64,000 nt of DNA, taken from positions 1-64,000 of the forward strand of contig CAJTDE010000016.1 in assembly GCA_910574835.1 (NCBI GenBank). Direction: 5' to 3'. Origin of the DNA: Clostridia bacterium. Its GTDB lineage: Bacteria; Bacillota; Clostridia; Lachnospirales; Lachnospiraceae. A program made the translations under genes and the position numbers. Below, one piece after another: positions 1 to 64,000 of this stretch. Position 1 is the stretch's first letter, and every line of letters begins with the position of its first letter. The notes below the pieces were generated by a model that ran no database searches, was not told the origin of the DNA, and saw only the letters and a program-made list of their open reading frames with translations.

Positions 1-16
1 TAATAGCTATAATTCC

Positions 17-48
17 AAAAGCTGTCGCACCGAAATGCAACAGCTTTT
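17..48. terminator. Hairpin, probable terminator at left edge
   Basis: The arms AAAAGCTGT and ACAGCTTTT pair across a short loop and are A-rich on one side and T-rich on the other, so the hairpin could work in either direction. It lies about 190 bases beyond the stop of the cation efflux gene. It may instead end a plus-strand gene located before the window. The rest of 49-236 is AT-rich with long T tracts and no gene that I can support. Confidence 0.5.
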
Positions 49-236
49 ACTATTTTCATAAACTAACGCCATTTTTAAATGTCTGATACTAAAGACAGGT
101 TTTATAAAAAGCAAGTACTTTTTCATAAATTTTTGTATTTTTTTTGCCTCATTTTCACCCCTCTATTTTTATGCCCTTTTTATACCTTTTACATATCTTG
201 CTACTGTTCACTTTGTAACTAATCGCAACATTCTTT

Positions 237-1415
237 TCAGCCTTGGGCCACATACCCTTTCTCCATCGTCATCACACACTGATACCTGGTATCGAGAAGG
301 CTCACCCGTTCCGAGATATCCTCCTTAAGCTGCTTAAGCTCCGCTCCCTGATAGGCGAAGGGAACTACCACATCAAAAATCAGATTAATCTGCTGCTCAC
401 CGTCCACCAGCCGAAAATCATGCAGGGTCAGCCGGTCGTCAATCTCTTTTAATACATCCGTTACTTTCATGCGCACATTCGTCACCCGGTCGTCCCTTAC
501 CTCAACCGGGTCCATATGAATCACCAGGAAAATCCCCAGCTTTTTTGCCGCTTCCCGCTCGATTTTATCAATAATCTCATGAGAAATCTCTATACTTACA
601 TCATTGGGCACCTCCGCATGAATAGAAGCCAGACTTCTAGTAGGCCCATAATTGTGAACAATCAAATCATGGCTGCCGAGAATCCCCTCATAGCTCTCCA
701 CAAAATCCGTAATCTGCCGGTAAAGCTCCGGGTCCACAGCCTTACCTATCAATGGCTCCAATGTATCCCTGGCAATTCCCACACCGGCCCACATAACCAC
801 AAGGGCCACCGCCACGCCCACAAAGCCGTCAATATTGATTCCCGTAAAACGGCAGAACAAAAGCGACAGCACCGTAGCGGAGGTCGTTACCACATCTCCC
901 ATAGCGTCCGTGGCCGTAGCCATCATCACACTGGAATGAATCCGTTTTCCAAGCTTCCGGTTAAAATACGCCATCCAAAGCTTTACTCCGATGGAGGCCA
1001 GCAGGACCATGACGGAAACCGTGCTGAAGGCCAGCTCTTCCGGCTCCCGTATCTTCCCGACGGCAGTTTTCAGAAAGCTTAGCCCCACCTCTATTACAAG
1101 AAATGAAACTATCAGCGCCGCAATGTATTCAATCCTTCCGTGGCCAAAGGGGTGATCCTGATCCGCAGGCTTACTGGCCATCTTGACACCCACAAAGCCG
1201 ATTACGGAGGAGGCCGCGTCCGAAAGGTTGTTGAATGCATCCGCCAGTACGGATACGCTGCGCAAAATCAGCCCTACGGTAAATTTTCCTGCAAACAGCA
1301 GCATATTGCAGAAGATGCCTACCATGCTTGCCATAACACCATAGCTGGTGCGCACTTTGGCATTTTCCGTATTTTCGTAATCATTTACAAATTTATGTAC
1401 CAAAAAATCAACCAT
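237..1415 (-). CDS. Cation diffusion facilitator (CDF) family metal efflux protein
   Basis: Predicted 392-residue inner-membrane transporter that exports divalent metal ions (Zn, Mn, Fe or similar) by proton exchange. It has the family layout of about six membrane segments in residues 25-215 followed by a cytoplasmic domain. Visible motifs are ADAFNNLSD near residue 58 and DAMGDVVTT near residue 170, the two membrane sites that hold the metal in CDF proteins. DHPFGHGRIEY near residue 87 is the conserved TM2-TM3 loop. The C-terminal part is longer than the minimal family domain, with an extra stretch after residue 305. The start has a good ribosome site (AGAGGAAG). It is divergent from pncB. 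The metal cannot be assigned from sequence; the N/D pair in the first site is typical of non-zinc subgroups, but that is weak evidence. Confidence 0.9.
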   Translation of the reverse strand: MVDFLVHKFVNDYENTENAKVRTSYGVMASMVGIFCNMLLFAGKFTVGLILRSVSVLADAFNNLSDAASSVIGFVGVKMASKPADQDHPFGHGRIEYIAALIVSFLVIEVGLSFLKTAVGKIREPEELAFSTVSVMVLLASIGVKLWMAYFNRKLGKRIHSSVMMATATDAMGDVVTTSATVLSLLFCRFTGINIDGFVGVAVALVVMWAGVGIARDTLEPLIGKAVDPELYRQITDFVESYEGILGSHDLIVHNYGPTRSLASIHAEVPNDVSIEISHEIIDKIEREAAKKLGIFLVIHMDPVEVRDDRVTNVRMKVTDVLKEIDDRLTLHDFRLVDGEQQINLIFDVVVPFAYQGAELKQLKEDISERVSLLDTRYQCVMTMEKGYVAQG

Positions 1416-1480
1416 TGCTTTCTTCCTCTTTTCACATTCCCATTATTGTAATATATTTTCCTGAAAAATGGAAGAGTGAC

Positions 1481-1551
1481 TTGTTATTTTCCCATGAATG
1501 TGCTATTGTTAAACTATTCACAGACATTGCCCGGCATGTGACAAGACAGCT
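1481..1551 (+). promoter_or_regulatory. pncB promoter with putative NiaR operator
   Basis: TTGTTA (1481-1486), a 17-base gap and TATTGT (1504-1509) form a plausible sigma-A promoter facing pncB. TGACAAGACAGCT lies at 1539-1551, about 25-35 bases past the expected transcription start. The identical 13 bases occur at 48718-48730, between niaR and the EIIC-like gene and again just downstream of a promoter. A repressor bound here would block transcription. The assignment to NiaR is an inference from this match and from the known role of NiaR in controlling niacin salvage genes. Confidence 0.55.
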
Positions 1552-1648
1552 TGCGTCCGCCTGGTTTGTTGCCTGCTGAAATCAAATTCACGCAATGAGT
1601 TGACAGTGTATCAGGCTTGCTGCGCAGGAACAAGGAGTGGAAAATATT

Positions 1649-3103
1649 ATGAGTACAATGAAACTGACGCTGCTTACGGATCTTTATGAGCTGACAATGA
1701 TGCAGGGCTATTTTAAAAATCAGTCCAATGAAACGGTTGTATTTGACGCTTTTTACCGGAAGAATCCCTCCGGTAACGGATTTGCGGTTGCAGCCGGTTT
1801 GGAGCAGGTAATTGATTATATTAAAAATCTCACCTTTGATGAGAAGGATATCGAATATCTGAGAAGCCTTAAGCTTTTTGATGAGGATTTTCTTGAATAT
1901 CTGAGTAAATTCCGATTCTCGGGAGATATTTTTGCGATTCCGGAGGGGACGGTTGTTTTTCCAAGGGAACCGCTTGTGAAGGTGATTGCGCCGATTATGG
2001 AGGCTCAGTTGGTGGAAACGGCTATTTTGACGATTGTCAATCATCAGAGTCTGATTGCTACCAAAACCGTGCGTGTGGTTCATGCGGCGAAAGGGGACGG
2101 CATTATGGAGTTCGGTCTTCGCCGGGCACAGGGACCTGACGCCGGAATTTATGGGGCCAGGGCCGCGATGATCGGCGGATGCATCGGGACTTCGAATGTA
2201 TTGGCCGGGCAGCTTTTTGATGTTCCGGTGAAGGGGACCCATGCACATAGCTGGATTATGAGTTTTCCGGATGAGTATACGGCTTTTAAGAAGTATTCGG
2301 AGCTTTATCCGGATGCGTGTATTTTGCTTGCGGATACGTATGATACGTTAAAATCGGGGGTTCCCAATGCTATTCGGGTGTTTACGGAGATGCGTGAGGC
2401 GGGGATTCCTCTGACTTTTTATGGGATTCGGCTGGACAGCGGGGATTTGGCTTATATGTCGAAGAAGGCCCGGAAAATGCTGGATGAGGCCGGGTTCCCG
2501 GATGCGGTGATTTCGGCTTCCAGTGATCTGGATGAGTATTTGATTACAAGTCTTAAAGGGCAGAATGCGGCTATTACTTCCTGGGGCGTTGGTACGAATA
2601 TGATTACTTCGGCGGATTGTCCGGCTTTCGGCGGAGTGTATAAGCTGGCGGCAGTGATGGATGAGGAAGGGGAGTTTATTCCTAAGATTAAGCTTTCGGA
2701 AAATTCGGAGAAGATTACAAATCCGGGGAATAAGACTGTTTTTCGGATTTATGATAAGGAGACGGGGAAGATTCGGGCGGATTTGATTTCTCTTGCAGAT
2801 GAGACGTTTGATGTTTCGCAGGATCTTTTGATTTTTGATTCGGTGGAGACCTGGAAGAAGACGAAGCTTAAGGGGGGCACTTATAATATGCGGGAGCTTT
2901 TGGTTCCGGTGTTCTTGAAGGGTGAGTGTGTTTATAGTTCGCCGAGTGTGATGGAGATTCGGGATTATTGTGCAAGGGAGCAGGATACGCTTTGGGATGA
3001 GACGCGGAGATTGACGAATCCGCATGAGGTTTATGTGGATCTTTCGGATAAATTGTTTCGGATTAAGGCGGGGTTGTTGGATCAGATGAATCAGGAAGGG
3101 TAG
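1649..3103 (+). CDS. pncB: Nicotinate phosphoribosyltransferase
   Basis: Cytosolic enzyme of the NAD salvage (Preiss-Handler) route: nicotinate + PRPP + ATP gives nicotinate mononucleotide. The 484-residue length fits the family. The N-terminus (LLTDLYELTMMQGYF) and the internal stretch EFGLRRAQGPDAG are signatures of this enzyme, and GIRLDSGDLAYMSKKAR matches the phosphoribosyl-binding part. A GTG at 1637 overlaps the ribosome site AAGGAG (1632-1637), so I take the ATG at 1649. A candidate NiaR site lies upstream, and a niaR homologue is at 48.8 kb. Base use changes inside the gene: from about 2250 onward codons become rich in G and T, matching a G-rich plus strand that continues into the convergent asnB. 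Confidence 0.95.
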   Translation: MSTMKLTLLTDLYELTMMQGYFKNQSNETVVFDAFYRKNPSGNGFAVAAGLEQVIDYIKNLTFDEKDIEYLRSLKLFDEDFLEYLSKFRFSGDIFAIPEGTVVFPREPLVKVIAPIMEAQLVETAILTIVNHQSLIATKTVRVVHAAKGDGIMEFGLRRAQGPDAGIYGARAAMIGGCIGTSNVLAGQLFDVPVKGTHAHSWIMSFPDEYTAFKKYSELYPDACILLADTYDTLKSGVPNAIRVFTEMREAGIPLTFYGIRLDSGDLAYMSKKARKMLDEAGFPDAVISASSDLDEYLITSLKGQNAAITSWGVGTNMITSADCPAFGGVYKLAAVMDEEGEFIPKIKLSENSEKITNPGNKTVFRIYDKETGKIRADLISLADETFDVSQDLLIFDSVETWKKTKLKGGTYNMRELLVPVFLKGECVYSSPSVMEIRDYCAREQDTLWDETRRLTNPHEVYVDLSDKLFRIKAGLLDQMNQEG

Positions 3104-3114
3104 TGGGGACGGAC

Positions 3115-3325
3115 GGGAGAGACGCAGGGAGAGGCCGCGGACTTTTCCATATCTGTGTTCGGACGGTTCGCGTACACCCTGTCTGTTCTGTGCGTACATT
3201 GCTTTTGTATGGTTTTGATAATCATTGGGTTTTGAAGCAATGTTCGTACAGCTCAGACAGAGTGTGCGCGAACAGCCGGACACTTGATATCGGAAAAGCC
3301 CGCGGCCTCTCCCTGCGTCTCTCCC
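3115..3325. repeat. About 211-base imperfect palindrome
   Basis: The outer 26 bases of each arm (3115-3140 and 3300-3325) are perfectly complementary. Pairing continues inward with a few mismatches and small bulges through CTTTTCC-ATATC, GTTCGCG, CTGTCTG and GTACATTGCTT. The unpaired centre is about 25 bases near 3210-3230. As RNA this would be a single very long hairpin between two convergent genes. I found no second copy in the window. It could be a miniature mobile element, a processed long hairpin, or an unusual two-way terminator. Confidence 0.85.
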
Positions 3326-3336
3326 TGGCTTTTGAA

Positions 3337-3387
3337 GGGGGGCGTTTTGGGGGCATTTTGGGGTGATGTGAGGGGGGCTTTTGGGGG
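3337..3387 (+). other. G-tract cluster, possible G-quadruplex
   Basis: Five G runs (3337-3342, 3349-3353, 3360-3363, 3372-3377, 3383-3387) are separated by 5-8 bases, mostly T-rich. This fits the usual G-quadruplex pattern on the plus strand. It lies just past the palindrome and beyond the 3' end of asnB. Function is unknown. Confidence 0.5.
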
Positions 3388-3464
3388 TGATTTTTTTGTG
3401 GTGTCTGTTAAAGGTTGTAATTAGTGTAAGTACTTAAAAACTATAATTAATGTAAGTAATTGGT

Positions 3465-5309
3465 TTATTCGTTGAAGTAGATGCTGTACCAGGTGCAGAA
3501 GGTGTAGATGGTCCATAGCTTTCTGCTGTTGTCTTTGTGTTTTTTTAGGTGTTCTTCCAGAAGTTCCATTAGTTTTTCCTGGTGGAAGTATAGGTGGGCG
3601 GCTGGGCTGGTGAAGGCTTTGCGGAGGCGGGTTTGGCCTTCTTCTTCGCAAATCCAGTGGCGGATGGGGACGGGGAAGCCGAGCTTGGGACGCTCGCTGG
3701 TGGCGGTGTCCAGTTTGGAGGCGGCGGCTTTGCGGAGGATGTATTTTGTTATGCGTCCTCTTTGCTTCATGTGGGCCGGGAGGCGGCGGGTGAGAGCGAA
3801 GACTTCTTTGTCCAGGAATGGAACGCGGACTTCCAGGGAGTGGGCCATGCTCATACGGTCGGCTTTTTGGAGGATGTCTCCGGGGAGCCAGTGGCGCAGA
3901 TCGATTTCCTGCATGCGGTCGGCGTCGCGAAGTCCTAAGGTTCGGTCGTAGTCTTCTTCCAGGAAGCTTTGGGGGCTTCTGGCTCCGGGGTTTTTGCGGA
4001 GCAGGGCGCGGCGTTCTTCCAGGGTGAAGATGTTGGCGTTTCCGATGAAGCGCTCTTCCAGGGTTTTGCTTCCGCGGATGAGGAAGTTTTTGCCTTTCAG
4101 ATTTGGGAAATGCTTGGCTATGCAGGCAAGCCATTTGCGCAGCTTTAGGGGCAGCATTTGGTAGCGGCGGAGGGCTTCGGGTTCGCAGTAGATGCGGTAG
4201 CCGCCGAAAAGCTCGTCGGCTCCTTCGCCGGAGACTACTACTTTGACGTCTTTTGCCGCCTCCATTGAGAGGAAGTAGAGCGCTACTGCGGAAGCGTCGC
4301 CTAAGGGTTCGTCCATGTAGTAGAGGACTTCGGGAACGGCCTCCCAAAATTCCTGTTCGCGGATTCTTCTGCCTTTGTGATCCAAGTCGCACTGTTCGGC
4401 CGTACTTCGGGCGTATTGAATCTCGTTATAGCGGTTTCCTTCCTGGCCGAAGCCTACGGTGTAGGCCCTCTTTCCGCCAAATTCAGAGGCTATCAGGCCG
4501 GAGTCTACGCCGCCGGAGAGGAAGGTTCCCACTTCTACATCGGCGATTTCATGGGCTTTTACGGAATCTTTTATGACCCGGTCTACGGATTCTAACCATT
4601 CTTTTTCGGTTTTTCCTGTTTCCGGCCGTAAGGAGGGTTCAAAGTATTTCTGAATCTCCAGAATGATGCTGCCGCTTTTCCATCGAAGGAAGCTGCCCGG
4701 CTCCAGGCGGTAGATGCCTTTGAAGAAGGTTTCCTCCAGGGCGGAATACTGAAAGGAAAGGAACTGCTCCAGAGCCTGCTCATTAAGAGCTTTCCGGTAT
4801 TCCGGGTATTTGAGTATGCTTTTTATTTCGGAGGCGAAGATGAGACTTTCGCCTGCTACGGTATAGTAAAAAGGCTTAATACCAAAAAAGTCCCTTGCCG
4901 CAAAGAGTTCTTTTTTCTCCTCATCCCAAATAACGAAGGCAAACATCCCCCGCAAACGCGAAAGCAAATCACTGCCCCATTCCTCATAGCCGTGAATCAG
5001 TACCTCCGTATCGGAGCGGGTCTTAAATTGATGCCCGGCTTTTAACAGCTCTTCACGAAGCTCTTGATAATTATAGATCTCTCCGTTAAAAACCAAAACC
5101 TTATCTCCGTTTTCATTTTCCATAGGCTGCGCGCCTGTTTCCAAATCTATAATGCTGAGACGGCGAAAGCCCAGGGCTGCATCAGCGCTTAACCAGCTTC
5201 CCCCATCATCGGGACCGCGATGACGGATGGCATCCTTCATCTCCTCCAATACCTGCTCTCTATCCCAATCTCCCGTTTTCTTTCCCACAAATCCGCAAAT
5301 ACCACACAT
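3465..5309 (-). CDS. asnB: Asparagine synthase (glutamine-hydrolysing)
   Basis: Cytosolic enzyme making asparagine from aspartate, glutamine and ATP; 614 residues, typical for the family. The chain starts MCGICGF, so Cys2 becomes the N-terminal nucleophile of the glutaminase domain. RHRGPDDGG and GEIYNYQEL belong to the same domain. The synthetase domain follows, with the pyrophosphatase loop SGGVDSGLIAS near residue 265 and SGEGADELFGGY near residue 358. The start is set by AGGAGG at 5317-5322. A half copy of the dispersed hairpin repeat lies immediately before that ribosome site. The 3' half of the gene (about 3465-4650) has C-rich coding sequence unlike the 5' half. Confidence 0.95.
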   Translation of the reverse strand: MCGICGFVGKKTGDWDREQVLEEMKDAIRHRGPDDGGSWLSADAALGFRRLSIIDLETGAQPMENENGDKVLVFNGEIYNYQELREELLKAGHQFKTRSDTEVLIHGYEEWGSDLLSRLRGMFAFVIWDEEKKELFAARDFFGIKPFYYTVAGESLIFASEIKSILKYPEYRKALNEQALEQFLSFQYSALEETFFKGIYRLEPGSFLRWKSGSIILEIQKYFEPSLRPETGKTEKEWLESVDRVIKDSVKAHEIADVEVGTFLSGGVDSGLIASEFGGKRAYTVGFGQEGNRYNEIQYARSTAEQCDLDHKGRRIREQEFWEAVPEVLYYMDEPLGDASAVALYFLSMEAAKDVKVVVSGEGADELFGGYRIYCEPEALRRYQMLPLKLRKWLACIAKHFPNLKGKNFLIRGSKTLEERFIGNANIFTLEERRALLRKNPGARSPQSFLEEDYDRTLGLRDADRMQEIDLRHWLPGDILQKADRMSMAHSLEVRVPFLDKEVFALTRRLPAHMKQRGRITKYILRKAAASKLDTATSERPKLGFPVPIRHWICEEEGQTRLRKAFTSPAAHLYFHQEKLMELLEEHLKKHKDNSRKLWTIYTFCTWYSIYFNE

Positions 5310-5324
5310 ATGATAACCTCCTGT

Positions 5325-5366
5325 TTAAATCGCTGCGCGATGGCACGAAAGGGTAAAGCCGCTTCA
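5325..5366 (-). repeat. Dispersed hairpin repeat, half copy 1 (before asnB)
   Basis: Read on the minus strand this is GAAGCGGCTTTACCC, then TTTCGTGCC, then the small stem-loop ATCGC-GCA-GCGAT, then TTTAA, followed at once by the asnB ribosome site AGGAGG. It matches the 3' half of the full copies at 18395-18518 and 43316-43440. The 5' arm is absent. The small stem has A-T at its base where the full copies have G-C. Confidence 0.8.
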
Positions 5367-5501
5367 TATTACTATTCCCAGCTCCACACTCCCTGGTCAT
5401 ACACGATGTTCTCTTTTGGTTACCATAATCTTAGCATCGCCTTATTTCGACAAATTTTCTGACTTGTAACAAAATTGTATCCTGATGTTAATATTAATGC
5501 A

Positions 5502-5539
5502 CAAAAAAGCGGGGCACACCACCCAACGTGATGAACCCC
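5502..5539 (-). terminator. Terminator after the Rpn-type gene
   Basis: On the minus strand GGGGTTCATCAC pairs with GTGGTGTGCCCC (with some G-U pairs) around a GTTGG loop, followed by GCTTTTTTG. It lies about 100 bases past the stop of the gene at 5636. Confidence 0.7.
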
Positions 5540-5635
5540 ACCAAATCTCAAACTCCCCTGATTTTAAGCCGTTCTACTATACTTTTACCTTTGTATAACT
5601 TGATTATACCCCATTGGAAAATTAAATTGTATACA

Positions 5636-6637
5636 TTATGATTTAAGCCCAAGCCACTCTCTTACGGTGTCTACCGCATACCCTACACCCTGAGCAATCT
5701 TTTCGACATCAATTCCAAGGTTATAAAAATTTCTGGCTGCTTCTCTGGCTTTCTTCAATTCGCCATCCTGCTCACCGATTTTCCGCTCTTCCATCCGAAT
5801 TTCCCGTATTGCCTGGCACACATTAACCACCTCTTCACTTTCATCATATTTTATTCCCGCATTTGTGATTGTTTCAATCACATCTGCCGCCCTGCGCTCC
5901 ACTTCCCGAAAACGCTCTTCATTGGCCTCCAGCACCCTGCTTAAGTTCTCCCTGTCTTTTGAATACTTGATGAACAACATAACTTCTCGCAGGCTGGACC
6001 GGAACTTCATAATCTCCTCATCCAACATCTGCGCCGGAGCAATCAGCCGCACATGATAATTGTCCATACAGGCAAGCACATCAGGGTCTGACACATTCAT
6101 CATTTCAAACAGGCTTAACGGCCCATTCCACTCTTCCGGACCGAAATATATGGTCACTGTAATAGATGGTATCAGTCTGTCTTCCGACCAAAAACCGCTT
6201 AAAAATTCACCTGTGTTTGGCGTTTTTCTGTCTTCTTCAGCAGAGGTTTCCCCCTGCTCTTTTTTCCGCTTCATTTCCTTCCGGTGTGACTTTGCTGCTT
6301 CTTCCACCTGCCCCGCATACTCCAGCGCATCATAGAGATTATTCTTCACAGCCATAGCATAATGAATTTCTGTCTGGTTCTCCGCTCCATAAAGAACATA
6401 TTCCATCTTCCCATCCGTCATTGCCGCATACAGTTTCTGTACATCACGGAATTTTTGGACCGGAACCGCAGCCCCATCTGCACCATATGGCAGCGCAATC
6501 TTAGTGGAATCGCGCTCCGTAAGCTGCTCCGGCAGAATCACCTGGCGCCCGCCGTAAATATAGTAATTAAAAATATCGGCAAACACACCTGCATCTTTTA
6601 CATAATCCTTTGTAACCGTATCTGCTTTCAACAGCAT
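5636..6637 (-). CDS. Rpn-family recombination-promoting nuclease / PD-(D/E)XK putative transposase
   Basis: A 333-residue protein of the Rpn (YhgA-like, transposase_31) group of PD-(D/E)XK nucleases. Members such as E. coli RpnA act as DNA endonucleases that raise RecA-independent recombination. Recognisable features are the N-terminal DYVKDAGVFADIFNYYI start, and GAENQTEIHYAMAVKNNLYD near residues 105-124, the E-x-Q...Y-D part of the nuclease core. The C-terminus (NLGIDVEKIAQGVGYAVDTV) is the short helical tail common in Firmicute members. A strong promoter (TTGAAA, 17 bases, TATAAT at 6703-6731) drives it. It stands alone, with its own terminator. It is not a classical insertion sequence: I see no terminal repeats around it. 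Confidence 0.8.
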   Translation of the reverse strand: MLLKADTVTKDYVKDAGVFADIFNYYIYGGRQVILPEQLTERDSTKIALPYGADGAAVPVQKFRDVQKLYAAMTDGKMEYVLYGAENQTEIHYAMAVKNNLYDALEYAGQVEEAAKSHRKEMKRKKEQGETSAEEDRKTPNTGEFLSGFWSEDRLIPSITVTIYFGPEEWNGPLSLFEMMNVSDPDVLACMDNYHVRLIAPAQMLDEEIMKFRSSLREVMLFIKYSKDRENLSRVLEANEERFREVERRAADVIETITNAGIKYDESEEVVNVCQAIREIRMEERKIGEQDGELKKAREAARNFYNLGIDVEKIAQGVGYAVDTVREWLGLKS

Positions 6638-6702
6638 CTACCGCCTTTCTGCATAAATGCATAACATATATTCCGCCAGATTCTTTCCTCTGCCACGGCT
6701 TC

Positions 6703-6731
6703 ATTATACTAAAAGAACCGCTTTTTTTCAA
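6703..6731 (-). promoter_or_regulatory. Promoter of the Rpn-type gene
   Basis: Minus-strand TTGAAA (6726-6731), 17-base spacer and TATAAT (6703-6708), about 65 bases upstream of the start codon. Confidence 0.65.
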
Positions 6732-6865
6732 GCGTATCTAAGCCGACTTCCAAAAGCAACACAGTGGCCAAAGGTGAACATTCCCTTTGTATCAATATAA
6801 GCGGTTTATATTTCCATGAACTGGGTAGGATTTAGAAAACTGCTGCGTCCGGCAAAGTCTCCACC

Positions 6866-8302
6866 TCAAAACTCCAAAACCAAAGCCCTCCGCCCCGATT
6901 CCCACCGTACCCTAGATTCCGAAAAATAACTTGACGATGCCTGCGAATACTTCTCCGTCGCCATCATATCGGGAACACCGGTTTCGGCCAGAATCCTTCG
7001 GTAAACCGGATCATACTGAAGGCGTATCACATATCCTGCATTCTGATACAGCACACGCCTTGTCATAGCAGGTTCCTCTCCGTCATCACCCGAAGGCTCC
7101 TCTGACAACGTATATAAGCAGATATCCTGCGGTCCCATATCACCTATATGATCCCGGTCATACTCTGCTACCACAAAAGCTTTTCCCCCGTCCAGCACGC
7201 AGAAATCCCGGATTCCCCGCGCCGGTCCGATAGGCATGGTATTGATATAAGAGCTGTCCGGCAATGCAAGTCTTATGATTCCTTCCCCTTCCGAGGTAAA
7301 GTACAAGCATCCGCCCTCCGCATCCAGATACAGCTTCGTATCCTTCGGGCATACGGTTACATTGGGCATTACTACCCCTTCCGTCTCCATGCCGGGCTTC
7401 GGGATCTCCTGCGGAAAAAAATCAATGATCGCCTGTTGTGATTTTGCTGTATTGCTCTCCTCGCTCTCTTGGCGTTCCGATACAATAGCCGTAACAATCT
7501 TCTGCCCGTCCCAGTCCACATACATCCGGGTTTCCTCCAGATTTTTTGGTTTCCCCTTAGTGCCGGCATAATAGTAATTCAGACGGTTGACAATCTCCCC
7601 TGTCTTCATATCGCGAAAATACAGCACAAATTTATCACCGCTGTAGTCGTCCCATACGGAGGAGTATCTTGGATAAAACCCATAGCATAGCAAAGAGGCA
7701 TCTCTGCTCCATGCCGTGAGTATTATAAAGGCGTCCATTGGAAACTCCTCGCCGGTATCTCCTCCGTCTCCGTCAAGAAGAAGTTCCTCCTCTCCGCTCT
7801 CCAGATCCATCAGATAGAGATGGCCGCCCACAAAGGACAGATCCATTCTTAGATACAAAAGATATTTTCCGTCGGGAGAAAAAAATTCCGTCACCATATT
7901 CTGCTCATCCGCCGTACCGCTTTCCCAGGCTGTTGAAACTCCTGTAGCCGCCATGATTTCTCCCACCGGGAAAAGCCCTGTATCATAAAAGCCGTAGCGA
8001 TAGTCCAGATTCCGCACCCGCAAACCGTCCGTACCATTCTCCGCCAGACGCACCTGATGCTCCTTGGTTCCCGGCAGAAAAGCCGTATACCCCCCATACC
8101 AGAGAGTTTCGTAATCCTCATTGTACATCTTTCTAACTGCGTAGCGATCCCCTTCCTCTCCTCCAAGGGCAACACCCTGTTCCGTCTCCTCCTCCGGGAG
8201 CAGTATGGTTTTTGGCTCCGGAACCCTCCGGCAGCCCGCAAAAAGAGACAGGATAAGAAGAAATGCACATATTTTAAAACTTTTATGTCTTCTGTTCCTC
8301 AT
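6866..8302 (-). CDS. Lipoprotein, probable beta-propeller, linked to a two-component system
   Basis: A 478-residue exported protein of unknown function. A signal peptide of about 23 residues ends in the lipobox LFAGC, so Cys24 would carry the lipid anchor outside the membrane. The body is rich in short beta-type segments (FFSPDGKYLLYLRMD, HLYLMDLESGEE, TAWSRDASLLCYG) that resemble propeller blades of WD40/TolB-like proteins. I do not recognise a named family. Its start overlaps the end of the sensor kinase by four bases, so the regulator, kinase and lipoprotein form one transcript. The lipoprotein may be a sensor partner or an output of that system, which is inference from position only. Confidence 0.75.
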   Translation of the reverse strand: MRNRRHKSFKICAFLLILSLFAGCRRVPEPKTILLPEEETEQGVALGGEEGDRYAVRKMYNEDYETLWYGGYTAFLPGTKEHQVRLAENGTDGLRVRNLDYRYGFYDTGLFPVGEIMAATGVSTAWESGTADEQNMVTEFFSPDGKYLLYLRMDLSFVGGHLYLMDLESGEEELLLDGDGGDTGEEFPMDAFIILTAWSRDASLLCYGFYPRYSSVWDDYSGDKFVLYFRDMKTGEIVNRLNYYYAGTKGKPKNLEETRMYVDWDGQKIVTAIVSERQESEESNTAKSQQAIIDFFPQEIPKPGMETEGVVMPNVTVCPKDTKLYLDAEGGCLYFTSEGEGIIRLALPDSSYINTMPIGPARGIRDFCVLDGGKAFVVAEYDRDHIGDMGPQDICLYTLSEEPSGDDGEEPAMTRRVLYQNAGYVIRLQYDPVYRRILAETGVPDMMATEKYSQASSSYFSESRVRWESGRRALVLEF

Positions 8303-9861
8303 ATATCTCTCCTTTCTCTAATCTGCGCGTCCCGCCGTTCCTCAAAGGCCGGAAACAGCAGGAAAAACCCAATTCTTCCTTCCGGCCGGTTTTCCGCCCA
8401 AATCACACCCTTATGCTCCCGCATGATCTTCTGGCAGATAGAAAGCCCCAAGCCGGCGCTTCCCTGTTCTCTGGACGCCTCTTTATCCGCCCGGTAAAAC
8501 GGCTCAAAGATGTGCTTCAATTCCTCCTGGCTCATCTGCTGACCCTTATTTGACACAGAAAAAAGCACATGCCCCTTTCGGCGTCCTCCTAAAATCCGAA
8601 TTTCGGTTCCTTCCTCCCCATACTTAACCGCATTGTCAATGAGATTAATAAATACCTGGCGAAGCCGCTCCTCCTGGCCCCACACATATAGATTCTGCTC
8701 CAGCTTTAACCGAATATACGCCCCATAGCGATTCGCTTTGATTTCCATAGCCTCGGAAACACTTCGGATCAGATTTCCCATATCTATCTGTGCTTTTTCC
8801 TCCCGCTCCGCCCGGTCAGCCATCTCCAGCAGCTGAATCACCATTCGGTGAAGTCTTGTACTCTCATGGAGAATATGTCCCACACCCTTCTCAATCAATT
8901 CCTCGTCGTTCCCCTGGTCTGCCTCAATAAGCTGAGCATAGCCCTGGATCGTGGTGAGAGGAGTTTTCAGCTCATGGGTCACATTGTTGTAAAATTCCTG
9001 GCGGCTGTTTAGGAGCTTCAGGATCTGATCCCGGTCGTCCTGCATTTTCTGAATATACTGCCCCACCTTGCCGAGCATGGCGCTGTAATGTCTGGACAAC
9101 TCCCCCATCTCATCCCGCCTGGCGGAAGAAACCAGCCCGGCCAAAAGCTCTGTGTTGACCTGGTCCTGCTCCAGATCCAGGCTCATCTGCCGGGATACCT
9201 TGGTCAGCCGCTGAACGGGCTTGATAATCCGGTTTAACAAAAGAAAAATCAACACAAATGCTGCTGCAAATACGGCCGCAGCAGCCCGGATGATGATGCC
9301 CTTCATCTGCTCTCCCTGCTGCCAAAGCTCCGTGTAATCCATGCAGTAACGGATAATTCCCACATTTTTATCCGCAACAATGACCGGCATGGCAAACCGG
9401 ACCTCCAAAGTACCTGACTCGGAGTATATCAGAGTGAAAGCCGTATTTCCGCTAATTGCCTCTTCAAGCTCCGCTGCTTCTCCCTCCTGGTTATCGCTGT
9501 GGTTCTTCCGGTAGTTGTAGGCCAGTAGCTCCCCGTCCTTGGAGTAGGCGGCAAGCTCGTAGCGCCCGGAGGAGCCGTACATTTCCTGCACCACGGTTTC
9601 CGCAAGATTGTCGAAGCTCTCCTCGTCGTTATTGGCGTCATTTAAAATTAAAAGCTGCCGGACGTAAATCTCCGTATTTTCCCGAATGGTCTGGAGCTCT
9701 CTTATGATCTGATCTTCCCGGCTTTTCTGCAGCTGCCGGTCCGAGATCCAATACAAAAAAATCCCGCTGATCAGGAACACGGCAATAAGCCCCACAGTCA
9801 TCTGCATGCGGAGTCCAAAGCGTATCCTTGCTCTGTTTTCACGAGATTTTTTATGGTACAT
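8299..9861 (-). CDS. Sensor histidine kinase (OmpR-partner type)
   Basis: A 520-residue membrane kinase. One membrane helix lies near residues 22-43 and a second near 190-213, enclosing an extracellular sensor region of about 145 residues. HAMP follows, then the phosphoacceptor segment HELKTPLTTIQGYAQLIE near residue 295. The ATP-binding domain shows NLIDNAVKYG and GLGLSICQKIM. It autophosphorylates and passes phosphate to the response regulator encoded just upstream, with which it overlaps by 11 bases. The lipoprotein gene follows with a 4-base overlap. The signal is unknown. Confidence 0.92.
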   Translation of the reverse strand: MYHKKSRENRARIRFGLRMQMTVGLIAVFLISGIFLYWISDRQLQKSREDQIIRELQTIRENTEIYVRQLLILNDANNDEESFDNLAETVVQEMYGSSGRYELAAYSKDGELLAYNYRKNHSDNQEGEAAELEEAISGNTAFTLIYSESGTLEVRFAMPVIVADKNVGIIRYCMDYTELWQQGEQMKGIIIRAAAAVFAAAFVLIFLLLNRIIKPVQRLTKVSRQMSLDLEQDQVNTELLAGLVSSARRDEMGELSRHYSAMLGKVGQYIQKMQDDRDQILKLLNSRQEFYNNVTHELKTPLTTIQGYAQLIEADQGNDEELIEKGVGHILHESTRLHRMVIQLLEMADRAEREEKAQIDMGNLIRSVSEAMEIKANRYGAYIRLKLEQNLYVWGQEERLRQVFINLIDNAVKYGEEGTEIRILGGRRKGHVLFSVSNKGQQMSQEELKHIFEPFYRADKEASREQGSAGLGLSICQKIMREHKGVIWAENRPEGRIGFFLLFPAFEERRDAQIRERRDI

Positions 9862-10525
9862 ATTTATATCCTACTCCAAATACGGTGACCAGCTTGTCGC
9901 CCAGCCCCGTCTTGCGGCGCAGACGCTGAATGTGTATGTCCACGGTTCTGGTGTCGCCTGCATAGTCGTAGCCCCAGATCTGTTCCAAGAGTATCACCCG
10001 GGTAAATACCTGTCTGGGATGTTTCAGAAAATAGAGGAGCAAATCGTACTCCTTGGGGGTTAGCTCCACGGCTTCCCCGTTTCGATAGACCATGCGCTCC
10101 TGCTCGGATACGGTCAAGCCCTCCGCCGCCGGTTCCTCCTGCCGGATGCCCCTGACACGGTCGAAGCGGCGCAGAATGGTGCGTACACGGGCTACCACTT
10201 CTCTGAGATCAAAGGGTTTGGTGATGTAGTCGTCCGCCCCGGATTCCAGGCCGTAGAGCTTATCCTCCACATTGCCCCGGGCGGTCAGCATAATGATAGG
10301 AATGTTGTACCGCTCCGTGAGCATCCTGCACACATCCACACCGGCGATGTCCGGGAGCATCCAGTCTAAAAGCACCATATCCGGCTCATATTCCTCCGCT
10401 TTTTCAAGGCCGCTGCCTCCCGTATGGGCGCAGGCTACCTCGAACCCTTCCTTCTCAAATCCGTATTTTAAAATGTCTGCTATAGGCTTCTCGTCCTCGA
10501 TTACCAGGATTCGTTTCTGCTCCAT
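9851..10525 (-). CDS. OmpR/PhoB-type response regulator
   Basis: A 224-residue DNA-binding regulator. The receiver domain carries VIEDEKP (acidic pocket), MVLLDWMLPDIAGVDV (phosphoacceptor Asp) and the K of DYITKPF. The C-terminal winged helix shows ELTPKEYDLLLYFL and GDTRTVDIHIQRLRRK. The open frame extends further upstream, but AAAGGAG just before the ATG at 10525 and the family start (MEQKRILVIEDE) fix the start there. It is first in the regulator-kinase-lipoprotein operon. Its upstream region has several perfect inverted repeats. Confidence 0.93.
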   Translation of the reverse strand: MEQKRILVIEDEKPIADILKYGFEKEGFEVACAHTGGSGLEKAEEYEPDMVLLDWMLPDIAGVDVCRMLTERYNIPIIMLTARGNVEDKLYGLESGADDYITKPFDLREVVARVRTILRRFDRVRGIRQEEPAAEGLTVSEQERMVYRNGEAVELTPKEYDLLLYFLKHPRQVFTRVILLEQIWGYDYAGDTRTVDIHIQRLRRKTGLGDKLVTVFGVGYKYVP

Positions 10526-10871
10526 CTTTTTTGCTCTCCTTTTTATGGGGGCTGATAACTTTTTGCGGCAGCCCCGGGAATCCTGTATATCGTAGAAATT
10601 CATACTTTCTACCATATAAAAATATGCTACACCATTGGTATAGCATATTTTTATCAAAGTTGTAAACATATTGTATCAGATAAATAGTTCCCTAATTTTT
10701 TCGACTGCTATAGACTTTATATATTTTGCAAAAAACTATCGTCTATGACATTCTCTGTGCCCTAGCATCAATAAGAACCGGTATGAATCTACAAAGCGCT
10801 CAGAATTTAAGTGGTAAAACTATCGGTCGAGTAACCTTCCTTGAGAGAATCGCGCACCTGAGCAAACGATT
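10526..10871. promoter_or_regulatory. Leader and intergenic region with three inverted repeats
   Basis: No gene is supported. Three repeats precede the response regulator. GGGGCTG and CAGCCCC flank a 14-base loop (about 10548-10575 on the plus strand). GTAGAAA and TTTCTAC form a 7-base palindrome with a 7-base gap near 10591-10611. A longer palindrome sits at about 10617-10653 (AAAAATATGCTA paired with TAGCATATTTTT) around ACCATTGGT, and ends in a T-run on either strand. The last could be a terminator or an operator. The part from 10660 to 10871 shows nothing I can name. Confidence 0.5.
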
Positions 10872-11723
10872 TTACTCAAATTCTTTCCGCAGGGTATCCT
10901 CCATCACCTTAAGGGACGGCTCCACCCCTGTCCAGATCTTGAAGTTCAGCGCCGCCTGGCAAGCCAGCATCCCTAGGCCGTTGACTGCTGTTGCTCCCTG
11001 CTTTTCCGCTTCTTTTAGAAAGAGGGTATCCACCGGATTAAATACCACATCTGCCGCTGCCATATGAGGTGTAATCCCCTTATAATCAATGTCCGGCTTC
11101 TGATCCCCGTCCGGGTGCAGACCTATGGAGGTGCCGTTAATCAGAATATCCGTATCCTCCGGGATTCTGTGGCAGCTCTCCCATTTTTCACAGGATGCCT
11201 CTGCTTTGGTGTGCTTTTTCAAGGTATCCGCCAACTCCTCGGCCCGTTCCAGAGTGCGGTTCACAACCCGAATGGATGCAGCTCCCGCCAGGGCACATTC
11301 TACCGCAATGGCCTTTGCCGCTCCGCCTGCTCCGAGTAAGGTAACTTTTTTACCCTCTAAAGAAATCCCCCGGTTACGCAGCGCCTGTACAAAGCCCTTG
11401 CCGTCTGTGTTCTCGCCGAACAGGGTTCCGTCCTCACGGAGCGCCACCGTATTCACCGCTCCAATGATGCCTGCTGCTTCTGACAGTTCGTCCAGAAGCG
11501 GAATCACCTTGATCTTGTGAGGCATGGTCAGATTGATTCCCTTCATATGCAGGACATGCAGGGAACGCATGGCATCCTCCAGATCATCCGGCAGCACTTT
11601 CAGGGTCAAATAGCGATAATTGAGTCCCTTTTCCTCAAAGGCGGCCTCCATCGTTACGCCTGTGGGATTGCCGTCTACCGGGTCTCCGAATACTCCTACC
11701 AGATCTGCGCGATAATTTTTCAT
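10872..11723 (-). CDS. AroE-like (shikimate dehydrogenase family) oxidoreductase
   Basis: A 283-residue NAD(P)-dependent dehydrogenase of the shikimate/quinate family. The N-terminal substrate domain keeps the catalytic Lys70 (NLTMPHK) and Asp107 (GENTDGKGF). GAVNTV is present, and the nucleotide fold shows LLGAGGAAKAI near residue 130. The usual substrate motif HSLSP, whose serines hold the shikimate carboxylate, is replaced by GNPTG at residues 18-22. It is the last gene of the sugar-type catabolic cluster, not beside other aro genes. A catabolic role on another ring-shaped polyol, or on quinate, is therefore at least as likely as shikimate synthesis. Its ribosome site lies inside an inverted repeat (11731-11800). 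Confidence 0.85.
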   Translation of the reverse strand: MKNYRADLVGVFGDPVDGNPTGVTMEAAFEEKGLNYRYLTLKVLPDDLEDAMRSLHVLHMKGINLTMPHKIKVIPLLDELSEAAGIIGAVNTVALREDGTLFGENTDGKGFVQALRNRGISLEGKKVTLLGAGGAAKAIAVECALAGAASIRVVNRTLERAEELADTLKKHTKAEASCEKWESCHRIPEDTDILINGTSIGLHPDGDQKPDIDYKGITPHMAAADVVFNPVDTLFLKEAEKQGATAVNGLGMLACQAALNFKIWTGVEPSLKVMEDTLRKEFE

Positions 11724-11730
11724 ATGATCT

Positions 11731-11800
11731 CCTTTCCCTTCTCTTCACACATTTTATACGCTTTTCTTTATTGTACACGCTCATGGAAGAGAAGGGAAGG
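11731..11800 (-). promoter_or_regulatory. Inverted repeat that could pair with the aroE-like ribosome site
   Basis: On the minus strand CCTTCCCTTCTCTTCC (11785-11800) is complementary to GAAGAGAAGGGAAAGG (11731-11746) except for one bulged A. The second arm reaches into the ribosome site AAAGGAG of the aroE-like gene. The loop is about 38 bases. It could slow translation of the last gene of the cluster or be an intergenic processing hairpin. Confidence 0.45.
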
Positions 11801-11822
11801 TTTTTATACGGATGCAAAAATA

Positions 11823-12839
11823 TTAATCATACAGCAAAGGCGCAATATTCTCATCATCCATATTAGAAGCATCATACCAATAACAGCCGGTATCAATAAA
11901 GTCTTCTACTTCCTCACCATTCGCCAGCTTCACTGCCGCTTCTATGGATTTATAGCCCATACCAATCGGGTCCTGTGTGATAGCTCCTGCAATCTCTCCG
12001 TTTCTAATTGCTTCCTTCATTGCTGCTGAAGAATCAAAGCCTATCAGCATGACATCCTCTAATTTATTTGCCTCTTTAAGACCATTGTATGCACCGACAC
12101 AGGAACCTTCATTGTTTGCAAAAATAAGATTCAGATCCGGATTCGCCTGTATCATTGCTTTTGCGATCTCGGCAGATTTCAGATGATCACCGTCACCAAA
12201 CTGTTCATCTACAATCTCAATCTCGGGATAATCGCTTTTAAGTTTATCAATGAATCCTTTATTTCTCTGAACACTGTCTATCGTAGTCTGAGAGTATCCA
12301 ATAACAGCTACCTTACCTTTTCCGCCAAGAAGCTCTGCGGCATGTTCCGCTGCAATAGCTCCTGCCGCAATGCTGTCTGTTGTACACTTTGCATCTGCCT
12401 CTGCTTCGCCTACACCGGCGTCAAATCCAACTACCTTGACACCATTTCCCTTTGCCTCCTGAAGAATTCCTGCTACGGATTCCGTATCAATAGCTGCCAT
12501 ACAGACTGCAATGGGATTATTTCCAAGAGCAGTTTTCAGCATATCTACCTGCTTATCAACCATTGTTTCTGTCTCCGGCCCCTCAAAAGAGATCCGAACA
12601 TTATAGTCTGCCGCCGCCTGCTCCGCTCCCTGTTTCACTGCCTGCCAGAACTGATGACTGAACCCCAGGGCAATCATTGCAATGTATGGTTCATCACTAT
12701 CCGCTTCTGCCTCCGGCGCCGCGGTTGAATCCTCTGCCGGCGCATCAGCCGGAGCTTCCGATGGATTGTTTCCGCATCCTGCAATGCATGCTGCTGTCAA
12801 TGTGAGTGTCAATAAAGCTGCTATTAATTTCTTTCTCAT
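11823..12839 (-). CDS. Sugar ABC transporter substrate-binding lipoprotein (RbsB-like), system 1
   Basis: A 338-residue extracellular binding protein of the ribose/galactose (type I periplasmic-binding, CUT2) family. The lipobox is IAGC with Cys22, followed by an acidic Ala/Pro-rich linker. The mature domain begins EPYIAMIALGFSHQFWQAV and contains VVGFDAGVG and MLIGFDSSAAM, typical hinge and ligand-pocket regions. It is encoded 85 bases after the permease of the same system, and a half copy of the hairpin repeat occupies most of that gap. The ligand is unknown. The linked genes suggest a sugar, cyclitol or related polyol. Confidence 0.9.
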   Translation of the reverse strand: MRKKLIAALLTLTLTAACIAGCGNNPSEAPADAPAEDSTAAPEAEADSDEPYIAMIALGFSHQFWQAVKQGAEQAAADYNVRISFEGPETETMVDKQVDMLKTALGNNPIAVCMAAIDTESVAGILQEAKGNGVKVVGFDAGVGEAEADAKCTTDSIAAGAIAAEHAAELLGGKGKVAVIGYSQTTIDSVQRNKGFIDKLKSDYPEIEIVDEQFGDGDHLKSAEIAKAMIQANPDLNLIFANNEGSCVGAYNGLKEANKLEDVMLIGFDSSAAMKEAIRNGEIAGAITQDPIGMGYKSIEAAVKLANGEEVEDFIDTGCYWYDASNMDDENIAPLLYD

Positions 12840-12858
12840 ATAAATACCTCCTAATTTT

Positions 12859-12927
12859 CAAATCGCTGCGCGATAGCGCTAAAGGGTAAAATCACTTCAG
12901 CACACCTGTAATGAGAGAAACTTTTAT
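12859..12927 (-). repeat. Dispersed hairpin repeat, half copy 2 (before the binding-protein gene)
   Basis: Minus-strand ATAAAAGTTTCTCTCATTAC, then AGGTGTGCTGAAGTGATTTTACCC, TTTAGCGCT and the stem-loop ATCGC-GCA-GCGAT, followed a few bases later by AGGAGG of the binding-protein gene. The repeat supplies the stop codon (TAA) of the permease upstream. Only the 3' half of the element is present. Confidence 0.8.
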
Positions 12928-13889
12928 TTTGCTTCTTTTCTCCTTCTTGCCTGATCGATAAATACGGCCAGTGCAAGCACCAATCCTACAATTGCAGACT
13001 GTATCTCAGAGGACACCTGCATAATGCGCAGGCCATTGGTCAAAGAGCTGATAATCAGCGCTCCAATAACCGTTCCTGCAATGCTCCCTTCTCCTCCTGT
13101 CAGAGAATTGCCTCCGATAACGGCGGCCGCAATCGCATCCAGCTCATAACCGGCTCCCAATTGGGGCTGTGCCGAATTTAAACGTGATGACATAATCAAA
13201 CCTGCGATTCCGCAGAACAGTCCGCAGAGAGAATAGATGCCGATCTTCCAGCTATCCACCTTGATTCCTGACAGCCTGGTTGCCTCTTCATTGGAGCCAA
13301 TGGCCAAATCGTAACGGCCAATCAGGGTTTTGCTGAAAATAACATGGGCAATCACTGCTACTATCAGAAAAATAATAATTGCGTTATAAAAGCCCTTAAT
13401 CCCTAAAAACTCCCCAATGGCAATCTTCTGATAATTGGGCGCACCTGTAAAATATACAGGCTTAATCCCGGATATCACCAAGGACAATCCCTTTGCAATC
13501 ATCTGCATTGCCATAGTCGCTATAAAGGGCGGTAAATACATTTTGGCAACGGCAAATCCATTCACCGCACCGCAAAGCGCGCCTACACAGAAACCAAAAA
13601 GAATAGAAATCCATAAGGGCCATCCCCATACGCTGAACGCTGTTCCGCTCATTACACAGGACAGCGTCATAACCGTTCCTACGGAAATGTCAATCCCGCT
13701 TGTAATAATTACAAAGGACACTCCGATAGCAAGGGTGCCGTTCACACAGGTAGACAGCAGGATTGTCATAATGTTGTCATACCGTATATACGCCGGGTTC
13801 ATAATTGCGAAAAATATCAGCAACAGGATAAATGTACCAATAATAATAATTTTTTGTGATAAATCTTTATTTTTCCGTATTCCTTTCAA
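12924..13889 (-). CDS. Sugar ABC transporter permease (RbsC-like), system 1
   Basis: A 321-residue integral membrane subunit of a CUT2 importer (BPD_transp_2 family) with about 8-10 hydrophobic helices. Typical motifs are GVSFVIITSGIDISVGTVM near residue 55 and the coupling-helix region AAAVIGGNSLTGGEGSIAGT near residue 255. It starts with TTG, eight bases after AGGAGG. Its stop codon lies inside the hairpin repeat. The ATPase gene precedes it by 18 bases, so the three subunits are made from one transcript. Confidence 0.92.
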   Translation of the reverse strand: MKGIRKNKDLSQKIIIIGTFILLLIFFAIMNPAYIRYDNIMTILLSTCVNGTLAIGVSFVIITSGIDISVGTVMTLSCVMSGTAFSVWGWPLWISILFGFCVGALCGAVNGFAVAKMYLPPFIATMAMQMIAKGLSLVISGIKPVYFTGAPNYQKIAIGEFLGIKGFYNAIIIFLIVAVIAHVIFSKTLIGRYDLAIGSNEEATRLSGIKVDSWKIGIYSLCGLFCGIAGLIMSSRLNSAQPQLGAGYELDAIAAAVIGGNSLTGGEGSIAGTVIGALIISSLTNGLRIMQVSSEIQSAIVGLVLALAVFIDQARRRKEAK

Positions 13890-13907
13890 TCCGTTTGTCC
13901 TCCTTCG

Positions 13908-15404
13908 TCAAGCCTTCTTTGCCGCATAATTCATAATGGCATCCTGGTTAATCTCCGCACCGGACACCTCTCCGGTAATCCTGCCCTCATACATCACAAT
14001 AACTCGGTGACAGGTACGTATAATTTCCGGAAGCTCTGACGAAATTACAAGAATGGTCTTTCCCTCTTCTGCCAGTTGATTCATCAGCTTGTAAATCTCA
14101 TTTTTCGCTCCCACATCAATTCCCCTTGTAGGCTCATCAAAGATAAGAATGTCGGAATTTTTCGTCAGCCATTTTGCCAGGACTACCTTCTGTTGATTTC
14201 CGCCTGACAAAAGCTTTACCTTCTGCTTGATAGAGGGCGTTTTGATTGTCAAAAGCTCTGTCTGCTCCGTGGAATTTTTCTCGGATTTTGCAAATTGTAT
14301 AAAACCGTTTTTGTGATATTTCTCCATATTGGGCAGCGCAATATTAATGTCAACATCCAGTCCAAGCACCAGGCCATATTGCTTTCTGTCCTCGGAAAGA
14401 TAGGCAATACCGCTTCGAATTGCATCACTTGGGGAGTGAATCTTAACTTCCCTTCCGTTTACAAAAATCTCTCCGCTCTCATGAGGATCGGCTCCAAAAA
14501 TCGCTCTGGCAGTCTCCGTTCGTCCGGCTCCGACAAGCCCTGCAAAGCCAAGGATTTCTCCCTTCCTTGCGGTGAACGAAACATCCCGCACCATTTTTCC
14601 TGCATGGAGATGCCGCACCTCCAGAGTAACCGGCGCCTCCTTATGCTGAAATTCCCCCTGCTTTGTTACAAAGATTTCACGGCCAACCATCATCTTGATA
14701 ATTTCATCTGTGGTAACCTCATGGGTATTGCTTGTACCCACATAGGTTCCGTCCCGCATAACAGTCACCCGATCCGTAATCGCTGCCAGTTCCTCCAGTC
14801 TGTGGGAAATATATATAATTGCATGTCCCTTCTCCTTAAGCATACGGATAATAGAAAATAAATCCTCTATCTCATTCTCCGTAAGCGATGCCGTAGGCTC
14901 GTCCATAATAAGGACCTTTGACTCATACGAAAGCGCCTTTGCTATCTCCACCATCTGCTGCTTGGCAACCGACAAGTCTCCAACCTTTACATCCGGATCA
15001 ATCTCCAGGTTCATTTCTTTGAAGATATCCGCCGCCTTCCGGTTCTGCTTCTGCTTATCCAGAAACAGCTTCATGCCCTTTCGGTATTCGCGTCCGATAA
15101 AAATATTCTCTGCCGCTGTCAGATGATTCATCAGATTCAATTCCTGATGGATCATTACGATTCCCTTACTCTGAGCATCCCGCACATTTCGGATCTCCAG
15201 CTTCTCCCCATTTAGGAAAATCTCTCCTAAATCACATTGATATACTCCTGTCAGAACCTTCATCAATGTAGATTTACCTGCCCCGTTCTCTCCAACAAGC
15301 GCATGCACTTCTCCTGCTTTCAAGTCAAATGAGACATCGTTAAGCGCCTTCACCCCCGGAAAGCTTTTGCAGATATGCTTCATTTGAATCAAAGCCTCAG
15401 TCAT
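13908..15404 (-). CDS. Sugar ABC transporter ATP-binding protein (RbsA/MglA-like), system 1
   Basis: A 498-residue double ATPase, as in all CUT2 importers. The first half has Walker [13 protein letters not shown], a degenerate signature LSVAKQQM and Walker B VLIMDEPTASLT. The second half has a degenerate P-loop region GLVGAGRTE, the good signature LSGGNQQKV and [16 protein letters not shown]. It energises uptake together with the permease encoded next. A GTG at 15446 would overlap the acetyltransferase stop; I prefer the ATG at 15404, which starts the conserved MTEALIQMKHICKSFPG segment and has a purine-rich ribosome site. Confidence 0.92.
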   Translation of the reverse strand: MTEALIQMKHICKSFPGVKALNDVSFDLKAGEVHALVGENGAGKSTLMKVLTGVYQCDLGEIFLNGEKLEIRNVRDAQSKGIVMIHQELNLMNHLTAAENIFIGREYRKGMKLFLDKQKQNRKAADIFKEMNLEIDPDVKVGDLSVAKQQMVEIAKALSYESKVLIMDEPTASLTENEIEDLFSIIRMLKEKGHAIIYISHRLEELAAITDRVTVMRDGTYVGTSNTHEVTTDEIIKMMVGREIFVTKQGEFQHKEAPVTLEVRHLHAGKMVRDVSFTARKGEILGFAGLVGAGRTETARAIFGADPHESGEIFVNGREVKIHSPSDAIRSGIAYLSEDRKQYGLVLGLDVDINIALPNMEKYHKNGFIQFAKSEKNSTEQTELLTIKTPSIKQKVKLLSGGNQQKVVLAKWLTKNSDILIFDEPTRGIDVGAKNEIYKLMNQLAEEGKTILVISSELPEIIRTCHRVIVMYEGRITGEVSGAEINQDAIMNYAAKKA

Positions 15405-15442
15405 ACTCTCACCCCTCTCCTCCTTTGTAATGCCTGCCAGAC

Positions 15443-16039
15443 TCACTGCTGAAAACCTTCTATGTATTTTCTGTCATCATCCTCTGTGATTGTTCGGATT
15501 ACACGGCAGGGATTGCCGCCTGCAAGCACATGAGCCGGAATATCCTTTGTCACAATGCTTCCTGCAGCAATCACGGTTCCATCGCCTATGGTTACACCGC
15601 CCATAATTTTAACCCCGCCTCCAATCCACACATTATTTCCAATGCGGATCGGCCATGCGTATTCCAGGCCCTGATTGCGGAGCTTTATATCAAAGGGATG
15701 TCCCGCCGCATACAGACCGCAGTCCGGAGCAAACATAACATTATCTCCAATCTCAACCATATTGCCTGCCAGTATTACAAAATTATAATTGGAATAAAAA
15801 TTTTCTCCAATGCTGACCCGTTCCCAGTAATCGCATCGAAATGGCTGTTCGATCACAAACCTCTTTCCCGTGCTTTTAAAATTTTCCCGGATCATCTGCG
15901 CCCGTTCCTCAATCTGAGACGGGCGCAGCGCATTGTAATCATAGCTTAGCTCCTGGCTTCTTCTCAGCCCCTCCATAACCTCCTTATCATACTTGGCGTC
16001 ATAGAGCAGGCCGGCTTCCGCCTTTTCTTTTTCAGTCAT
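15443..16039 (-). CDS. Left-handed beta-helix (hexapeptide) acetyltransferase, Maa/LacA-like
   Basis: A 198-residue acetyl-CoA-dependent O-acetyltransferase of the maltose/galactoside acetyltransferase group. The N-terminal Mac domain (KEKAEAGLLYDAKYDKE) is followed by hexapeptide repeats such as VEIGDNVMFAPDC and VWIGGGVKIMGGVTIGDGTVIAAGSIV. The catalytic His is in AAGHPFD near residue 113. It would modify a sugar or polyol hydroxyl, often to detoxify or export excess substrate. It sits between the creatininase-family gene and the ATPase of system 1 with almost no spacing. Confidence 0.9.
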   Translation of the reverse strand: MTEKEKAEAGLLYDAKYDKEVMEGLRRSQELSYDYNALRPSQIEERAQMIRENFKSTGKRFVIEQPFRCDYWERVSIGENFYSNYNFVILAGNMVEIGDNVMFAPDCGLYAAGHPFDIKLRNQGLEYAWPIRIGNNVWIGGGVKIMGGVTIGDGTVIAAGSIVTKDIPAHVLAGGNPCRVIRTITEDDDRKYIEGFQQ

Positions 16040-16048
16040 ATCTGCTTC

Positions 16049-16786
16049 CTACACAATTATTTTATTTAAAGTTTCCAGAGCGCACCGTACCATATGCTGC
16101 CCCAGCTCCATGCTTGTCTCCACCGCATTCAGGGCAAACCATTCCGTATTCATCTTTGTTCGTTCCAAGTCCACATGCTCCGGATAGAGAGCGTACATAA
16201 GACTGGACTCATATTTGCCTGCATGATCAAAGCCGCCGCACTTATGCTGGGCCTCAGCGGAAAGAAGAGGAATTACCTTAATATAGGAGAACGGATCATC
16301 CCCTGTGCCGAGATTTTCGTAGTAATCCGCGTAATCGCTGCTCCCCCACCATCCTTTTCCTCTGGCGTCCTCCATATATTCCATGATTACCTTTTTCGCA
16401 GCCTTATGGCAGGCAAGTGTCATAGGCATCAATCCCGCTTCCTCTGTCTGGTGATGGGCAATGCAGTAAATATTTTTAACTCCGCCGTAAATCATGGATT
16501 TCAAAATGCAGTAAATATAATTTTCATATGTATCTGCGTCTACATGGATTGTACCGCTCTCCGGTCCGGCTACCGCATAACTGGCTGCTCCATACCAAAT
16601 CGGGGGACATACCACAATCTCCTTTGTTTTTTCCAGCTCGCGCATAACTCCGGTGATTACCATTGTATCTGTTCCGCAGCTTGCATGCTGCGCGTGGTAT
16701 TCTATTGTGCCTATGGGAATAATAAAAGGCACCTTTCTCCTTTTGGCATCCTCCAATTCCCGGAAAAACATATCAACCATCTGCAT
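16049..16786 (-). CDS. Creatininase-family amidohydrolase/hydrolase
   Basis: A 245-residue metal-dependent hydrolase of the creatininase fold. The metal ligands expected in the family are visible: Glu and His in GTIEYHAQH, Asp in CGTDT, His in IAHHQTEE, and Glu in DHAGKYESS. Family members open cyclic amides (creatinine), cleave formamide-type bonds, or, in inositol-like pathways, hydrolyse a dehydrogenated cyclitol ketone. The sugar-transporter context here favours the last kind of role, but this is inference. The next gene upstream is a creatinase-fold protein, so the pair superficially resembles creatinine breakdown. An ATG at 16786 is preferred over GTG at 16795, which sits too close to AAAGGAG. 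Confidence 0.85.
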   Translation of the reverse strand: MQMVDMFFRELEDAKRRKVPFIIPIGTIEYHAQHASCGTDTMVITGVMRELEKTKEIVVCPPIWYGAASYAVAGPESGTIHVDADTYENYIYCILKSMIYGGVKNIYCIAHHQTEEAGLMPMTLACHKAAKKVIMEYMEDARGKGWWGSSDYADYYENLGTGDDPFSYIKVIPLLSAEAQHKCGGFDHAGKYESSLMYALYPEHVDLERTKMNTEWFALNAVETSMELGQHMVRCALETLNKIIV

Positions 16787-16807
16787 AGCTGTCACTGCTC
16801 CTTTGAC

Positions 16808-17986
16808 TTAAAAATCAAGCTCATAAAGGGTTCCAATCTCAGGCGACAAAATGTCGCACCCTGTTTCTGTCACTGCTATCCCCTTCTCCCAGCGCACGCC
16901 AAAGGTATCTGTGGAAATAAAGGTATCAATCTGGAAGGTCATATTGGGCTGCAAAGCATAGTCTGAGCTGGTCTCTACCCAAGGCGCTTCCACTTCAATC
17001 ATTCCGGTGCCATGCAGCGGACCGTAAACAAAATGATTCTGATATCCGTTTTCCACATAATACTTATAAAAATCCTTTGCTATGTCAGAGGCAAGCACGC
17101 CTGCCTTCACCTGCTTCTGGGTCCATCTGTGCGCTTCCAGGCCAAACAGAACTACATCCCGGCGCTTTCCCTCCAGCTTGCCCAGAATAATGGGATAACC
17201 GATAGCCGCAGAGTATCCGTCAATCTTCGCTGAAAGATTTAGCTGTACAATGTCCCCCTTTTCAAATTTCCGATAACCGGAACGGGAAATTGCGTGGCGT
17301 GTAGATGCCTCGGAAAATACGTACATGGGAAGACCTTCATACTCCGCACCGTTTTCGTATACTACCCTCTGAGCCACTCCTACCATCTGCAGCTCGGTCA
17401 TTCCCGGCTTAATCTCTTTGAGCACCTGCTGGGTTGCCAGTTCCGCAATCCGATAGCCCTCACGCAGACAGTTAATCTCATTGACTGATTTAACAGAGCG
17501 AAGCTCTACCATAATATGATCCGCGCGCACAATCTCTGCTTCCGGAAATGCTGCCTTGATTCCCTCCATGATAACTACAGAAGTATCCAGATAGCTGGCA
17601 ACACCGATGCGCAGCTTCTTACCTGTAATTCCAATTGCCTTAAATACATCATGATAAGTATCTGCCTGAAGCTCGGGGTAAGCCGGATCCGCACCTTCTC
17701 GATACTCCTTCAACACAAAAACCTTATCAATTCTTGAACGGTCCGCGCCAAATTCCCGGCTCTCCGGGCCTACCATCAAGGCAGCATCTCCCGTAGGCGC
17801 AATCGCCACTCCGCAGCGCTCGAACAACGGCCAAAAGCCTGAAAAATAACGGGCATTTGCATAATCTGACTCATTGGAATTTACAATCAGAGCATCTAAT
17901 TTTTCTCTCTTAAGAATCTCTGCCGCTCTCATTGCCCTCTCTTTGTACTCGTGATCCGGAATCCGAATCGTTCCATGTTCTGCCAT
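16808..17986 (-). CDS. M24-family (creatinase/aminopeptidase P fold) protein with degenerate metal site
   Basis: A 392-residue two-domain pita-bread protein. The N-terminal creatinase-type domain is about residues 15-160 and the catalytic-type domain follows. In metallo-peptidases of this family the metals are held by D, D, H, E, E. Aligned by motif (FEKGDIVQLNLSAKIDGYSA; GPLHGTGMIEVEAP; MTFQIDTFI; GVRWEKG), this protein has Asn250, Ala261, His325, Asp354 and Glu367, so the first two aspartates are lost. Metal-independent creatinase also lacks the metal site. It is probably not an aminopeptidase. A second M24 protein at 57.6-59.0 kb shares the same changes. The gene is 12 bases upstream of the creatininase-family gene. 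Confidence 0.85.
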   Translation of the reverse strand: MAEHGTIRIPDHEYKERAMRAAEILKREKLDALIVNSNESDYANARYFSGFWPLFERCGVAIAPTGDAALMVGPESREFGADRSRIDKVFVLKEYREGADPAYPELQADTYHDVFKAIGITGKKLRIGVASYLDTSVVIMEGIKAAFPEAEIVRADHIMVELRSVKSVNEINCLREGYRIAELATQQVLKEIKPGMTELQMVGVAQRVVYENGAEYEGLPMYVFSEASTRHAISRSGYRKFEKGDIVQLNLSAKIDGYSAAIGYPIILGKLEGKRRDVVLFGLEAHRWTQKQVKAGVLASDIAKDFYKYYVENGYQNHFVYGPLHGTGMIEVEAPWVETSSDYALQPNMTFQIDTFISTDTFGVRWEKGIAVTETGCDILSPEIGTLYELDF

Positions 17987-18014
17987 ACTCTCTTTTCCTC
18001 CATTTTTTTAATGA

Positions 18015-18380
18015 TTAATTATCACAGCAATAGCCGGGGGTTGTATAGAAAGCTACCTCTCTTGTTTCCGCTCTTCCATACTGTGCCACCACGGGCACAT
18101 CACTTTCCAGCATAATTGCATACTGCTCTCCAATCACCGGCCGGTATTCGCCGAAATCTGCCGGTTCTGCCGTCCGCAGACAGCGGACACGTTCCGCCCC
18201 CACGGTTACGCCGATGCCTTTCACCGGCATTTTATCTGTGTAAAACAACGTAATGTTAATATGCGCATCCTGTTCTCCGGTATTTGTAATAATGATTGAT
18301 TCATGACCGGGAATAATGTTCACTCCCTCCGGCGGAAGCTCCGCATCAGGAAATATCCATACTGTTTTTCCGTATCCCAT
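18015..18380 (-). CDS. ASRT-family (Anabaena sensory rhodopsin transducer-like) small protein
   Basis: A 121-residue protein that matches the full length of the ASRT family (PF07100): GYGKTVWIFPDAELPP at the start, then GHESIIITNTGEQDAHINIT, FYTDKMPV, and SDVPVVAQYGR near residue 95. The family forms small beta-sandwich oligomers. Computational work on the family proposed that most members bind small molecules, probably sugars, rather than rhodopsin. No rhodopsin gene is present here, and the neighbours are sugar importers, which supports a ligand-binding or sugar-processing role. The open frame extends to 18476, but that part is translated repeat DNA. AGGAGG directly before the ATG at 18380 sets the start. 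Confidence 0.85.
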   Translation of the reverse strand: MGYGKTVWIFPDAELPPEGVNIIPGHESIIITNTGEQDAHINITLFYTDKMPVKGIGVTVGAERVRCLRTAEPADFGEYRPVIGEQYAIMLESDVPVVAQYGRAETREVAFYTTPGYCCDN

Positions 18381-18394
18381 ATCTCTCCTCCTTT

Positions 18395-18518
18395 TTAAGT
18401 CGCTGCGCGACGGCACTAAAGGGTAAAGTCGCTTCGACACACCTGTATTGAGAGAAGCTTTCATTCGAAAGGACACGCATGAAAGTTCCTCTCGTGCGCC
18501 TTTGCGACTTTACCGTCC
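18395..18518 (-). repeat. Dispersed hairpin repeat, full copy 3 (before the ASRT gene)
   Basis: Minus strand: GGTAAAGTCGC pairs with GCGACTTTACC, GGCGCAC pairs with GTGTGTC, and GAGAGGAACTTTCAT pairs with ATGAAAGCTTCTCTC, around a loop of about 14 bases. The 3' tail holds the small stem GTCGC-GCA-GCGAC, then TTAA, then the ribosome site AGGAGG of the ASRT gene. Compared with the copy at 43316-43440, GTC/GAC replaces GCC/GGC and TTTCAT/ATGAAA replaces TTTTAT/ATAAAA. Both are paired changes that keep the stem. A 13-base box ATAATCCGGCTAA lies upstream (18554-18566), as it does beside the other full copy. Confidence 0.85.
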
Positions 18519-18569
18519 AGCTAAAAATGTTTTTCAAAATCACTTGACATTTCTTAGCCGGATTATCTT

Positions 18570-19535
18570 TTAATCCTTCTTAGAATAAGAATCAATCAGA
18601 ACTACAACCACGAGAATAATTCCTTTTACTACCCACTGCCAATAGGTATTAATCCCCAGCAGAACCATAATATTAGAAATTACCTGAAGAAATAAAGCCC
18701 CGATGACGATTCCCACAACTCTGCCCCGGCCCCCTGTCAGAGATGTGCCGCCTAATACACAAATGGTCATAACATCAAATAAAAGATTGTCTCCCAGTGT
18801 TACATTGCCGGACTGTGTTTTTGAGGTCAGTCCCAAAGCTCCCACTGCTGACAGCACGCCGCTCATCACAAATGCCAGAATCGCCACAAAGGTTACGTTC
18901 AGGCCGGAAAGCTTGGATGCCTCCTTGTTGCCTCCTACGGCAAAGAAGCTTCTTCCTGTAGCGGTGTGGGCTGTAAATATATAAAGTACTGCCGCCACCG
19001 CTGTCATCAGAATGACTGCTACAGGAATGATTCCCACTTTTCCCAGAGCCATCTTTCCAAAGCTGTCCGACAGCCCGGAGATCGGAAGCCCGTCGGAATA
19101 AATATAATTGATTCCCTTGAGCATATTCATAATAACCAGCGTAGCAATAAAGGAAGGCATTTTCCCATATACGACCAGACAGCCATTCACAACTCCCACC
19201 GCTGCGGACATCGCAACCACCAATAAAAAGGCCAACCAAATGGGCATTCCCATCTTTACCACAAATCCGGCAAAGAAAATAGACACCATTCCGATAATGG
19301 AGGAAATAGACATATCCATTTCACCGATTAGAATTACAAAGAACTCGCCCATTGCAATGATGGCCACAAAGGATGCCTGCCGCAGAACATTCATGATATT
19401 GGTTGTAGTGCGGAAATTGCTGTTCAGGCAGCACAGCGCAAATAAGGCTATAAATAAAAACAGTATCATCCAGTCACTTAGCAGAGCTTTTATCCCACCG
19501 CTGTATTTTTTAGATTTTGTCTTATAATCGTTCAT
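18570..19535 (-). CDS. Sugar ABC transporter permease (RbsC-like), system 2
   Basis: A 321-residue CUT2 permease with about 8-10 membrane helices. The motif [19 protein letters not shown] near residue 62 corresponds to the GxDLSVG region of the family, and [17 protein letters not shown] near residue 255 is the coupling region. The start overlaps the stop of the ATPase gene by four bases. The same-length permease of system 1 is a distinct paralogue with different sequence. The full hairpin repeat follows the stop. Confidence 0.92.
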
Positions 19536-21052
19536 TCCGTATTCACTCCTAACAAACTGTTAATGATGACCTCCTGGGTTTTCCGTTCTCCTTCCACCTC
19601 ATCCATCACTGCCCCCTCATACATAATATAAATGCGGTTGCACAGACCAATCAGCTCTTCCATTTCCGGGGAAACTAAAATAACTGCCTTTTTTTGTTTG
19701 GTAAGCTCATGTATCAGATTGTAGATCTCAAATTTCGCTCCGATATCAATCCCCCGGGTAGGCTCATCCAAAAGGAAAATTTCCGTATCGCGCAGCATCC
19801 ATTTTGCAATGACAATCTTCTGCTGATTTCCTCCTGACAGCTTCTTCACGTTCTGCCACAAGGAATAATAATTGAGGTTCATTTTTTCATTGATATCATA
19901 AGCCGCTCTTGCCTCTCCCTCATGGTTCTGAAAGATTCCAAGCTTTCGAAACAGCTTCATAGAAGGAAGGGTTGTATTGTCCTTGATATCAAATTTCATA
20001 TTCAGCCCCAGAGTTCTTCGTTCGTCCGGAACCAGTCCCATGCCAAGCCGGATAGCCTGGTACGGCTTTTTTGTATGTACCGGCTTTCCTTTTACCAGAA
20101 TTTCACCGCTCACCACCTTGTGATTTCCGAAAATCGCCTGGACCAGTTCTGTCTTGCCCGCACCTAACAGTCCTGCAAGTCCAATCACCTCGCCTTCACG
20201 CACATACAGATTGACGTCACGAAACGCTTTTGGGGCTGTCAGATTTTTTACTTCTAAAATGGTCTCTCCCAATTCCTCATTGACAGGGGGATACACATTG
20301 GCCAGCTCACGCCCGATAATCATTTTCACCAGTTTGCCGTTATCAATCTCAGCGACACTTCCCGAATTGATATATTTCCCGTCACACAGCACGGTGTAGG
20401 AATCACAGCAGGCAAATACTTCATCCAAACGATGGGAAATATAAATAATGCCAATCCCTTTCTCCTTTAGGATTCCGATAATACGGAAAATATTCTGAAT
20501 ATCCTTTTCCTGAAGCACTGCTGTCAATTCATCAAAAATAATGATCTCCGGGTTTTCCAACAGTGCCTTTGCTAACTGGATAATCTGACGTTCTGCTGTT
20601 CTTAAATTCTTTACCGCTACATGGAGGTTTACTTCACACTGTAAAAAATCCATCAGTTCCTGCGCTCTGCGATCCAATGCCTTCCAGTCTATAAAACCAT
20701 GTTTTTTCTCATACCGGCCTACAAAGATATTTTCTACTCCATTCATATCGCTCATCAGTGTAAATTCCTGATGGACAATGGCAATCCCTTTGCTCTGCGA
20801 TTCCCGGACGCTGTAGGTGGGGATTCGGATCTGTTCCCCCTTCACATACAGCTCGCCTTCCGTCATACGATTTTCTCCTGTAATACATTTGGATAGCGTA
20901 GACTTTCCTGCCCCGTTCTCACCTACCAGAGCATGACACTCACCGGGCATCAGAGTAAAATTCACATTATCCAGAGCTTTGACTCCCGGAAACTCCATTG
21001 TGCAGTTTTTTATCTCAATCAAAGGAAGCGCGTCCTTATTTCCGCCGCTCAT
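19532..21052 (-). CDS. Sugar ABC transporter ATP-binding protein (RbsA/MglA-like), system 2
   Basis: A 506-residue double ATPase. The first half has Walker [13 protein letters not shown] and a degenerate signature ([15 protein letters not shown]) with Walker [12 protein letters not shown], where the usual Pro after Glu is Leu. The second half has [23 protein letters not shown] and [16 protein letters not shown]. In CUT2 ATPases one of the two sites is typically impaired. The gene starts after AAGGAG, 20 bases past the glycosidase gene, and overlaps its permease. Confidence 0.92.
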
Positions 21053-21072
21053 ATTCTGTCAGCTCCTTCCCT

Positions 21073-23178
21073 CTACAGCCATAACCATCCCAACGCTTCT
21101 ATGCCTGAGCATATAATATTCTCATCCTTATTTTCCGGATGACGAATATTGTGAATCAAACGCTTCATTTCATGATAGGGGAACATACAGCTATTCACAC
21201 CTGTCTCATTTACGGGATTAATATCAAAGAACATCTCCTTAGCGATATCAAAATCTTTCTCGTTGTAATATAAGATCTGATCCAAAAGCCTGTCCTTTTT
21301 CACCGGGTCCTGCTCCCTCTCGTAATCAAGGGCTGCCAGTACCAGGTCATAGATTACCATGTTCCTGCGCTCCGCATTGTGCCACTTGTCAAAATGAGGC
21401 AGCCAGGGCCGCAGCTTCGGATCGTTATAAGCCCTTTCCTGAAGCATTTCTATCTTTTCCATCAGCTTTGGATGATTCTCCTTAGCCGCCATAATTGCAG
21501 GAATATCCGCATCTGTCATTTTATTTTTCTGGAACGGGAACGGTGTTGTATACAATGGGATCTGGCTCTCATGGATGGTTACCATCTGCTTCATCACATC
21601 AAGTACCGTTTTTCCCAGCTCACCGAAGTTCAATTCACTCGCTCTTTGATAGAATGTCTCTTCTTCCATCATAGAACCCCAGCCATAATTTCCATGTGCA
21701 AACAGGTGCATAAACAGGCCGTACCACTCAAACATAAATCCGTTGATGCCGTGAACTCCCATTTGAACGCTTCCCTTATGCTGACGGATATCCGTCTCTA
21801 TCACCTGCTCATTCGCCTCATCCTCATAGCGAATCATATTTGACTTAAAGGTCCTGTAAAGACGCCCCATAGTAGATGTGATAGAATTGGATTCCGTATC
21901 TCTTGCCCAGATTCGGTGCTTCCCAAAAGCATCACACCACTTCGGGAATTCCGTTTCCGGCACATAGAGGCCCGGCGCCCAGAAAAGCACGATATCCTTG
22001 GGCATAGAATCTGCACATTCCTTCAGAAAAGCCGGTTCCTTTTCTAAAGGCGGCTGGCGGAATGCGCGAATACCAATCACTGCATTGGGGTTGATCTCAC
22101 GCACAGCTTGATATATCTGCCCTAACAGCCAGATATTTGCCTTGTGCTTTGCTTCTCCCGGTGTGTTGGCGGCAGCGTGCCAGCGCTTCTTACACTCCTC
22201 ACATTCACAGAACCAGAAGCCTTCCTCACTCTCTTCCAAGGTATAGCCGTCAAAGCCAAGTCTTGCAATCTCACGCATGGATTCTATAATATAGTCCACG
22301 GTCCCCGGATAGCTCAGGCAGAGTGAATCAAAGTCATTTAAAACCTTTTTCTCCTTCGGCGGCTTCATTCTCGCCTCGGGATGCTTGATGGAATACGCTC
22401 CGTTGTAGGAGTTTAATCCTACATAGGCAAATACCTTCACGCCCATTTTATGGGCAAGCCGGATAAAGCGATCCAAAAACGGCTCCTCCAAGTTGGGATG
22501 TGTATAGCGCATTTTCAGCCAGCGGCGGTTTTCCGCATTCCAAATCTTAATCGGAACATCCCGAAATACCGTTTCCTCATAGCCAGGCAGTTCAAAGGGC
22601 CAATAGCCATACATCAGCAGATTAAACTGATTAATCTTATTATCAAGACAGATGTTCAAATACCGCACCCACTCCTCGTACCCCCAGAGCTGGCTGTCAA
22701 AGCCTATTCTTCCGTAGCCTGCATACCAGGAAAAGGTGGGCGCAATAGCTCTTACGGGAAGAGACGGATAATCCGTGATATGGCAGAGCGGCAGTTTAAA
22801 GTACCCGTTCTCATCTTCTTTCAGTAAAAGCTTTAGGGAGGTTACCCCGTTGATAAATCCTTCTTTGTTTTCAAACCTGAGCAGCGCCTCTTCTTCCTTG
22901 ATTTCCAGATCATAGCCTTGCTCCCGAAATAACTCCGGCTTGTCCGCAGCAATCCCCTCCAGGGAAGAAAGCAGCTTTACCGTAAAGCCTTCCCCGCTGC
23001 CGTCCTTCCCCTGCATAATGGGAAGTTCCGCATAGTTCCAAAAGCGCAGGCGCATCAGCTCTAAAAGTTCCTGTTGATTTTGGCTGTTATCGCTTTGCCC
23101 CAGAGAAAGTCTGTCAAACAGCTTGGTGAAGCCGCCTATTTCTATTATTTGTTTTGGTTCGGGCAGTAAATTAATCAT
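21073..23178 (-). CDS. GH20-like glycoside hydrolase / alpha-glucuronidase-like protein, cytosolic
   Basis: A 701-residue protein without a signal peptide. Residues 1-140 look like the zincin-like N-domain common to hexosaminidases and alpha-glucuronidases (MINLLPEPKQI start; GFINGVTSLKLLLKE). A TIM-barrel-like region starts at SLPVRAIAPTFSWYAGYGR. GFDGYTLEESEEGFWFCECEECKKRW near residues 310-335 holds acidic residues that could be catalytic, and a CxCxxC cluster seen in DUF4838-type proteins. The C-terminal third is helical. I cannot assign a numbered glycoside hydrolase family with certainty. It lies between binding protein and ATPase of system 2, so it likely acts on the imported glycoside inside the cell. 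Confidence 0.7.
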   Translation of the reverse strand: MINLLPEPKQIIEIGGFTKLFDRLSLGQSDNSQNQQELLELMRLRFWNYAELPIMQGKDGSGEGFTVKLLSSLEGIAADKPELFREQGYDLEIKEEEALLRFENKEGFINGVTSLKLLLKEDENGYFKLPLCHITDYPSLPVRAIAPTFSWYAGYGRIGFDSQLWGYEEWVRYLNICLDNKINQFNLLMYGYWPFELPGYEETVFRDVPIKIWNAENRRWLKMRYTHPNLEEPFLDRFIRLAHKMGVKVFAYVGLNSYNGAYSIKHPEARMKPPKEKKVLNDFDSLCLSYPGTVDYIIESMREIARLGFDGYTLEESEEGFWFCECEECKKRWHAAANTPGEAKHKANIWLLGQIYQAVREINPNAVIGIRAFRQPPLEKEPAFLKECADSMPKDIVLFWAPGLYVPETEFPKWCDAFGKHRIWARDTESNSITSTMGRLYRTFKSNMIRYEDEANEQVIETDIRQHKGSVQMGVHGINGFMFEWYGLFMHLFAHGNYGWGSMMEEETFYQRASELNFGELGKTVLDVMKQMVTIHESQIPLYTTPFPFQKNKMTDADIPAIMAAKENHPKLMEKIEMLQERAYNDPKLRPWLPHFDKWHNAERRNMVIYDLVLAALDYEREQDPVKKDRLLDQILYYNEKDFDIAKEMFFDINPVNETGVNSCMFPYHEMKRLIHNIRHPENKDENIICSGIEALGWLWL

Positions 23179-23263
23179 GTTCTAAAACCCCCTTTTGCTT
23201 TATGGAAAAGCCGGCGGTTTTTATGCACGCCGGCTTTTTATATCGTTCAAACAAGTGCTGCAA

Positions 23264-24361
23264 TCAGCCAAGCCATCCCCAGTTTTCCCAGTCATATTCA
23301 CTAATGTTGTCTTTTGTAATGGCTTCCGGATCAGGCAGCGCATATTTTTCGGGAAGCTCTTCTTTGAGTACTAGTACTTTGTACATGGCATCCGTTGCCT
23401 GATATCCAAGCACAACCGGGTCCTGAAGAACCTCAGCCAGCCACATTTCGTTCCCTTCGGCCAGCCATCCAAGAACATCAATATCGCCTGCAATACCTAC
23501 AAATTTGATCTCATTGCGTCCCTGGGCAACTGCCGCATTGTATGCTCCTACAACTTCCGCATCATTGTGTCCGCATACCACATCAATGACAGCTTCCCTT
23601 TGAAGTACATTTTCTGTCAAAGTCTGAGCGGAATCACGATTTCCTGCTCCCGTATCACCCTCTTCAATAATTTTGGCATCCGGGTATTTATTAATAATCG
23701 TTTCTTTAAAGCCGTCAAAGCGATCTTGCGAAACCTGTCCTGATGTGGGCCGTGAAATAAACAGGCAGACCGGATCGTCTTTTCCCAATGTGTCAAGATA
23801 CTTGAGGGCTTCCTCAGCGGCTTTCTGTCCCAGGGCTTTCATATCATGGCCGACAAAAGTGGACCATACCTTATCCGCGTCAGAGGCTGCCTCCTGCGCA
23901 TAATCGCCGATGATAAACGGAATCCCGTTCCCTACGGCCTCTTTCATAGTAGGTATTGCGGATGATGCATCTGCCGGAAAGAGAATAATGCCGTCGCATT
24001 TGGCGGAAATCATATTTTCTACATTGGTAAGCATGGTCTGTACATCCGATCTGGAATCCTCAAAATCAAATTCCATGTCCACACCATTTGATGCGCCGTT
24101 TTCGGCAAGCCACTGGTTACATCCGTCAATCACGCCCTGATACCAGGTGTAGGCTGTCAATTCCATAATAGAAACGCCGATCTTAAGCGAGGTTCCCTCT
24201 CCCGAAGCCTCCGCTTCGGCAGGCGCCTCATCCCCGGCAGGCGCTTCGCTCTCTTCTTCAGCCGGAGAAGGCGTGTCAGATGCAGGTGCTTCCTTGGCTC
24301 CGCATCCAATCATGGAGGCTGTCATTGCAGCCGCTAACAATAATGCAATTACTTTTTTCAT
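23264..24361 (-). CDS. Sugar ABC transporter substrate-binding lipoprotein (RbsB-like), system 2
   Basis: A 365-residue type I binding protein anchored through Cys20 (lipobox MIGC) and an acidic Pro/Ala/Glu linker. The mature domain begins LKIGVSIMELTAYTWYQGVIDGC, and GIILFPADASSAIPTMKEA, VVCGHNDAEVVGAYNAA and [12 protein letters not shown] belong to the ligand cleft. It is the first gene of the cluster, placed after a good promoter and AGGAGG, as expected for the most abundant component. It is only weakly similar by eye to the binding protein of system 1, so the two importers probably take up different or differently modified ligands. Confidence 0.9.
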   Translation of the reverse strand: MKKVIALLLAAAMTASMIGCGAKEAPASDTPSPAEEESEAPAGDEAPAEAEASGEGTSLKIGVSIMELTAYTWYQGVIDGCNQWLAENGASNGVDMEFDFEDSRSDVQTMLTNVENMISAKCDGIILFPADASSAIPTMKEAVGNGIPFIIGDYAQEAASDADKVWSTFVGHDMKALGQKAAEEALKYLDTLGKDDPVCLFISRPTSGQVSQDRFDGFKETIINKYPDAKIIEEGDTGAGNRDSAQTLTENVLQREAVIDVVCGHNDAEVVGAYNAAVAQGRNEIKFVGIAGDIDVLGWLAEGNEMWLAEVLQDPVVLGYQATDAMYKVLVLKEELPEKYALPDPEAITKDNISEYDWENWGWLG

Positions 24362-24404
24362 GCTCTTATCCTCCTTTAATTATTGCTCACTACCAGATGT
24401 CTTT

Positions 24405-24506
24405 ATTTTAATTAGTTTTTTTTACGCAGTCAATATTTTTAACCGTATTTTAATTTAATTAAATTTAAACGTTTTACTTTACAAGTAATCTTTTCCATGC
24501 TATAGT
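24405..24506. promoter_or_regulatory. Divergent promoters and putative LacI operator
   Basis: Minus strand: TTGACT (24428-24433), 17 bases, TAAAAT (24405-24410), driving the transporter cluster. Plus strand: TTTACA (24478-24483), 17 bases, TATAGT (24501-24506), driving the LacI-type gene. Between them AAACGTTT (24467-24474) is a perfect palindrome with the central CG usual for LacI-family operators. A single bound repressor could control both directions. AT-rich inverted sequence fills 24451-24466. Confidence 0.6.
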
Positions 24507-24542
24507 AAGAACTACTAAAACATTCAGGAGAATACAGCTTAC

Positions 24543-26804
24543 ATGTCAACCATCAAAGACGTCGCACAAATGGCGGGTGTATCCATTGCCACCGTCTCCA
24601 ACTATTTAAATCATACAAAGCCTGTAAGCAAGGAGGTTTCCGCCCGGATACAGAAGGCCGTGGATACGTTACAGTATTCACAAAATCTGTCTGCCAAAAG
24701 CCTTAAGTCCAACTCTTATACGGATATCGGCGTGATCCTTCCTAACTTTGATGATTCCTACTATGTTCAGATTTTCCAGGGCATTGAAAGTACGTTTCAG
24801 AATACCGGCTATTATACGAACCTGTCTTTTTCCTACGACATTCCCGATTTTGAGCAGAATATTATCCATAATTTTTTGAAAAAGCAGATACGCGGTCTGA
24901 TTCTGGTTTCCTGTCAGCCGGATAACTGGAAGTTTTACTATGATCACTTTACTTCGGACAAGCGGCCTCTGGTCCTGTTGGATCGGGATATCCGAAGCTT
25001 AGATGCAAATTTTGTATCCTTTGACAATTATTCCATGATCCAAAGAATTACGGAACGGCTTCTGGAGCAGAAGTATACGCAGATCTTTCTCATTTCCGGC
25101 CCGGAGGTTTTTGAATGTGAAAGCAACTGTATTCATGGTTTTTTTGATTCCCTTGAAAGCAATGGGATTCTTCCGAATCCCTCTTTTTTAATCCGCACAA
25201 ACTTAAGCAAAGAGGATTCTTTCCGTAAGACCATTCAGCTTCTCCATTCCAAAACGCCGGAAGCCATTATTGCTACGTCAGAGACCCTTGCTGTGGGGGT
25301 GATTGAAGCCCTCACCATTCTTGGATACAGCTCGGAGGATATTCCTGTTCTCACTCTGGGAGAAGAACATTGGAATCTCTATACTCATTCCTTTGCCTCC
25401 GGCTCCGCGGTACGTCCTGCTATTAAGCTGGGACAGACAGCTGCCACCTTGCTTTTGGAGCAATTGGATTCGCCGCTTACGAAGGAAAACGAGAAGATTA
25501 TATTAAAAGATACCTATATCGCCAGCCATACTCCGCTGCGCAGGCTTCTGTCAGGCCCTCAGGCTCCCGCCAAGGCAGTCTCAGATAAAACACTGCGGAT
25601 TTTGATGCTGGATACTCCGCAGGTCCACGCCCTTCTGGGCCTTCTGCGCAACTTTGAAAATCAGTATCATATGAACGTGGAGGTAACGATTCTTTCCCAT
25701 AATTATCTGTATGAAACCATACGGCAGACACATCGGGATCCCTCCAAAATTCCATATGATGTGGTCATGTATGATATTCCCTGGCTTTCTTCTCTCGCCT
25801 CAGAACATATTCTGGAGGATATTACGCTTGAGTTGAAAAACATGGATTTGGATATTTTTCTTCCTGACTGCCTGAAATATTTCAGCATTTTTAAGCAGAG
25901 ATACTACGGGCTTCCGTTTATGTATGCCCCGCAGGTCTTTTACTATCGAAAAGATTTGTTTGAAAATCCTGATTTAAAGGCTGACTATGAACGCCAAAAC
26001 AGTATAACCCTGCGTCCTCCTCTGACTTTAAAGGAGTTTAATACCATTGCAAACTTTTTTACCAATCAAACAAAGGCGATTGATTATGGTATTTCAATTC
26101 CTGCTGCCTATGATGAATGTCTGGCTCCGGAATTGTATATGCGTCTGCGTGCTTTCGGAGGGAGCCTGTTTGACAGCAGGGGACATGTCTGCCTGGACCG
26201 GGACGCCTCTCTGAAAGCATACATAAATCTTCTGCGCTCTGTCCGTCTTGCCAAACCGGATTACCGCACTGCCACGGATGTGAGTGTTGTACAGGACTTT
26301 CTAAAAGGCGATACTGCCATGCTGATCACATATCCCTCCTTCCTGACAGATGTGGTGGATCTTCGCAAAAGCAGCATGATAGGCTCTATCGGATATCATC
26401 ATATTCCGGGACGCAGCCCGCTTCTTGGAGGATGGAGTCTGGGAATCAGCAGCCGTTCTTCCCAAAAAAAGGAGGCATTTTCTTTTCTGCAATGGATCTG
26501 CAATGAACAGATTGCTAATTATTTTGCACTTTTGGGCGGTCAGTCCGCTATCACCTCAACCTATACCAATGATGAGCTAATCAAGCTGTATCCCTGGCTG
26601 CCCCTATACCACTCTACCTACCAATATACCAGACCTACGGTGCCTCCGGATCTGGGAAATCATACCATCCTTTCCCAAAATGATATTGATGCAATTGTAT
26701 GTCGGTGGGTTTATGAGCTTTTAGACGAAAAAATAGAGGTTCAGGATGCTATTGCAAAAACACATGCCGAACTGGAAATTCTCGCCAAGCAATCAACCAA
26801 GTAG
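24543..26804 (+). CDS. LacI-family regulator fused to an extracellular-type solute-binding domain
   Basis: A 753-residue one-component regulator, about twice the usual LacI length. Residues 1-50 are the LacI helix-turn-helix (TIKDVAQMAGVSIATVSNYL). Residues 58-335 form a type I sugar-sensor domain (DIGVILPNFDDSYYVQIFQG; LVLLDRDIRSLD). After a short linker, residues about 345-745 resemble ABC solute-binding proteins of the MalE/UgpB class (GLPFMYAPQVFYYRKDLF; AMLITYPSFLTDV; LGGWSLGISSRSSQKKEAFSFLQW). No signal peptide is present, so both sensor domains are cytosolic. It is divergent from the catabolic cluster and very likely controls it. The architecture suggests it can read two ligands. Confidence 0.88.
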   Translation: MSTIKDVAQMAGVSIATVSNYLNHTKPVSKEVSARIQKAVDTLQYSQNLSAKSLKSNSYTDIGVILPNFDDSYYVQIFQGIESTFQNTGYYTNLSFSYDIPDFEQNIIHNFLKKQIRGLILVSCQPDNWKFYYDHFTSDKRPLVLLDRDIRSLDANFVSFDNYSMIQRITERLLEQKYTQIFLISGPEVFECESNCIHGFFDSLESNGILPNPSFLIRTNLSKEDSFRKTIQLLHSKTPEAIIATSETLAVGVIEALTILGYSSEDIPVLTLGEEHWNLYTHSFASGSAVRPAIKLGQTAATLLLEQLDSPLTKENEKIILKDTYIASHTPLRRLLSGPQAPAKAVSDKTLRILMLDTPQVHALLGLLRNFENQYHMNVEVTILSHNYLYETIRQTHRDPSKIPYDVVMYDIPWLSSLASEHILEDITLELKNMDLDIFLPDCLKYFSIFKQRYYGLPFMYAPQVFYYRKDLFENPDLKADYERQNSITLRPPLTLKEFNTIANFFTNQTKAIDYGISIPAAYDECLAPELYMRLRAFGGSLFDSRGHVCLDRDASLKAYINLLRSVRLAKPDYRTATDVSVVQDFLKGDTAMLITYPSFLTDVVDLRKSSMIGSIGYHHIPGRSPLLGGWSLGISSRSSQKKEAFSFLQWICNEQIANYFALLGGQSAITSTYTNDELIKLYPWLPLYHSTYQYTRPTVPPDLGNHTILSQNDIDAIVCRWVYELLDEKIEVQDAIAKTHAELEILAKQSTK

Positions 26805-26882
26805 AAATCCTTTTTCAGTCCGGCAAATGACATTCTCTAATGTAAAGCTGTCAATTTTTCCGTAATAACTATACGTGTAAAA

Positions 26883-26949
26883 GAGCTGTCGCATTAAGGT
26901 TAAAGTGCACGCCATCTGGTACACTTCTTTAAAGCAACAGCTCTCTTTT
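26883..26949. terminator. Branched hairpin between the LacI-type gene and spoVT
   Basis: The outer stem GAGCTGTCGC (26883-26892) pairs with GCAACAGCTC (26934-26943). An inner stem pairs AAAGTGCAC with GTACACTT. TTTT follows on both strands, so it can end both convergent genes. The outer stem resembles the hairpin at 17-48 (AGCTGTCGCA / GCAACAGCT). Confidence 0.6.
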
Positions 26950-26955
26950 AACTTC

Positions 26956-27504
26956 CTACTGCTCCATCTGCCTTCCCAGAAATCCTGCGGCTGAAAATGC
27001 AAGCTTCTGCTCTGCGTCTCCCATCTTCGCCTTAGGGTCCTTACTGAACAACACCACGGCTCCTATGGCGTCACCCTCACAGAGGATCGGACTGATGGTT
27101 TGGGCATAGCAATCCTCCATATCCTCGTCCACGATTTTCACATACCGCTTTTCCCCTGCGGACGCCTGGATATTTTCCCGCTCCTGGATGGCATCTTCCA
27201 ACTGATGACTGATGGCTTTGCCCATATAATCCTTTTTGGCGCCCCCGGCCGCCGCAATCACTGCGTCGCGATCTGCAATACAAACCATAAAGCCGGTAGT
27301 CTGAGCCAGGCTTTCCGCATACTGCTTGGCAAACAGCCCCAGCTCTCCGATAGGTGAATACTTCTTTAATATAATTTCTCCTTCCCGATCGGTAAATATT
27401 TCCAGTGGATCACCTTCACGGATGCGAAGAGTCCGTCTAATCTCCTTTGGGATAACCACCCTTCCCAGGTCATCAATTCTTCTGACAATTCCTGTAGCTT
27501 TCAT
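26956..27504 (-). CDS. spoVT: Stage V sporulation protein T (AbrB-type regulator)
   Basis: A 182-residue transcription factor acting in the forespore. The N-terminal swapped-hairpin AbrB domain reads MKATGIVRRIDDLGRVVIPK, followed by EIRRTLRIREGDPLEIFTD. The C-terminal half is a GAF-like domain, as in B. subtilis SpoVT (178 residues). The longer frame is not used: GGAGG lies 10 bases before the ATG at 27504. Its presence supports a spore-forming Firmicute. It stands alone, divergent from the acetate-kinase-like gene. Confidence 0.93.
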   Translation of the reverse strand: MKATGIVRRIDDLGRVVIPKEIRRTLRIREGDPLEIFTDREGEIILKKYSPIGELGLFAKQYAESLAQTTGFMVCIADRDAVIAAAGGAKKDYMGKAISHQLEDAIQERENIQASAGEKRYVKIVDEDMEDCYAQTISPILCEGDAIGAVVLFSKDPKAKMGDAEQKLAFSAAGFLGRQMEQ

Positions 27505-27591
27505 AAAAATATTCCTCCATTTACTGTACTGACCATTTCTGGAAATAGTATTTGTAGGCTGAAAATTTTTATACCATAAAAACACATTTTG

Positions 27592-27620
27592 TTGTCCTAA
27601 CAGACAGTTTTTGTTATACT
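27592..27620 (+). promoter_or_regulatory. Promoter of the acetate-kinase-like gene
   Basis: TTGTCC (27592-27597), 17-base spacer and TATACT (27615-27620), about 55 bases before the start codon. Confidence 0.6.
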
Positions 27621-27674
27621 TATGAAAAGAATCAACGGGACTGGAATATTACTGAACTGGAATAGGAGGACCAT

Positions 27675-28862
27675 ATGAAGCTATTAGTTTGCAATGCAGG
27701 AAGCACATCTTTGAAGTTTAAGTTATTTATCATGCCAGAGGCCGAAGTCCTTGCGGAAGGCAAGGTCGAGCGGGTGGGAAGCACGGACAATGCAATCTTT
27801 CACTTTAAAAAGCCGGACGGGTTTAAGATCTTTCAGGAAAACCTTTCCATCCCCACCTACACGGAAGGTATACAGATGTTCCTGGACTGCCTTCTCAATT
27901 CGGAATACGGCGTACTATCCAACCTTCAGGAGCTGGAACGTGTAGGCTTTAAGACCGTGCTTTCGAAGGATCACTACGGGATTCATGAATTAACCCCGGA
28001 GGTATTAAAAGGCATGGAGGAATATCTGGTAGTAGCCCCGGCTCACAATATTCCCTACCTGGAGGCTATCCGTCAGTTCCAAAAGCTGACGCCGGATGCG
28101 ATGCTGGTAGGCGCCTTTGAGACGGCTTTCCACACCACAATTCCTTTGGAACGGAAGCTCTACGGTATCCCATATGAATGGTATGAGAAATATGGATTTG
28201 AACGTCTCGGCTATCACGGCGCTTCTCATAGCTATGTGGCCGAAACGTTAGCCGAGCTGTACGGCGCTACAGGAAAAGCCATCTCCTGTCATTTGGGCGG
28301 CAGCGGATCTCTATGCGCCATTGACGATGGAAAAAGCGTGGATACCAGCTTCGGACTTTCACTGCAGGTTGGCTTAATTCAATCTAACCGCAACGGAGAC
28401 ATAGACCCCTTTATTGTTCCCTTCCTGTTGGAAAAAGGTATGAAGCTGGAAGAAATTATGGAGGGACTCACCAAAAAGGGCGGTCTGCTCGGCCTCTCAG
28501 GCGTCAGCAACGATCTGCGCGATATCGAGGAAGCGGCCAACGCCGGCAGCGAACGGGCAAAGCTGGCAATTGATGTGTTCTGCAATGGAATTGTCCGCTA
28601 TATCGGTTCCTATTACGCCGAGCTTGGCGGTCTTGACCATCTGGTATTCACCGGAGGCATCGGAGAGCACGGTTGCACCATCCGCCGGATAGTCTGCGGG
28701 CAGCTTAAGCACATGGGTATTCTCTTAGATTCGGAAAAGAATCTGGATTACAGTGAAAATGCGGTCATTTCTCTTCCGGATTCTCCCGTGACCATCCATG
28801 TGATTCCTGCCAATGAGGAGTTAGGGGTAGCGCGGAAGACTTTTGCTTATCAGAGGAATTAA
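27675..28862 (+). CDS. Acetate kinase-family protein (divergent)
   Basis: A 395-residue carboxylate kinase of the acetokinase fold. It keeps the N-terminal LVCNAGSTSLKFKL (Asn7), GYHGASHSYVAETL, HLGGSGSLCAI and NRNGDIDPF (the second substrate Arg). The canonical HRVVHGG motif, whose Arg contacts the carboxylate, is replaced by FKTVLSKD near residue 97, and HLGNGASI has become HLGGSGSL. No phosphotransacetylase gene is adjacent. It may be a second acetate kinase or act on another acyl phosphate. The start follows AGGAGG. A strong two-way terminator comes right after the stop. Confidence 0.8.
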   Translation: MKLLVCNAGSTSLKFKLFIMPEAEVLAEGKVERVGSTDNAIFHFKKPDGFKIFQENLSIPTYTEGIQMFLDCLLNSEYGVLSNLQELERVGFKTVLSKDHYGIHELTPEVLKGMEEYLVVAPAHNIPYLEAIRQFQKLTPDAMLVGAFETAFHTTIPLERKLYGIPYEWYEKYGFERLGYHGASHSYVAETLAELYGATGKAISCHLGGSGSLCAIDDGKSVDTSFGLSLQVGLIQSNRNGDIDPFIVPFLLEKGMKLEEIMEGLTKKGGLLGLSGVSNDLRDIEEAANAGSERAKLAIDVFCNGIVRYIGSYYAELGGLDHLVFTGGIGEHGCTIRRIVCGQLKHMGILLDSEKNLDYSENAVISLPDSPVTIHVIPANEELGVARKTFAYQRN

Positions 28863-28870
28863 AGAGTTTC

Positions 28871-28916
28871 AAAAAGGGTGTTTCACTTCTTATCCGGAAG
28901 TGAAACACCCTTCTTT
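28871..28916. terminator. Strong bidirectional terminator
   Basis: GGGTGTTTCACTTC (28876-28889) pairs perfectly with GAAGTGAAACACCC (28897-28910) around a 7-base loop. It is flanked by an A-run on the left and TTCTTTTT on the right. It serves the acetate-kinase-like gene and possibly the convergent lysozyme gene. Confidence 0.9.
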
Positions 28917-28958
28917 TTCTTCTTGACTATTTAACTTTCAACCATTCGCCTGATTCCA

Positions 28959-30998
28959 TTAAATAGAGCTTACATTCATATCCACGTTTCCGCCGATACC
29001 GTCTACTTTTCCCTTAGAGGTGTTCTGCCATATGTCATATCTGCCGCCATAAGTACACTTGCTGGCATACTGAGCCACCCAGATACGGTAGCTGCCCGGG
29101 AACTGGGACGGGCTTAAGTGCTCGGAGAACCAGTTCTTGCTGGCGTATACCATCGGTGTATGACCGGAATTGGCTACTGTGTTGCAGAACGCAATGGTAA
29201 TTCGTGTTCTGTCTGCCTTGGACAGACCATCTGCCCTTCCTCGTCCGCCTGCCGCATACTCGCTGTCAATGGCAATGGGCATATTGATTCCGTAACGGTT
29301 GGCCAGCTTCACTGCCATACTTGCTTCCTCCACAGCCTCAGCCTCATTAATAGCCTGACTGAAGAAGTATACGCCCACACGCAATCCGGCCGCCTTTGCT
29401 CCGCTGATATGGGATGCATACATAGGGTCTTCTACCAGAACGCCGGAGCCGTAGCCGCGGTATCCGCAGCGGATGATAACAAAGTTGATTCCTGCATTCT
29501 TTACCTTCTGCCAGTTGATGCCCTTTTGGTACTTGGATACATCAATGCCGATGGTTCCGGAACGGACTCCTTCACTGCTGAAAGTATATTGGATGCCTTG
29601 AATTACCTGGGTCCCTGTTACTTTATTGCCGTTCTTATCAAAGAAATATGTCGCATTGTCAATGGTCTGCCAGCCGGTGTATTTGAACTTGCCGGTGCCT
29701 CTCATTACCGGAGCGCTTGTTGTATCATAAACGATTTTCTCTGCCTTTGATGCGCCTACCAATCTGACCGTATGATTTAAAACAGATACGGCCTCCTCAG
29801 AAGTCGGAGCGGGGTCCGAATTAGTCGTAGAATCGGTATTATCCCCACCATCTCCTCCATCCGGGTTTTGCGTCTTTACAGCATCGCATCCCTCAGTTGT
29901 GCACTTTCCATCCGCATCAAACTTATGCTCTGTCTTAGGAATAGGAACCGGATTCTCCTGTCCGCAGATGGAACACTTATTCTTTCCTTCTGTTATGCAG
30001 CTAGCCTCCGTCACTACTACGCTATAATCATGCGTATGATTCGCATCTACCGCTCCGCAGGTCTTACACTTCCCATTCTCATAGCTATGCCCTTTTGCCG
30101 CAATCGTCTCCGTCTTTGTATCCCCGCATTTACTGCAAGTCAAAGTCTTTGTTCCTGCCTCCGTACAAGTAGCATCTTTTATGCTTTCGGTATATGTATG
30201 CTCGCAAGCCATCTTAGCCCCGCAGCGATCACACTTTCCATCCTTATTGTCATCTTTATGATAACTTGCCGGCTCGCTGATGATCTTTTCATACATCGGT
30301 GTACCAAAATCATCTATAGCCTGCTCCATGATCTCATTCTTGGTAGAAGCCACAAATTCCACCGTATCCGTCATTGCCGTAGCAGTTCCGGCGTCACTGT
30401 TGCCGGTCGTGTTGGAATCCTCCTTGGATACATTGATCTCGCTTTCTTTCTTGATCTCATCGCCAATGTCCACAACCTTGTATTCCAGATTTGCTTTTAC
30501 CTCAGCCTTAATATTCTGTGGAGCGTTGTATCCGCCGGATGACTTCATAGAAATCGTACAGCTGCCCGGCGTCATATTCTTAATATAGATGATACCGTCC
30601 TTATCCTCATCCTTGTAGGTGGCTTCCTTCTTTTTGGAATCCGTTACCGTAACTTCAAAGACAGTACCTGTAATAACCCTGTCATTCTTTTGATTTACGA
30701 TCTTTACTTTCAGATCCTTATCCATAGATGTCGCCTTCAGTACAACCGGAATTGTTTTTTCATCTACGGTAGCTACCTGAGTATTATCTCCATCCAGCCG
30801 GGTAAGCTCTGCCATATAGGACTTGTTCATCGAAAGCCCCATCACTTGTGCTTCCTCTTCCACCGGCGTCTGATCCATCCCCAGATCGGTTACCGTAGGA
30901 ATCATATCATCCGTCACCTGCGGCCGAATACAGCCGCTCAGCATAGACAGCGCCAATGCCACGGAAAGGCCGGCTGCCCAAAATCGTTTTCTTTTCAT
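28959..30998 (-). CDS. Lipoprotein with C-terminal GH25 lysozyme domain and cysteine-pair repeats
   Basis: A 679-residue surface protein. Cys23 of the lipobox LSGC would anchor it. Residues 30-250 are Lys/Thr-rich beta-type sequence. Residues about 260-390 contain repeated CxxC pairs (CDRCGAKMAC, CSKCGDTK, CKTCGAV, CSICGQENP). A choline-binding-like repeat follows (TGWQTIDNATYFFDKNGNKV). The GH25 muramidase domain starts at GTIGIDVSKYQKGINW and includes INFVIIRCGYRG and MPIAIDSEYA, with the acidic catalytic residues expected. It cuts peptidoglycan between MurNAc and GlcNAc. GAGGAGAAGG sets the ATG at 30998; an upstream frame is ignored. Confidence 0.88.
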   Translation of the reverse strand: MKRKRFWAAGLSVALALSMLSGCIRPQVTDDMIPTVTDLGMDQTPVEEEAQVMGLSMNKSYMAELTRLDGDNTQVATVDEKTIPVVLKATSMDKDLKVKIVNQKNDRVITGTVFEVTVTDSKKKEATYKDEDKDGIIYIKNMTPGSCTISMKSSGGYNAPQNIKAEVKANLEYKVVDIGDEIKKESEINVSKEDSNTTGNSDAGTATAMTDTVEFVASTKNEIMEQAIDDFGTPMYEKIISEPASYHKDDNKDGKCDRCGAKMACEHTYTESIKDATCTEAGTKTLTCSKCGDTKTETIAAKGHSYENGKCKTCGAVDANHTHDYSVVVTEASCITEGKNKCSICGQENPVPIPKTEHKFDADGKCTTEGCDAVKTQNPDGGDGGDNTDSTTNSDPAPTSEEAVSVLNHTVRLVGASKAEKIVYDTTSAPVMRGTGKFKYTGWQTIDNATYFFDKNGNKVTGTQVIQGIQYTFSSEGVRSGTIGIDVSKYQKGINWQKVKNAGINFVIIRCGYRGYGSGVLVEDPMYASHISGAKAAGLRVGVYFFSQAINEAEAVEEASMAVKLANRYGINMPIAIDSEYAAGGRGRADGLSKADRTRITIAFCNTVANSGHTPMVYASKNWFSEHLSPSQFPGSYRIWVAQYASKCTYGGRYDIWQNTSKGKVDGIGGNVDMNVSSI

Positions 30999-31117
30999 TT
31001 TCCTTCTCCTCTTTTGCCTTTCTACACGCCCCATAAAACGTGAATTGTTTCAACGGTAGTCTTTAGTATAACATCCTTTTTTCCCCTTTTCAACTGTTTA
31101 CATAAAAATTTTGTAAC

Positions 31118-31154
31118 AAAAAAATGGGATATTTTCTATAATATCCCATTTTTT
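31118..31154. terminator. Bidirectional terminator
   Basis: AAAAAATGGGATATT pairs with AATATCCCATTTTTT around a 6-base loop. It ends the PrsA-like gene on the minus strand. Confidence 0.88.
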
Positions 31155-31234
31155 CTAATATTTTCTCACCTATATCTTTAATATTTCCTTAATTTTTCCG
31201 TAACATTTTAAGATTTTATTTCCGCACTGTCTTC

Positions 31235-32260
31235 CTACTGCTGTACCTTCAATACAAAGGTCTGGCTAAAGTTCAGCTTTGCCATTACCGCATCCACTGT
31301 GGTAAAGGTATGGGCCTCTTGAAGCTCTCCGCATTTTTCATCATAAAGGGCGTCCCTGCGCTGCTGAACAATCGTCTCCTTCTGACTGTCCGTGGCCTCC
31401 CGGTCAAAGGTGCTGATCATCTGAGCCAAGTAGTAGCCGCTCTCCACCTCTATAATCTCGGAAAGCTCTCCGTCCGAAAGCTTATCTGCCGCCGCCCGTA
31501 CAGCCTCTGCCGGAGAACTGCTGTCTGCTCCATAGGTCGCGGTATTTACGGTAATATTTTCATGTCCCTCTACGGCTGTATTCAGATCTTTGCTCTCCTC
31601 TGCCGCATCCAGTACGCTTTGCAGCTCTGCCTTTTTTGCCGCTTTTTCTTCCTCTGTCAGCTGGATCGTATTGCCCTCGCTGTCCGTCTCCGTACCGGTT
31701 GTGGAAATAAACGCATAGGCAATCTTCTTCTGTGCCGCTTCTTCATCAGAGACTGCCGTATCCACGTCTGCCGTAAGGGCATCATACATTTTATTCTGTA
31801 TGGTCATAAGCGTCAAGAGATGCTCCACATCCGCCTGCTCCGCTGCAACAGCCTTTTTCAGCTGCGGTGTATTGCCATCCATAAATGCTTTTGCCGCCTC
31901 TGTGATCTTTGCCCTTTCTTCCTCTGTCAATGACACTCCATAATTTGCTGCCTCTGCTTCCAGAACATACAGGAGCTTAAACTCATCCGCCTGGCTCACC
32001 TTCGCCGTATCTCCATAAATCTCGCCTGTATCCGGCATCATCTGCTGATAGATTCCTCCGCCAAGCATACTTCCGTAATAGGTCTCCATCTGAGCCTGCT
32101 GGTAGCGCAGCATCAAGCTAAATTCTCCCAGTCTTACATTGGTAGTTTCATCAAAAACCGCAATCGTCTCGGATGCATTTAACTGGCTTTGGGAACAGCC
32201 AGTCAGCACAAGACACAGCACAAATACCAAAGATAAGATCCGGATTATATTCTTCTTCAT
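31235..32260 (-). CDS. PrsA/SurA-like foldase lipoprotein
   Basis: A 341-residue extracellular folding factor. The signal peptide ends in LTGC (Cys22). Residues 30-190 are a helical SurA_N-like chaperone region (FSLMLRYQQAQMETYYGSML). Residues about 185-320 resemble a parvulin-type PpiC domain (KIAYAFISTT; LSDGELSEIIEVESGYYLAQM), though the segment is divergent and long insertions are present. It probably helps exported proteins fold at the membrane surface. It follows a similar 341-residue paralogue and has its own promoter. Confidence 0.8.
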   Translation of the reverse strand: MKKNIIRILSLVFVLCLVLTGCSQSQLNASETIAVFDETTNVRLGEFSLMLRYQQAQMETYYGSMLGGGIYQQMMPDTGEIYGDTAKVSQADEFKLLYVLEAEAANYGVSLTEEERAKITEAAKAFMDGNTPQLKKAVAAEQADVEHLLTLMTIQNKMYDALTADVDTAVSDEEAAQKKIAYAFISTTGTETDSEGNTIQLTEEEKAAKKAELQSVLDAAEESKDLNTAVEGHENITVNTATYGADSSSPAEAVRAAADKLSDGELSEIIEVESGYYLAQMISTFDREATDSQKETIVQQRRDALYDEKCGELQEAHTFTTVDAVMAKLNFSQTFVLKVQQ

Positions 32261-32334
32261 TTTATTTATCTACCTTTCCATTTCCCGAAGCCCGCTCTTT
32301 TTCCCTGACAGGCTTCTGTATTTACTCTTTGTCC

Positions 32335-32363
32335 ATTATAATCTCTTTTTTCTTTGCAGGCAA
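32335..32363 (-). promoter_or_regulatory. Promoter of the first PrsA-like gene
   Basis: Minus-strand TTGCCT (32358-32363), 17-base spacer and TATAAT (32335-32340), located between the two PrsA-like genes. A stem AATCTCTT / AAGAGATT overlaps the spacer and may be the end of the upstream transcript. Confidence 0.6.
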
Positions 32364-32387
32364 GAGATTCTTTTGCCGAAGCCGCCT

Positions 32388-33413
32388 CTACTCAGTGATA
32401 AGCTTGTCCACACGAACCGTATCCCATACCTCTTCCCGGATCTCAAGGGGCGTCTCCTTCTTCCATACTTCTATCATCTCGTCACAGTAGCCCTCTTTTG
32501 CCAAATATTTCAACTCCTCTTCCCGCTCCCTGGATGCCTCTTCATCGTATTCAGATACCTTCTGAACTATATAGTAACCCTCTTGCGTTTCAATTACATC
32601 CGAGACGCCGCCCGTATCCAGCCCGCGCGCCGCCTGGGCCACCAGCTCATGAGCGCCTCCGTCTGTTTCCTCATTAAAGTAAACGTCAATCACCGTATGG
32701 GAAATCTCCATCCCTGCCTTTGTAATATCCTTTAGCTCCTTTGCCCGAAGCGCAAAGCTGTCGGCGTCCTCCCGAATCTTGAGCAGCTCTTCCTCTGTAA
32801 AAGGCGTTTGATTTCCCTGTGCGTCAAAGATCCCGGTTGTAGCAAACAGACAATAAGTCAGCTTTCCTACTCTTGCCTCCGTCTCATCAATCTCCGGCTC
32901 ATAGGTCTCTATCATAGCAGCCGCCGTCTTTGCCGCCTGCTCATTATATAAAAGAAATCTTTCCACCGTTTCCTTTGTCGCCCCGGCCGCCTCCAGGACA
33001 GCCGGCGTATTATCCTCCATAAAAGCGGCCGCCCGTTTTGCTATCTGTTTCTTTTCCTCTTTCGTAAGCTCCGCCCCATACTCTTTCCCATGCGCGCACA
33101 GCAGATGTATCTCTGTGAGAGTATCCATCACTTCCTGTTTTAGAGCCTCCTCCATTGTCCGGGCCTCTTCCTCTCCCTCTGCAAATTCCGCCTTCTTTTG
33201 CCACATATCCTCGCCGTAGGATTCATAATAAGCAATCTCCCACTGCTCCTGCAGCATCCTTGTATAGAATACGGCTTCCTCTAGCCCAATTGTCTCCGTA
33301 CCCAGATCAGCCACTGGCGTTTCCGGTTCTTTCGCTCTGCTGCAGCCTGCGCATAAGCCCGCTGTCAAAAGACAGGCCGCCAGCCATAAAGCAATGTTCC
33401 TTCCCCATCTCAT
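32388..33413 (-). CDS. Second PrsA/SurA-like foldase lipoprotein
   Basis: A 341-residue lipoprotein anchored at Cys24 (lipobox CAGC). It has the same plan as its downstream neighbour: a helical N-region (GLEEAVFYTRMLQEQWEIAYYE), FMEDNTPAVLEAAGATKETVERFL matching that paralogue, and a PpiC-like part with GLDTGGVSDVIETQEGYYIVQKV. The start overlaps the end of mfd by four bases, so it is co-transcribed with mfd, an unusual pairing. The two copies are clearly a duplication, although they are now well diverged. Confidence 0.8.
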   Translation of the reverse strand: MRWGRNIALWLAACLLTAGLCAGCSRAKEPETPVADLGTETIGLEEAVFYTRMLQEQWEIAYYESYGEDMWQKKAEFAEGEEEARTMEEALKQEVMDTLTEIHLLCAHGKEYGAELTKEEKKQIAKRAAAFMEDNTPAVLEAAGATKETVERFLLYNEQAAKTAAAMIETYEPEIDETEARVGKLTYCLFATTGIFDAQGNQTPFTEEELLKIREDADSFALRAKELKDITKAGMEISHTVIDVYFNEETDGGAHELVAQAARGLDTGGVSDVIETQEGYYIVQKVSEYDEEASREREEELKYLAKEGYCDEMIEVWKKETPLEIREEVWDTVRVDKLITE

Positions 33414-36400
33414 TTGTTTTCTTCCTCCCGCAATGTCTGCATCCGCATCAAAATATCCTTCACAAGCTCCATTACGTTTTCTTCATCCCGGCTGTTTTTC
33501 TGTCTCTGGTACAAAAAGCTGGGCTTTTCCCCTGTCGTCAGCCGCATACGTCCGCCGAAGCCCTGGATAAACGCCGGAAATTCCGCCGGATTAAGCCTTG
33601 CCTTTTCATATAGATAGAAGCGGATTTCTTCCGGACGCTCCGCAATCTCCTTTACATAAACTCTGTGAGCCTTTACCTTCAGATCCGCCACCGCCAGCAG
33701 ATTTAACACGGATTTCGGCGGATCGCCAAAGCGATCCAACAGCTCTTCCAACATATCCTCGCACTCCTCGGTGGACTCAATACCTGCAATCCGCTTATAG
33801 ATATCCAGCTTCTGGCTCTCGTTTCGGATATAAGCATCCGGGATATAAGCGTCCAAATCAATATCCACCAGAGTTTGAAATTCTTCCTCTGATACGGAAA
33901 GCCCCTTCTGTTTCTTCACGGCCTCATTCAGCATTTTACAGTACAAATCATAACCCACCGCCTGCATATGACCATGCTGCTGCGCTCCTAAAAGGTTCCC
34001 TGCTCCCCGAATCTCCAGATCCCGCATGGCAATCTTAAAGCCGCTCCCAAGCTCAGTAAATTCCCGAATGGCCCCCAGGCGTTTTTCCGCCACCTCTTTA
34101 AGCAGCTTGTTTCGCCTGTACATAAGAAAGGCATAGGCTGTCCGGTTCGAACGCCCCACTCTGCCGCGCAACTGATATAGCTGTGATAATCCCATATTAT
34201 CCGCATCATGAATGATCATCGTATTGACATTTGAGATATCAAGCCCTGTCTCAATGATGGTGGTGGACACCAGCACGTCAATATCTCCTGCAATAAAGTC
34301 ATACATAATCCGTTCCAGCTCCTGCTCCTTCATCTGCCCGTGGGCAAATACGATATTGGCCTCCGGAACCAGCTTTGATAAGCCCGCCGTTACCTCTACA
34401 ATGGTGTTTACCCGATTATAGACATAATAAACCTGTCCGCCGCGCCCCAATTCCCGGCTGATGGCCGCGCGGACCATTTCCTCGTCGTATTCCATTACAT
34501 AGGTTTGAATCGGCATACGGTCCTGGGGCGCTTCCTCCAATACACTCATGTCGCGAATCCCTATCAGGCTCATATGGAGTGTCCGGGGAATCGGAGTCGC
34601 CGTCAAGGTGAGTACGTCAATATTCTCCTTCAGCTTCTTAATCTTCTCCTTGTGAGCCACACCAAAGCGCTGCTCCTCATCAATAATCAGCAGCCCCAGC
34701 TCCTTGAATACCACGTCTGCCGACAGCACCCGATGGGTTCCGATGACAATGTCAACCAAGCCCTTTTTCAGATCCGCAAGCGTTTTTTTCTGCTCCGCCG
34801 CTGTACGAAACCGGGACAGCATATCCACCCGCACCGGAAATTCCTTCATCCGCTGGACAAATGTATTGTAGTGCTGCTGAGCTAAGATCGTGGTCGGCAC
34901 CAGATAAACCACCTGCTTATTTTCCTGAACTGCCTTGAATGCGGCGCGAATGGCAATTTCCGTCTTGCCGTAGCCTACATCTCCGCAGATCAGCCGATCC
35001 ATAATCTTACTGCTCTCCATGTCCTCCTTCACCGCTTCAATGGCAAGCTGCTGATCCTCCGTCTCCTCAAAGGGAAACAACTCCTCAAATTCCTTCTGCC
35101 AAACCGTGTCCGGCCCATATACATAGCCGTCCTTTTCATGCCGGGCCGCATAGAGCGCCACCAGATCCTTCGCAATCTCCTGAACCGCTCCCCGGACCCT
35201 GGTCTTTGTTTTTCCCCATTCGCTCCCCCCAAGCCGGTTAAGCTTGGGCTTTTTCGCATCTGCTCCGGCATACTTCTGGATCATTTCTAACTGAGTAGCC
35301 AAAATATAGAGATTGCCTCCCTTTGCATACTCAATCTTAATATAATCCTTCATGATCTTGTCTACTTCTACCTTCTCAATTCCCCGGTAGATCCCAAGGC
35401 CATGATTTTCATGAACCACATAATCACCGACGCTAAGCTCCGAAAAGCTCCGGATCTTCTGCCCCTCGTAAGCCTTGCGGCGCTTCCTCTTTTTCCTTTC
35501 CCTGCCGAAAATGTCTGTCTCGGAAACAACGGCAAACTTCACCATAGGATATTCATAACCCCTGTGAACGCTGCCGTGTACTACCATAATTTCCGTTTCC
35601 TGAACAATCCGTTCCCGGTCCTTTGAATAGAAACTGTTCAGCTCTTCTGCCTGCAGATCTAAAGCCAGCCGCTTTGCTCTGGTCCCGGAGGCACACATAA
35701 GCACAACCGCGTACTTTTCCCGCTTCCACCGTTTTAAATCCTTCACCAAAAGCTCAAAGCTATTGTTGTAGGGATTTATTGACCTTGCCTCGATCTGATA
35801 TCTCCCTGTTATATCCCACTCCGGAAATTTTTGTTCCAGCATACACAAGGCCACACAATTTCTTCCGTTCAGCTTTGCCGTTATCTCCTCCGTACCATAT
35901 AGAAGTCCGGCCTCTTCCGGAAGGGCCTCTCCGCGCTGCGCCCGATTCGCAAGGCTCTCCCGAAACTCCTTCTCTACCGTGCCGCCGTTTTCCAACAGCC
36001 TGGCAGGCTCATCCAGAAAAAACACACTTTTATCAGCAGGAAAGTATTCCAGAAAGCTTACGGCCTCTTCGTCTTTTTCCGGAATCAATTCCGCTGCGGG
36101 ATAAATCACAATTTCACTCAAATTCTCAATAGACCGCTGGCTTTCCGCATCAAAGCTTCGAATAGAATCTATCTCGTCGTCCCAAAATTCCAGCCGCCAG
36201 GGATTGTCCTCCGTCAGACTGTAAATATCAACAATCCCTCCCCGGACAGCAAACTGTCCCGGAGCGTCCACCTGTCCGGTCCGTTCATATCCCAGGCGAA
36301 CCAGCCGTTCGCTCAGGGCCTTCGTCTCTACCACGCTCTCTGTCCCGATGCATAGAAGCTCCTCTCTCACCTCCTTCAGAGGCTTCAAACGATCCATGCA

Positions 36401-36763
36401 CCCGTCAAAGGTAGTCACTACCGTAATCCGCTCCTTGGTCAGCAAAGCCTGCAAAGCCCGAATACGCTGCCGTACCAAAAGATTCCCCTGAATATCCGCA
36501 TGAAAAAAGAGGAAATCCTTCGCCTGATAAAGCACGGTCTCATGATCAAAGTACCGGCAATCCTCATAGATTTCCTTCGCTCTCTGCTCGCTGTAGGTTA
36601 AAATGATCCGAAACGGAAATTCTCCTCCCAATTCACAAGCCATGTGAACCTTCTGAGAGTCAATACAACCTGATAGTTGGAGCACTCCTCGGTTTTTCCG
36701 AAGTTTCCCGTGAATTTCCTCATATGCACTTAGCTTCTTTAATGGTTCCAGAAAAGCTTTCAT
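33410..36763 (-). CDS. mfd: Transcription-repair coupling factor
   Basis: An 1117-residue ATP-driven DNA translocase that removes stalled RNA polymerase and recruits UvrA. The order is a UvrB-like N-region, the RNA-polymerase-interaction (CarD-like) domain [20 protein letters not shown] near residue 458, the helicase motor with [26 protein letters not shown] and [14 protein letters not shown], then the second lobe ([26 protein letters not shown]) and the C-terminal TRCF domain. Length and motif set are normal. It overlaps pth upstream and the foldase gene downstream by four bases each. Confidence 0.97.
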
Positions 36764-37338
36764 TCTTTTACAACCTTTTTATTATACTGATTCATAGCTG
36801 CGTCAATCTCACCCTGCACCATCAGGCGCACGGCATCCGACGCACTGCGAACCGCTTCCTGCACCAGTTCCCGATCTTCCCCGGAAAAATGGCCCAACAC
36901 ATGGTTTACCAGATCCTGTCCCTCTATTTTTGCGCCCACTCCTACCCGAATCCGGGGAAACTCCTGCGTTCCGAGATGAGCAATGATATCCTTCATTCCA
37001 TTATGCCCTCCGGCGCTTCCCTTTTTCCGAATCCGCAAGCTTCCCGGAGCCAGATCAATATCATCATAAATCACAATCAAATCCTGCGCCAGGTCAAGCT
37101 TATAGTACGCGGCCGCTTCTCCCACGCTGTTTCCGGAAAGATTCATAAAGGTCTGAGGCTTTAAAAGCAGAAGTTTACTCCCTTCAATAACGCCGGTTCC
37201 GCAGATCCCTTTGAATTTTTTCGTATTCATACTAATATTATATTGATCCGCCAGATAGTCGATTACATCAAATCCAATATTATGACGGGTATGCTCATAT
37301 TTTTTTGTAGGATTTCCAAGACCAACAATCAGATACAT
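36760..37338 (-). CDS. pth: Peptidyl-tRNA hydrolase
   Basis: A 192-residue enzyme that frees tRNAs from prematurely released peptidyl-tRNA. MYLIVGLGNPTKKYEHTRHN at the start includes the substrate Asn and the catalytic His region. LLKPQTFMNLSG, VIYDDIDL and GSAGGHNGMKDI are family signatures. The ATG at 37338 has GGAG at proper distance; longer starts are poorly placed. The pth-mfd order is common in Firmicutes, and the genes overlap by four bases. Confidence 0.96.
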   Translation of the reverse strand: MYLIVGLGNPTKKYEHTRHNIGFDVIDYLADQYNISMNTKKFKGICGTGVIEGSKLLLLKPQTFMNLSGNSVGEAAAYYKLDLAQDLIVIYDDIDLAPGSLRIRKKGSAGGHNGMKDIIAHLGTQEFPRIRVGVGAKIEGQDLVNHVLGHFSGEDRELVQEAVRSASDAVRLMVQGEIDAAMNQYNKKVVKE

Positions 37339-37505
37339 TACCATTCTCCATTCCAGCTGCGCAGTATACCATATTATCAAATATCCATGTCTTTCTTATA
37401 CTACAGGAGATTGTTCCATTTTGCAAGGCTAAACCATAAAGCAGGGATGCCGTCTTTTACACGACATCCCTGCCACTCGCTTTTCATAACATAACTATAT
37501 CCCTG

Positions 37506-37781
37506 TCAGGCTTCCTCTGATGTTTCCAACAATGCTGCTTCATATTTATCCAGAATAATCTTCTGGATCTGATCACGGGTCCCGGAATTGATGGGGTGTG
37601 CAATGTCCCGATACTCTCCATCGGCTGCCTTTCTGCTCGGCATTGCAATAAATAAACCCTTTTCCCCTTCAATTACCTTGATGTCATGTACTACGAACTC
37701 GTCTTCAATGGTAATTGAAACGACGGCCTTCATCTTTCCTTCCTTTGCCACCTTGCGCACGCGTACATCTGTGATCTGCAT
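37506..37781 (-). CDS. spoVG: SpoVG-family RNA-binding regulator
   Basis: A 91-residue protein with the full SpoVG pattern: [40 protein letters not shown] and the [15 protein letters not shown] tail. SpoVG binds RNA and affects septation during sporulation and surface traits. It is preceded by AGGAGG. It lies 100 bases after glgD on the same strand and may be read from its own promoter. Confidence 0.95.
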
Positions 37782-37882
37782 CTCTTTTGTTTCCTCCTTT
37801 TTCCAAAGGCATGAATCTACTTGTAGCTCTTTTTACTTCATCTACGAAAACTCCTCACTCTGTGATTGGTTCTCATCTGTTT

Positions 37883-39001
37883 TTACAGCACGTAGCGCTC
37901 ATTCTTCTCCACCACAATCTTAATGCCGTTCTCGCCTACATAGCGGGAATTGGCCCGGATGGTATCGCGGCTCTCTACAATGCAATTTTCAATGTACGTA
38001 TTATCTCCGATATATACCTCATTCAAAATAATTGAGTTTTTAATCACACAATTATTTCCTACAAAAACTTTCTTAAAGAGAACGGAATTTTCTACGGTTC
38101 CATTGACAATACAGCCGCTGGCAACCAGAGAGTTTTTCACGTCCGAGCCGGGATTGTACTTGGCGGGCGGAAGATCCAGCACCTTTGAGTACACATCCGG
38201 ATACGTCTTGAAGAAATACTTCCGCACGTCTGCCTTCAGAAAATCCATATTCGTCTCATAATATGCTTCCACGGAAGAAATGCTGTTCCAATAGTCTGCG
38301 GTCCGATATGCATAAATGCGCTTCAAATTCTTATAACGGATCAGGATATCACGCACAAAGTCATACCGCTCCTCCTGTGCACACTTCTCTATCAGCTCTA
38401 TCAACTGTCTTCTGCGGATCACATAGATACCACAGGAAATGGTGTTCGCCTCAGTCTCAATCGGCTTCTCCTCAAACTCCAGAATCCTTCCCTCGTCATC
38501 CGTCTTTAACACACCGAAGCGAGAGGTATCGGAACCCGCCGGAAGATCCTTACACACAACAGTAATATCTGCCTTCTTATCAATGTGGTATTCCAAAACC
38601 TTATTATAATCCATCTTATACACGGCATCACCGGATGCAATTACCACATACGGCTCATGGCTTTTCTTAAGCCAGTCCAAATTCTGATAGATAGAATCCG
38701 CGGTCCCCCGATACCAGGAGTTATTGTCTGCGGTGATTGTGGGAGTGAAGATATAAAGCCCTCCCTGCTTTCTTCCGAAATCCCACCACTTGGATGAACT
38801 CAAATGCTCATTCAGGGAACGTGCATTATACTGTGTCAGTACTGCCACCCTCTGAATGTGGGAGTTGGACATATTGCTGAGCGCAAAGTCAATTCCCCGG
38901 TAGCTTCCGGCCACAGGCATCGCCGCTACGGCTCTCTTATTGGACAGCTCTCTCATTCTGTGATTATTACCGCCTGCCAGTACAATTCCAATTGCCCTCA
39001 T
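37883..39001 (-). CDS. glgD: GlgD-type glucose-1-phosphate adenylyltransferase subunit
   Basis: A 372-residue nucleotidyltransferase-like protein. The N-terminal domain ([16 protein letters not shown]) is followed by the left-handed beta-helix end (SGCIVNGTVENSVLF; NNCVIKNSIILNEVYIGDN). GlgD lacks some residues of the active GlgC subunit and in Firmicutes raises the activity of GlgC in a mixed tetramer. The start overlaps the stop of glgC by one base (TAATG), so the two are made together for glycogen synthesis. Confidence 0.94.
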   Translation of the reverse strand: MRAIGIVLAGGNNHRMRELSNKRAVAAMPVAGSYRGIDFALSNMSNSHIQRVAVLTQYNARSLNEHLSSSKWWDFGRKQGGLYIFTPTITADNNSWYRGTADSIYQNLDWLKKSHEPYVVIASGDAVYKMDYNKVLEYHIDKKADITVVCKDLPAGSDTSRFGVLKTDDEGRILEFEEKPIETEANTISCGIYVIRRRQLIELIEKCAQEERYDFVRDILIRYKNLKRIYAYRTADYWNSISSVEAYYETNMDFLKADVRKYFFKTYPDVYSKVLDLPPAKYNPGSDVKNSLVASGCIVNGTVENSVLFKKVFVGNNCVIKNSIILNEVYIGDNTYIENCIVESRDTIRANSRYVGENGIKIVVEKNERYVL

Positions 39002-40272
39002 TATCTGTCACCTGCCTTTATCAATGTCTCGCCGCTTTCCAGAACGCCTTCCTTGTAGTCATCCGGCGTGGTATCTCCGGAAATTGCCGTATTCTTCCCA
39101 ACCTTTACATTTGGCGGTATATAGGAACTCTCGCCGATGGTAACCAGACCGAAGGAATAGATCTTCGGCTGCACCTTGTTGGGAATGTCCTCTCCCACTC
39201 CGAGAACAACCCCATCGGAAATCTCCACCTCCTCGGCAATGATTGCCTTGTCGATGGTGCAATTCTCACCAATATCCGTATTCTTCATAATAATAGAATC
39301 CCGGACCACCGTACCCTTGCCGATGGTTACGCCGGAGCCAATAACGGAATTATATACATCGCCGTAAATCTCAGATCCGCCGCTGATTATACTGCGCTCG
39401 ATCTTGGATTCCGAAGAAATGTACTGAGGCGGAACCGCATCGCTCTTCGTATAAATCTTCCAAAATTCCTCATAGAGATTGAACTCAGGGATAATGTCTA
39501 TCAGCTCCATATTGGCCTCCCAATAGGAACCCAGGGTTCCGACATCCTTCCAATATCCATTGAACTCATAAGCAAATAGACGATTGCCGTTCTCATGACA
39601 GTAAGGAATAATATGTTTTCCGAAGTCGCAGCTTTGCTGATTTGACATCTCAATCAAAGCATTGCGCAAAATCTTCCAGCTAAAGATGTAGATTCCCATT
39701 GACGCCAGATTGCTTCTGGGATGCTCCGGCTTCTCCTCAAACTCCGTAATGCGATTATCTCCGTCCGTGATCATAATACCAAAACGGCTTGCCTCCTCCA
39801 TAGGCACCGGCATAACAGCAATCGTTACATCCGCATTGTTCTCCTTATGGAAGTCGAGCATCACTTCATAATCCATCTTATAGATATGGTCGCCGGACAA
39901 GATCAGCACATACTCCGGATTGTAGGTATCAATGTAGTCCAGATTCTGGTAGATGGCATTGGCCGTACCTGTATACCACTCACTATTGGTACTCTTCTCG
40001 TAGGGAGGAAGAACCGTAACACCACCGATATTGCGATCCAGATCCCAAGGCATTCCGATTCCAATGTGGGTATTCAGGCGTAAAGGCTGATACTGAGTCA
40101 ATACTCCAACCGTGTCAACACCTGAATTGATACAATTACTTAGGGGAAAATCGATAATTCTGTATTTTCCGCCGAACGAAACGGCCGGCTTCGCTACCTT
40201 GGCGGTCAATACACCAAGACGGCTTCCCTGGCCGCCTGCCAAAAGCATGGCAATCATCTCTTTTTTAATCAC
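39001..40272 (-). CDS. glgC: Glucose-1-phosphate adenylyltransferase (ADP-glucose synthase)
   Basis: A 423-residue catalytic subunit making ADP-glucose from glucose-1-phosphate and ATP, the committed step of glycogen synthesis. [23 protein letters not shown] is the nucleotide and activator region, and DHIYKMDY holds the catalytic Asp. [21 protein letters not shown] is the glucose-phosphate site, and beta-helix repeats form the C-terminus. I take GTG at 40272, placed five bases after AGAGGTGA. The longer frame runs through the promoter (TTCACT-17-TATAAT at 40315-40343). Confidence 0.96.
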
Positions 40273-40314
40273 GCAATCACCTCTTGTTGTAATATTAGTT
40301 CGTCTATCAAATAA

Positions 40315-40343
40315 ATTATACCATAACTCTTGTAAATAGTGAA
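40315..40343 (-). promoter_or_regulatory. glgCD promoter
   Basis: Minus-strand TTCACT (40338-40343), 17-base spacer and TATAAT (40315-40320), about 45 bases before the glgC start. Confidence 0.7.
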
Positions 40344-40488
40344 CAGCTTTTTGCAAAAATATGAAATTATTTTAAACATTTTGCGACAGTTTTTTTGCAG
40401 TGATTTCAGCATTTTTTCTATATTATATTGGATTGAGTGAGGATTCTTGTTGATTTTTTAGTTTTTTGTATTTTTTCTTCCGGAATCT

Positions 40489-40516
40489 TTGCTTTTTCAT
40501 AAAATAAGGTTATACT
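40489..40516 (+). promoter_or_regulatory. murC promoter
   Basis: TTGCTT (40489-40494), 16-base spacer and TATACT (40511-40516), about 45 bases before the murC start. Confidence 0.65.
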
Positions 40517-40559
40517 GGTAAAATAAGAATGAAATATTAAAAGACAGGATGTGTATGTG

Positions 40560-41939
40560 ATGTATCATATTGATTTTCATAATCCAATTGCCATTCACTT
40601 CATTGGTATCGGCGGAATCAGCATGAGCGGTCTGGCCGAGATCCTTTTAAATGAAGGCTTTCATATCTCCGGCTCTGACAACAGCGCCTCCAAGCTCACG
40701 GAACATCTGGCCGGATTGGGCGCTGTGATACTTCTCGGGCAAAAGGCCTCCAATATCCCGCAGGACTGTGATCTTGTCGTCTACACGGCCGCTATCCATC
40801 CGGACAATCCGGAATACGCCGCCGCTGTAAAGCGCGGGCTTCCCATGCTGTCCAGAGCCGAGCTTTTAGGCCAGATTATGGGCAACTATGACACGGCCAT
40901 TGCCGTAGCCGGAACTCATGGAAAAACTACAACCACCTCCATGATCTCTACCGTTTTGCTGGAAGCACATGCGGACCCTACGATTTCCGTAGGCGGCATT
41001 TTGCCCGCAATAGGCGGAAATATTCGTGTCGGACAATCACAAACCTTTCTGACCGAAGCTTGCGAATATACGAACAGCTTTCTGCATTTTCTCCCAACGA
41101 TTGGGATTATATTAAATATAGAAGAAGACCATCTTGATTTCTTCCGGGATCTGGATGATATTCGCCATTCCTTCCGCCGTTTTGCCGAGCTTATTCCTGA
41201 GGACGGCCTTTTAATTATCAATCGGGATATCCCCCGGTATGAGGAAATCACAGAGGGTCTCTCCTGCCGGGTCATAACCTTCGGCTCGAATCCCGAAAGT
41301 CATTACCGCTGCTTTGATCTTTCCTTTGATCATCTGGCTCACGCCGCCTTTCAAGTAGAAGACATGAACGGAAGCATTTCCTCGTTCCGTCTGAATGTCC
41401 CGGGCGAACACAATGTGTCAAACGCTATGGCGGCTCTTGCCCTGGCTGATTATCTGCACATTCCTGCCGGCGTCATCCAAAAGGGACTGCTGGCCTTCAC
41501 CGGCACGGACCGGCGCTTCCAGTATAAGGGACAGGTAAACGGCTTTACCATTATTGACGACTACGCACATCATCCCACGGAAATCCAGGCTACCCTTAAG
41601 GCAGCCGCCCGTTATCCTCACAGGGAGATATGGTGTGTGTTCCAGCCTCATACCTACAGCCGTACAAAGGCTTTTCTTCCCGAATTTGCAAAAGCGCTCT
41701 CCCTGGCCGATCATGTTATCCTGGCCGACATTTATGCTGCCCGGGAAACGGATACCCTGGGCATCAGCTCCCAAACTTTGGCCGGAGAACTTGAAAAGCT
41801 CGGTGCGGATGTGCATTATTTTCCTTCCTTTGACGAAATAGAAAAATTTTTATTAAAAAAATGTTTACACGGCGATCTGTGTATAACTATGGGCGCAGGA
41901 AACGTGATAAATATTGGAGAGGATCTTCTGAGGCAATAA
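40560..41939 (+). CDS. murC: UDP-N-acetylmuramate-L-alanine ligase
   Basis: A 459-residue cytosolic ligase adding L-Ala to UDP-MurNAc. IHFIGIGGISMSGLAEIL is the UDP-binding start, AGTHGKTTTTSM the ATP loop, and EDHLDFF, PGEHNVSNAMAAL and DDYAHHPTEIQATL are Mur ligase motifs. GTG codons at 40551 and 40557 are in frame, but the ATG at 40560 gives the usual MYxIDF start and stands about 10 bases from AGGA. A terminator with a DnaA box in its stem follows. Confidence 0.96.
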   Translation: MYHIDFHNPIAIHFIGIGGISMSGLAEILLNEGFHISGSDNSASKLTEHLAGLGAVILLGQKASNIPQDCDLVVYTAAIHPDNPEYAAAVKRGLPMLSRAELLGQIMGNYDTAIAVAGTHGKTTTTSMISTVLLEAHADPTISVGGILPAIGGNIRVGQSQTFLTEACEYTNSFLHFLPTIGIILNIEEDHLDFFRDLDDIRHSFRRFAELIPEDGLLIINRDIPRYEEITEGLSCRVITFGSNPESHYRCFDLSFDHLAHAAFQVEDMNGSISSFRLNVPGEHNVSNAMAALALADYLHIPAGVIQKGLLAFTGTDRRFQYKGQVNGFTIIDDYAHHPTEIQATLKAAARYPHREIWCVFQPHTYSRTKAFLPEFAKALSLADHVILADIYAARETDTLGISSQTLAGELEKLGADVHYFPSFDEIEKFLLKKCLHGDLCITMGAGNVINIGEDLLRQ

Positions 41940-42146
41940 TTATCCACATTATCCACATGCTTATGCACCTAATTCCGTCAAAAAGCATGTGGATTTTTTT
42001 GTGGACAAACTGTTGACATAAATTTTATCCATAAAATCGCCCATTCCCCTGTTTTTCAGGTATATCGGTGTGATTTTGCGGTTGCAAATAATACTTCTCC
42101 ACAAAGTTATCCACATTATCCACATTTTTTTACCCGTTTCTCCACA
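41940..42146. promoter_or_regulatory. Cluster of DnaA boxes upstream of the primosome operon
   Basis: Four perfect TTATCCACA boxes lie in two head-to-tail pairs with no gap: 41940-41948 with 41949-41957, and 42107-42115 with 42116-42124. One-mismatch boxes are at 42000-42008 (reverse strand), 42025-42033, 42095-42103 and 42138-42146. The cluster ends 14 bases before the -35 of the dnaD-like gene. No dnaA, dnaN or AT-rich unwinding region is visible, so it is not an obvious chromosomal origin. It more likely gives DnaA control of dnaD-dnaC or titrates DnaA. The intergenic stretch 41940-42278 has no gene. Confidence 0.85.
41951..42000 (+). terminator. murC terminator with embedded DnaA box
   Basis: ATCCACATGCTT (41951-41962) pairs perfectly with AAGCATGTGGAT (41983-41994), followed by seven Ts. 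The second DnaA box of the first pair (41949-41957) overlaps the left arm. Confidence 0.88.
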
Positions 42147-42159
42147 GAAAAAAGACCTC

Positions 42160-42187
42160 TTGCAATTTAGAAAAGTTATGATAAAAT
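42160..42187 (+). promoter_or_regulatory. Promoter of the dnaD-dnaC operon
   Basis: TTGCAA (42160-42165), 16-base spacer and TAAAAT (42182-42187). The last DnaA box lies immediately upstream. Confidence 0.65.
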
Positions 42188-42278
42188 ACACGTATGTAAT
42201 GAGCAGTGAGAAAAGTATGTACGGACAAGCCCGTTAAAATCTGCATTCACAAATGGTAAAGTAAGGAGCAAATCATCT

Positions 42279-43280
42279 ATGACCCATTTTCAGCTGCATG
42301 GCCCTTCCGGATGCGGCCACACCCTTGTTTCCGATTTATTTTTAGATGAATATATGCCTACCGCAAACGGAGAATATGTAAAGATATATCTCTATCTTTT
42401 GCGTTGTCTAAAATCTGATGTACAAGAACTCTCCGTCTCTCTGATTGCAGACAAGTTCGAAGGCACGGAAAACGATGTGAAGCGGGCGCTGAAATACTGG
42501 GAAAAAATGCACCTGTTAAAGCTGGAATACAATGAGTCAAAAGAGCTTTCCGGTATCCGCCTCATAGAAGAACCGGATAAACACGCCGAAAAGCCCCTTT
42601 CGAAGCCTGAAAGCTTTTCTTTGGCGCACTCTTCAGACAAGCCCTTAACCCAGGAGCAGACAAAGCAGCTGCTTTTCATCTGTGAGCAATACCTCGGCAA
42701 GACGTTAAGCTCTTCTGAGGTTTCTAAAATCCTGTACTTCCATGATGCCTTAGGTTTCCACGCGGATCTCATTGAATATTTGATTGAGTACTGCGTATCT
42801 AAGGGGCATAAAAGCCTTCGTTACATAGAATCAGTCGCCTTAGGCTGGCACAAAAGCGGTTATACTACCGTCAGCCAGGCCAAAGAGCAGACAAACCTCT
42901 TTAACAAAGCTTATTTTTCCATATTAAAAGCTTTTGGAATCTCCAGGCGCAATCCGGTAGAAGCGGAAATCGTCTATATGGATCGCTGGATGAAAGAGCT
43001 TCAGTTTTCCGAAGAGCTGATTATAGAGGCATGCGGCCGGACTATGGCGGCCATCCATGAGCCAAGCTTTGAATATACGGATCGCATTTTAAAAGGCTGG
43101 AAGAAAAATCAGGTTACCCGTCTCTCTGATTTGGAGGCTCTTGACAAGCAGCACCGCGCTTCCAAAGCAAAATCAGAGACGATTCCGCTCAAAAAGACAG
43201 CTTCCTCCAATAACTTCCGTAATTTCTCCGAACGGGATTATAACTATGATGAATTGCTTAAAAAAATCACAAATCAGTAA
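42279..43280 (+). CDS. DnaD-domain replication initiation protein (DnaB/DnaD type)
   Basis: A 333-residue primosome protein. The N-terminal part (residues 15-105) is a winged-helix DnaD-N-like domain (FLDEYMPTANGEYVKIYLYL). Two DnaB_2-type helical domains follow, each ending in the YxxxI motif region: HADLIEYLIEYCVSKGHKSLRYIESVALGW and SEELIIEACGRTMAAIHEPSFEYTDRILKGW. Such proteins remodel origin DNA and help load the replicative helicase with the DnaC/DnaI-type loader encoded next. AAGGAG precedes the start. The gene is followed by a full hairpin repeat. The Bacillus gene name (dnaB or dnaD) cannot be decided by sequence alone. Confidence 0.88.
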   Translation: MTHFQLHGPSGCGHTLVSDLFLDEYMPTANGEYVKIYLYLLRCLKSDVQELSVSLIADKFEGTENDVKRALKYWEKMHLLKLEYNESKELSGIRLIEEPDKHAEKPLSKPESFSLAHSSDKPLTQEQTKQLLFICEQYLGKTLSSSEVSKILYFHDALGFHADLIEYLIEYCVSKGHKSLRYIESVALGWHKSGYTTVSQAKEQTNLFNKAYFSILKAFGISRRNPVEAEIVYMDRWMKELQFSEELIIEACGRTMAAIHEPSFEYTDRILKGWKKNQVTRLSDLEALDKQHRASKAKSETIPLKKTASSNNFRNFSERDYNYDELLKKITNQ

Positions 43281-43315
43281 TATGACAAACCTGGAAATAA
43301 TCCGGCTAATCTGCC

Positions 43316-43440
43316 GTACGGTAAAGCCGCAACGGCGCACGAGAGGAACTTTTATGAGTGCCCTTTCGAATAAAAGTTTCTCTCATTACAGGTGTGCCGA
43401 AGCGGCTTTACCCTTTAACGCCGTCGCGCAGCGACTTAAA
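43316..43440 (+). repeat. Dispersed hairpin repeat, full copy 4 (before the dnaC-like gene)
   Basis: GGTAAAGCCGC pairs with GCGGCTTTACC, GGCGCAC with GTGTGCC, and GAGAGGAACTTTTAT with ATAAAAGTTTCTCTC, around GAGTGCCCTTTCGA. The tail carries GTCGC-GCA-GCGAC and TTAAA, directly followed by AGGAGG of the dnaC-like gene. ATAATCCGGCTAA lies just upstream (43297-43309), as in the full copy at 18.4-18.6 kb. Confidence 0.88.
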
Positions 43441-43456
43441 ATAGGAGGATGCATCT

Positions 43457-44428
43457 TTGCCTTTATTAAACTCCCAATATGAAGCTATCATGCGCTCCTA
43501 TGCCAAACGCCAGGCCAGAAACCGCCAGGAGCAGGAGGAACGTCTCGCTCATATCTATAACTTAATACCGCAGCTGCCCTCGCTGGAAGCCTCCCTTGCC
43601 TCCCTGCGGGCAGACAAGGTTCGAGCCGCCATAGAGGGGGATACGGCAGCGCAGGAGCATTTGACGCAGGAGCTGGATAAGCTTTGCAATGCAAGAGAGC
43701 AGCTTTTATCAGCGCACGGTTATACCTTACAGGACTTGTCAGCCTCCTACACTTGTCCGGACTGTCACGACACCGGCTACATAGGAACAGAAAAATGTCA
43801 CTGCTTTCTTCAAGCCGAAATCGATCTTCTCTACCATCAATCGCACCTGAATGATGTTTTGAAAAGAGAGAACTTTCATACCTTTTCTTATTCCTGGTAT
43901 GATAAGGCTGACCAGGACATTATGAAGCGCCGTGTAATGGAGGTACAGCTTTTTATTGAAGCCTTTGACAAGGAATTTCAAAATCTATTCCTGATGGGAG
44001 ACGTCGGAACCGGAAAAACCTTTCTCTCCAATTGTATTGCGAAGGAACTGATGGACACCGGACATTCTGTCGTTTATCTCACTGCCTTCCAACTGTTTCA
44101 GCTCCTTTCCAAAGCCGTATTTGGAGGAAAGCAGCCAGAGGAAGCGGACCGGCAGGCATATCCCTATATCTTCGACTGTGATTTGCTCATTATAGATGAT
44201 TTAGGAACGGAGCTTCCCAACTCTTTTACCGTATCTCAATTTTTCCTCTGCATCAATGAGCGGATTCTTCGAAGAAAGTCAACCCTGATTTCTTCCAACC
44301 TGAATATGAATGTTCTGCAGAGCATCTACTCAGAGCGAACATCATCACGTATCATCAGCAGCTATACTATTTTGCAGCTTCCCGGAAAAGATATACGCAT
44401 CCGGAAAAAACTACAGCCCGGCGCCTAG
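43457..44428 (+). CDS. DnaC/DnaI-like helicase loader (AAA+ ATPase)
   Basis: A 323-residue loader that places the replicative helicase on DNA. The N-terminus is helical and charged. CPDCHDTGYIGTEKCHC near residues 97-113 is a four-cysteine zinc-binding motif typical of Firmicute DnaI-like proteins. The AAA+ part has Walker A LMGDVGTGKTFLSN near residue 179, Walker B DLLIIDDLGTE and a sensor region STLISSNLN. It starts at TTG, eight bases after AGGAGG; that ribosome site directly abuts the hairpin repeat. It is in one operon with the DnaD-like gene. Confidence 0.93.
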   Translation: MPLLNSQYEAIMRSYAKRQARNRQEQEERLAHIYNLIPQLPSLEASLASLRADKVRAAIEGDTAAQEHLTQELDKLCNAREQLLSAHGYTLQDLSASYTCPDCHDTGYIGTEKCHCFLQAEIDLLYHQSHLNDVLKRENFHTFSYSWYDKADQDIMKRRVMEVQLFIEAFDKEFQNLFLMGDVGTGKTFLSNCIAKELMDTGHSVVYLTAFQLFQLLSKAVFGGKQPEEADRQAYPYIFDCDLLIIDDLGTELPNSFTVSQFFLCINERILRRKSTLISSNLNMNVLQSIYSERTSSRIISSYTILQLPGKDIRIRKKLQPGA

Positions 44429-44481
44429 TACATCATTGCACAAATACCAGTGCCGTACGGCGCCAGAAAACGGAGGACCTT

Positions 44482-45672
44482 ATGTTATTACAGCGCAGCC
44501 AGCGTGTATTAGAAACCATCCCTGTAGGCTCTCTTGGCCTTATCCCTTTAAAGAGCTGTCAGCAATTAGGACAACAGGTCAATGATTACCTGGTAAAATG
44601 GCGTCATTCCAGCGAATTGGAGCACAAAAGCAATATCGCTTTTACCGGTTATGAGCGTGACTCTTACCTGATTGAAGCAAAGACTCCCCGCTTTGGTTCC
44701 GGAGAGGGAAAAGGAACGCTCTCCGACTCTGTTCGGGGACACGATCTCTATCTTTTGGTGGATGTCTGTAATTATAGCCTTACCTATAAGCTATACGGAT
44801 ACACCAATCACATGTCACCGGATGATCACTTCCAGGATCTGAAGCGAGTGATTGCCGCTATCGGCGGAAAGGCTCGGAGGATCACGGTGATTATGCCTTA
44901 TCTTTATGAAAGCCGCCAGCATAAGCGGACCGCCCGGGAATCCCTGGACTGCGCCTTGGCTCTACAGGAGCTGGTGGAGATGGGTGTGGAAAATATTCTC
45001 ACCTTTGAGGCTCATGATCCGCGCGTACAGAATGCCATTCCGCTTCATGGTTTTGAAACCATCCCTTCCGCATATCAAATGGTAAAGGGACTTCTCAAAA
45101 ATGTAGAAGGGCTGAAGCTGGACAGTGAGCATATGCTGGTCATCAGCCCCGACGAAGGCGGTATGTCCCGAGCTGTCTATCTCGCCAATGTTCTGGGGCT
45201 GGATATGGGTATGTTTTATAAACGGCGGGATTATACAAGGCTTGTAAAAGGAAGGAACCCCATTATTTCCCATGAATTTTTGGGAGAAGGAATCGAAGGA
45301 AAGGATATGATTATCGTAGATGATATGATCTCCTCCGGGGACAGCGTGCTTGAAGTCGCCAGAGAGCTTAAAAACCGCGGAGCCGGGCAGATCTTCGTCT
45401 TTTCCACCTTTGGCTTGTTTACCAACGGACTTGAACAGTTTGACCAAGCATATAAGGACGGTATCTTTACCAGAGTTCTTACTACAAACCTGGTTTACCA
45501 GACCCCGGAGCTTCTTAGCCGCCCTTACTATATTAATTGTGATATGAGCAAGTACATTGCACTTTTGATTGATACTCTGAATCACGACGTCTCCATCAGC
45601 GATCTGTTAGATCCGTATGATCGAATACAGGCTCTTGTGAAAAAGTATCGGGAGCATCAGCCTATTTCATAG
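44482..45672 (+). CDS. prs: Ribose-phosphate pyrophosphokinase (long form)
   Basis: A 396-residue PRPP synthase, longer than the classical 315-residue form, as is usual in Lachnospiraceae. ITVIMPYLYESRQHKRTARE corresponds to the ATP/metal region, VISPDEGGMSRAVYLANVLG to the conserved middle, and DMIIVDDMISSGDSVLEVARE to the PRPP loop. PRPP feeds pncB and upp in this window as well as purine, pyrimidine, His and Trp synthesis. GGAGG precedes the ATG. It follows the dnaC-like gene by 53 bases and may be co-transcribed. Confidence 0.93.
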   Translation: MLLQRSQRVLETIPVGSLGLIPLKSCQQLGQQVNDYLVKWRHSSELEHKSNIAFTGYERDSYLIEAKTPRFGSGEGKGTLSDSVRGHDLYLLVDVCNYSLTYKLYGYTNHMSPDDHFQDLKRVIAAIGGKARRITVIMPYLYESRQHKRTARESLDCALALQELVEMGVENILTFEAHDPRVQNAIPLHGFETIPSAYQMVKGLLKNVEGLKLDSEHMLVISPDEGGMSRAVYLANVLGLDMGMFYKRRDYTRLVKGRNPIISHEFLGEGIEGKDMIIVDDMISSGDSVLEVARELKNRGAGQIFVFSTFGLFTNGLEQFDQAYKDGIFTRVLTTNLVYQTPELLSRPYYINCDMSKYIALLIDTLNHDVSISDLLDPYDRIQALVKKYREHQPIS

Positions 45673-45694
45673 GCGCCATAGGCGCCGAATAAGA

Positions 45695-45736
45695 AGAGCC
45701 TCCATAGCCAAACACGGCTGCGGAGGCTCCTCATTT
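45695..45736 (+). terminator. prs terminator
   Basis: GAGCCTCC (45696-45703) pairs with GGAGGCTC (45722-45729), extended inward by AGCC/GGCT, followed by CTCATTTTG. The T-run is weak. Just before it the 9-mer ATAGGCGCC is repeated in tandem (45670-45687). Confidence 0.65.
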
Positions 45737-45752
45737 TGCAGGACACACGGTT

Positions 45753-46442
45753 TTATACCTTAAAGCGGTATCCCACTCCCCATATAGTTTCAATATACTG
45801 GGGCTTTGTGGAATTAAATTCTATCTTTTCCCGAATCTTCTTAATATGAACCGTTACCGTAGCAATATCCCCCACGGAGTCCATATCCCAGATTCTTCGA
45901 AACAGCTCTTCCTTGGTAAATACGTGATTGGGATTCTCCGCCAGGAAGGTTAAGAGATCAAATTCTCTGGAGGTAAAGTTCTTTTCCTCTCCTCCCACCC
46001 AGACCCTGCGGGCAGTTTTGTCAATCTTGATTCCGCGAATCTCTATCACCGTATTTTCCTTTACATTGCTGCTGACCAGGCGCTCATAGCGGGTAAGATG
46101 GGCCTTCACACGCGCTACCAGCTCACTCGGGCTGAAAGGCTTTGTCATATAGTCGTCCGCCCCAAGGCCAAGCCCCCGAATCTTATCTATATCATCCTTT
46201 TTTGCAGAAACCATGATAATAGGCGTGTTCTTTGCTTCTCTAAGCTGTCTGCAAATCTCAAACCCATCCACACCCGGAAGCATCAAATCCAGAATCACCA
46301 GTTGAAAATCCTCGTTCAATGCCCGTTCCAAACCAGCAGGGCCTTCTCCTTCAATATCTACCTCAAATCCGCTCAACTCCAGATAATCCTTTTCCAGATC
46401 CGCAATTGATTCTTCATCTTCTATAATCAATATTCTGCTCAT
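45753..46442 (-). CDS. OmpR-type response regulator (system 2)
   Basis: A 229-residue regulator. The receiver domain reads MSRILIIEDEESIADLEKDY with phosphoacceptor LVILDLMLPGVDGFEI and DDYMTKPFSPSEL. The winged-helix domain shows FTSREFDLLTFLAENP and GDIATVTVHIKKIREKIE. Its start overlaps the stop of the sensor kinase by four bases, so the kinase is encoded first, the reverse of the system at 8-10 kb. Target genes are unknown. Confidence 0.94.
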   Translation of the reverse strand: MSRILIIEDEESIADLEKDYLELSGFEVDIEGEGPAGLERALNEDFQLVILDLMLPGVDGFEICRQLREAKNTPIIMVSAKKDDIDKIRGLGLGADDYMTKPFSPSELVARVKAHLTRYERLVSSNVKENTVIEIRGIKIDKTARRVWVGGEEKNFTSREFDLLTFLAENPNHVFTKEELFRRIWDMDSVGDIATVTVHIKKIREKIEFNSTKPQYIETIWGVGYRFKV

Positions 46443-47536
46443 GTCGCTGGAACCTCCTGATATTTTCTAAGGACAAAGTACATCACCGTACCCGTATGTT
46501 CCTTGCTGGTTGCCCATACCTGGCCTCCGTGATCCTCAATAATTTTCTTCACGATAGAGAGTCCGATTCCGCTTCCGCCCTTGGAGGAATTGCGGGACAC
46601 ATCCGCCCGATAGAAGCGGTCAAAAATCTGAGGCAGATCCTTGGCTCCTATGCCCTTGCCATTATCCTCAATCTCAACCTGTATAAAGTCTCCCACATCC
46701 TTCACGCGGATATTCACCATACCTCTGGACTTGTCAATATATTTCACCGAATTTCCCACAATATTATTGATCACTCGTTTAATCTGCTCCGCATCTGCAA
46801 TCACAACAACGTTCTCATCCACATAATTGAAGTAGGACAGTTCAATGTTCTGCTCCTCCATCTCAATGGAAAGCTCTTCAATGCAGTCGGAAAAATAAGC
46901 GTTTACATTGATTTTCTCAAAGGTATAAGGGATACGGTTGGTGTCAATTTTAGCATAAAAGCTCAGCTCATTGATAAGCCGATCCATATCATTCGCTTTA
47001 TTATAGATGGTACGTATATATTTTTCCTGCTTTTCCGGCGTATCCGCCACTCCGTCCATCAAGCCCTCCACATAGCCCTTAACCGCCGCTATCGGCGTTT
47101 TCAAGTCATGGGAAATATTGCTGATCAGCTCTTTATTCTGACGCTCGGATTCCACCTTCTCTTCGGCAGACTCTTTTAACCTCCTGCGCATCTCCTCAAA
47201 GTCTGTGCAAAGCTCGCCAATCTCATCATCGCCTCCGGCCGGCATCTCGAAGTCCAGGTTGCCCTCCGTAATCTTCTTTGTCGCCTCCTGCAGATGATGA
47301 AGAGGCGTGACAATGTTTCTGTAGATCCAAGCCGTTAAAAGCAAGCTGGTAAAAACCAAAATCAGAACAATTGTCAGGGTCATGTCCAAAAACAAGGATT
47401 CCACCTCAACCCCATACAGTTCTTTTATAGAATGAATCTGATATCTCCCAAAACCGAAAAAGGCTGCTCCCGTGAAAAAAACCGGAACCAGTATAAGTGT
47501 TAGAAATGTAATAATTAACTTTGTTCGAAGCTTCAT
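46439..47536 (-). CDS. Sensor histidine kinase (system 2)
   Basis: A 365-residue membrane kinase with helices near residues 8-28 and 50-70 and only about 20 residues between them, so it probably senses within the membrane or via another protein. A HAMP region follows (LHHLQEATKKITEGNLDF), then the phosphoacceptor ISHDLKTPIAAVKGYVEGL, and the ATP site with NNIVGNSVKYIDK and GGSGIGLSIVKKI. TATAAT lies only about nine bases before the ATG and no ribosome site is seen, so the message might be leaderless. Confidence 0.92.
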   Translation of the reverse strand: MKLRTKLIITFLTLILVPVFFTGAAFFGFGRYQIHSIKELYGVEVESLFLDMTLTIVLILVFTSLLLTAWIYRNIVTPLHHLQEATKKITEGNLDFEMPAGGDDEIGELCTDFEEMRRRLKESAEEKVESERQNKELISNISHDLKTPIAAVKGYVEGLMDGVADTPEKQEKYIRTIYNKANDMDRLINELSFYAKIDTNRIPYTFEKINVNAYFSDCIEELSIEMEEQNIELSYFNYVDENVVVIADAEQIKRVINNIVGNSVKYIDKSRGMVNIRVKDVGDFIQVEIEDNGKGIGAKDLPQIFDRFYRADVSRNSSKGGSGIGLSIVKKIIEDHGGQVWATSKEHTGTVMYFVLRKYQEVPAT

Positions 47537-47615
47537 AATGATTATATTATATCATGGATATAGGAAGTCTGCTCAAAAACTATTCTAAAATTTCTAAATT
47601 TTTTATAAAATATCC

Positions 47616-48680
47616 TTACAATTCCAGCTTCATATCACCAAACCGTATCCAGCCTTTTTTCCGCATAAATTCGGAAACTGCCAGCGTAAGAACCGCCGGT
47701 AGGATAAATTGCATCACAAGAATCTTAATCAATGTTACAACCGGGCCTTCTATGGGCGCCATCACCTGCCAGGTCATAATTTGTCCCACCAGACCGCAGC
47801 TTCCCATACCGGAGCCGGAGGCATTGCTCTGCATATTCATAATCATCGTTCCAATCGGGCCTAAAATGGCGCTGGAGATAATCGCCGGAACCCAAATGAT
47901 CGGCTTGCGGATAATATTGGGAACTTGAAGCATAGAGGTTCCCAGCCCCTGAGCCAAAAGGCCGCCTGCCTTATTTTCACGCCAGCTTGCCACTGCAAAG
48001 CCTACCATATTGCAACAGCAGCCGATGGTTGCCGCCCCCGCCGCAATTCCGGACAAATTCAAAATAATTCCGAGGGCCGCCGAACTGATGGGAAGGGTGA
48101 GAACCATACCCATCAGGACAGATACAATGATTCCCATTAAAAACGGCTGCTGAACCGTTCCCCAATTAATAACAGCTCCCAATGCGCCCATAAAGCTGCT
48201 GATAGGCGGTCCCAGAATCAGACCCACTGCAGACCCGGACAAAATCACAGTCAGGGGCGTAACCAGAATATCAACCTTTGTTTTACCGGATACCAGATTC
48301 CCCAGCTCAATCCCGACTAGGGCCGCAACAAATGCCCCCAAAGGCTCCCCCGGTCCGGACAAAACAATTGCCCCTTCCACCAAAACCTTCCCCGCCAGTA
48401 TGTTAGATGCAAAGGCCCCCACCATACCTGCCGTAGCTGATGAAAATATCACCAATGGGCTTGCCTTAAATTTGCAGGCCGTACCTACGCCAATGCCGGC
48501 TCCTGTAACAGCCGCCGCCATTTTTCCAAAGAAATAAACGGTATCCCCCACATTGCCGCCAATGAGAAGCCCGATCTGCTGAATGATCGTACCTGTCAGC
48601 AGGGTAGCAAATAAACCCAGAGCCATACCGCTTAATCCGTCAATAAAAATGTGATTGCATATTGTTTTTAGTTTTTTCAT
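47616..48680 (-). CDS. PTS EIIC-like membrane transporter (PF13303/PfoR type), putative NiaR target
   Basis: A 354-residue membrane protein with roughly ten hydrophobic segments, belonging to the EIIC-2 group that includes PfoR-like proteins. Recognisable stretches are IFIDGLSGMALGLFATLL, GPGEPLGAFVAALVGIELG, and a glycine-rich CNMVGFAVASWRENKAGG. No EIIA or EIIB genes accompany it, so a classical phosphotransfer function is doubtful. It follows niaR and has its own promoter with a 13-bp site identical to one before pncB. That suggests a role in uptake of a niacin-type compound, which is inference. GTG at 48686 overlaps the ribosome site, so the ATG at 48680 is chosen. Confidence 0.78.
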   Translation of the reverse strand: MKKLKTICNHIFIDGLSGMALGLFATLLTGTIIQQIGLLIGGNVGDTVYFFGKMAAAVTGAGIGVGTACKFKASPLVIFSSATAGMVGAFASNILAGKVLVEGAIVLSGPGEPLGAFVAALVGIELGNLVSGKTKVDILVTPLTVILSGSAVGLILGPPISSFMGALGAVINWGTVQQPFLMGIIVSVLMGMVLTLPISSAALGIILNLSGIAAGAATIGCCCNMVGFAVASWRENKAGGLLAQGLGTSMLQVPNIIRKPIIWVPAIISSAILGPIGTMIMNMQSNASGSGMGSCGLVGQIMTWQVMAPIEGPVVTLIKILVMQFILPAVLTLAVSEFMRKKGWIRFGDMKLEL

Positions 48681-48708
48681 AATCACTCCTCTTTTCTGTG
48701 CGCCAACC

Positions 48709-48769
48709 TGTAAAGTCAGCTGTCTTGTCAGTTAATCAGGAGCTTATCACATTTACCATAAGAAGTCAA
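48709..48769 (-). promoter_or_regulatory. Promoter of the EIIC-like gene with putative NiaR operator
   Basis: Minus strand: TTGACT (48764-48769), 17 bases, extended -10 TGATAAGCT (TAAGCT at 48741-48746). TGACAAGACAGCT (48718-48730 on the plus strand in reverse) follows at about +10 to +23. A related 10-mer lies next to it: TGTAAAGTCA (48709-48718) and TGTCTTGTCA (48721-48730) on the plus strand form a direct repeat with a 2-base gap. Confidence 0.55.
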
Positions 48770-49308
48770 GTTTCCATTAAATATCCCTTTTCCAGCAAAG
48801 CCTTTTCAATCCGCCGGATAGACGCCGTATTCTTTGCCACAATCGTATGATAATGAATATCTTCTGTCAGCTCTTTCAGAGGCTTCACCCGGTTATTCCT
48901 CATTTTTTCATAAAACTCATCCGCATCCTGGCGGCTTGCTATGATCAGATCCACCGCTATCTGCCCATAAAGCTCATGCTCCACTACCACATCCAGGATT
49001 TTCCCGCCCAGATCCACGATTGTATAAAATTCATCCGGAACCTGCTCGGTGGTGTGCCGCACGCAAATCGTTTTTTTGCTCTCTCCTAAGCCCTGCTTCG
49101 GCTCAAACAAAAGATATCCTTTATTTGTTGAGAGAATGTTTTTATTAACAGCCCGCAGCAGCGCTATATCCTGCACGATCACCTGGCGGCTCACCTTTAG
49201 TCTTCCTGACAGCTCCGTACCTGATATGGGCCGGCTGCTTTCTGTCAGCATCCGTATAATTTCTTCTCTTCTCCGATCTCCATCCAACATCTTTTCCATC
49301 TTCCACAT
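48766..49308 (-). CDS. niaR: Niacin-responsive repressor NiaR (HTH_11 + 3H domain)
   Basis: A 180-residue regulator. Residues 10-65 form a winged helix (RREEIIRMLTESSRPISGTEL; LKVSRQVIVQDIALLRA). Residues 75-175 are the 3H domain, named for conserved histidines that bind metal and sense niacin: VRHTTEQ, DVVVEHELYG and DIHYHTIVAK are visible. Known members (B. subtilis YrxA/NiaR) repress NAD synthesis and niacin uptake when niacin is present. It overlaps the tcdA operon end and precedes the EIIC-like gene. pncB at the other end of the window carries the same candidate site. Confidence 0.9.
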   Translation of the reverse strand: MWKMEKMLDGDRRREEIIRMLTESSRPISGTELSGRLKVSRQVIVQDIALLRAVNKNILSTNKGYLLFEPKQGLGESKKTICVRHTTEQVPDEFYTIVDLGGKILDVVVEHELYGQIAVDLIIASRQDADEFYEKMRNNRVKPLKELTEDIHYHTIVAKNTASIRRIEKALLEKGYLMET

Positions 49309-49310
49309 CC

Positions 49311-50006
49311 TTACCTTATTCCCGTCAGATCCTTTATCACTTCTCCCGCCAAAATCAGGCCGGCCACAGCAGGCACAAAGGCTGTGCTCCCCGGTACCCT
49401 TTCCTCTTTGCGGACAAGCTCTCCGGATTTTTCTTTGGAATACACCACCTTAAGCCTCTCTATCCCTCTCCTCTTCAATTCCCGGCGCATAACCCTTGCA
49501 AGAGGGCAGACACTGGTTTCGTAAATATCCGCCACCTCAAAGGCCCCGGGGGTCAGCTTATTTCCCGCTCCCATAGAGCTGATAATGGGAGTTCCCGCCT
49601 TTTTTGCCTCCAATACAAGACTGATTTTCCCGGTTACCGTATCAATGGCATCCACTACATAATCATAGGCGGAAAAGTCAAAGTCATCCGCCGCCTCCGG
49701 CAGATAAAAACAATTGCGGATACTCACATCAGCCTTTGGATTGATATCCAGAATCCGTTCCCGCATCACTTCGGTTTTGTATCTGCCGATTGTGCTTTGA
49801 AGGGCTATAATCTGCCGGTTCAAATTGGATACGCTCACCTTGTCATTGTCAATCAACTCCAAAGCCCCTATACCGCTGCGGGCCAATGCTTCCACCGCAT
49901 GGCCTCCTACACCGCCGATTCCGAAAACTGCCACCCGCGATGCTTTTAAACGCTCCATAGCTTCCGGGCCAAGCAAAAGCTCTGTCCGCACAAATTGTTC
50001 TTCCAT
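49311..50006 (-). CDS. tcdA: tRNA threonylcarbamoyladenosine dehydratase (ThiF/E1-like)
   Basis: An E1-like ATP-using enzyme of about 231 residues that cyclises t6A37 to ct6A in tRNAs. EQFVRTELLLGPEAMERL is the typical start. The nucleotide loop is VAVFGIGGVGGHAVEALARSG, followed by LIDNDKVSVSNLNRQ, DYVVDAIDTVTGKISLV and the end motif STAFVPAVAGLILAGEV. Earlier ATGs at 50021 and nearby overlap the preceding gene; I chose 50006 because family members begin there, though no clear ribosome site separates the options. Confidence 0.9.
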   Translation of the reverse strand: MEEQFVRTELLLGPEAMERLKASRVAVFGIGGVGGHAVEALARSGIGALELIDNDKVSVSNLNRQIIALQSTIGRYKTEVMRERILDINPKADVSIRNCFYLPEAADDFDFSAYDYVVDAIDTVTGKISLVLEAKKAGTPIISSMGAGNKLTPGAFEVADIYETSVCPLARVMRRELKRRGIERLKVVYSKEKSGELVRKEERVPGSTAFVPAVAGLILAGEVIKDLTGIR

Positions 50007-50010
50007 ACCA

Positions 50011-51759
50011 TCATACCCCATTCCTATAGCGCTGCGCCCTCTCCGGGTCCATCATTACCGTACCGTTGCCCTCATATACGATCTCATAGCCGCGCTCCTT
50101 AAAAGGCGCCGAAAGCTCACATTCCAGAAAAATCTCCGCCCAGTGAGCCATATAGATCACATCCGGGAATTTTTCCGGGTGAACGGCGTAGTAATCATGG
50201 ATGTAGGTACTGTTCTCATGAACCTGCCAGGTAGAATAGTTCCCGCAGCCCGCATCCACATAGAGATAAATCCACGGCGCCACTCCAACTACCATAAGCT
50301 GATCTTCTTGTGTGAGGCTTAAGCCGTCCAGCTCTTCAAGCGCCTCCTCATACCATACGGCCGTCTCCGGCGTCGTATAAACACCTTTTAACGGTCCTTT
50401 TTCCATCCTCTGTGTTAGCTTCGGTACCCAATCGTCTCCCCATGCATAATTCATTCTCAGATAGAAGGTCCCGGCAAACTGCACAATAACTACTCCCCAC
50501 ACAAGAACGCCGCATAGTTTTCTTCGGAAACGCGCATTTATTCCCTCTGTCCTTTTCAGCTCTTCCAACCACCTTGCCGCAAATAAAAGCCCCACGCAAG
50601 AACAGAGGCTGTAAGCAACGCTAATGGTAACAATCCCCGTATTCGTAGCATACTGTACAATCATCGTAAACAGCAGGGCCGGCAGATACCAGCCATAAAA
50701 CAGCCGCTTTTCTTTATTTTTTGTAACAAAATACGCCTCCAGACACCAAAAGGCCAAGGGAAGCATCTGGTAATTCACCGGAATATGTTCTGCTGCGAAG
50801 CCATAGTAAATCATTGCCGGAAGCACCGATACCGAGGCCAAAAGCATATAGACCAAGCCATGCTCACAGCGCCTTCGGTCAAACAAGGTCAAAGCATAGG
50901 TCAGCCCCAATCCGCAAAACATAAAGCGATAATTCTTAAAGCAGAGATAAAAATAGCGCTTTGTCTTATACCAGTATCCATCCTGATGCTCGGAATCCCC
51001 CACAATATGGGGAACATTTTCCAACATCTCGGAAAGAGTTCCTCTCTGAAATACAAACAATAGAAACAGTACGAGAACAATTCCCGCTCCCAAAGTCATC
51101 CACAAAAAGCTCTTGATATGAAGAGCGCCCTGCGTATCGCTTCCCTTCCTCCTATTTTGAACAGTTATGAAAAGGCAGAGAAGCCCATAGGCGCCGTACA
51201 TAATAAGGGCAAAGGGATTGGCCAAAACAATCATGGCTGTCAATATTCCGCACAGCAGGTATTCCGGTACGGAATGTTCCATCTTAGCCGAAAGCACAGC
51301 CAGCAGCACAGTCAGCAGACCAAATTCAATGGAGTTGTAGGACATGGCGCAGATTCCAAAGGGAGCAAACAGAAGGAACAAAAACACCGGCCCAAAGGAA
51401 GCAAAGCCTTTTCTTTGCAGACGCAGATACAAAAACAGGGTAAGCATACTCTCAAAAGCCAGATACAAAAAACGGCTGGCCATCACAATTCCCTCTGTGG
51501 AGCCTATAATCCCGCGCATAAGGCAATAAATGGGATGCAGCAAAAAGCTGCAAAGCTGCTGAGTCGGATTCCACTCGTCAATAAGAATCCTTTCCCCCCG
51601 GAAGATCCGCTCCGATGTTCCGATAAAATACATCTCATCTGCCGTATTAAAACCATAAAAGCTTCGTCTGATCAAAAGAATTTCTATTAAAATAAACAGA
51701 CCGATAAAAATAAAATGCTGTAACTTTTTTCGGTCCATTGCATGATTGCCTGTCACCAT
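50011..51759 (-). CDS. Polytopic membrane protein, GT39/PMT-like glycosyltransferase candidate
   Basis: A 582-residue protein with about ten membrane helices in residues 10-420 and a soluble C-terminal region of about 150 residues. The first loop contains NTADEMYFIGTSERIFRGER, with acidic residues at the position where lipid-linked sugar transferases of the PMT/ArnT fold have their catalytic Asp. That suggests a polyprenyl-sugar glycosyltransferase. I do not recognise a named family, and the acceptor is unknown. It is transcribed before tcdA with a 3-base to 11-base overlap depending on the tcdA start. Confidence 0.6.
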   Translation of the reverse strand: MVTGNHAMDRKKLQHFIFIGLFILIEILLIRRSFYGFNTADEMYFIGTSERIFRGERILIDEWNPTQQLCSFLLHPIYCLMRGIIGSTEGIVMASRFLYLAFESMLTLFLYLRLQRKGFASFGPVFLFLLFAPFGICAMSYNSIEFGLLTVLLAVLSAKMEHSVPEYLLCGILTAMIVLANPFALIMYGAYGLLCLFITVQNRRKGSDTQGALHIKSFLWMTLGAGIVLVLFLLFVFQRGTLSEMLENVPHIVGDSEHQDGYWYKTKRYFYLCFKNYRFMFCGLGLTYALTLFDRRRCEHGLVYMLLASVSVLPAMIYYGFAAEHIPVNYQMLPLAFWCLEAYFVTKNKEKRLFYGWYLPALLFTMIVQYATNTGIVTISVAYSLCSCVGLLFAARWLEELKRTEGINARFRRKLCGVLVWGVVIVQFAGTFYLRMNYAWGDDWVPKLTQRMEKGPLKGVYTTPETAVWYEEALEELDGLSLTQEDQLMVVGVAPWIYLYVDAGCGNYSTWQVHENSTYIHDYYAVHPEKFPDVIYMAHWAEIFLECELSAPFKERGYEIVYEGNGTVMMDPERAQRYRNGV

Positions 51760-51783
51760 TTTGTCTTTCCTCTTTTACCTTAT

Positions 51784-51818
51784 AAAAAGGGCGTCGCAAA
51801 CCTTTTCCGGCGACGCCC
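51784..51818 (-). terminator. Terminator after the small coiled-coil gene
   Basis: On the minus strand GGGCGTCGC pairs perfectly with GCGACGCCC around a 12-base loop, followed by TTTTTATAA. Positions of the arms are 51789-51797 and 51810-51818. Confidence 0.88.
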
Positions 51819-51827
51819 CTTAAGTGG

Positions 51828-52097
51828 TTATCCCTGCTTTTCTTCTAATACCAATTCGATTTTTTCCTTCAATCTTATGGCCTGCTCCGTAATACAGGTC
51901 AATTCATCCTGAACCAGACGCAGTTCTCTTTCTCTGGCTGTCTCTGCTTCCTGAAGCTTCTTTTCATAATAGGCTTTTTGTTCCTCGCGAATCTGCTGTT
52001 TTATCCGCTCTATCCGTTCTTTTTCCTGCTTCTTCATCTGTTCCTTTAAACGGCCTACATTTTCTTTATAAAACTGCTCCAGTTGATGAACCTTCAT
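51828..52097 (-). CDS. Small coiled-coil protein of unknown function
   Basis: An 89-residue, strongly charged protein that is almost entirely one predicted coiled coil (KEQMKKQEKERIERIKQQI; YYEKKLQEAETARERELRLV). It has no signal peptide, membrane helix or cysteine pair except one Cys in DELTCITEQ. It has its own promoter (52161-52189), ribosome site and terminator, which supports a real gene. I do not recognise the family. Confidence 0.7.
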   Translation of the reverse strand: MKVHQLEQFYKENVGRLKEQMKKQEKERIERIKQQIREEQKAYYEKKLQEAETARERELRLVQDELTCITEQAIRLKEKIELVLEEKQG

Positions 52098-52160
52098 GCC
52101 TTTGCTTCCTTTCCCTCTTCCTGTTCCGGTATTCTTTTCTGTCGCAAATTTTCTGCTTTC

Positions 52161-52189
52161 ATCCTACTATAGCTATGCCCGTTTGTCAA
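52161..52189 (-). promoter_or_regulatory. Promoter of the small coiled-coil gene
   Basis: Minus-strand TTGACA (52184-52189), 17-base spacer and TAGGAT (52161-52166), about 65 bases before the start. Confidence 0.6.
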
Positions 52190-52230
52190 CCACACATCCG
52201 CCGCGGAACAATGTACGAACAGTCGTAAAT

Positions 52231-52258
52231 GAAGCCTGCGGAAAGTTCCACAGGCTTC
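52231..52258 (-). terminator. Hairpin after fucI
   Basis: GAAGCCTG and CAGGCTTC pair, with GGA/TCC extension, a short loop and only a weak T-run after it on the minus strand. It is the likely 3' end of the fucI message. Confidence 0.55.
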
Positions 52259-52280
52259 ATGCTTTTCCAAATATTTATTA

Positions 52281-54083
52281 TTAGCGGATGGTCTTGTAAA
52301 GCGGTCCATAAGCCTTGCAGGCTCTGTAATCCTGTCCCTCTTTATCCATGCCAAACGCATTCCATGCCGCCGGACGGAAGATCTTATCCTCCGGTACATT
52401 GTGCATACAAACCGGGATTCTCAAAATAGAGCAAAGGGTAATGAGATCTGCACCTACATGCCCAAAGCTGATTGCGCCGTGATTTGCTCCCCAGTTGTTC
52501 ATCACATCGTAAGCTGTCTTGAATGCGCCTTCTCCGGTACATCTGGGAGCGAACCATGTGCAGGGCCATGTGTAGTCGGTTCTCTTCCAGAGCTTATCCG
52601 TTACTTCCTCTGGAAGCTGCACGGTCCAGCCTTCCGCAATCTGCAGAACCGGTCCTAAGCCTTTTACCAGATTCAGACGGATCATGGTAGCCGGCATCTC
52701 TGCATTTGTTACAAAGCGGGAAGAAAATCCGCCGCCGCGGAAGTATCCGTTATCCGCTGCATTCCAGGTAGTTGCTTTCAAAATCGCTTCCTGGTCCGCC
52801 TCCGTTACATTCCACCATTCCTTCATGCAGGGATTGCCATTTTCGTCCTTTGCCTCTCCGCAGGCGTCCAGACAAGCGGCGCCGGAATTAATCAGGTGGA
52901 TAAATCCATCCGCATCCTTTGCTTTGCCTTCAATCGTATAACCGGTTGCTTTTTGAACCGCATCACCGCTCCAGTAGGTACGGACATCCGCAAAGATCTG
53001 CGCGCGGTTGGTCAGAAGCTTTAAGAACAGCATCCCAAGGCCGTTCAGTGTATCATTCTCAGTTGCCAGAACATAAGGCTCTCTTGCCCCGTTCCAGTCA
53101 AAGGAAGTGTTGAGCATTGCCTCCGGGAAGTCACAGTTGGGATAGAAGTCTGTCCACTGCCTCTGTCCCTGGAAGCCTGCTGCGATAGCGTTATGTCCGA
53201 TAGCCTCCTCGGAGAATTTCGGATCAAGCTTGTCGCTTCCGCTCATCAGATCCTTGATGATAACCATCATCTTTACCACGAACTCCCAGTCAGCATCCTT
53301 CTGCTCTCTGGTTTTCTGAATCTCTTCCGGATTCTTATCAAAGCCTTCGACGCACTTCTCTCTTGTCCACTTCAGAGCCTTTTGGAACTCTTCCTCATCG
53401 TAGATACCCTCTGTCATCCGGCGGATAATCTCTACCTCATCCACAGACTCCACTCTCATGCCCAGATATTCCTCGATAAAGGCCGGGTCAATGATGGAGC
53501 CGCCGATTCCCATACAGATAGAACCGATCTGCAGATAGGATTTGCCTCTCATCGTTGCTGCCGCAACCGCAGCGCGGCCGAACCGGAGCAGCTTCTCCTG
53601 TACATCTGCCGGGATGCTGGTGTCGTCTGCTTCCTGTACATCATGTCCATAGATTCCGAATGCCGGCAGCCCTTTTTGTGCATGGGTAGCCAATACGGAA
53701 GCCAGATACACGGCGCCGGGACGCTCCGTTCCGTTGAAGCCCCACACGCCCTTGATGGTCATGGGGTCCATATCCATAGTCTCAGAACCATAGCACCAGC
53801 AGGGTGTTACGGTCAAGGTAATGTCCACGCCCTCTTTCTTAAACTGTGCGGCACATCTTGCGGATTCTCCTGCACGGCCGATGGTAGTCTCGGAAATCAC
53901 TACCTTTACCGGCTCGCCGTTGGAATAGCGCAGATTCTCCTCAAACAGCTTTGCTGCGGACTTTGCCATGTTCATCGTCTGCTCCTCAAGGGAACCTCTT
54001 ACATCCAGAACGCCTCTTCTGCCATCAATCGTCGGCCGGATACCAATTACAGGATAATCGCCTACTAATCTGCTTTTTGCCAC
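52281..54083 (-). CDS. fucI: L-fucose isomerase
   Basis: A 600-residue cytosolic, Mn-dependent ketol isomerase converting L-fucose to L-fuculose (also D-arabinose to D-ribulose). The start [21 protein letters not shown] and the segments [29 protein letters not shown] and [20 protein letters not shown] match the family. I choose GTG at 54083, nine bases after GGAGG; the longer frame reads through the promoter region. No fuculokinase or aldolase is adjacent. A divergent AraC-type regulator probably controls it. Fucose use fits a gut mucin or milk-glycan forager. Confidence 0.94.
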
Positions 54084-54226
54084 TTTACATACCCTCCATA
54101 CTTCTGTTTTATTATTTTTAAAAACCGGAGCTTCGTCCGCTCCGCTCTTAGGTGTTTCCATTATATAATATTTTTCATAAAATTGCACGTAAATTTCGAT
54201 TCATATCTGGACATTTTTTGTACTAA

Positions 54227-54255
54227 TTGATATACTTTCACTAAGAATATAGAAT
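54227..54255 (+). promoter_or_regulatory. Promoter of the AraC-type gene
   Basis: TTGATA (54227-54232), 17-base spacer and TAGAAT (54250-54255), located in the 203-base divergent space with fucI. Confidence 0.6.
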
Positions 54256-54286
54256 TTTTTGTAAAATTTGTCGAGGAAACGGGAGT

Positions 54287-55210
54287 ATGAAAGCTTTTCA
54301 CGAAGTACGCAGCTATGATTCAGATTTTATGGTATGGCACTCCAACTATGAGAATATTGGTTTTCTTGCCCACTGGCACAAGGAAATCGAGCTGATTTAT
54401 GTGCGCTCCGGTTCCTGCCGCTTAAGCATTACAGATATGAATTTCACGGCTCATGCCGGAGATCTGGTTATCTGTGAGAGCGGTCAGATTCACTACAGTG
54501 ATTCTCATCATATGGACAATTCCCTGGATTTTATCATATTTGACACTTCCATATTAGGCTCTCTTTTTGAGAACCCTCATTTTGTGCACCCTTTGGTAAC
54601 AGAAGCAGAATTGGAGCGCTGCGGCCTTTCCGCCCACCTGACCTCACTGATAGATACCGTATCATCCGAACTTGAGAAGAAGGAACCTTACTACCAGGAA
54701 GTCGTAATCTCTTCCCTGCAGACATTCTGGTTCCTGCTAAAGCGGTTTCACCCCAGGGCGGAAGCCAGTTCCGCGCCTGATAACCGCAGAACACGGATGC
54801 TTGCGGATTTTCAATCCCTTCTATCCTACATAGACGACCATTACGCAGATAACATATCTTTGGAATACGCCGCTGCAAGCATGAACTTCAGCACCGGCTA
54901 CTTCTCTAAAATCTTCAAAAAGCTTATGGGAATCAACTTCGTCACCTACTTGAACCTCGTCCGTGTAGAACACGCGGTCTGCGAGCTTCGCAATACGGAA
55001 CAAAAGTTTACGGAAATCGCATTAAACTGCGGCTTTAACAACATCCGAACCTTCAACCGGGTATTCAAAGAAATCACCGGCTGCACGCCCAGCGAATTTC
55101 TCCTGCTGCCCGATCCGGATACCTACAAGCGCACCTACTATAACCGCCGCTCGGAAGAGCAGGAATTTGTAAAACACGATTCCCTGACTCTCGTCAAGAA
55201 CTTTGAATAG
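54287..55210 (+). CDS. AraC-family transcriptional regulator
   Basis: A 307-residue regulator. Residues 15-120 form a cupin sugar-sensor domain (FLAHWHKEIELIYVRSGSC). Residues about 180-280 hold the double helix-turn-helix (NISLEYAAASMNFSTGYFSK; FTEIALNCGFNNIRTFNRVFK). The stop is about 90 bases before the DUF402 gene. Its divergent position makes it the likely fucose-responsive activator of fucI, which is inference from location. Confidence 0.92.
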   Translation: MKAFHEVRSYDSDFMVWHSNYENIGFLAHWHKEIELIYVRSGSCRLSITDMNFTAHAGDLVICESGQIHYSDSHHMDNSLDFIIFDTSILGSLFENPHFVHPLVTEAELERCGLSAHLTSLIDTVSSELEKKEPYYQEVVISSLQTFWFLLKRFHPRAEASSAPDNRRTRMLADFQSLLSYIDDHYADNISLEYAAASMNFSTGYFSKIFKKLMGINFVTYLNLVRVEHAVCELRNTEQKFTEIALNCGFNNIRTFNRVFKEITGCTPSEFLLLPDPDTYKRTYYNRRSEEQEFVKHDSLTLVKNFE

Positions 55211-55300
55211 AAACATTTTAGAGTACATCATTTGCAGCCGATATGCCCCACGACAATAGCTGCAGACCAAAGTACTCAATAACATATAAGGAGGTTTTTC

Positions 55301-55774
55301 ATGTCAGATAAACCCATACTATACCGGAAACGGCTGATTCCCAACGAATGCATCCGTCTGGAGCAGGATGAAGTCCTGCTGCGCAAGAAGGATCTTCTCG
55401 TCACCCGATGGCACACCATCCGTCCCAAGAAAGAACTGGATCACGGCATCTCCTGTTTTCTACTGAATAGAGGATGGAAGATCAGCCGCTTTCTCACCCG
55501 GGAGGATCGGTTAATCTGTTGGTACTGCGACATTATCGACTGGACGCACGATCCGGACACAGACACCTACATCTTCACAGATCTTCTTGCCGACGTACTC
55601 CTCTACCCCTCCGGAGATATCCGCGTAGTAGATTTGGACGAAATCGCCGACGCTCTGGAGCAAAAGCTGCTCACCCAGCCCCAAGTCTGCCTTTGTATGC
55701 GCCGCCTGGACGCCCTCCTGCAGGAAATCTATGCCGGCAGATTATTACCGTCCTTAGAACCCTACTGGTCTTGA
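55301..55774 (+). CDS. DUF402 domain protein
   Basis: A 157-residue soluble protein of the DUF402/YgaC-type family (PF04167). Some relatives are nucleoside diphosphate phosphatases or RNA-linked proteins (FAU-1, Ntdp). Motifs are WYCDIIDWTHDPDTDTYIFTD and LLADVLLYPSGDIRVVDLDE, with several acidic residues suited to metal binding. AAGGAGG precedes the start. It follows the AraC gene and has a strong terminator about 75 bases after the stop. Confidence 0.85.
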   Translation: MSDKPILYRKRLIPNECIRLEQDEVLLRKKDLLVTRWHTIRPKKELDHGISCFLLNRGWKISRFLTREDRLICWYCDIIDWTHDPDTDTYIFTDLLADVLLYPSGDIRVVDLDEIADALEQKLLTQPQVCLCMRRLDALLQEIYAGRLLPSLEPYWS

Positions 55775-55843
55775 TTTCCCAGGGCATGTTTGAGGAAACT
55801 TTAAAATCTGCCTGTTCACAAAGAAGTCCAAAGCTTATGGCAT

Positions 55844-55887
55844 AAAAAGACTGCGATTCTTTTTACCGTGAAATCGCAGTCTTTTTT
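55844..55887. terminator. Bidirectional terminator
   Basis: AAAAGACTGCGATT (55845-55858) pairs with AATCGCAGTCTTTT (55872-55885) around a 13-base loop, with an A-run and T-run at the ends. It ends the DUF402 gene and the convergent comEB operon. Confidence 0.9.
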
Positions 55888-55940
55888 GTCCAAAGAAAAC
55901 ACAAAAGATTTAATCAACACTTCATACTTACGGCGCCCCG

Positions 55941-56426
55941 CTACACTTCCAATGAAATCTTCCGCCCCGTAGCCTGATACTCTATAAGCTCTACTCCCGC
56001 TGCCCGGAACATACGCTTGGAAGCCAGCACCGAAGCTGTCCCCGCATACTTATCGCTTCCATAAACCACAGTCTTAATTCCCGCCTGGATAATAGCCTTA
56101 GCACACTCATTACAGGGGAATAACGTTACATAAATCTTGGCCCCCTCCAGGCTTCCCCCGCGGTAATTCAAAATAGCGTTCAGCTCACTGTGCGTAACAA
56201 AGGGATATTTCGTCTCGTTCTCTTCCCCGGTTCTCTCCCAGGGAAACACATCGTCGTCACAGCCATTTGGAAAACCATTGTATCCCATAGACAAAATCTT
56301 GTTATTCTTACTAACAATACAGGCTCCCACCTGCGTGCTGGGGTCCTTGGAGCGCATGCCGGACAGGGCCGCAACTCCCATAAAGTACTCGTCCCAGCTA
56401 ATGTAGTCGTTCCTTTTTCCTCCCAT
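55941..56426 (-). CDS. comEB: Deoxycytidylate (dCMP) deaminase family protein
   Basis: A 161-residue zinc enzyme that turns dCMP into dUMP for thymidylate supply. The zinc ligands are in VTHSELNAIL and PCNECAKAII. GACIVSKNNKILSMGYNGFPNG is the usual substrate-side stretch. The frame extends further upstream through upp, but TAGGAG precedes the ATG at 56426, which lies 19 bases after upp. It is the last gene of an rpiB-upp-comEB operon that is common in Clostridia. Confidence 0.93.
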   Translation of the reverse strand: MGGKRNDYISWDEYFMGVAALSGMRSKDPSTQVGACIVSKNNKILSMGYNGFPNGCDDDVFPWERTGEENETKYPFVTHSELNAILNYRGGSLEGAKIYVTLFPCNECAKAIIQAGIKTVVYGSDKYAGTASVLASKRMFRAAGVELIEYQATGRKISLEV

Positions 56427-56445
56427 AGCGTTACTCCTATAACCT

Positions 56446-57075
56446 TTATTTTGTTCCGAAGATACGATCTCCCGCATCTCCCAGTCCGGGAACAATATAC
56501 CCCTTCTCATTCAAATGTTCATCTAATGCGCCCACATAAATATCCACATCCGGATGCGCTTCCTGCATACGCTTTACCCCTTCCGGAGCCGCAATAATAC
56601 ACATAAAACGGATATTCTTCACACCCCGATCCTTCAACATCTGAATAGCCGCGACAGAGGATCCTCCCGTAGCCAGCATAGGATCTACCACAAAGACATC
56701 ACGCTCGCTGCAGTCTGCCGGAACCTTGCAATAATATTCAACCGGCTCCAAGGTCTCCTCATTCCGATACAAGCCAATGTGGCCAACCTTAGCCGACGGA
56801 ATCATAGCCAGCATTCCCTCTACCATTCCAAGTCCCGCTCTCAAAATAGGAATAACCGCCATCTTTTTTCCTGCCAGTTCTTTTACCGTAGTCTTACAGA
56901 TAGGCGTCTCAATCTCCACATCCATAAGCTTCAGGTCCTTGGTTGCCTCATAGGTAATCAAGCTTGCAATCTCGCAAATCATAGCCCGAAAATCTCTGGA
57001 GCCTGTCTCTACCCGGCGGATTACGCCGATCTTGTGCTGAATCAACGGATGTGTCATTACCACTACCTTTGACAT
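56446..57075 (-). CDS. upp: Uracil phosphoribosyltransferase
   Basis: A 209-residue salvage enzyme: uracil + PRPP gives [23 protein letters not shown] is the standard start, and [19 protein letters not shown] is the PRPP-binding loop. The C-terminal [18 protein letters not shown] is the uracil site. The distances to rpiB (20 bases) and comEB (19 bases) indicate one transcript. Confidence 0.97.
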
Positions 57076-57095
57076 CTTCTTTTGTCCCCCTGTTC

Positions 57096-57527
57096 TTATT
57101 CCTCATCAATTGCCTTTACTCGGTTTACATGCCGCTCCGCATTGGAAAATTCCGTATTTAAGAAGGTATCCACAATCTTTACCGCCAGTCCCGGACCTAC
57201 CACCCGTCCGCCCATAGCAAGAATATTGGCGTTGTTGTGCTGTCTTGTAGCCTCCGCGCTGAAACAGTCGCTGCAGAGTGCCGCACGGATTCCCTTAAAG
57301 CGATTGGCCGCAATAGAGATTCCGATTCCTGTTCCGCAGATCAGAATGCCTTTTTCACATTCCTTGGACAGTATTGCTTTTGCCACCTTCTTTGCATAAA
57401 TGGGATAATCCACGGCGTCCGTATTGTCACATCCAAAATTTTTATATTCCAACCCCTTCTCATCCAGGTAGGCAATTACTTCCTGCATCAGTTCATACCC
57501 ACCATGATCACATCCTAGTGCTATCAT
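57096..57527 (-). CDS. rpiB: Ribose-5-phosphate isomerase B
   Basis: A 143-residue enzyme interconverting ribose-5-phosphate and ribulose-5-phosphate (RpiB/LacAB family). [28 protein letters not shown] with the catalytic Cys, and [20 protein letters not shown] with its His are all present. It is the first gene of the rpiB-upp-comEB operon and links pentose metabolism with PRPP-dependent salvage. Confidence 0.96.
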
Positions 57528-57631
57528 TTTTTGCTACCTCCATGCTTATTTTTCTAAATTATATCATTTTTTTATGGAATAGCAAATGCTTTCTTTTCGC
57601 TGCCGGTGCTCCGCGCCTGATTTTTGAATCT

Positions 57632-59023
57632 TTATCTTACCGCCAGCACTTGATTCTTCGCCAAAAACAGCGGCCGATAAGAAGCTGCAAGATTTGATAA
57701 TGGTAAAATCTCCGGCTTAATTTTAATATGCAGAACATCCGTCATGTACTTTCTGCGTTTTTCAATCCGCTCATATACCTGCGGGTATTTCTCCTTCAGC
57801 TCCGCCCGCAGCGCTTCATCTGCAATTGCAATACCATCTTCACAGTTCGCTCCGGCATAGGGCTTCGGAGGATACGGTATAATATCCATCTGAAAGCACA
57901 TACCGCTTTTTATCCGAATATCAGAACCTTCATAAATCGGAGAGGATAACCATTCCTCCGTAGATACATAATGCCCGGGATTTAACTTCCACCCATAAGT
58001 CTCTTTGGGATAGGTAGTCCGTACCATATCAAATAATTCTCCACAGCTCTCTCCCAATCCGATTTTTTCATACCAATTTACAACCGTAGCATAATAAGGC
58101 GCCGCAACCTCTTCCACATAGTCTTTCGCCCCTTCCGGCAAGTCCTCTGCCGTCTCTGCCATAAATCCGGTACGGCAGCTAAGTCCTCCCCGTAATCCAA
58201 CGCTGCAGTTAAACGCTTCTCCCAGCTCTATCCGCTTAGTCGTCGGACTAACCAACCCCATATCGCAGCGGTTTCCCGAGATAGCGAGCGGATGGCAGGA
58301 AAGCGGGATGCCGCCAAAATGCATCTGACAGGAAACCTCCAGCTCGGTCATGCCTGGTTTTACATACTCCATCGCATCCATCAAGGTCTGTGCCGCATAA
58401 GCTGCCCCAAACTCATAATATGCAATATCATCCGCCGTATTTATAATGCGGACTCCATATGCGGGATGAATAAAAAGATCCGTCACATTGTCCACATTCT
58501 CTTTTCCCGCCGCCTTCTTCGCCGCCTCTACCAAATAGGCCGGAACGTCAAACATATCCTTTTCTCCGTAACGGGGGTACATCAGCTTCCAGCCGGACAT
58601 GCCGATCTTATCATTTTCTTTGATTCCTATCTGTTTGAAAATCTCTGTCAAATCCTGCAATTTATCAATCGGCTGATTCGGCAGTGAAAAGGCTTGATAT
58701 AAAATTCCCTCTGTGGGAATTTTACTATATTCATGCAGATTGAAACATTCATTTCCCAGAAGGCAAAAAGCTTTTCCCTGAGCAGAAAGCACCAAAAGAC
58801 CTTCTTCAAACCGCGGATCAAATCCTGTCAGATAATCAAAATTGCTAAAATGCTCCCTGTCCGCATACTGCATCAGATAGTCCAGGTTTCGATTTCTCAT
58901 TGCTTCCAATACTTTTTCAAGCCTTGCCTGATATAATTCTTTTGGCAGAACCGGCTCCGCCTCGGGAAGCCCGATTTCAGGACTTGCTGCTTCTGTTAAA
59001 ATAATATCTTTTTTTGTAATCAT
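57632..59023 (-). CDS. Second M24-family protein with degenerate metal site
   Basis: A 463-residue pita-bread-fold protein with the Xaa-Pro/creatinase two-domain plan. Aligned to the metal ligands D, D, H, E, E of active aminopeptidases, it has Asn272, Cys283, His351, Asp380 and Glu395 (motifs EAFNCSVGLRGGLSCRTG; LNPGHYVSTEEW; SGMCFQMDIIP; ANCEDGIAIA). The M24 protein in the other transporter cluster has lost the first two aspartates and swapped Glu for Asp in the same way. It follows the M20 amidohydrolase gene and ends the second CUT2 locus. AGAGGA before the ATG at 59023 sets the start. Confidence 0.82.
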   Translation of the reverse strand: MITKKDIILTEAASPEIGLPEAEPVLPKELYQARLEKVLEAMRNRNLDYLMQYADREHFSNFDYLTGFDPRFEEGLLVLSAQGKAFCLLGNECFNLHEYSKIPTEGILYQAFSLPNQPIDKLQDLTEIFKQIGIKENDKIGMSGWKLMYPRYGEKDMFDVPAYLVEAAKKAAGKENVDNVTDLFIHPAYGVRIINTADDIAYYEFGAAYAAQTLMDAMEYVKPGMTELEVSCQMHFGGIPLSCHPLAISGNRCDMGLVSPTTKRIELGEAFNCSVGLRGGLSCRTGFMAETAEDLPEGAKDYVEEVAAPYYATVVNWYEKIGLGESCGELFDMVRTTYPKETYGWKLNPGHYVSTEEWLSSPIYEGSDIRIKSGMCFQMDIIPYPPKPYAGANCEDGIAIADEALRAELKEKYPQVYERIEKRRKYMTDVLHIKIKPEILPLSNLAASYRPLFLAKNQVLAVR

Positions 59024-59096
59024 ATCATTCCTCTTTTCCGCACAATATTTTGCGCACCTCAAATCTATGCGTCTCGCCGGGACGCAGGTCTGCGGT

Positions 59097-60473
59097 TTAT
59101 TTATTTTGAAAATCAAGAACTACGGTTCCATCCTCGTTGTAAACAACTGTTTTTTTGCACATTTTGATTGCGTTAATCGCATCAAAATACTCCTCTGTCG
59201 TTTTAAATACCGGCTGATAGTGCTCCAATACCTCTTTGGCCTTCTCGCCCTCTCCCATCAGCAGTTTAACCGTCATTGCGGCCAGAACCTTCGCGGAACT
59301 TACACATGCCCGCACCGGGTCCACAAGATAGTAATCGCTTCCATGCCCTGTTCCTTCCGCTCCCGCAACATAAGGATGAATTGTCGGCATCAGACATGAA
59401 ATATCTCCCAAATCAGAGGTCCCGCAATTCCAGGGAGTATGCTCCACATTGCCTTCTCCAAATATCTCGCTTACCGTTTCCGTAAACAGCCCGCTAAGTA
59501 TTTTGTCATTGGTCAGCGGCATGTTTCCAGGTATATCATGAATCAGAAGATTTGCACCCATCGCAGCTGCCGACGCCGCAAGCGCCCGGTTTATCCTCTG
59601 GTTTACCTCTATCATCTTGGAAAAAGTAGAAGCCCGCACATAGGTGTCCAGCTTTGTCACCCCGGGGATCGCATTTGCCGCCACGCCCCCGTCGGTAATG
59701 ATTGGATGAAAACGAATATAATCCTTCTCCTCAAATGTCTCCCGCAGAGAATTGCACGCCTGCATACCCAGGGATGCCGCATACAGCGAATTGATCCCCT
59801 CATGCGGCGCAAATCCCGCATGGGATGCTTTTCCGCAATATTCAAAATGCTTCGTTATACATCCGTCGCTGCCTTCATCAATAGCAAAGGGCTTTTCTTT
59901 ATTGGGCAGCACATGGGTAAACAAAACCATATCCACCCCGTCAAACAACCCGCGATAGAGAAATTCTACTTTTCCGGCAACATAATGGATTGTCCCCTTT
60001 TCAATCAAAGAATTTCTAAATTCAAGATCTATCGTCTCTTCTGCCGGCACAGACATAAACCGAATGGAACCGCACAATCCATCTAAAGCTCCGGGCATAG
60101 CAAATGCTGCCGCGCATCCCACTAAATAGGCAGACTGCGCATGGTGGCCGCAGGCATGAATTGCTCCTGTCTCACGATCAGCCTCCGGATGCTCTGGGCA
60201 CAATAAAGAATCTAATTCAGCAATGATTGCAATAGTCGGGCCAGGTCTTCCTGTGCTGATTTCGGCAGTAAAACCAGGAATATCCCCTGCCGGCTTTACC
60301 TCATAGCCCAATTCTTCAAAGATCCGCTGCAAATATTTTGTGGTTTTCCATTCCTTGTACCCTATTTCCGGATTTTTCCATATGTTTTGTTCTACCTGGA
60401 GAATGAGTTCTTTATTTTTCTCAACTTTAGCAATTATTTGATTTACAAATAATTCCGCATTTTTATTGTTCAT
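59097..60473 (-). CDS. M20-family amidohydrolase (AbgB/IAA-amino acid hydrolase-like)
   Basis: A 458-residue metal-dependent amidohydrolase. HACGHHAQSAYLVG holds two metal-binding histidines, VPAEETIDLEF the catalytic Glu pair, and GTSDLGDIS and GTGHGSDYY further ligands. The family cleaves N-acyl or aminobenzoyl-amino-acid amides; the nearest relatives by motif are AbgB-type p-aminobenzoyl-glutamate hydrolases. Co-location with a CUT2 importer suggests the imported compound contains an amide-linked part. The start is the ATG at 60473; a GTG at 60485 is possible. Confidence 0.88.
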   Translation of the reverse strand: MNNKNAELFVNQIIAKVEKNKELILQVEQNIWKNPEIGYKEWKTTKYLQRIFEELGYEVKPAGDIPGFTAEISTGRPGPTIAIIAELDSLLCPEHPEADRETGAIHACGHHAQSAYLVGCAAAFAMPGALDGLCGSIRFMSVPAEETIDLEFRNSLIEKGTIHYVAGKVEFLYRGLFDGVDMVLFTHVLPNKEKPFAIDEGSDGCITKHFEYCGKASHAGFAPHEGINSLYAASLGMQACNSLRETFEEKDYIRFHPIITDGGVAANAIPGVTKLDTYVRASTFSKMIEVNQRINRALAASAAAMGANLLIHDIPGNMPLTNDKILSGLFTETVSEIFGEGNVEHTPWNCGTSDLGDISCLMPTIHPYVAGAEGTGHGSDYYLVDPVRACVSSAKVLAAMTVKLLMGEGEKAKEVLEHYQPVFKTTEEYFDAINAIKMCKKTVVYNEDGTVVLDFQNK

Positions 60474-60507
60474 TTTACCTTGCACCTTTTTTGCTATCGT
60501 TCTTTAC

Positions 60508-61683
60508 TTACAAAGAATAATCATAATAGCTCTTTCCGTTTTTAATCACAAATTTATAGAATACATTGGAAGCCGCCGCTACAATATTATTCTCGATTCC
60601 CTTTAAATGCGGCTTTTTTATTTTAATGCCGGAGGATACCTGCTCCCACAAGAACCGTTTGCTTCCATTAACAATCATGTCAAACAAAGCGTCCCACTCA
60701 TCCAACATAGAGCCGGTTAAAATAATTTCCTTAGGGTCAAAAAGATTTACAAAATTGGCTACCCACATAGCAATTTCATTTGCCATGCGATTCAATACGT
60801 GAAAGCATCTTTCATCATTTTCCTGATAAAGCCGGACGGCCTCCTGAAATGAAATTCCCAGCTCTTTTTCAATGCTTCCTTTACTAATACGTGTCTGCAG
60901 ACAGCCGCGTCTGCCGCAGTCGCACAAAATCCCATTCGGATCCGTAATAATATGCCCTATCTCCCCCGCTATATTATTCTCTCCGCGGCTTAACTTTCCG
61001 TTCGCCATTTCAGCCAGAGCAATTCCGTTCCCCAGATGAACCACTAAGAAATAATCCGGATCATCTATCGTATTTAAAAAACGCTGTGCTTTCGCAAAGG
61101 ATTTCACGTCATTATCCACAATGATATTATAGGGATAACATGCCTTAAGCAAGCTCCCCAGATTCAAATCCTGCCAATGAAAGGATGGAGAGCGCATGAC
61201 AAGGCCGGTCTTATAATTTACGGTCCCCGGTACGGACACCCCTATCCCCACCAGATTTTCAAGCCTGTCATCGGGAATCCGGCCGAGCATGTAATCAATG
61301 GCTATCTTAATCCTCTCTACCACATAAACCGGAGATTCCTCCTCAATTTCATAAGATTCCTGTGCCAAAATATTGCCCGCTCCATCCATAAGCCCTGCGT
61401 CAATCCGTTCTCTTAAAAGATAGATGCCTATAATGAGTATCTTTTGCGGAACGATATGAAGCATAATCCTCTGCCTTCCCACACTGCTGCCGACATTCTG
61501 TCCCTCCATCACATATCCTGCCTCCATCAATTCTGCCACAGAACGCCCCACAGAAGTCTGACTCATGCCCATTTTTTTTGCAATCTCTACGCGGGAAATC
61601 GCTTTTTCATTCCTGATAATGTGAAATATTTGATTGATATTTTGTTCCTTTATATATTGAGATGTACTCTTTCCGGCTGCCAT
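60508..61683 (-). CDS. ROK-family transcriptional regulator (NagC/XylR type)
   Basis: A 391-residue repressor. Residues 10-75 form a winged helix (AISRVEIAKKMGMSQTSVGRSVAELM). The ROK domain keeps DNDVKSFAKAQRF and the zinc motif GHIITDPNGILCDCGRRGCLQT. The sugar-kinase phosphate loop DxGGT is replaced by IYLLRERIDAG, so it is a sensor and not a kinase. It probably controls the surrounding CUT2 importer and hydrolases. The ATG at 61683 is conserved by family; the ribosome site GAGAGGG is somewhat distant. Confidence 0.9.
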   Translation of the reverse strand: MAAGKSTSQYIKEQNINQIFHIIRNEKAISRVEIAKKMGMSQTSVGRSVAELMEAGYVMEGQNVGSSVGRQRIMLHIVPQKILIIGIYLLRERIDAGLMDGAGNILAQESYEIEEESPVYVVERIKIAIDYMLGRIPDDRLENLVGIGVSVPGTVNYKTGLVMRSPSFHWQDLNLGSLLKACYPYNIIVDNDVKSFAKAQRFLNTIDDPDYFLVVHLGNGIALAEMANGKLSRGENNIAGEIGHIITDPNGILCDCGRRGCLQTRISKGSIEKELGISFQEAVRLYQENDERCFHVLNRMANEIAMWVANFVNLFDPKEIILTGSMLDEWDALFDMIVNGSKRFLWEQVSSGIKIKKPHLKGIENNIVAAASNVFYKFVIKNGKSYYDYSL

Positions 61684-61768
61684 AATTTTATAAAGCCCTC
61701 TCTTCTCTTTATACTGCTGTTTCCAGAATAAACCAAGCATCCACAAATATCAAGTCATAATCTCAGAA

Positions 61769-62707
61769 TCAAACTTTAATTTCTTTATTCTCAAAATATT
61801 TATCCGCTATAATAACCATAAGCAAAATTGCGCCCTGTATTACTTTCTGCGCATCAATGTAAACCTCAAATAAGTTCATATAAGTTGTGATAAGATTCAT
61901 CACAAGGCAGCCGGAAAGCGTTCCCTTTGCATCGCCTTTTCCTCCTGTAAAAGCCGCTCCTCCAATAATAACCATAGGCAGGCACGCCATAATCGCATCC
62001 GCTCCCAGATCTCCATTGGCGCTTCCCAGACGGGCTGTCACAAAAATTCCGCCAATACCTGCAAGAACAGAAGAAACTATAACCGCAATTACACGCACTT
62101 TATTGATGTTGATTCCACAAGAAGCCGCTACCTCCGCATTCCCCCCTACCGCATACATGCTGCGCCCATAATGCGTATATTTTAATATAAAGTCAACAAG
62201 AACCACCGTAACAAGAAATACCAAAAACAGCAGCGGAACCGGGCCAAACTTTGTACTGGCAACCTTCAGAAAAAAGCTGTCTGTAATCCGCACGGTACTG
62301 CCCGCCAGAAGCGCGCAGGCAAATCCCCGAACACCAATCATAAGCGCAATTGTCACCAGCCATCCGTCCATTTTTAAATAGGTGGACATCACTCCCGATG
62401 CGGCGCCTATGACAGCCGCTGCCGCAACTCCCGCCAAAAAGCCCGCAATACATCCATAAGACTGTGACACAAGGCCAAACACAACTGCGGAAAGGCAGGC
62501 CAATGAACCGATAGTCAAATTGTTAATGCCTGTCACAAGGCCGAACATAAGGCCAAGCGCTACCATTCCATAGGGAAACATAGACTGCAGGATCCCGTAA
62601 AAATTATTCCAGGTTCCAAATGCAGGCGAAAAAATGTACATATAAACACTAAATAAGATACAGAACATCCATATTTTATATTTTAACAGCTCTCTTATCA
62701 CCTTCAT
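61769..62707 (-). CDS. Sugar ABC transporter permease B (second CUT2 locus)
   Basis: A 312-residue CUT2 permease with 8-10 helices. GLMFGLVTGINNLTIGSLACL near residue 60 and CLPMVIIGGAAFTGGKGDAKGT near residue 240 are the family regions. Its start overlaps the stop of permease A by one base (TGATG). Having two different permeases predicts a heterodimeric channel, as in the AI-2 (LsrC/LsrD) and YtfT/YjfF systems. Confidence 0.9.
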   Translation of the reverse strand: MKVIRELLKYKIWMFCILFSVYMYIFSPAFGTWNNFYGILQSMFPYGMVALGLMFGLVTGINNLTIGSLACLSAVVFGLVSQSYGCIAGFLAGVAAAAVIGAASGVMSTYLKMDGWLVTIALMIGVRGFACALLAGSTVRITDSFFLKVASTKFGPVPLLFLVFLVTVVLVDFILKYTHYGRSMYAVGGNAEVAASCGININKVRVIAVIVSSVLAGIGGIFVTARLGSANGDLGADAIMACLPMVIIGGAAFTGGKGDAKGTLSGCLVMNLITTYMNLFEVYIDAQKVIQGAILLMVIIADKYFENKEIKV

Positions 62708-63696
62708 CAGTCTTTCCCTCCCCAGCTCTTTTTCACACTTAATGCATACAAGGCCACTAGAAGGATGATGCATTTCACAACTGTCTGAATATTGGCGTCC
62801 ACATTCATCATATTCATGATATTACGTATCAGCCCAAGACACAGTACTCCAAAGAGCGCTCTGAGCATACCGCTTTTACTGTCTCCGGGCGCATTGCCGC
62901 CTACGATTGTGGCAATAGCGGCGTCTGTCTCATAGTTATTTCCGGTCATAGGATTGGCTGAGCCTGTTCGGGCTGTCATCACGATAGCGGCCAATGCCGC
63001 GCAGAATCCGGAAAACATAAAGGCGTACATCCGATAATTATGGGAATTAATTCCCCCCATAAAGGCCGCTTTCTTATTTGCCCCTACATAATACAGCTTT
63101 CGCCCAATGGCTGTCTTTCTCAGTACAAAATGGACAATGACCAGAAATACAACAAGAATAACTGCCGTATTGGAGATTCCCAAAATATTTCCGCGGGCTA
63201 TATTCCGATATGATGTCATCTCCGAATCGCATTGTATATTCAATCCCTTGGTCCATATGTAGGCAAATCCCAATGCTACCAGCGACATTGCCAGCGTAAT
63301 CAGGTAGCTGTCGCTTCCGTCACTCTTGATCACCTTTCCTATCATACCATTGGCAAAGCCAAAGAAAATTCCAATGGCAGCTGCCGCCAAAAATGCCCAA
63401 AGGATGTTATGCGTTCCATTCAGTATGGTAAGGGCAACACATGCGCATGCCGAGAGTACATTTCCTTGGGAAAGGTCAAAACCGTCAATAATATATACAA
63501 CAGAAAACCCAATCGTCAAAATCCCGTTGATTACAATCTGACTTGCAAGATTTCGAAAATTATCAATGGTAAGAAAATTGTTGGCAAATATGCTTCCGAA
63601 AACTACCATCAGTACAATTAGTATAAGCCCGAAATTATTTACGGCAAACCAGCCCACATCAAACCGCTTTTTTATCATTACGTTATTTTTCTGCAT
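62707..63696 (-). CDS. Sugar ABC transporter permease A (second CUT2 locus)
   Basis: A 329-residue CUT2 permease. GFSVVYIIDGFDLSQGNVLS near residue 65 matches the GxDLSVG region and AIATIVGGNAPGDSKSGMLR near residue 260 the coupling helix. AGGAG lies before the ATG at 63696. It follows the ATPase by 10 bases and overlaps permease B. No binding-protein gene is visible up to the window end; it is probably further upstream. Confidence 0.9.
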   Translation of the reverse strand: MQKNNVMIKKRFDVGWFAVNNFGLILIVLMVVFGSIFANNFLTIDNFRNLASQIVINGILTIGFSVVYIIDGFDLSQGNVLSACACVALTILNGTHNILWAFLAAAAIGIFFGFANGMIGKVIKSDGSDSYLITLAMSLVALGFAYIWTKGLNIQCDSEMTSYRNIARGNILGISNTAVILVVFLVIVHFVLRKTAIGRKLYYVGANKKAAFMGGINSHNYRMYAFMFSGFCAALAAIVMTARTGSANPMTGNNYETDAAIATIVGGNAPGDSKSGMLRALFGVLCLGLIRNIMNMMNVDANIQTVVKCIILLVALYALSVKKSWGGKD

Positions 63697-63706
63697 ACGC
63701 CCACTC

Positions 63707-64000
63707 CTAAATTGCATATTTTATGAAGTCGTTCGGTGTCATACTTTCTACCTCTAGGTCTGCCGCAATTCTGCCCCTCTGGATAACCAGAAGTCTGTCA
63801 CTCATCCCCATAACCTCCGGAAGTTCAGAAGAAATCATTATGACACTCTTGCCCTGTTCTACCAATCTGTTAATAAGCTGATAGATTTCATATTTTGCCC
63901 CCACATCAATTCCCCTTGTAGGCTCGTCAAAAATAAAAATATCTACATTGGTATTCAGCCACTTGGCAAGCACAACCTTCTGCATATTGCCGCCGCTTAG
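63707..64000 (-). CDS. Sugar ABC transporter ATP-binding protein, C-terminal part (cut by the window end)
   Basis: The last 97 codons of an RbsA/MglA-type double ATPase. The frame is open to the window edge, which cuts at the signature [15 protein letters not shown]. Walker B and D-loop ([20 protein letters not shown]) and the H-loop region ([14 protein letters not shown]) are present. It belongs to the two permeases that follow. Confidence 0.92.

Follow-up and report, generated by a model that had tools for sequence, protein, structure and literature searches.

Bacterial MITEs and REP-type palindromic repeats are short, form hairpins and lack a transposase gene. The element described here, which we call A, is like them in being short and hairpin-forming, in having about 200 copies and in carrying no transposase gene, but is unlike them in that it lacks terminal inverted repeats, lies in the sense orientation at Shine-Dalgarno sequences (SDs) and has a left end like that of an IS110 transposon. 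According to PMC11208160, IS621 of the IS110 family has a CT core and its bridge RNA works in trans with a donor of 22 bp, and according to PMC11187229, cargo was moved in the ISEc11 system with the transposase and non-coding region in trans.

The IS110 partner of A has much in common with IS110/IS621 as presented there (PMC11208160): a DEDD transposase, a core that reads CT on the strand of the transposase and AG in the sense of A, a long non-coding region ahead of the transposase gene, a fixed orientation at the target, and a target-guide-like stretch that precedes a donor-guide-like stretch in the transposase sense. It differs in that it targets the SDs of many genes, in contrast to the REP targets described in that text, and in that its putative guide resembles the anti-SD of 16S rRNA. 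The site- and orientation-specific insertion of the partner is also that of the IS1111/IS110 seekRNA elements, for which attC and REP targets are given, unlike the SD (PMC11187229). The word "Shine" is absent from the main texts of both papers, and among the matches listed in open-licence literature (titles and abstract openings) there was neither an SD-targeting IS110 element nor an IS110-derived MITE. The kind of system is known; what is new here is the SD as a target class, together with a probable IS110-associated MITE.

Element A and the genes behind it

The window, the whole stretch of 64,000 nucleotides that was analyzed on a contig of a gut bacterium of the Lachnospiraceae, holds four copies of A (Table 1), which at full length is about 165 nt. 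Their places and orientations had been correctly recognized in a preliminary description. The two half copies have lost their 5' part; of the two copies described as full, one retains the entire left end (18562 to about 18392), and the other, before the dnaC-like gene, is internally deleted in its left hairpin. The 11-mer TCGCGCAGCGA (at most one mismatch) is present four times in the window versus 0.9 expected, and four was reached in 1 of 100 shuffles. The AGGAGG is outside the repeat: inner units of tandem arrays do not have it.

Table 1. Features of the window that relate to elements A and B
Feature	Position	Strand	Remarks
Copy of A before dnaC-like gene	43301..43444	+	left terminal hairpin internally deleted; terminates at AG of AGGAGG
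Long hairpin of A, imperfect (helices 1-3)	43320..43412	+	fold and paired changes
Small 3' stem-loop of A, GTCGC-GCA-GCGAC, helix 4	43423..43435	+	paired changes
Target SD, AGGAGG (core AG followed by GAGG)	43443..43448	+	empty sites in orthologues
dnaC-like gene downstream of A, TTG start	43457..44428	+	
Full-length A, left end intact	18391..18562	-	precedes the gene named ASRT in the preliminary description
SD AGGAGG following the 18391..18562 copy	18387..18392	-	
Copy of A ahead of binding-protein gene	12847..12928	-	truncated at 5' end
Copy of A ahead of asnB-like gene	5317..5365	-	truncated at 5' end
3'-end remnant of family B (..GAACTGGAATAGGAGG)	27652..27669	+	

The 5.0-Mb genome that carries A has 197 matches to a pattern of 24 bases from the 3' end of A that stops short of the SD, 98 of them forward and 99 reverse, with none to the reversed control; the 160-nt stretch of the preliminary description, a query that, unlike the 24-base pattern, included the SD, gave at least 84 matching pieces (133 contigs; 40 of 166 candidates scored). 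By DNA match, A is present in 7 of 15 other genomes of the genus (8 of 16 with its own genome; weakly in G006) and in 0 of 25 genomes from other genera. Acetatifactor muris DSM 23669 has the A pattern, and the other records, among the matches listed, were mostly from Lachnospiraceae. Head-to-tail arrays of A, with units of about 120 bp, occur at L003, L014, L026, L032 and L129.

When the orientation of A with respect to genes was followed through the genome, the check came out against randomness. Of 155 distinct 3' ends read at 100 loci of A's own genome, 109 have the SD and start codon of a sense ORF immediately behind them, 40 run into the next tandem unit of A, and six fit neither rule, three having a start without an SD and three neither (by eye, L198 and L233 of these six do have an SD). 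The start codon comes 16-27 nt after the GCGA of A. The 150 ends read in other genomes were followed by an SD and start in 81 cases, by another unit of A in 38, by a unit of another family, here called B, in 21, by a start without an SD in two and by other sequence in six, with two at the end of a locus. The genes behind A are unrelated to each other, and include prfA and efp-, plsX- and nifU-like genes (by eye from their starts).

Insertion of A at AG^GAGG within the SD

The comparison of L009 with L090, whose flanks are 97.9% identical, yielded a clean filled and empty pair: the empty site reads ...TTTTTACAGGAGGATTAGAACATG and the filled one ...TTTTTACAG/TCCGGC...AAAATAG/GAGGATTAGAGCATG (slashes at the junctions), A having entered AG^GAGG within an SD that is still intact. 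A inserts at this position with its right end facing the gene, and the SD is regenerated. Because there is a clean empty site at AG^GAGG, A is to be regarded as a mobile element with a strict choice of target and not primarily as a regulatory leader. The dinucleotide AG flanks 48 of 56 left ends of A in its own genome. Further units are found next to the SD, on the gene side of a unit that was already there; this is where L066 has an extra A compared with L223 (98.6%).

Orthologues of the dnaC-like gene (proteins 65-75% identical) were inspected by eye in the 16 genomes of the genus: A was seen in its own genome, G012 and G002, and in the other 13 an SD-like sequence stands shortly past the upstream stop codon. 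Before prfA there is, again by eye, A in its own genome and a B-type sequence in G012, G002, G013 and G007. At L026, L032, L036 and L220 the number of A units is unlike that of a close relative, and among 57 pairs of own and other loci many had no difference in length and others had gained or lost units. Some of these differences (L218, L214) look like recombination between units and not new insertion.

The 5' half of the hairpin is absent from 44 of 155 copies, yet 112 of 116 5' halves retain the 3' end, a pattern of many 5' truncations and a near lack of 3' truncations that could be had from a LINE-like retro-element copied from its 3' end. Such an origin seems to us extremely improbable. 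The left end is fixed among full copies of A, 3' retention is explicable by selection on the SD, and between L203 and L079 (100% flank identity) the truncated copy in A's own genome is a deletion that also took unique flank. It was on this deletion, one pair, that the LINE-like model was set aside.

An IS110 clade with the left end of A

The left end of A was searched in its own genome ahead of any search for IS110. There were 59 matches to AGTCCRGCTAAGAAATRTCAAG, and of 57 left ends read, 56 were in copies of A; the single exception, L240, lies about 100 nt past an IS110 transposase gene. The partner element (L240/L327) has the domains DEDD_Tnp_IS110 and Transposase_20 (PF01548, PF02371, NF033542), which place it in the IS110 family, and the left end of A, AG followed by TCCRGCTAAGAAATGTCAAG, is that of an IS110-family (bridge-RNA) transposon. 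All 22 bases compared are identical to A in the Peptoclostridium copy L346; another six loci (five elements) share 21, L327, the only member of the clade found in A's own genome, shares 20, and the distant members listed share 18. Outside A, the left end (up to four mismatches) was found only beside IS110 genes in 2.75 Mb of DNA that had been chosen for loci of A and of the transposase, bar one copy of A cut by the end of its locus.

Relatives of the transposase were found in 10 of 397 genomes of the family and 18 of 391 of the class (own genome in both), in 1 of 16 of the genus at E <= 1e-40, and in three plasmid records, namely Peptoclostridium acidaminophilum with seven copies and two Thermoanaerobacterium records with a site in common; there were none in the phage records searched. 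The clade occurs in Clostridia and inserts at AG^GAGG, the same dinucleotide and in the same orientation as A, and each of the nine plasmid copies is followed by an SD-like sequence and then a start codon. In the alignment of ten IS110 copies (two cut by contig ends), the right end falls on ...ATTATACTAG/GAGG or close by, about 190 nt beyond a guide-like stretch that itself contains AGGAGG. An AGGAGG within the non-coding region had been a candidate for the target and was rejected, as the alignment makes that AGGAGG the guide-like stretch.

Across 51 IS110 loci, which include several multi-copy genomes and one element counted twice (L355 and L376), the left end AG/[AT]CCRGCTA was present in 42. 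A right end was found in 49 by patterns drawn up after the junctions had been seen; GNGR is next in 36 of these and a start codon with an ORF in 39, and 20 of those 39 starts are 11 nt past the core. GNGR is missing from 13 right flanks, in two cases because the contig ends there; in the others the SD is weaker or shifted. The core AG (CT on the other strand) is conserved at both junctions; the motifs contain AG by construction, and the ten-copy alignment shows it independently. A remnant of IS110 at L301/L179 (G015:C34), in a genome without A matches, has an A-like end directly adjoining AAAAAAGGAGGAG.

There are also features in which A and the transposon are unlike. A has neither a transposase gene nor an evident SD guide (none was seen by eye), and its right end (..TTTTAATAG) differs beyond the AG core from that of IS110 (..TTATACTAG). 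The similarity of the A interior to an IS110 non-coding segment that ended at the guide, short of the true right end, was not significant (p = 0.37), and nor was that of the B interior to the same segment. In the genus, IS110 is scarce, in 1 of 16 genomes versus 8 of 16 for A, although IS copies may be missing from drafts. The different right end, the hairpins near both ends of A, its lack of inverted repeats and the absence of a clear target duplication beyond AG are what might be expected had A been moved by other machinery, e.g., a Y1 transposase of the IS200/IS605 type that recognizes hairpins at the ends, and had the IS110-like left end been captured or coincidental. We hold this to be very unlikely, given that 20-22 of 22 bases are common to A and the nearer IS110 ends and that core and target are shared. 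The model was rejected as Y1_Tnp does not track A: it is in 8 of the 16 genomes of the genus but was not found in A-rich G004 and G007 (drafts, in which absence is not proof).

A is, very probably, a non-autonomous (MITE-like) element of an IS110-type bridge-RNA-guided transposon programmed for insertion at SDs. The link is strong for the target and the left end, and the mechanism is one that we infer: transposase and bridge RNA would act in trans on A by way of its IS110-like left end, and survival of the SD would make insertion there tolerable. Both IS621 and ISEc11 can work with short ends when the RNA is supplied in trans, ISEc11 even when the transposase is too, and a trans-mobilized MITE is for this reason the simplest account of A.

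The putative guide of the IS110 clade, and the sense transcript of A

A stretch CC-AGGNRR was identified by rule in the non-coding region of 39 of 49 IS110 loci. In the transposase sense it reads like CACCTCC-TT, as expected of an IS621 left target guide; next comes a donor-guide-like TTTTAGCTGG (UUUUAGCUGG), which resembles the left ends of the IS and of A. When the eight bases after the AG of the stretch were compared with each copy's own target in 33 distinct pairs, which are phylogenetically non-independent, 190 of 264 positions matched, against 158.3 when shuffled (0/20000); counted per unique guide (16), there were 91.9 matches against 73.6 (0/20000). The excess is mostly at guide positions 5-7, outside the SD core (23, 21 and 16 versus 12.9, 12.7 and 10.1 expected), and unusual targets are mirrored by the stretch, GTGG by GTGG in L346, GGGG by GGGG in L353 and GAGACGA by GAGACGA in L343. 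There are poor matches as well: 1/8 in L328, 2/8 in L327, 3/8 in L364, and 4/8 in L333, L346 and L373. On statistical grounds, then, the candidate guide matches the target of its own copy. In a consensus fold of 17 IS110 non-coding regions, a clear two-loop bridge-RNA structure was not seen.

Judged from its sequence, the stretch would be the left target guide of the bridge RNA (...CACCTCC-TT in the transposase sense). It resembles the anti-SD of 16S rRNA, whose 3' end we take to be ATCACCTCCTT, and would recognize the same sequence as the anti-SD of the ribosome. With a guide that imitates the anti-SD, the transposon would find genes as the ribosome does. We think it likely that a Clostridia IS110 clade with such a guide enters and rebuilds the SD, and that its passengers (A, perhaps B) have thus placed a structured leader at more than 100 SDs of one genome, those of prfA and other housekeeping genes included. 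If so, this is a strategy in which a mobile element aims its guide RNA at a signal of translation that is nearly universal and keeps that signal functional, a natural choice of safe harbour; it would explain why leaders in Lachnospiraceae contain large families of sense-only repeats, and bridge-RNA recombinases could be aimed at SDs.

The long hairpin of A has a folding z of -7.35, and over 71 distinct copies (from 147 of 127 nt) the structure has 38 pairs, with 98.3% of cells paired. The paired changes reported in the preliminary description proved genuine, with 61 double-sided cells versus 18.3 in shuffles (0/500), spread over 9 of the 38 pairs, and only 1-4 such cells in slid-structure controls; further pair types were not in excess in this alignment (26 vs. 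24.7 shuffled, 101/500). In the sense transcript, mismatched pairs are mostly G.U (432 cells, vs. 60 of A.C, in 187 copies), a bias dominated by four pairs and not predicted for a plain MITE. With genuine covariation and G.U in the sense strand, selection on the sense RNA is possible. The bias is a hint of selection acting on the sense transcript, which today forms an mRNA leader, and A may thus have gained a leader function later.

The covariation, the G.U bias of an element lying in mRNA sense and the narrow distance to the start codon would equally be at home in a cis-regulatory leader RNA (a riboswitch, translational regulator or mRNA stabilizer) whose copies spread by duplication. That A is primarily such a leader is nonetheless unlikely. 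Rfam covariance models at the gathering score had no matches in the window, so no known leader RNA or riboswitch was recognized there, close relatives differ in the number of units, and a transposon uses the same site and orientation. The preliminary description had left two options standing. The functional 5'-leader RNA keeps its covariation and has lost ground, as the presence of A varies among orthologues and close relatives and the downstream genes are unrelated, while the repeat family with a strict insertion preference is favoured by the empty site, the A-free orthologues and the IS110 clade that shares left end and target. For A as a MITE, its hundreds of natural insertions offer a means of asking how a hairpin directly before an SD affects translation.

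An ATG frame within the hairpin (from 43354 of the window onwards) continues towards the SD in many copies. A conserved leader peptide was considered for it and rejected, the loop having one-base deletions and copy L037 an ATG-to-AAG change, and the frame probably does not represent one.

The palindromic family B, whose ends had no match to those of this IS110, occupies the same SD position also at L089, L091, L098, L122, L138 and L144. It is found between A and the SD, and elsewhere A is found between B and the SD. The arms of B change wholesale from copy to copy and stay complementary and palindromic.
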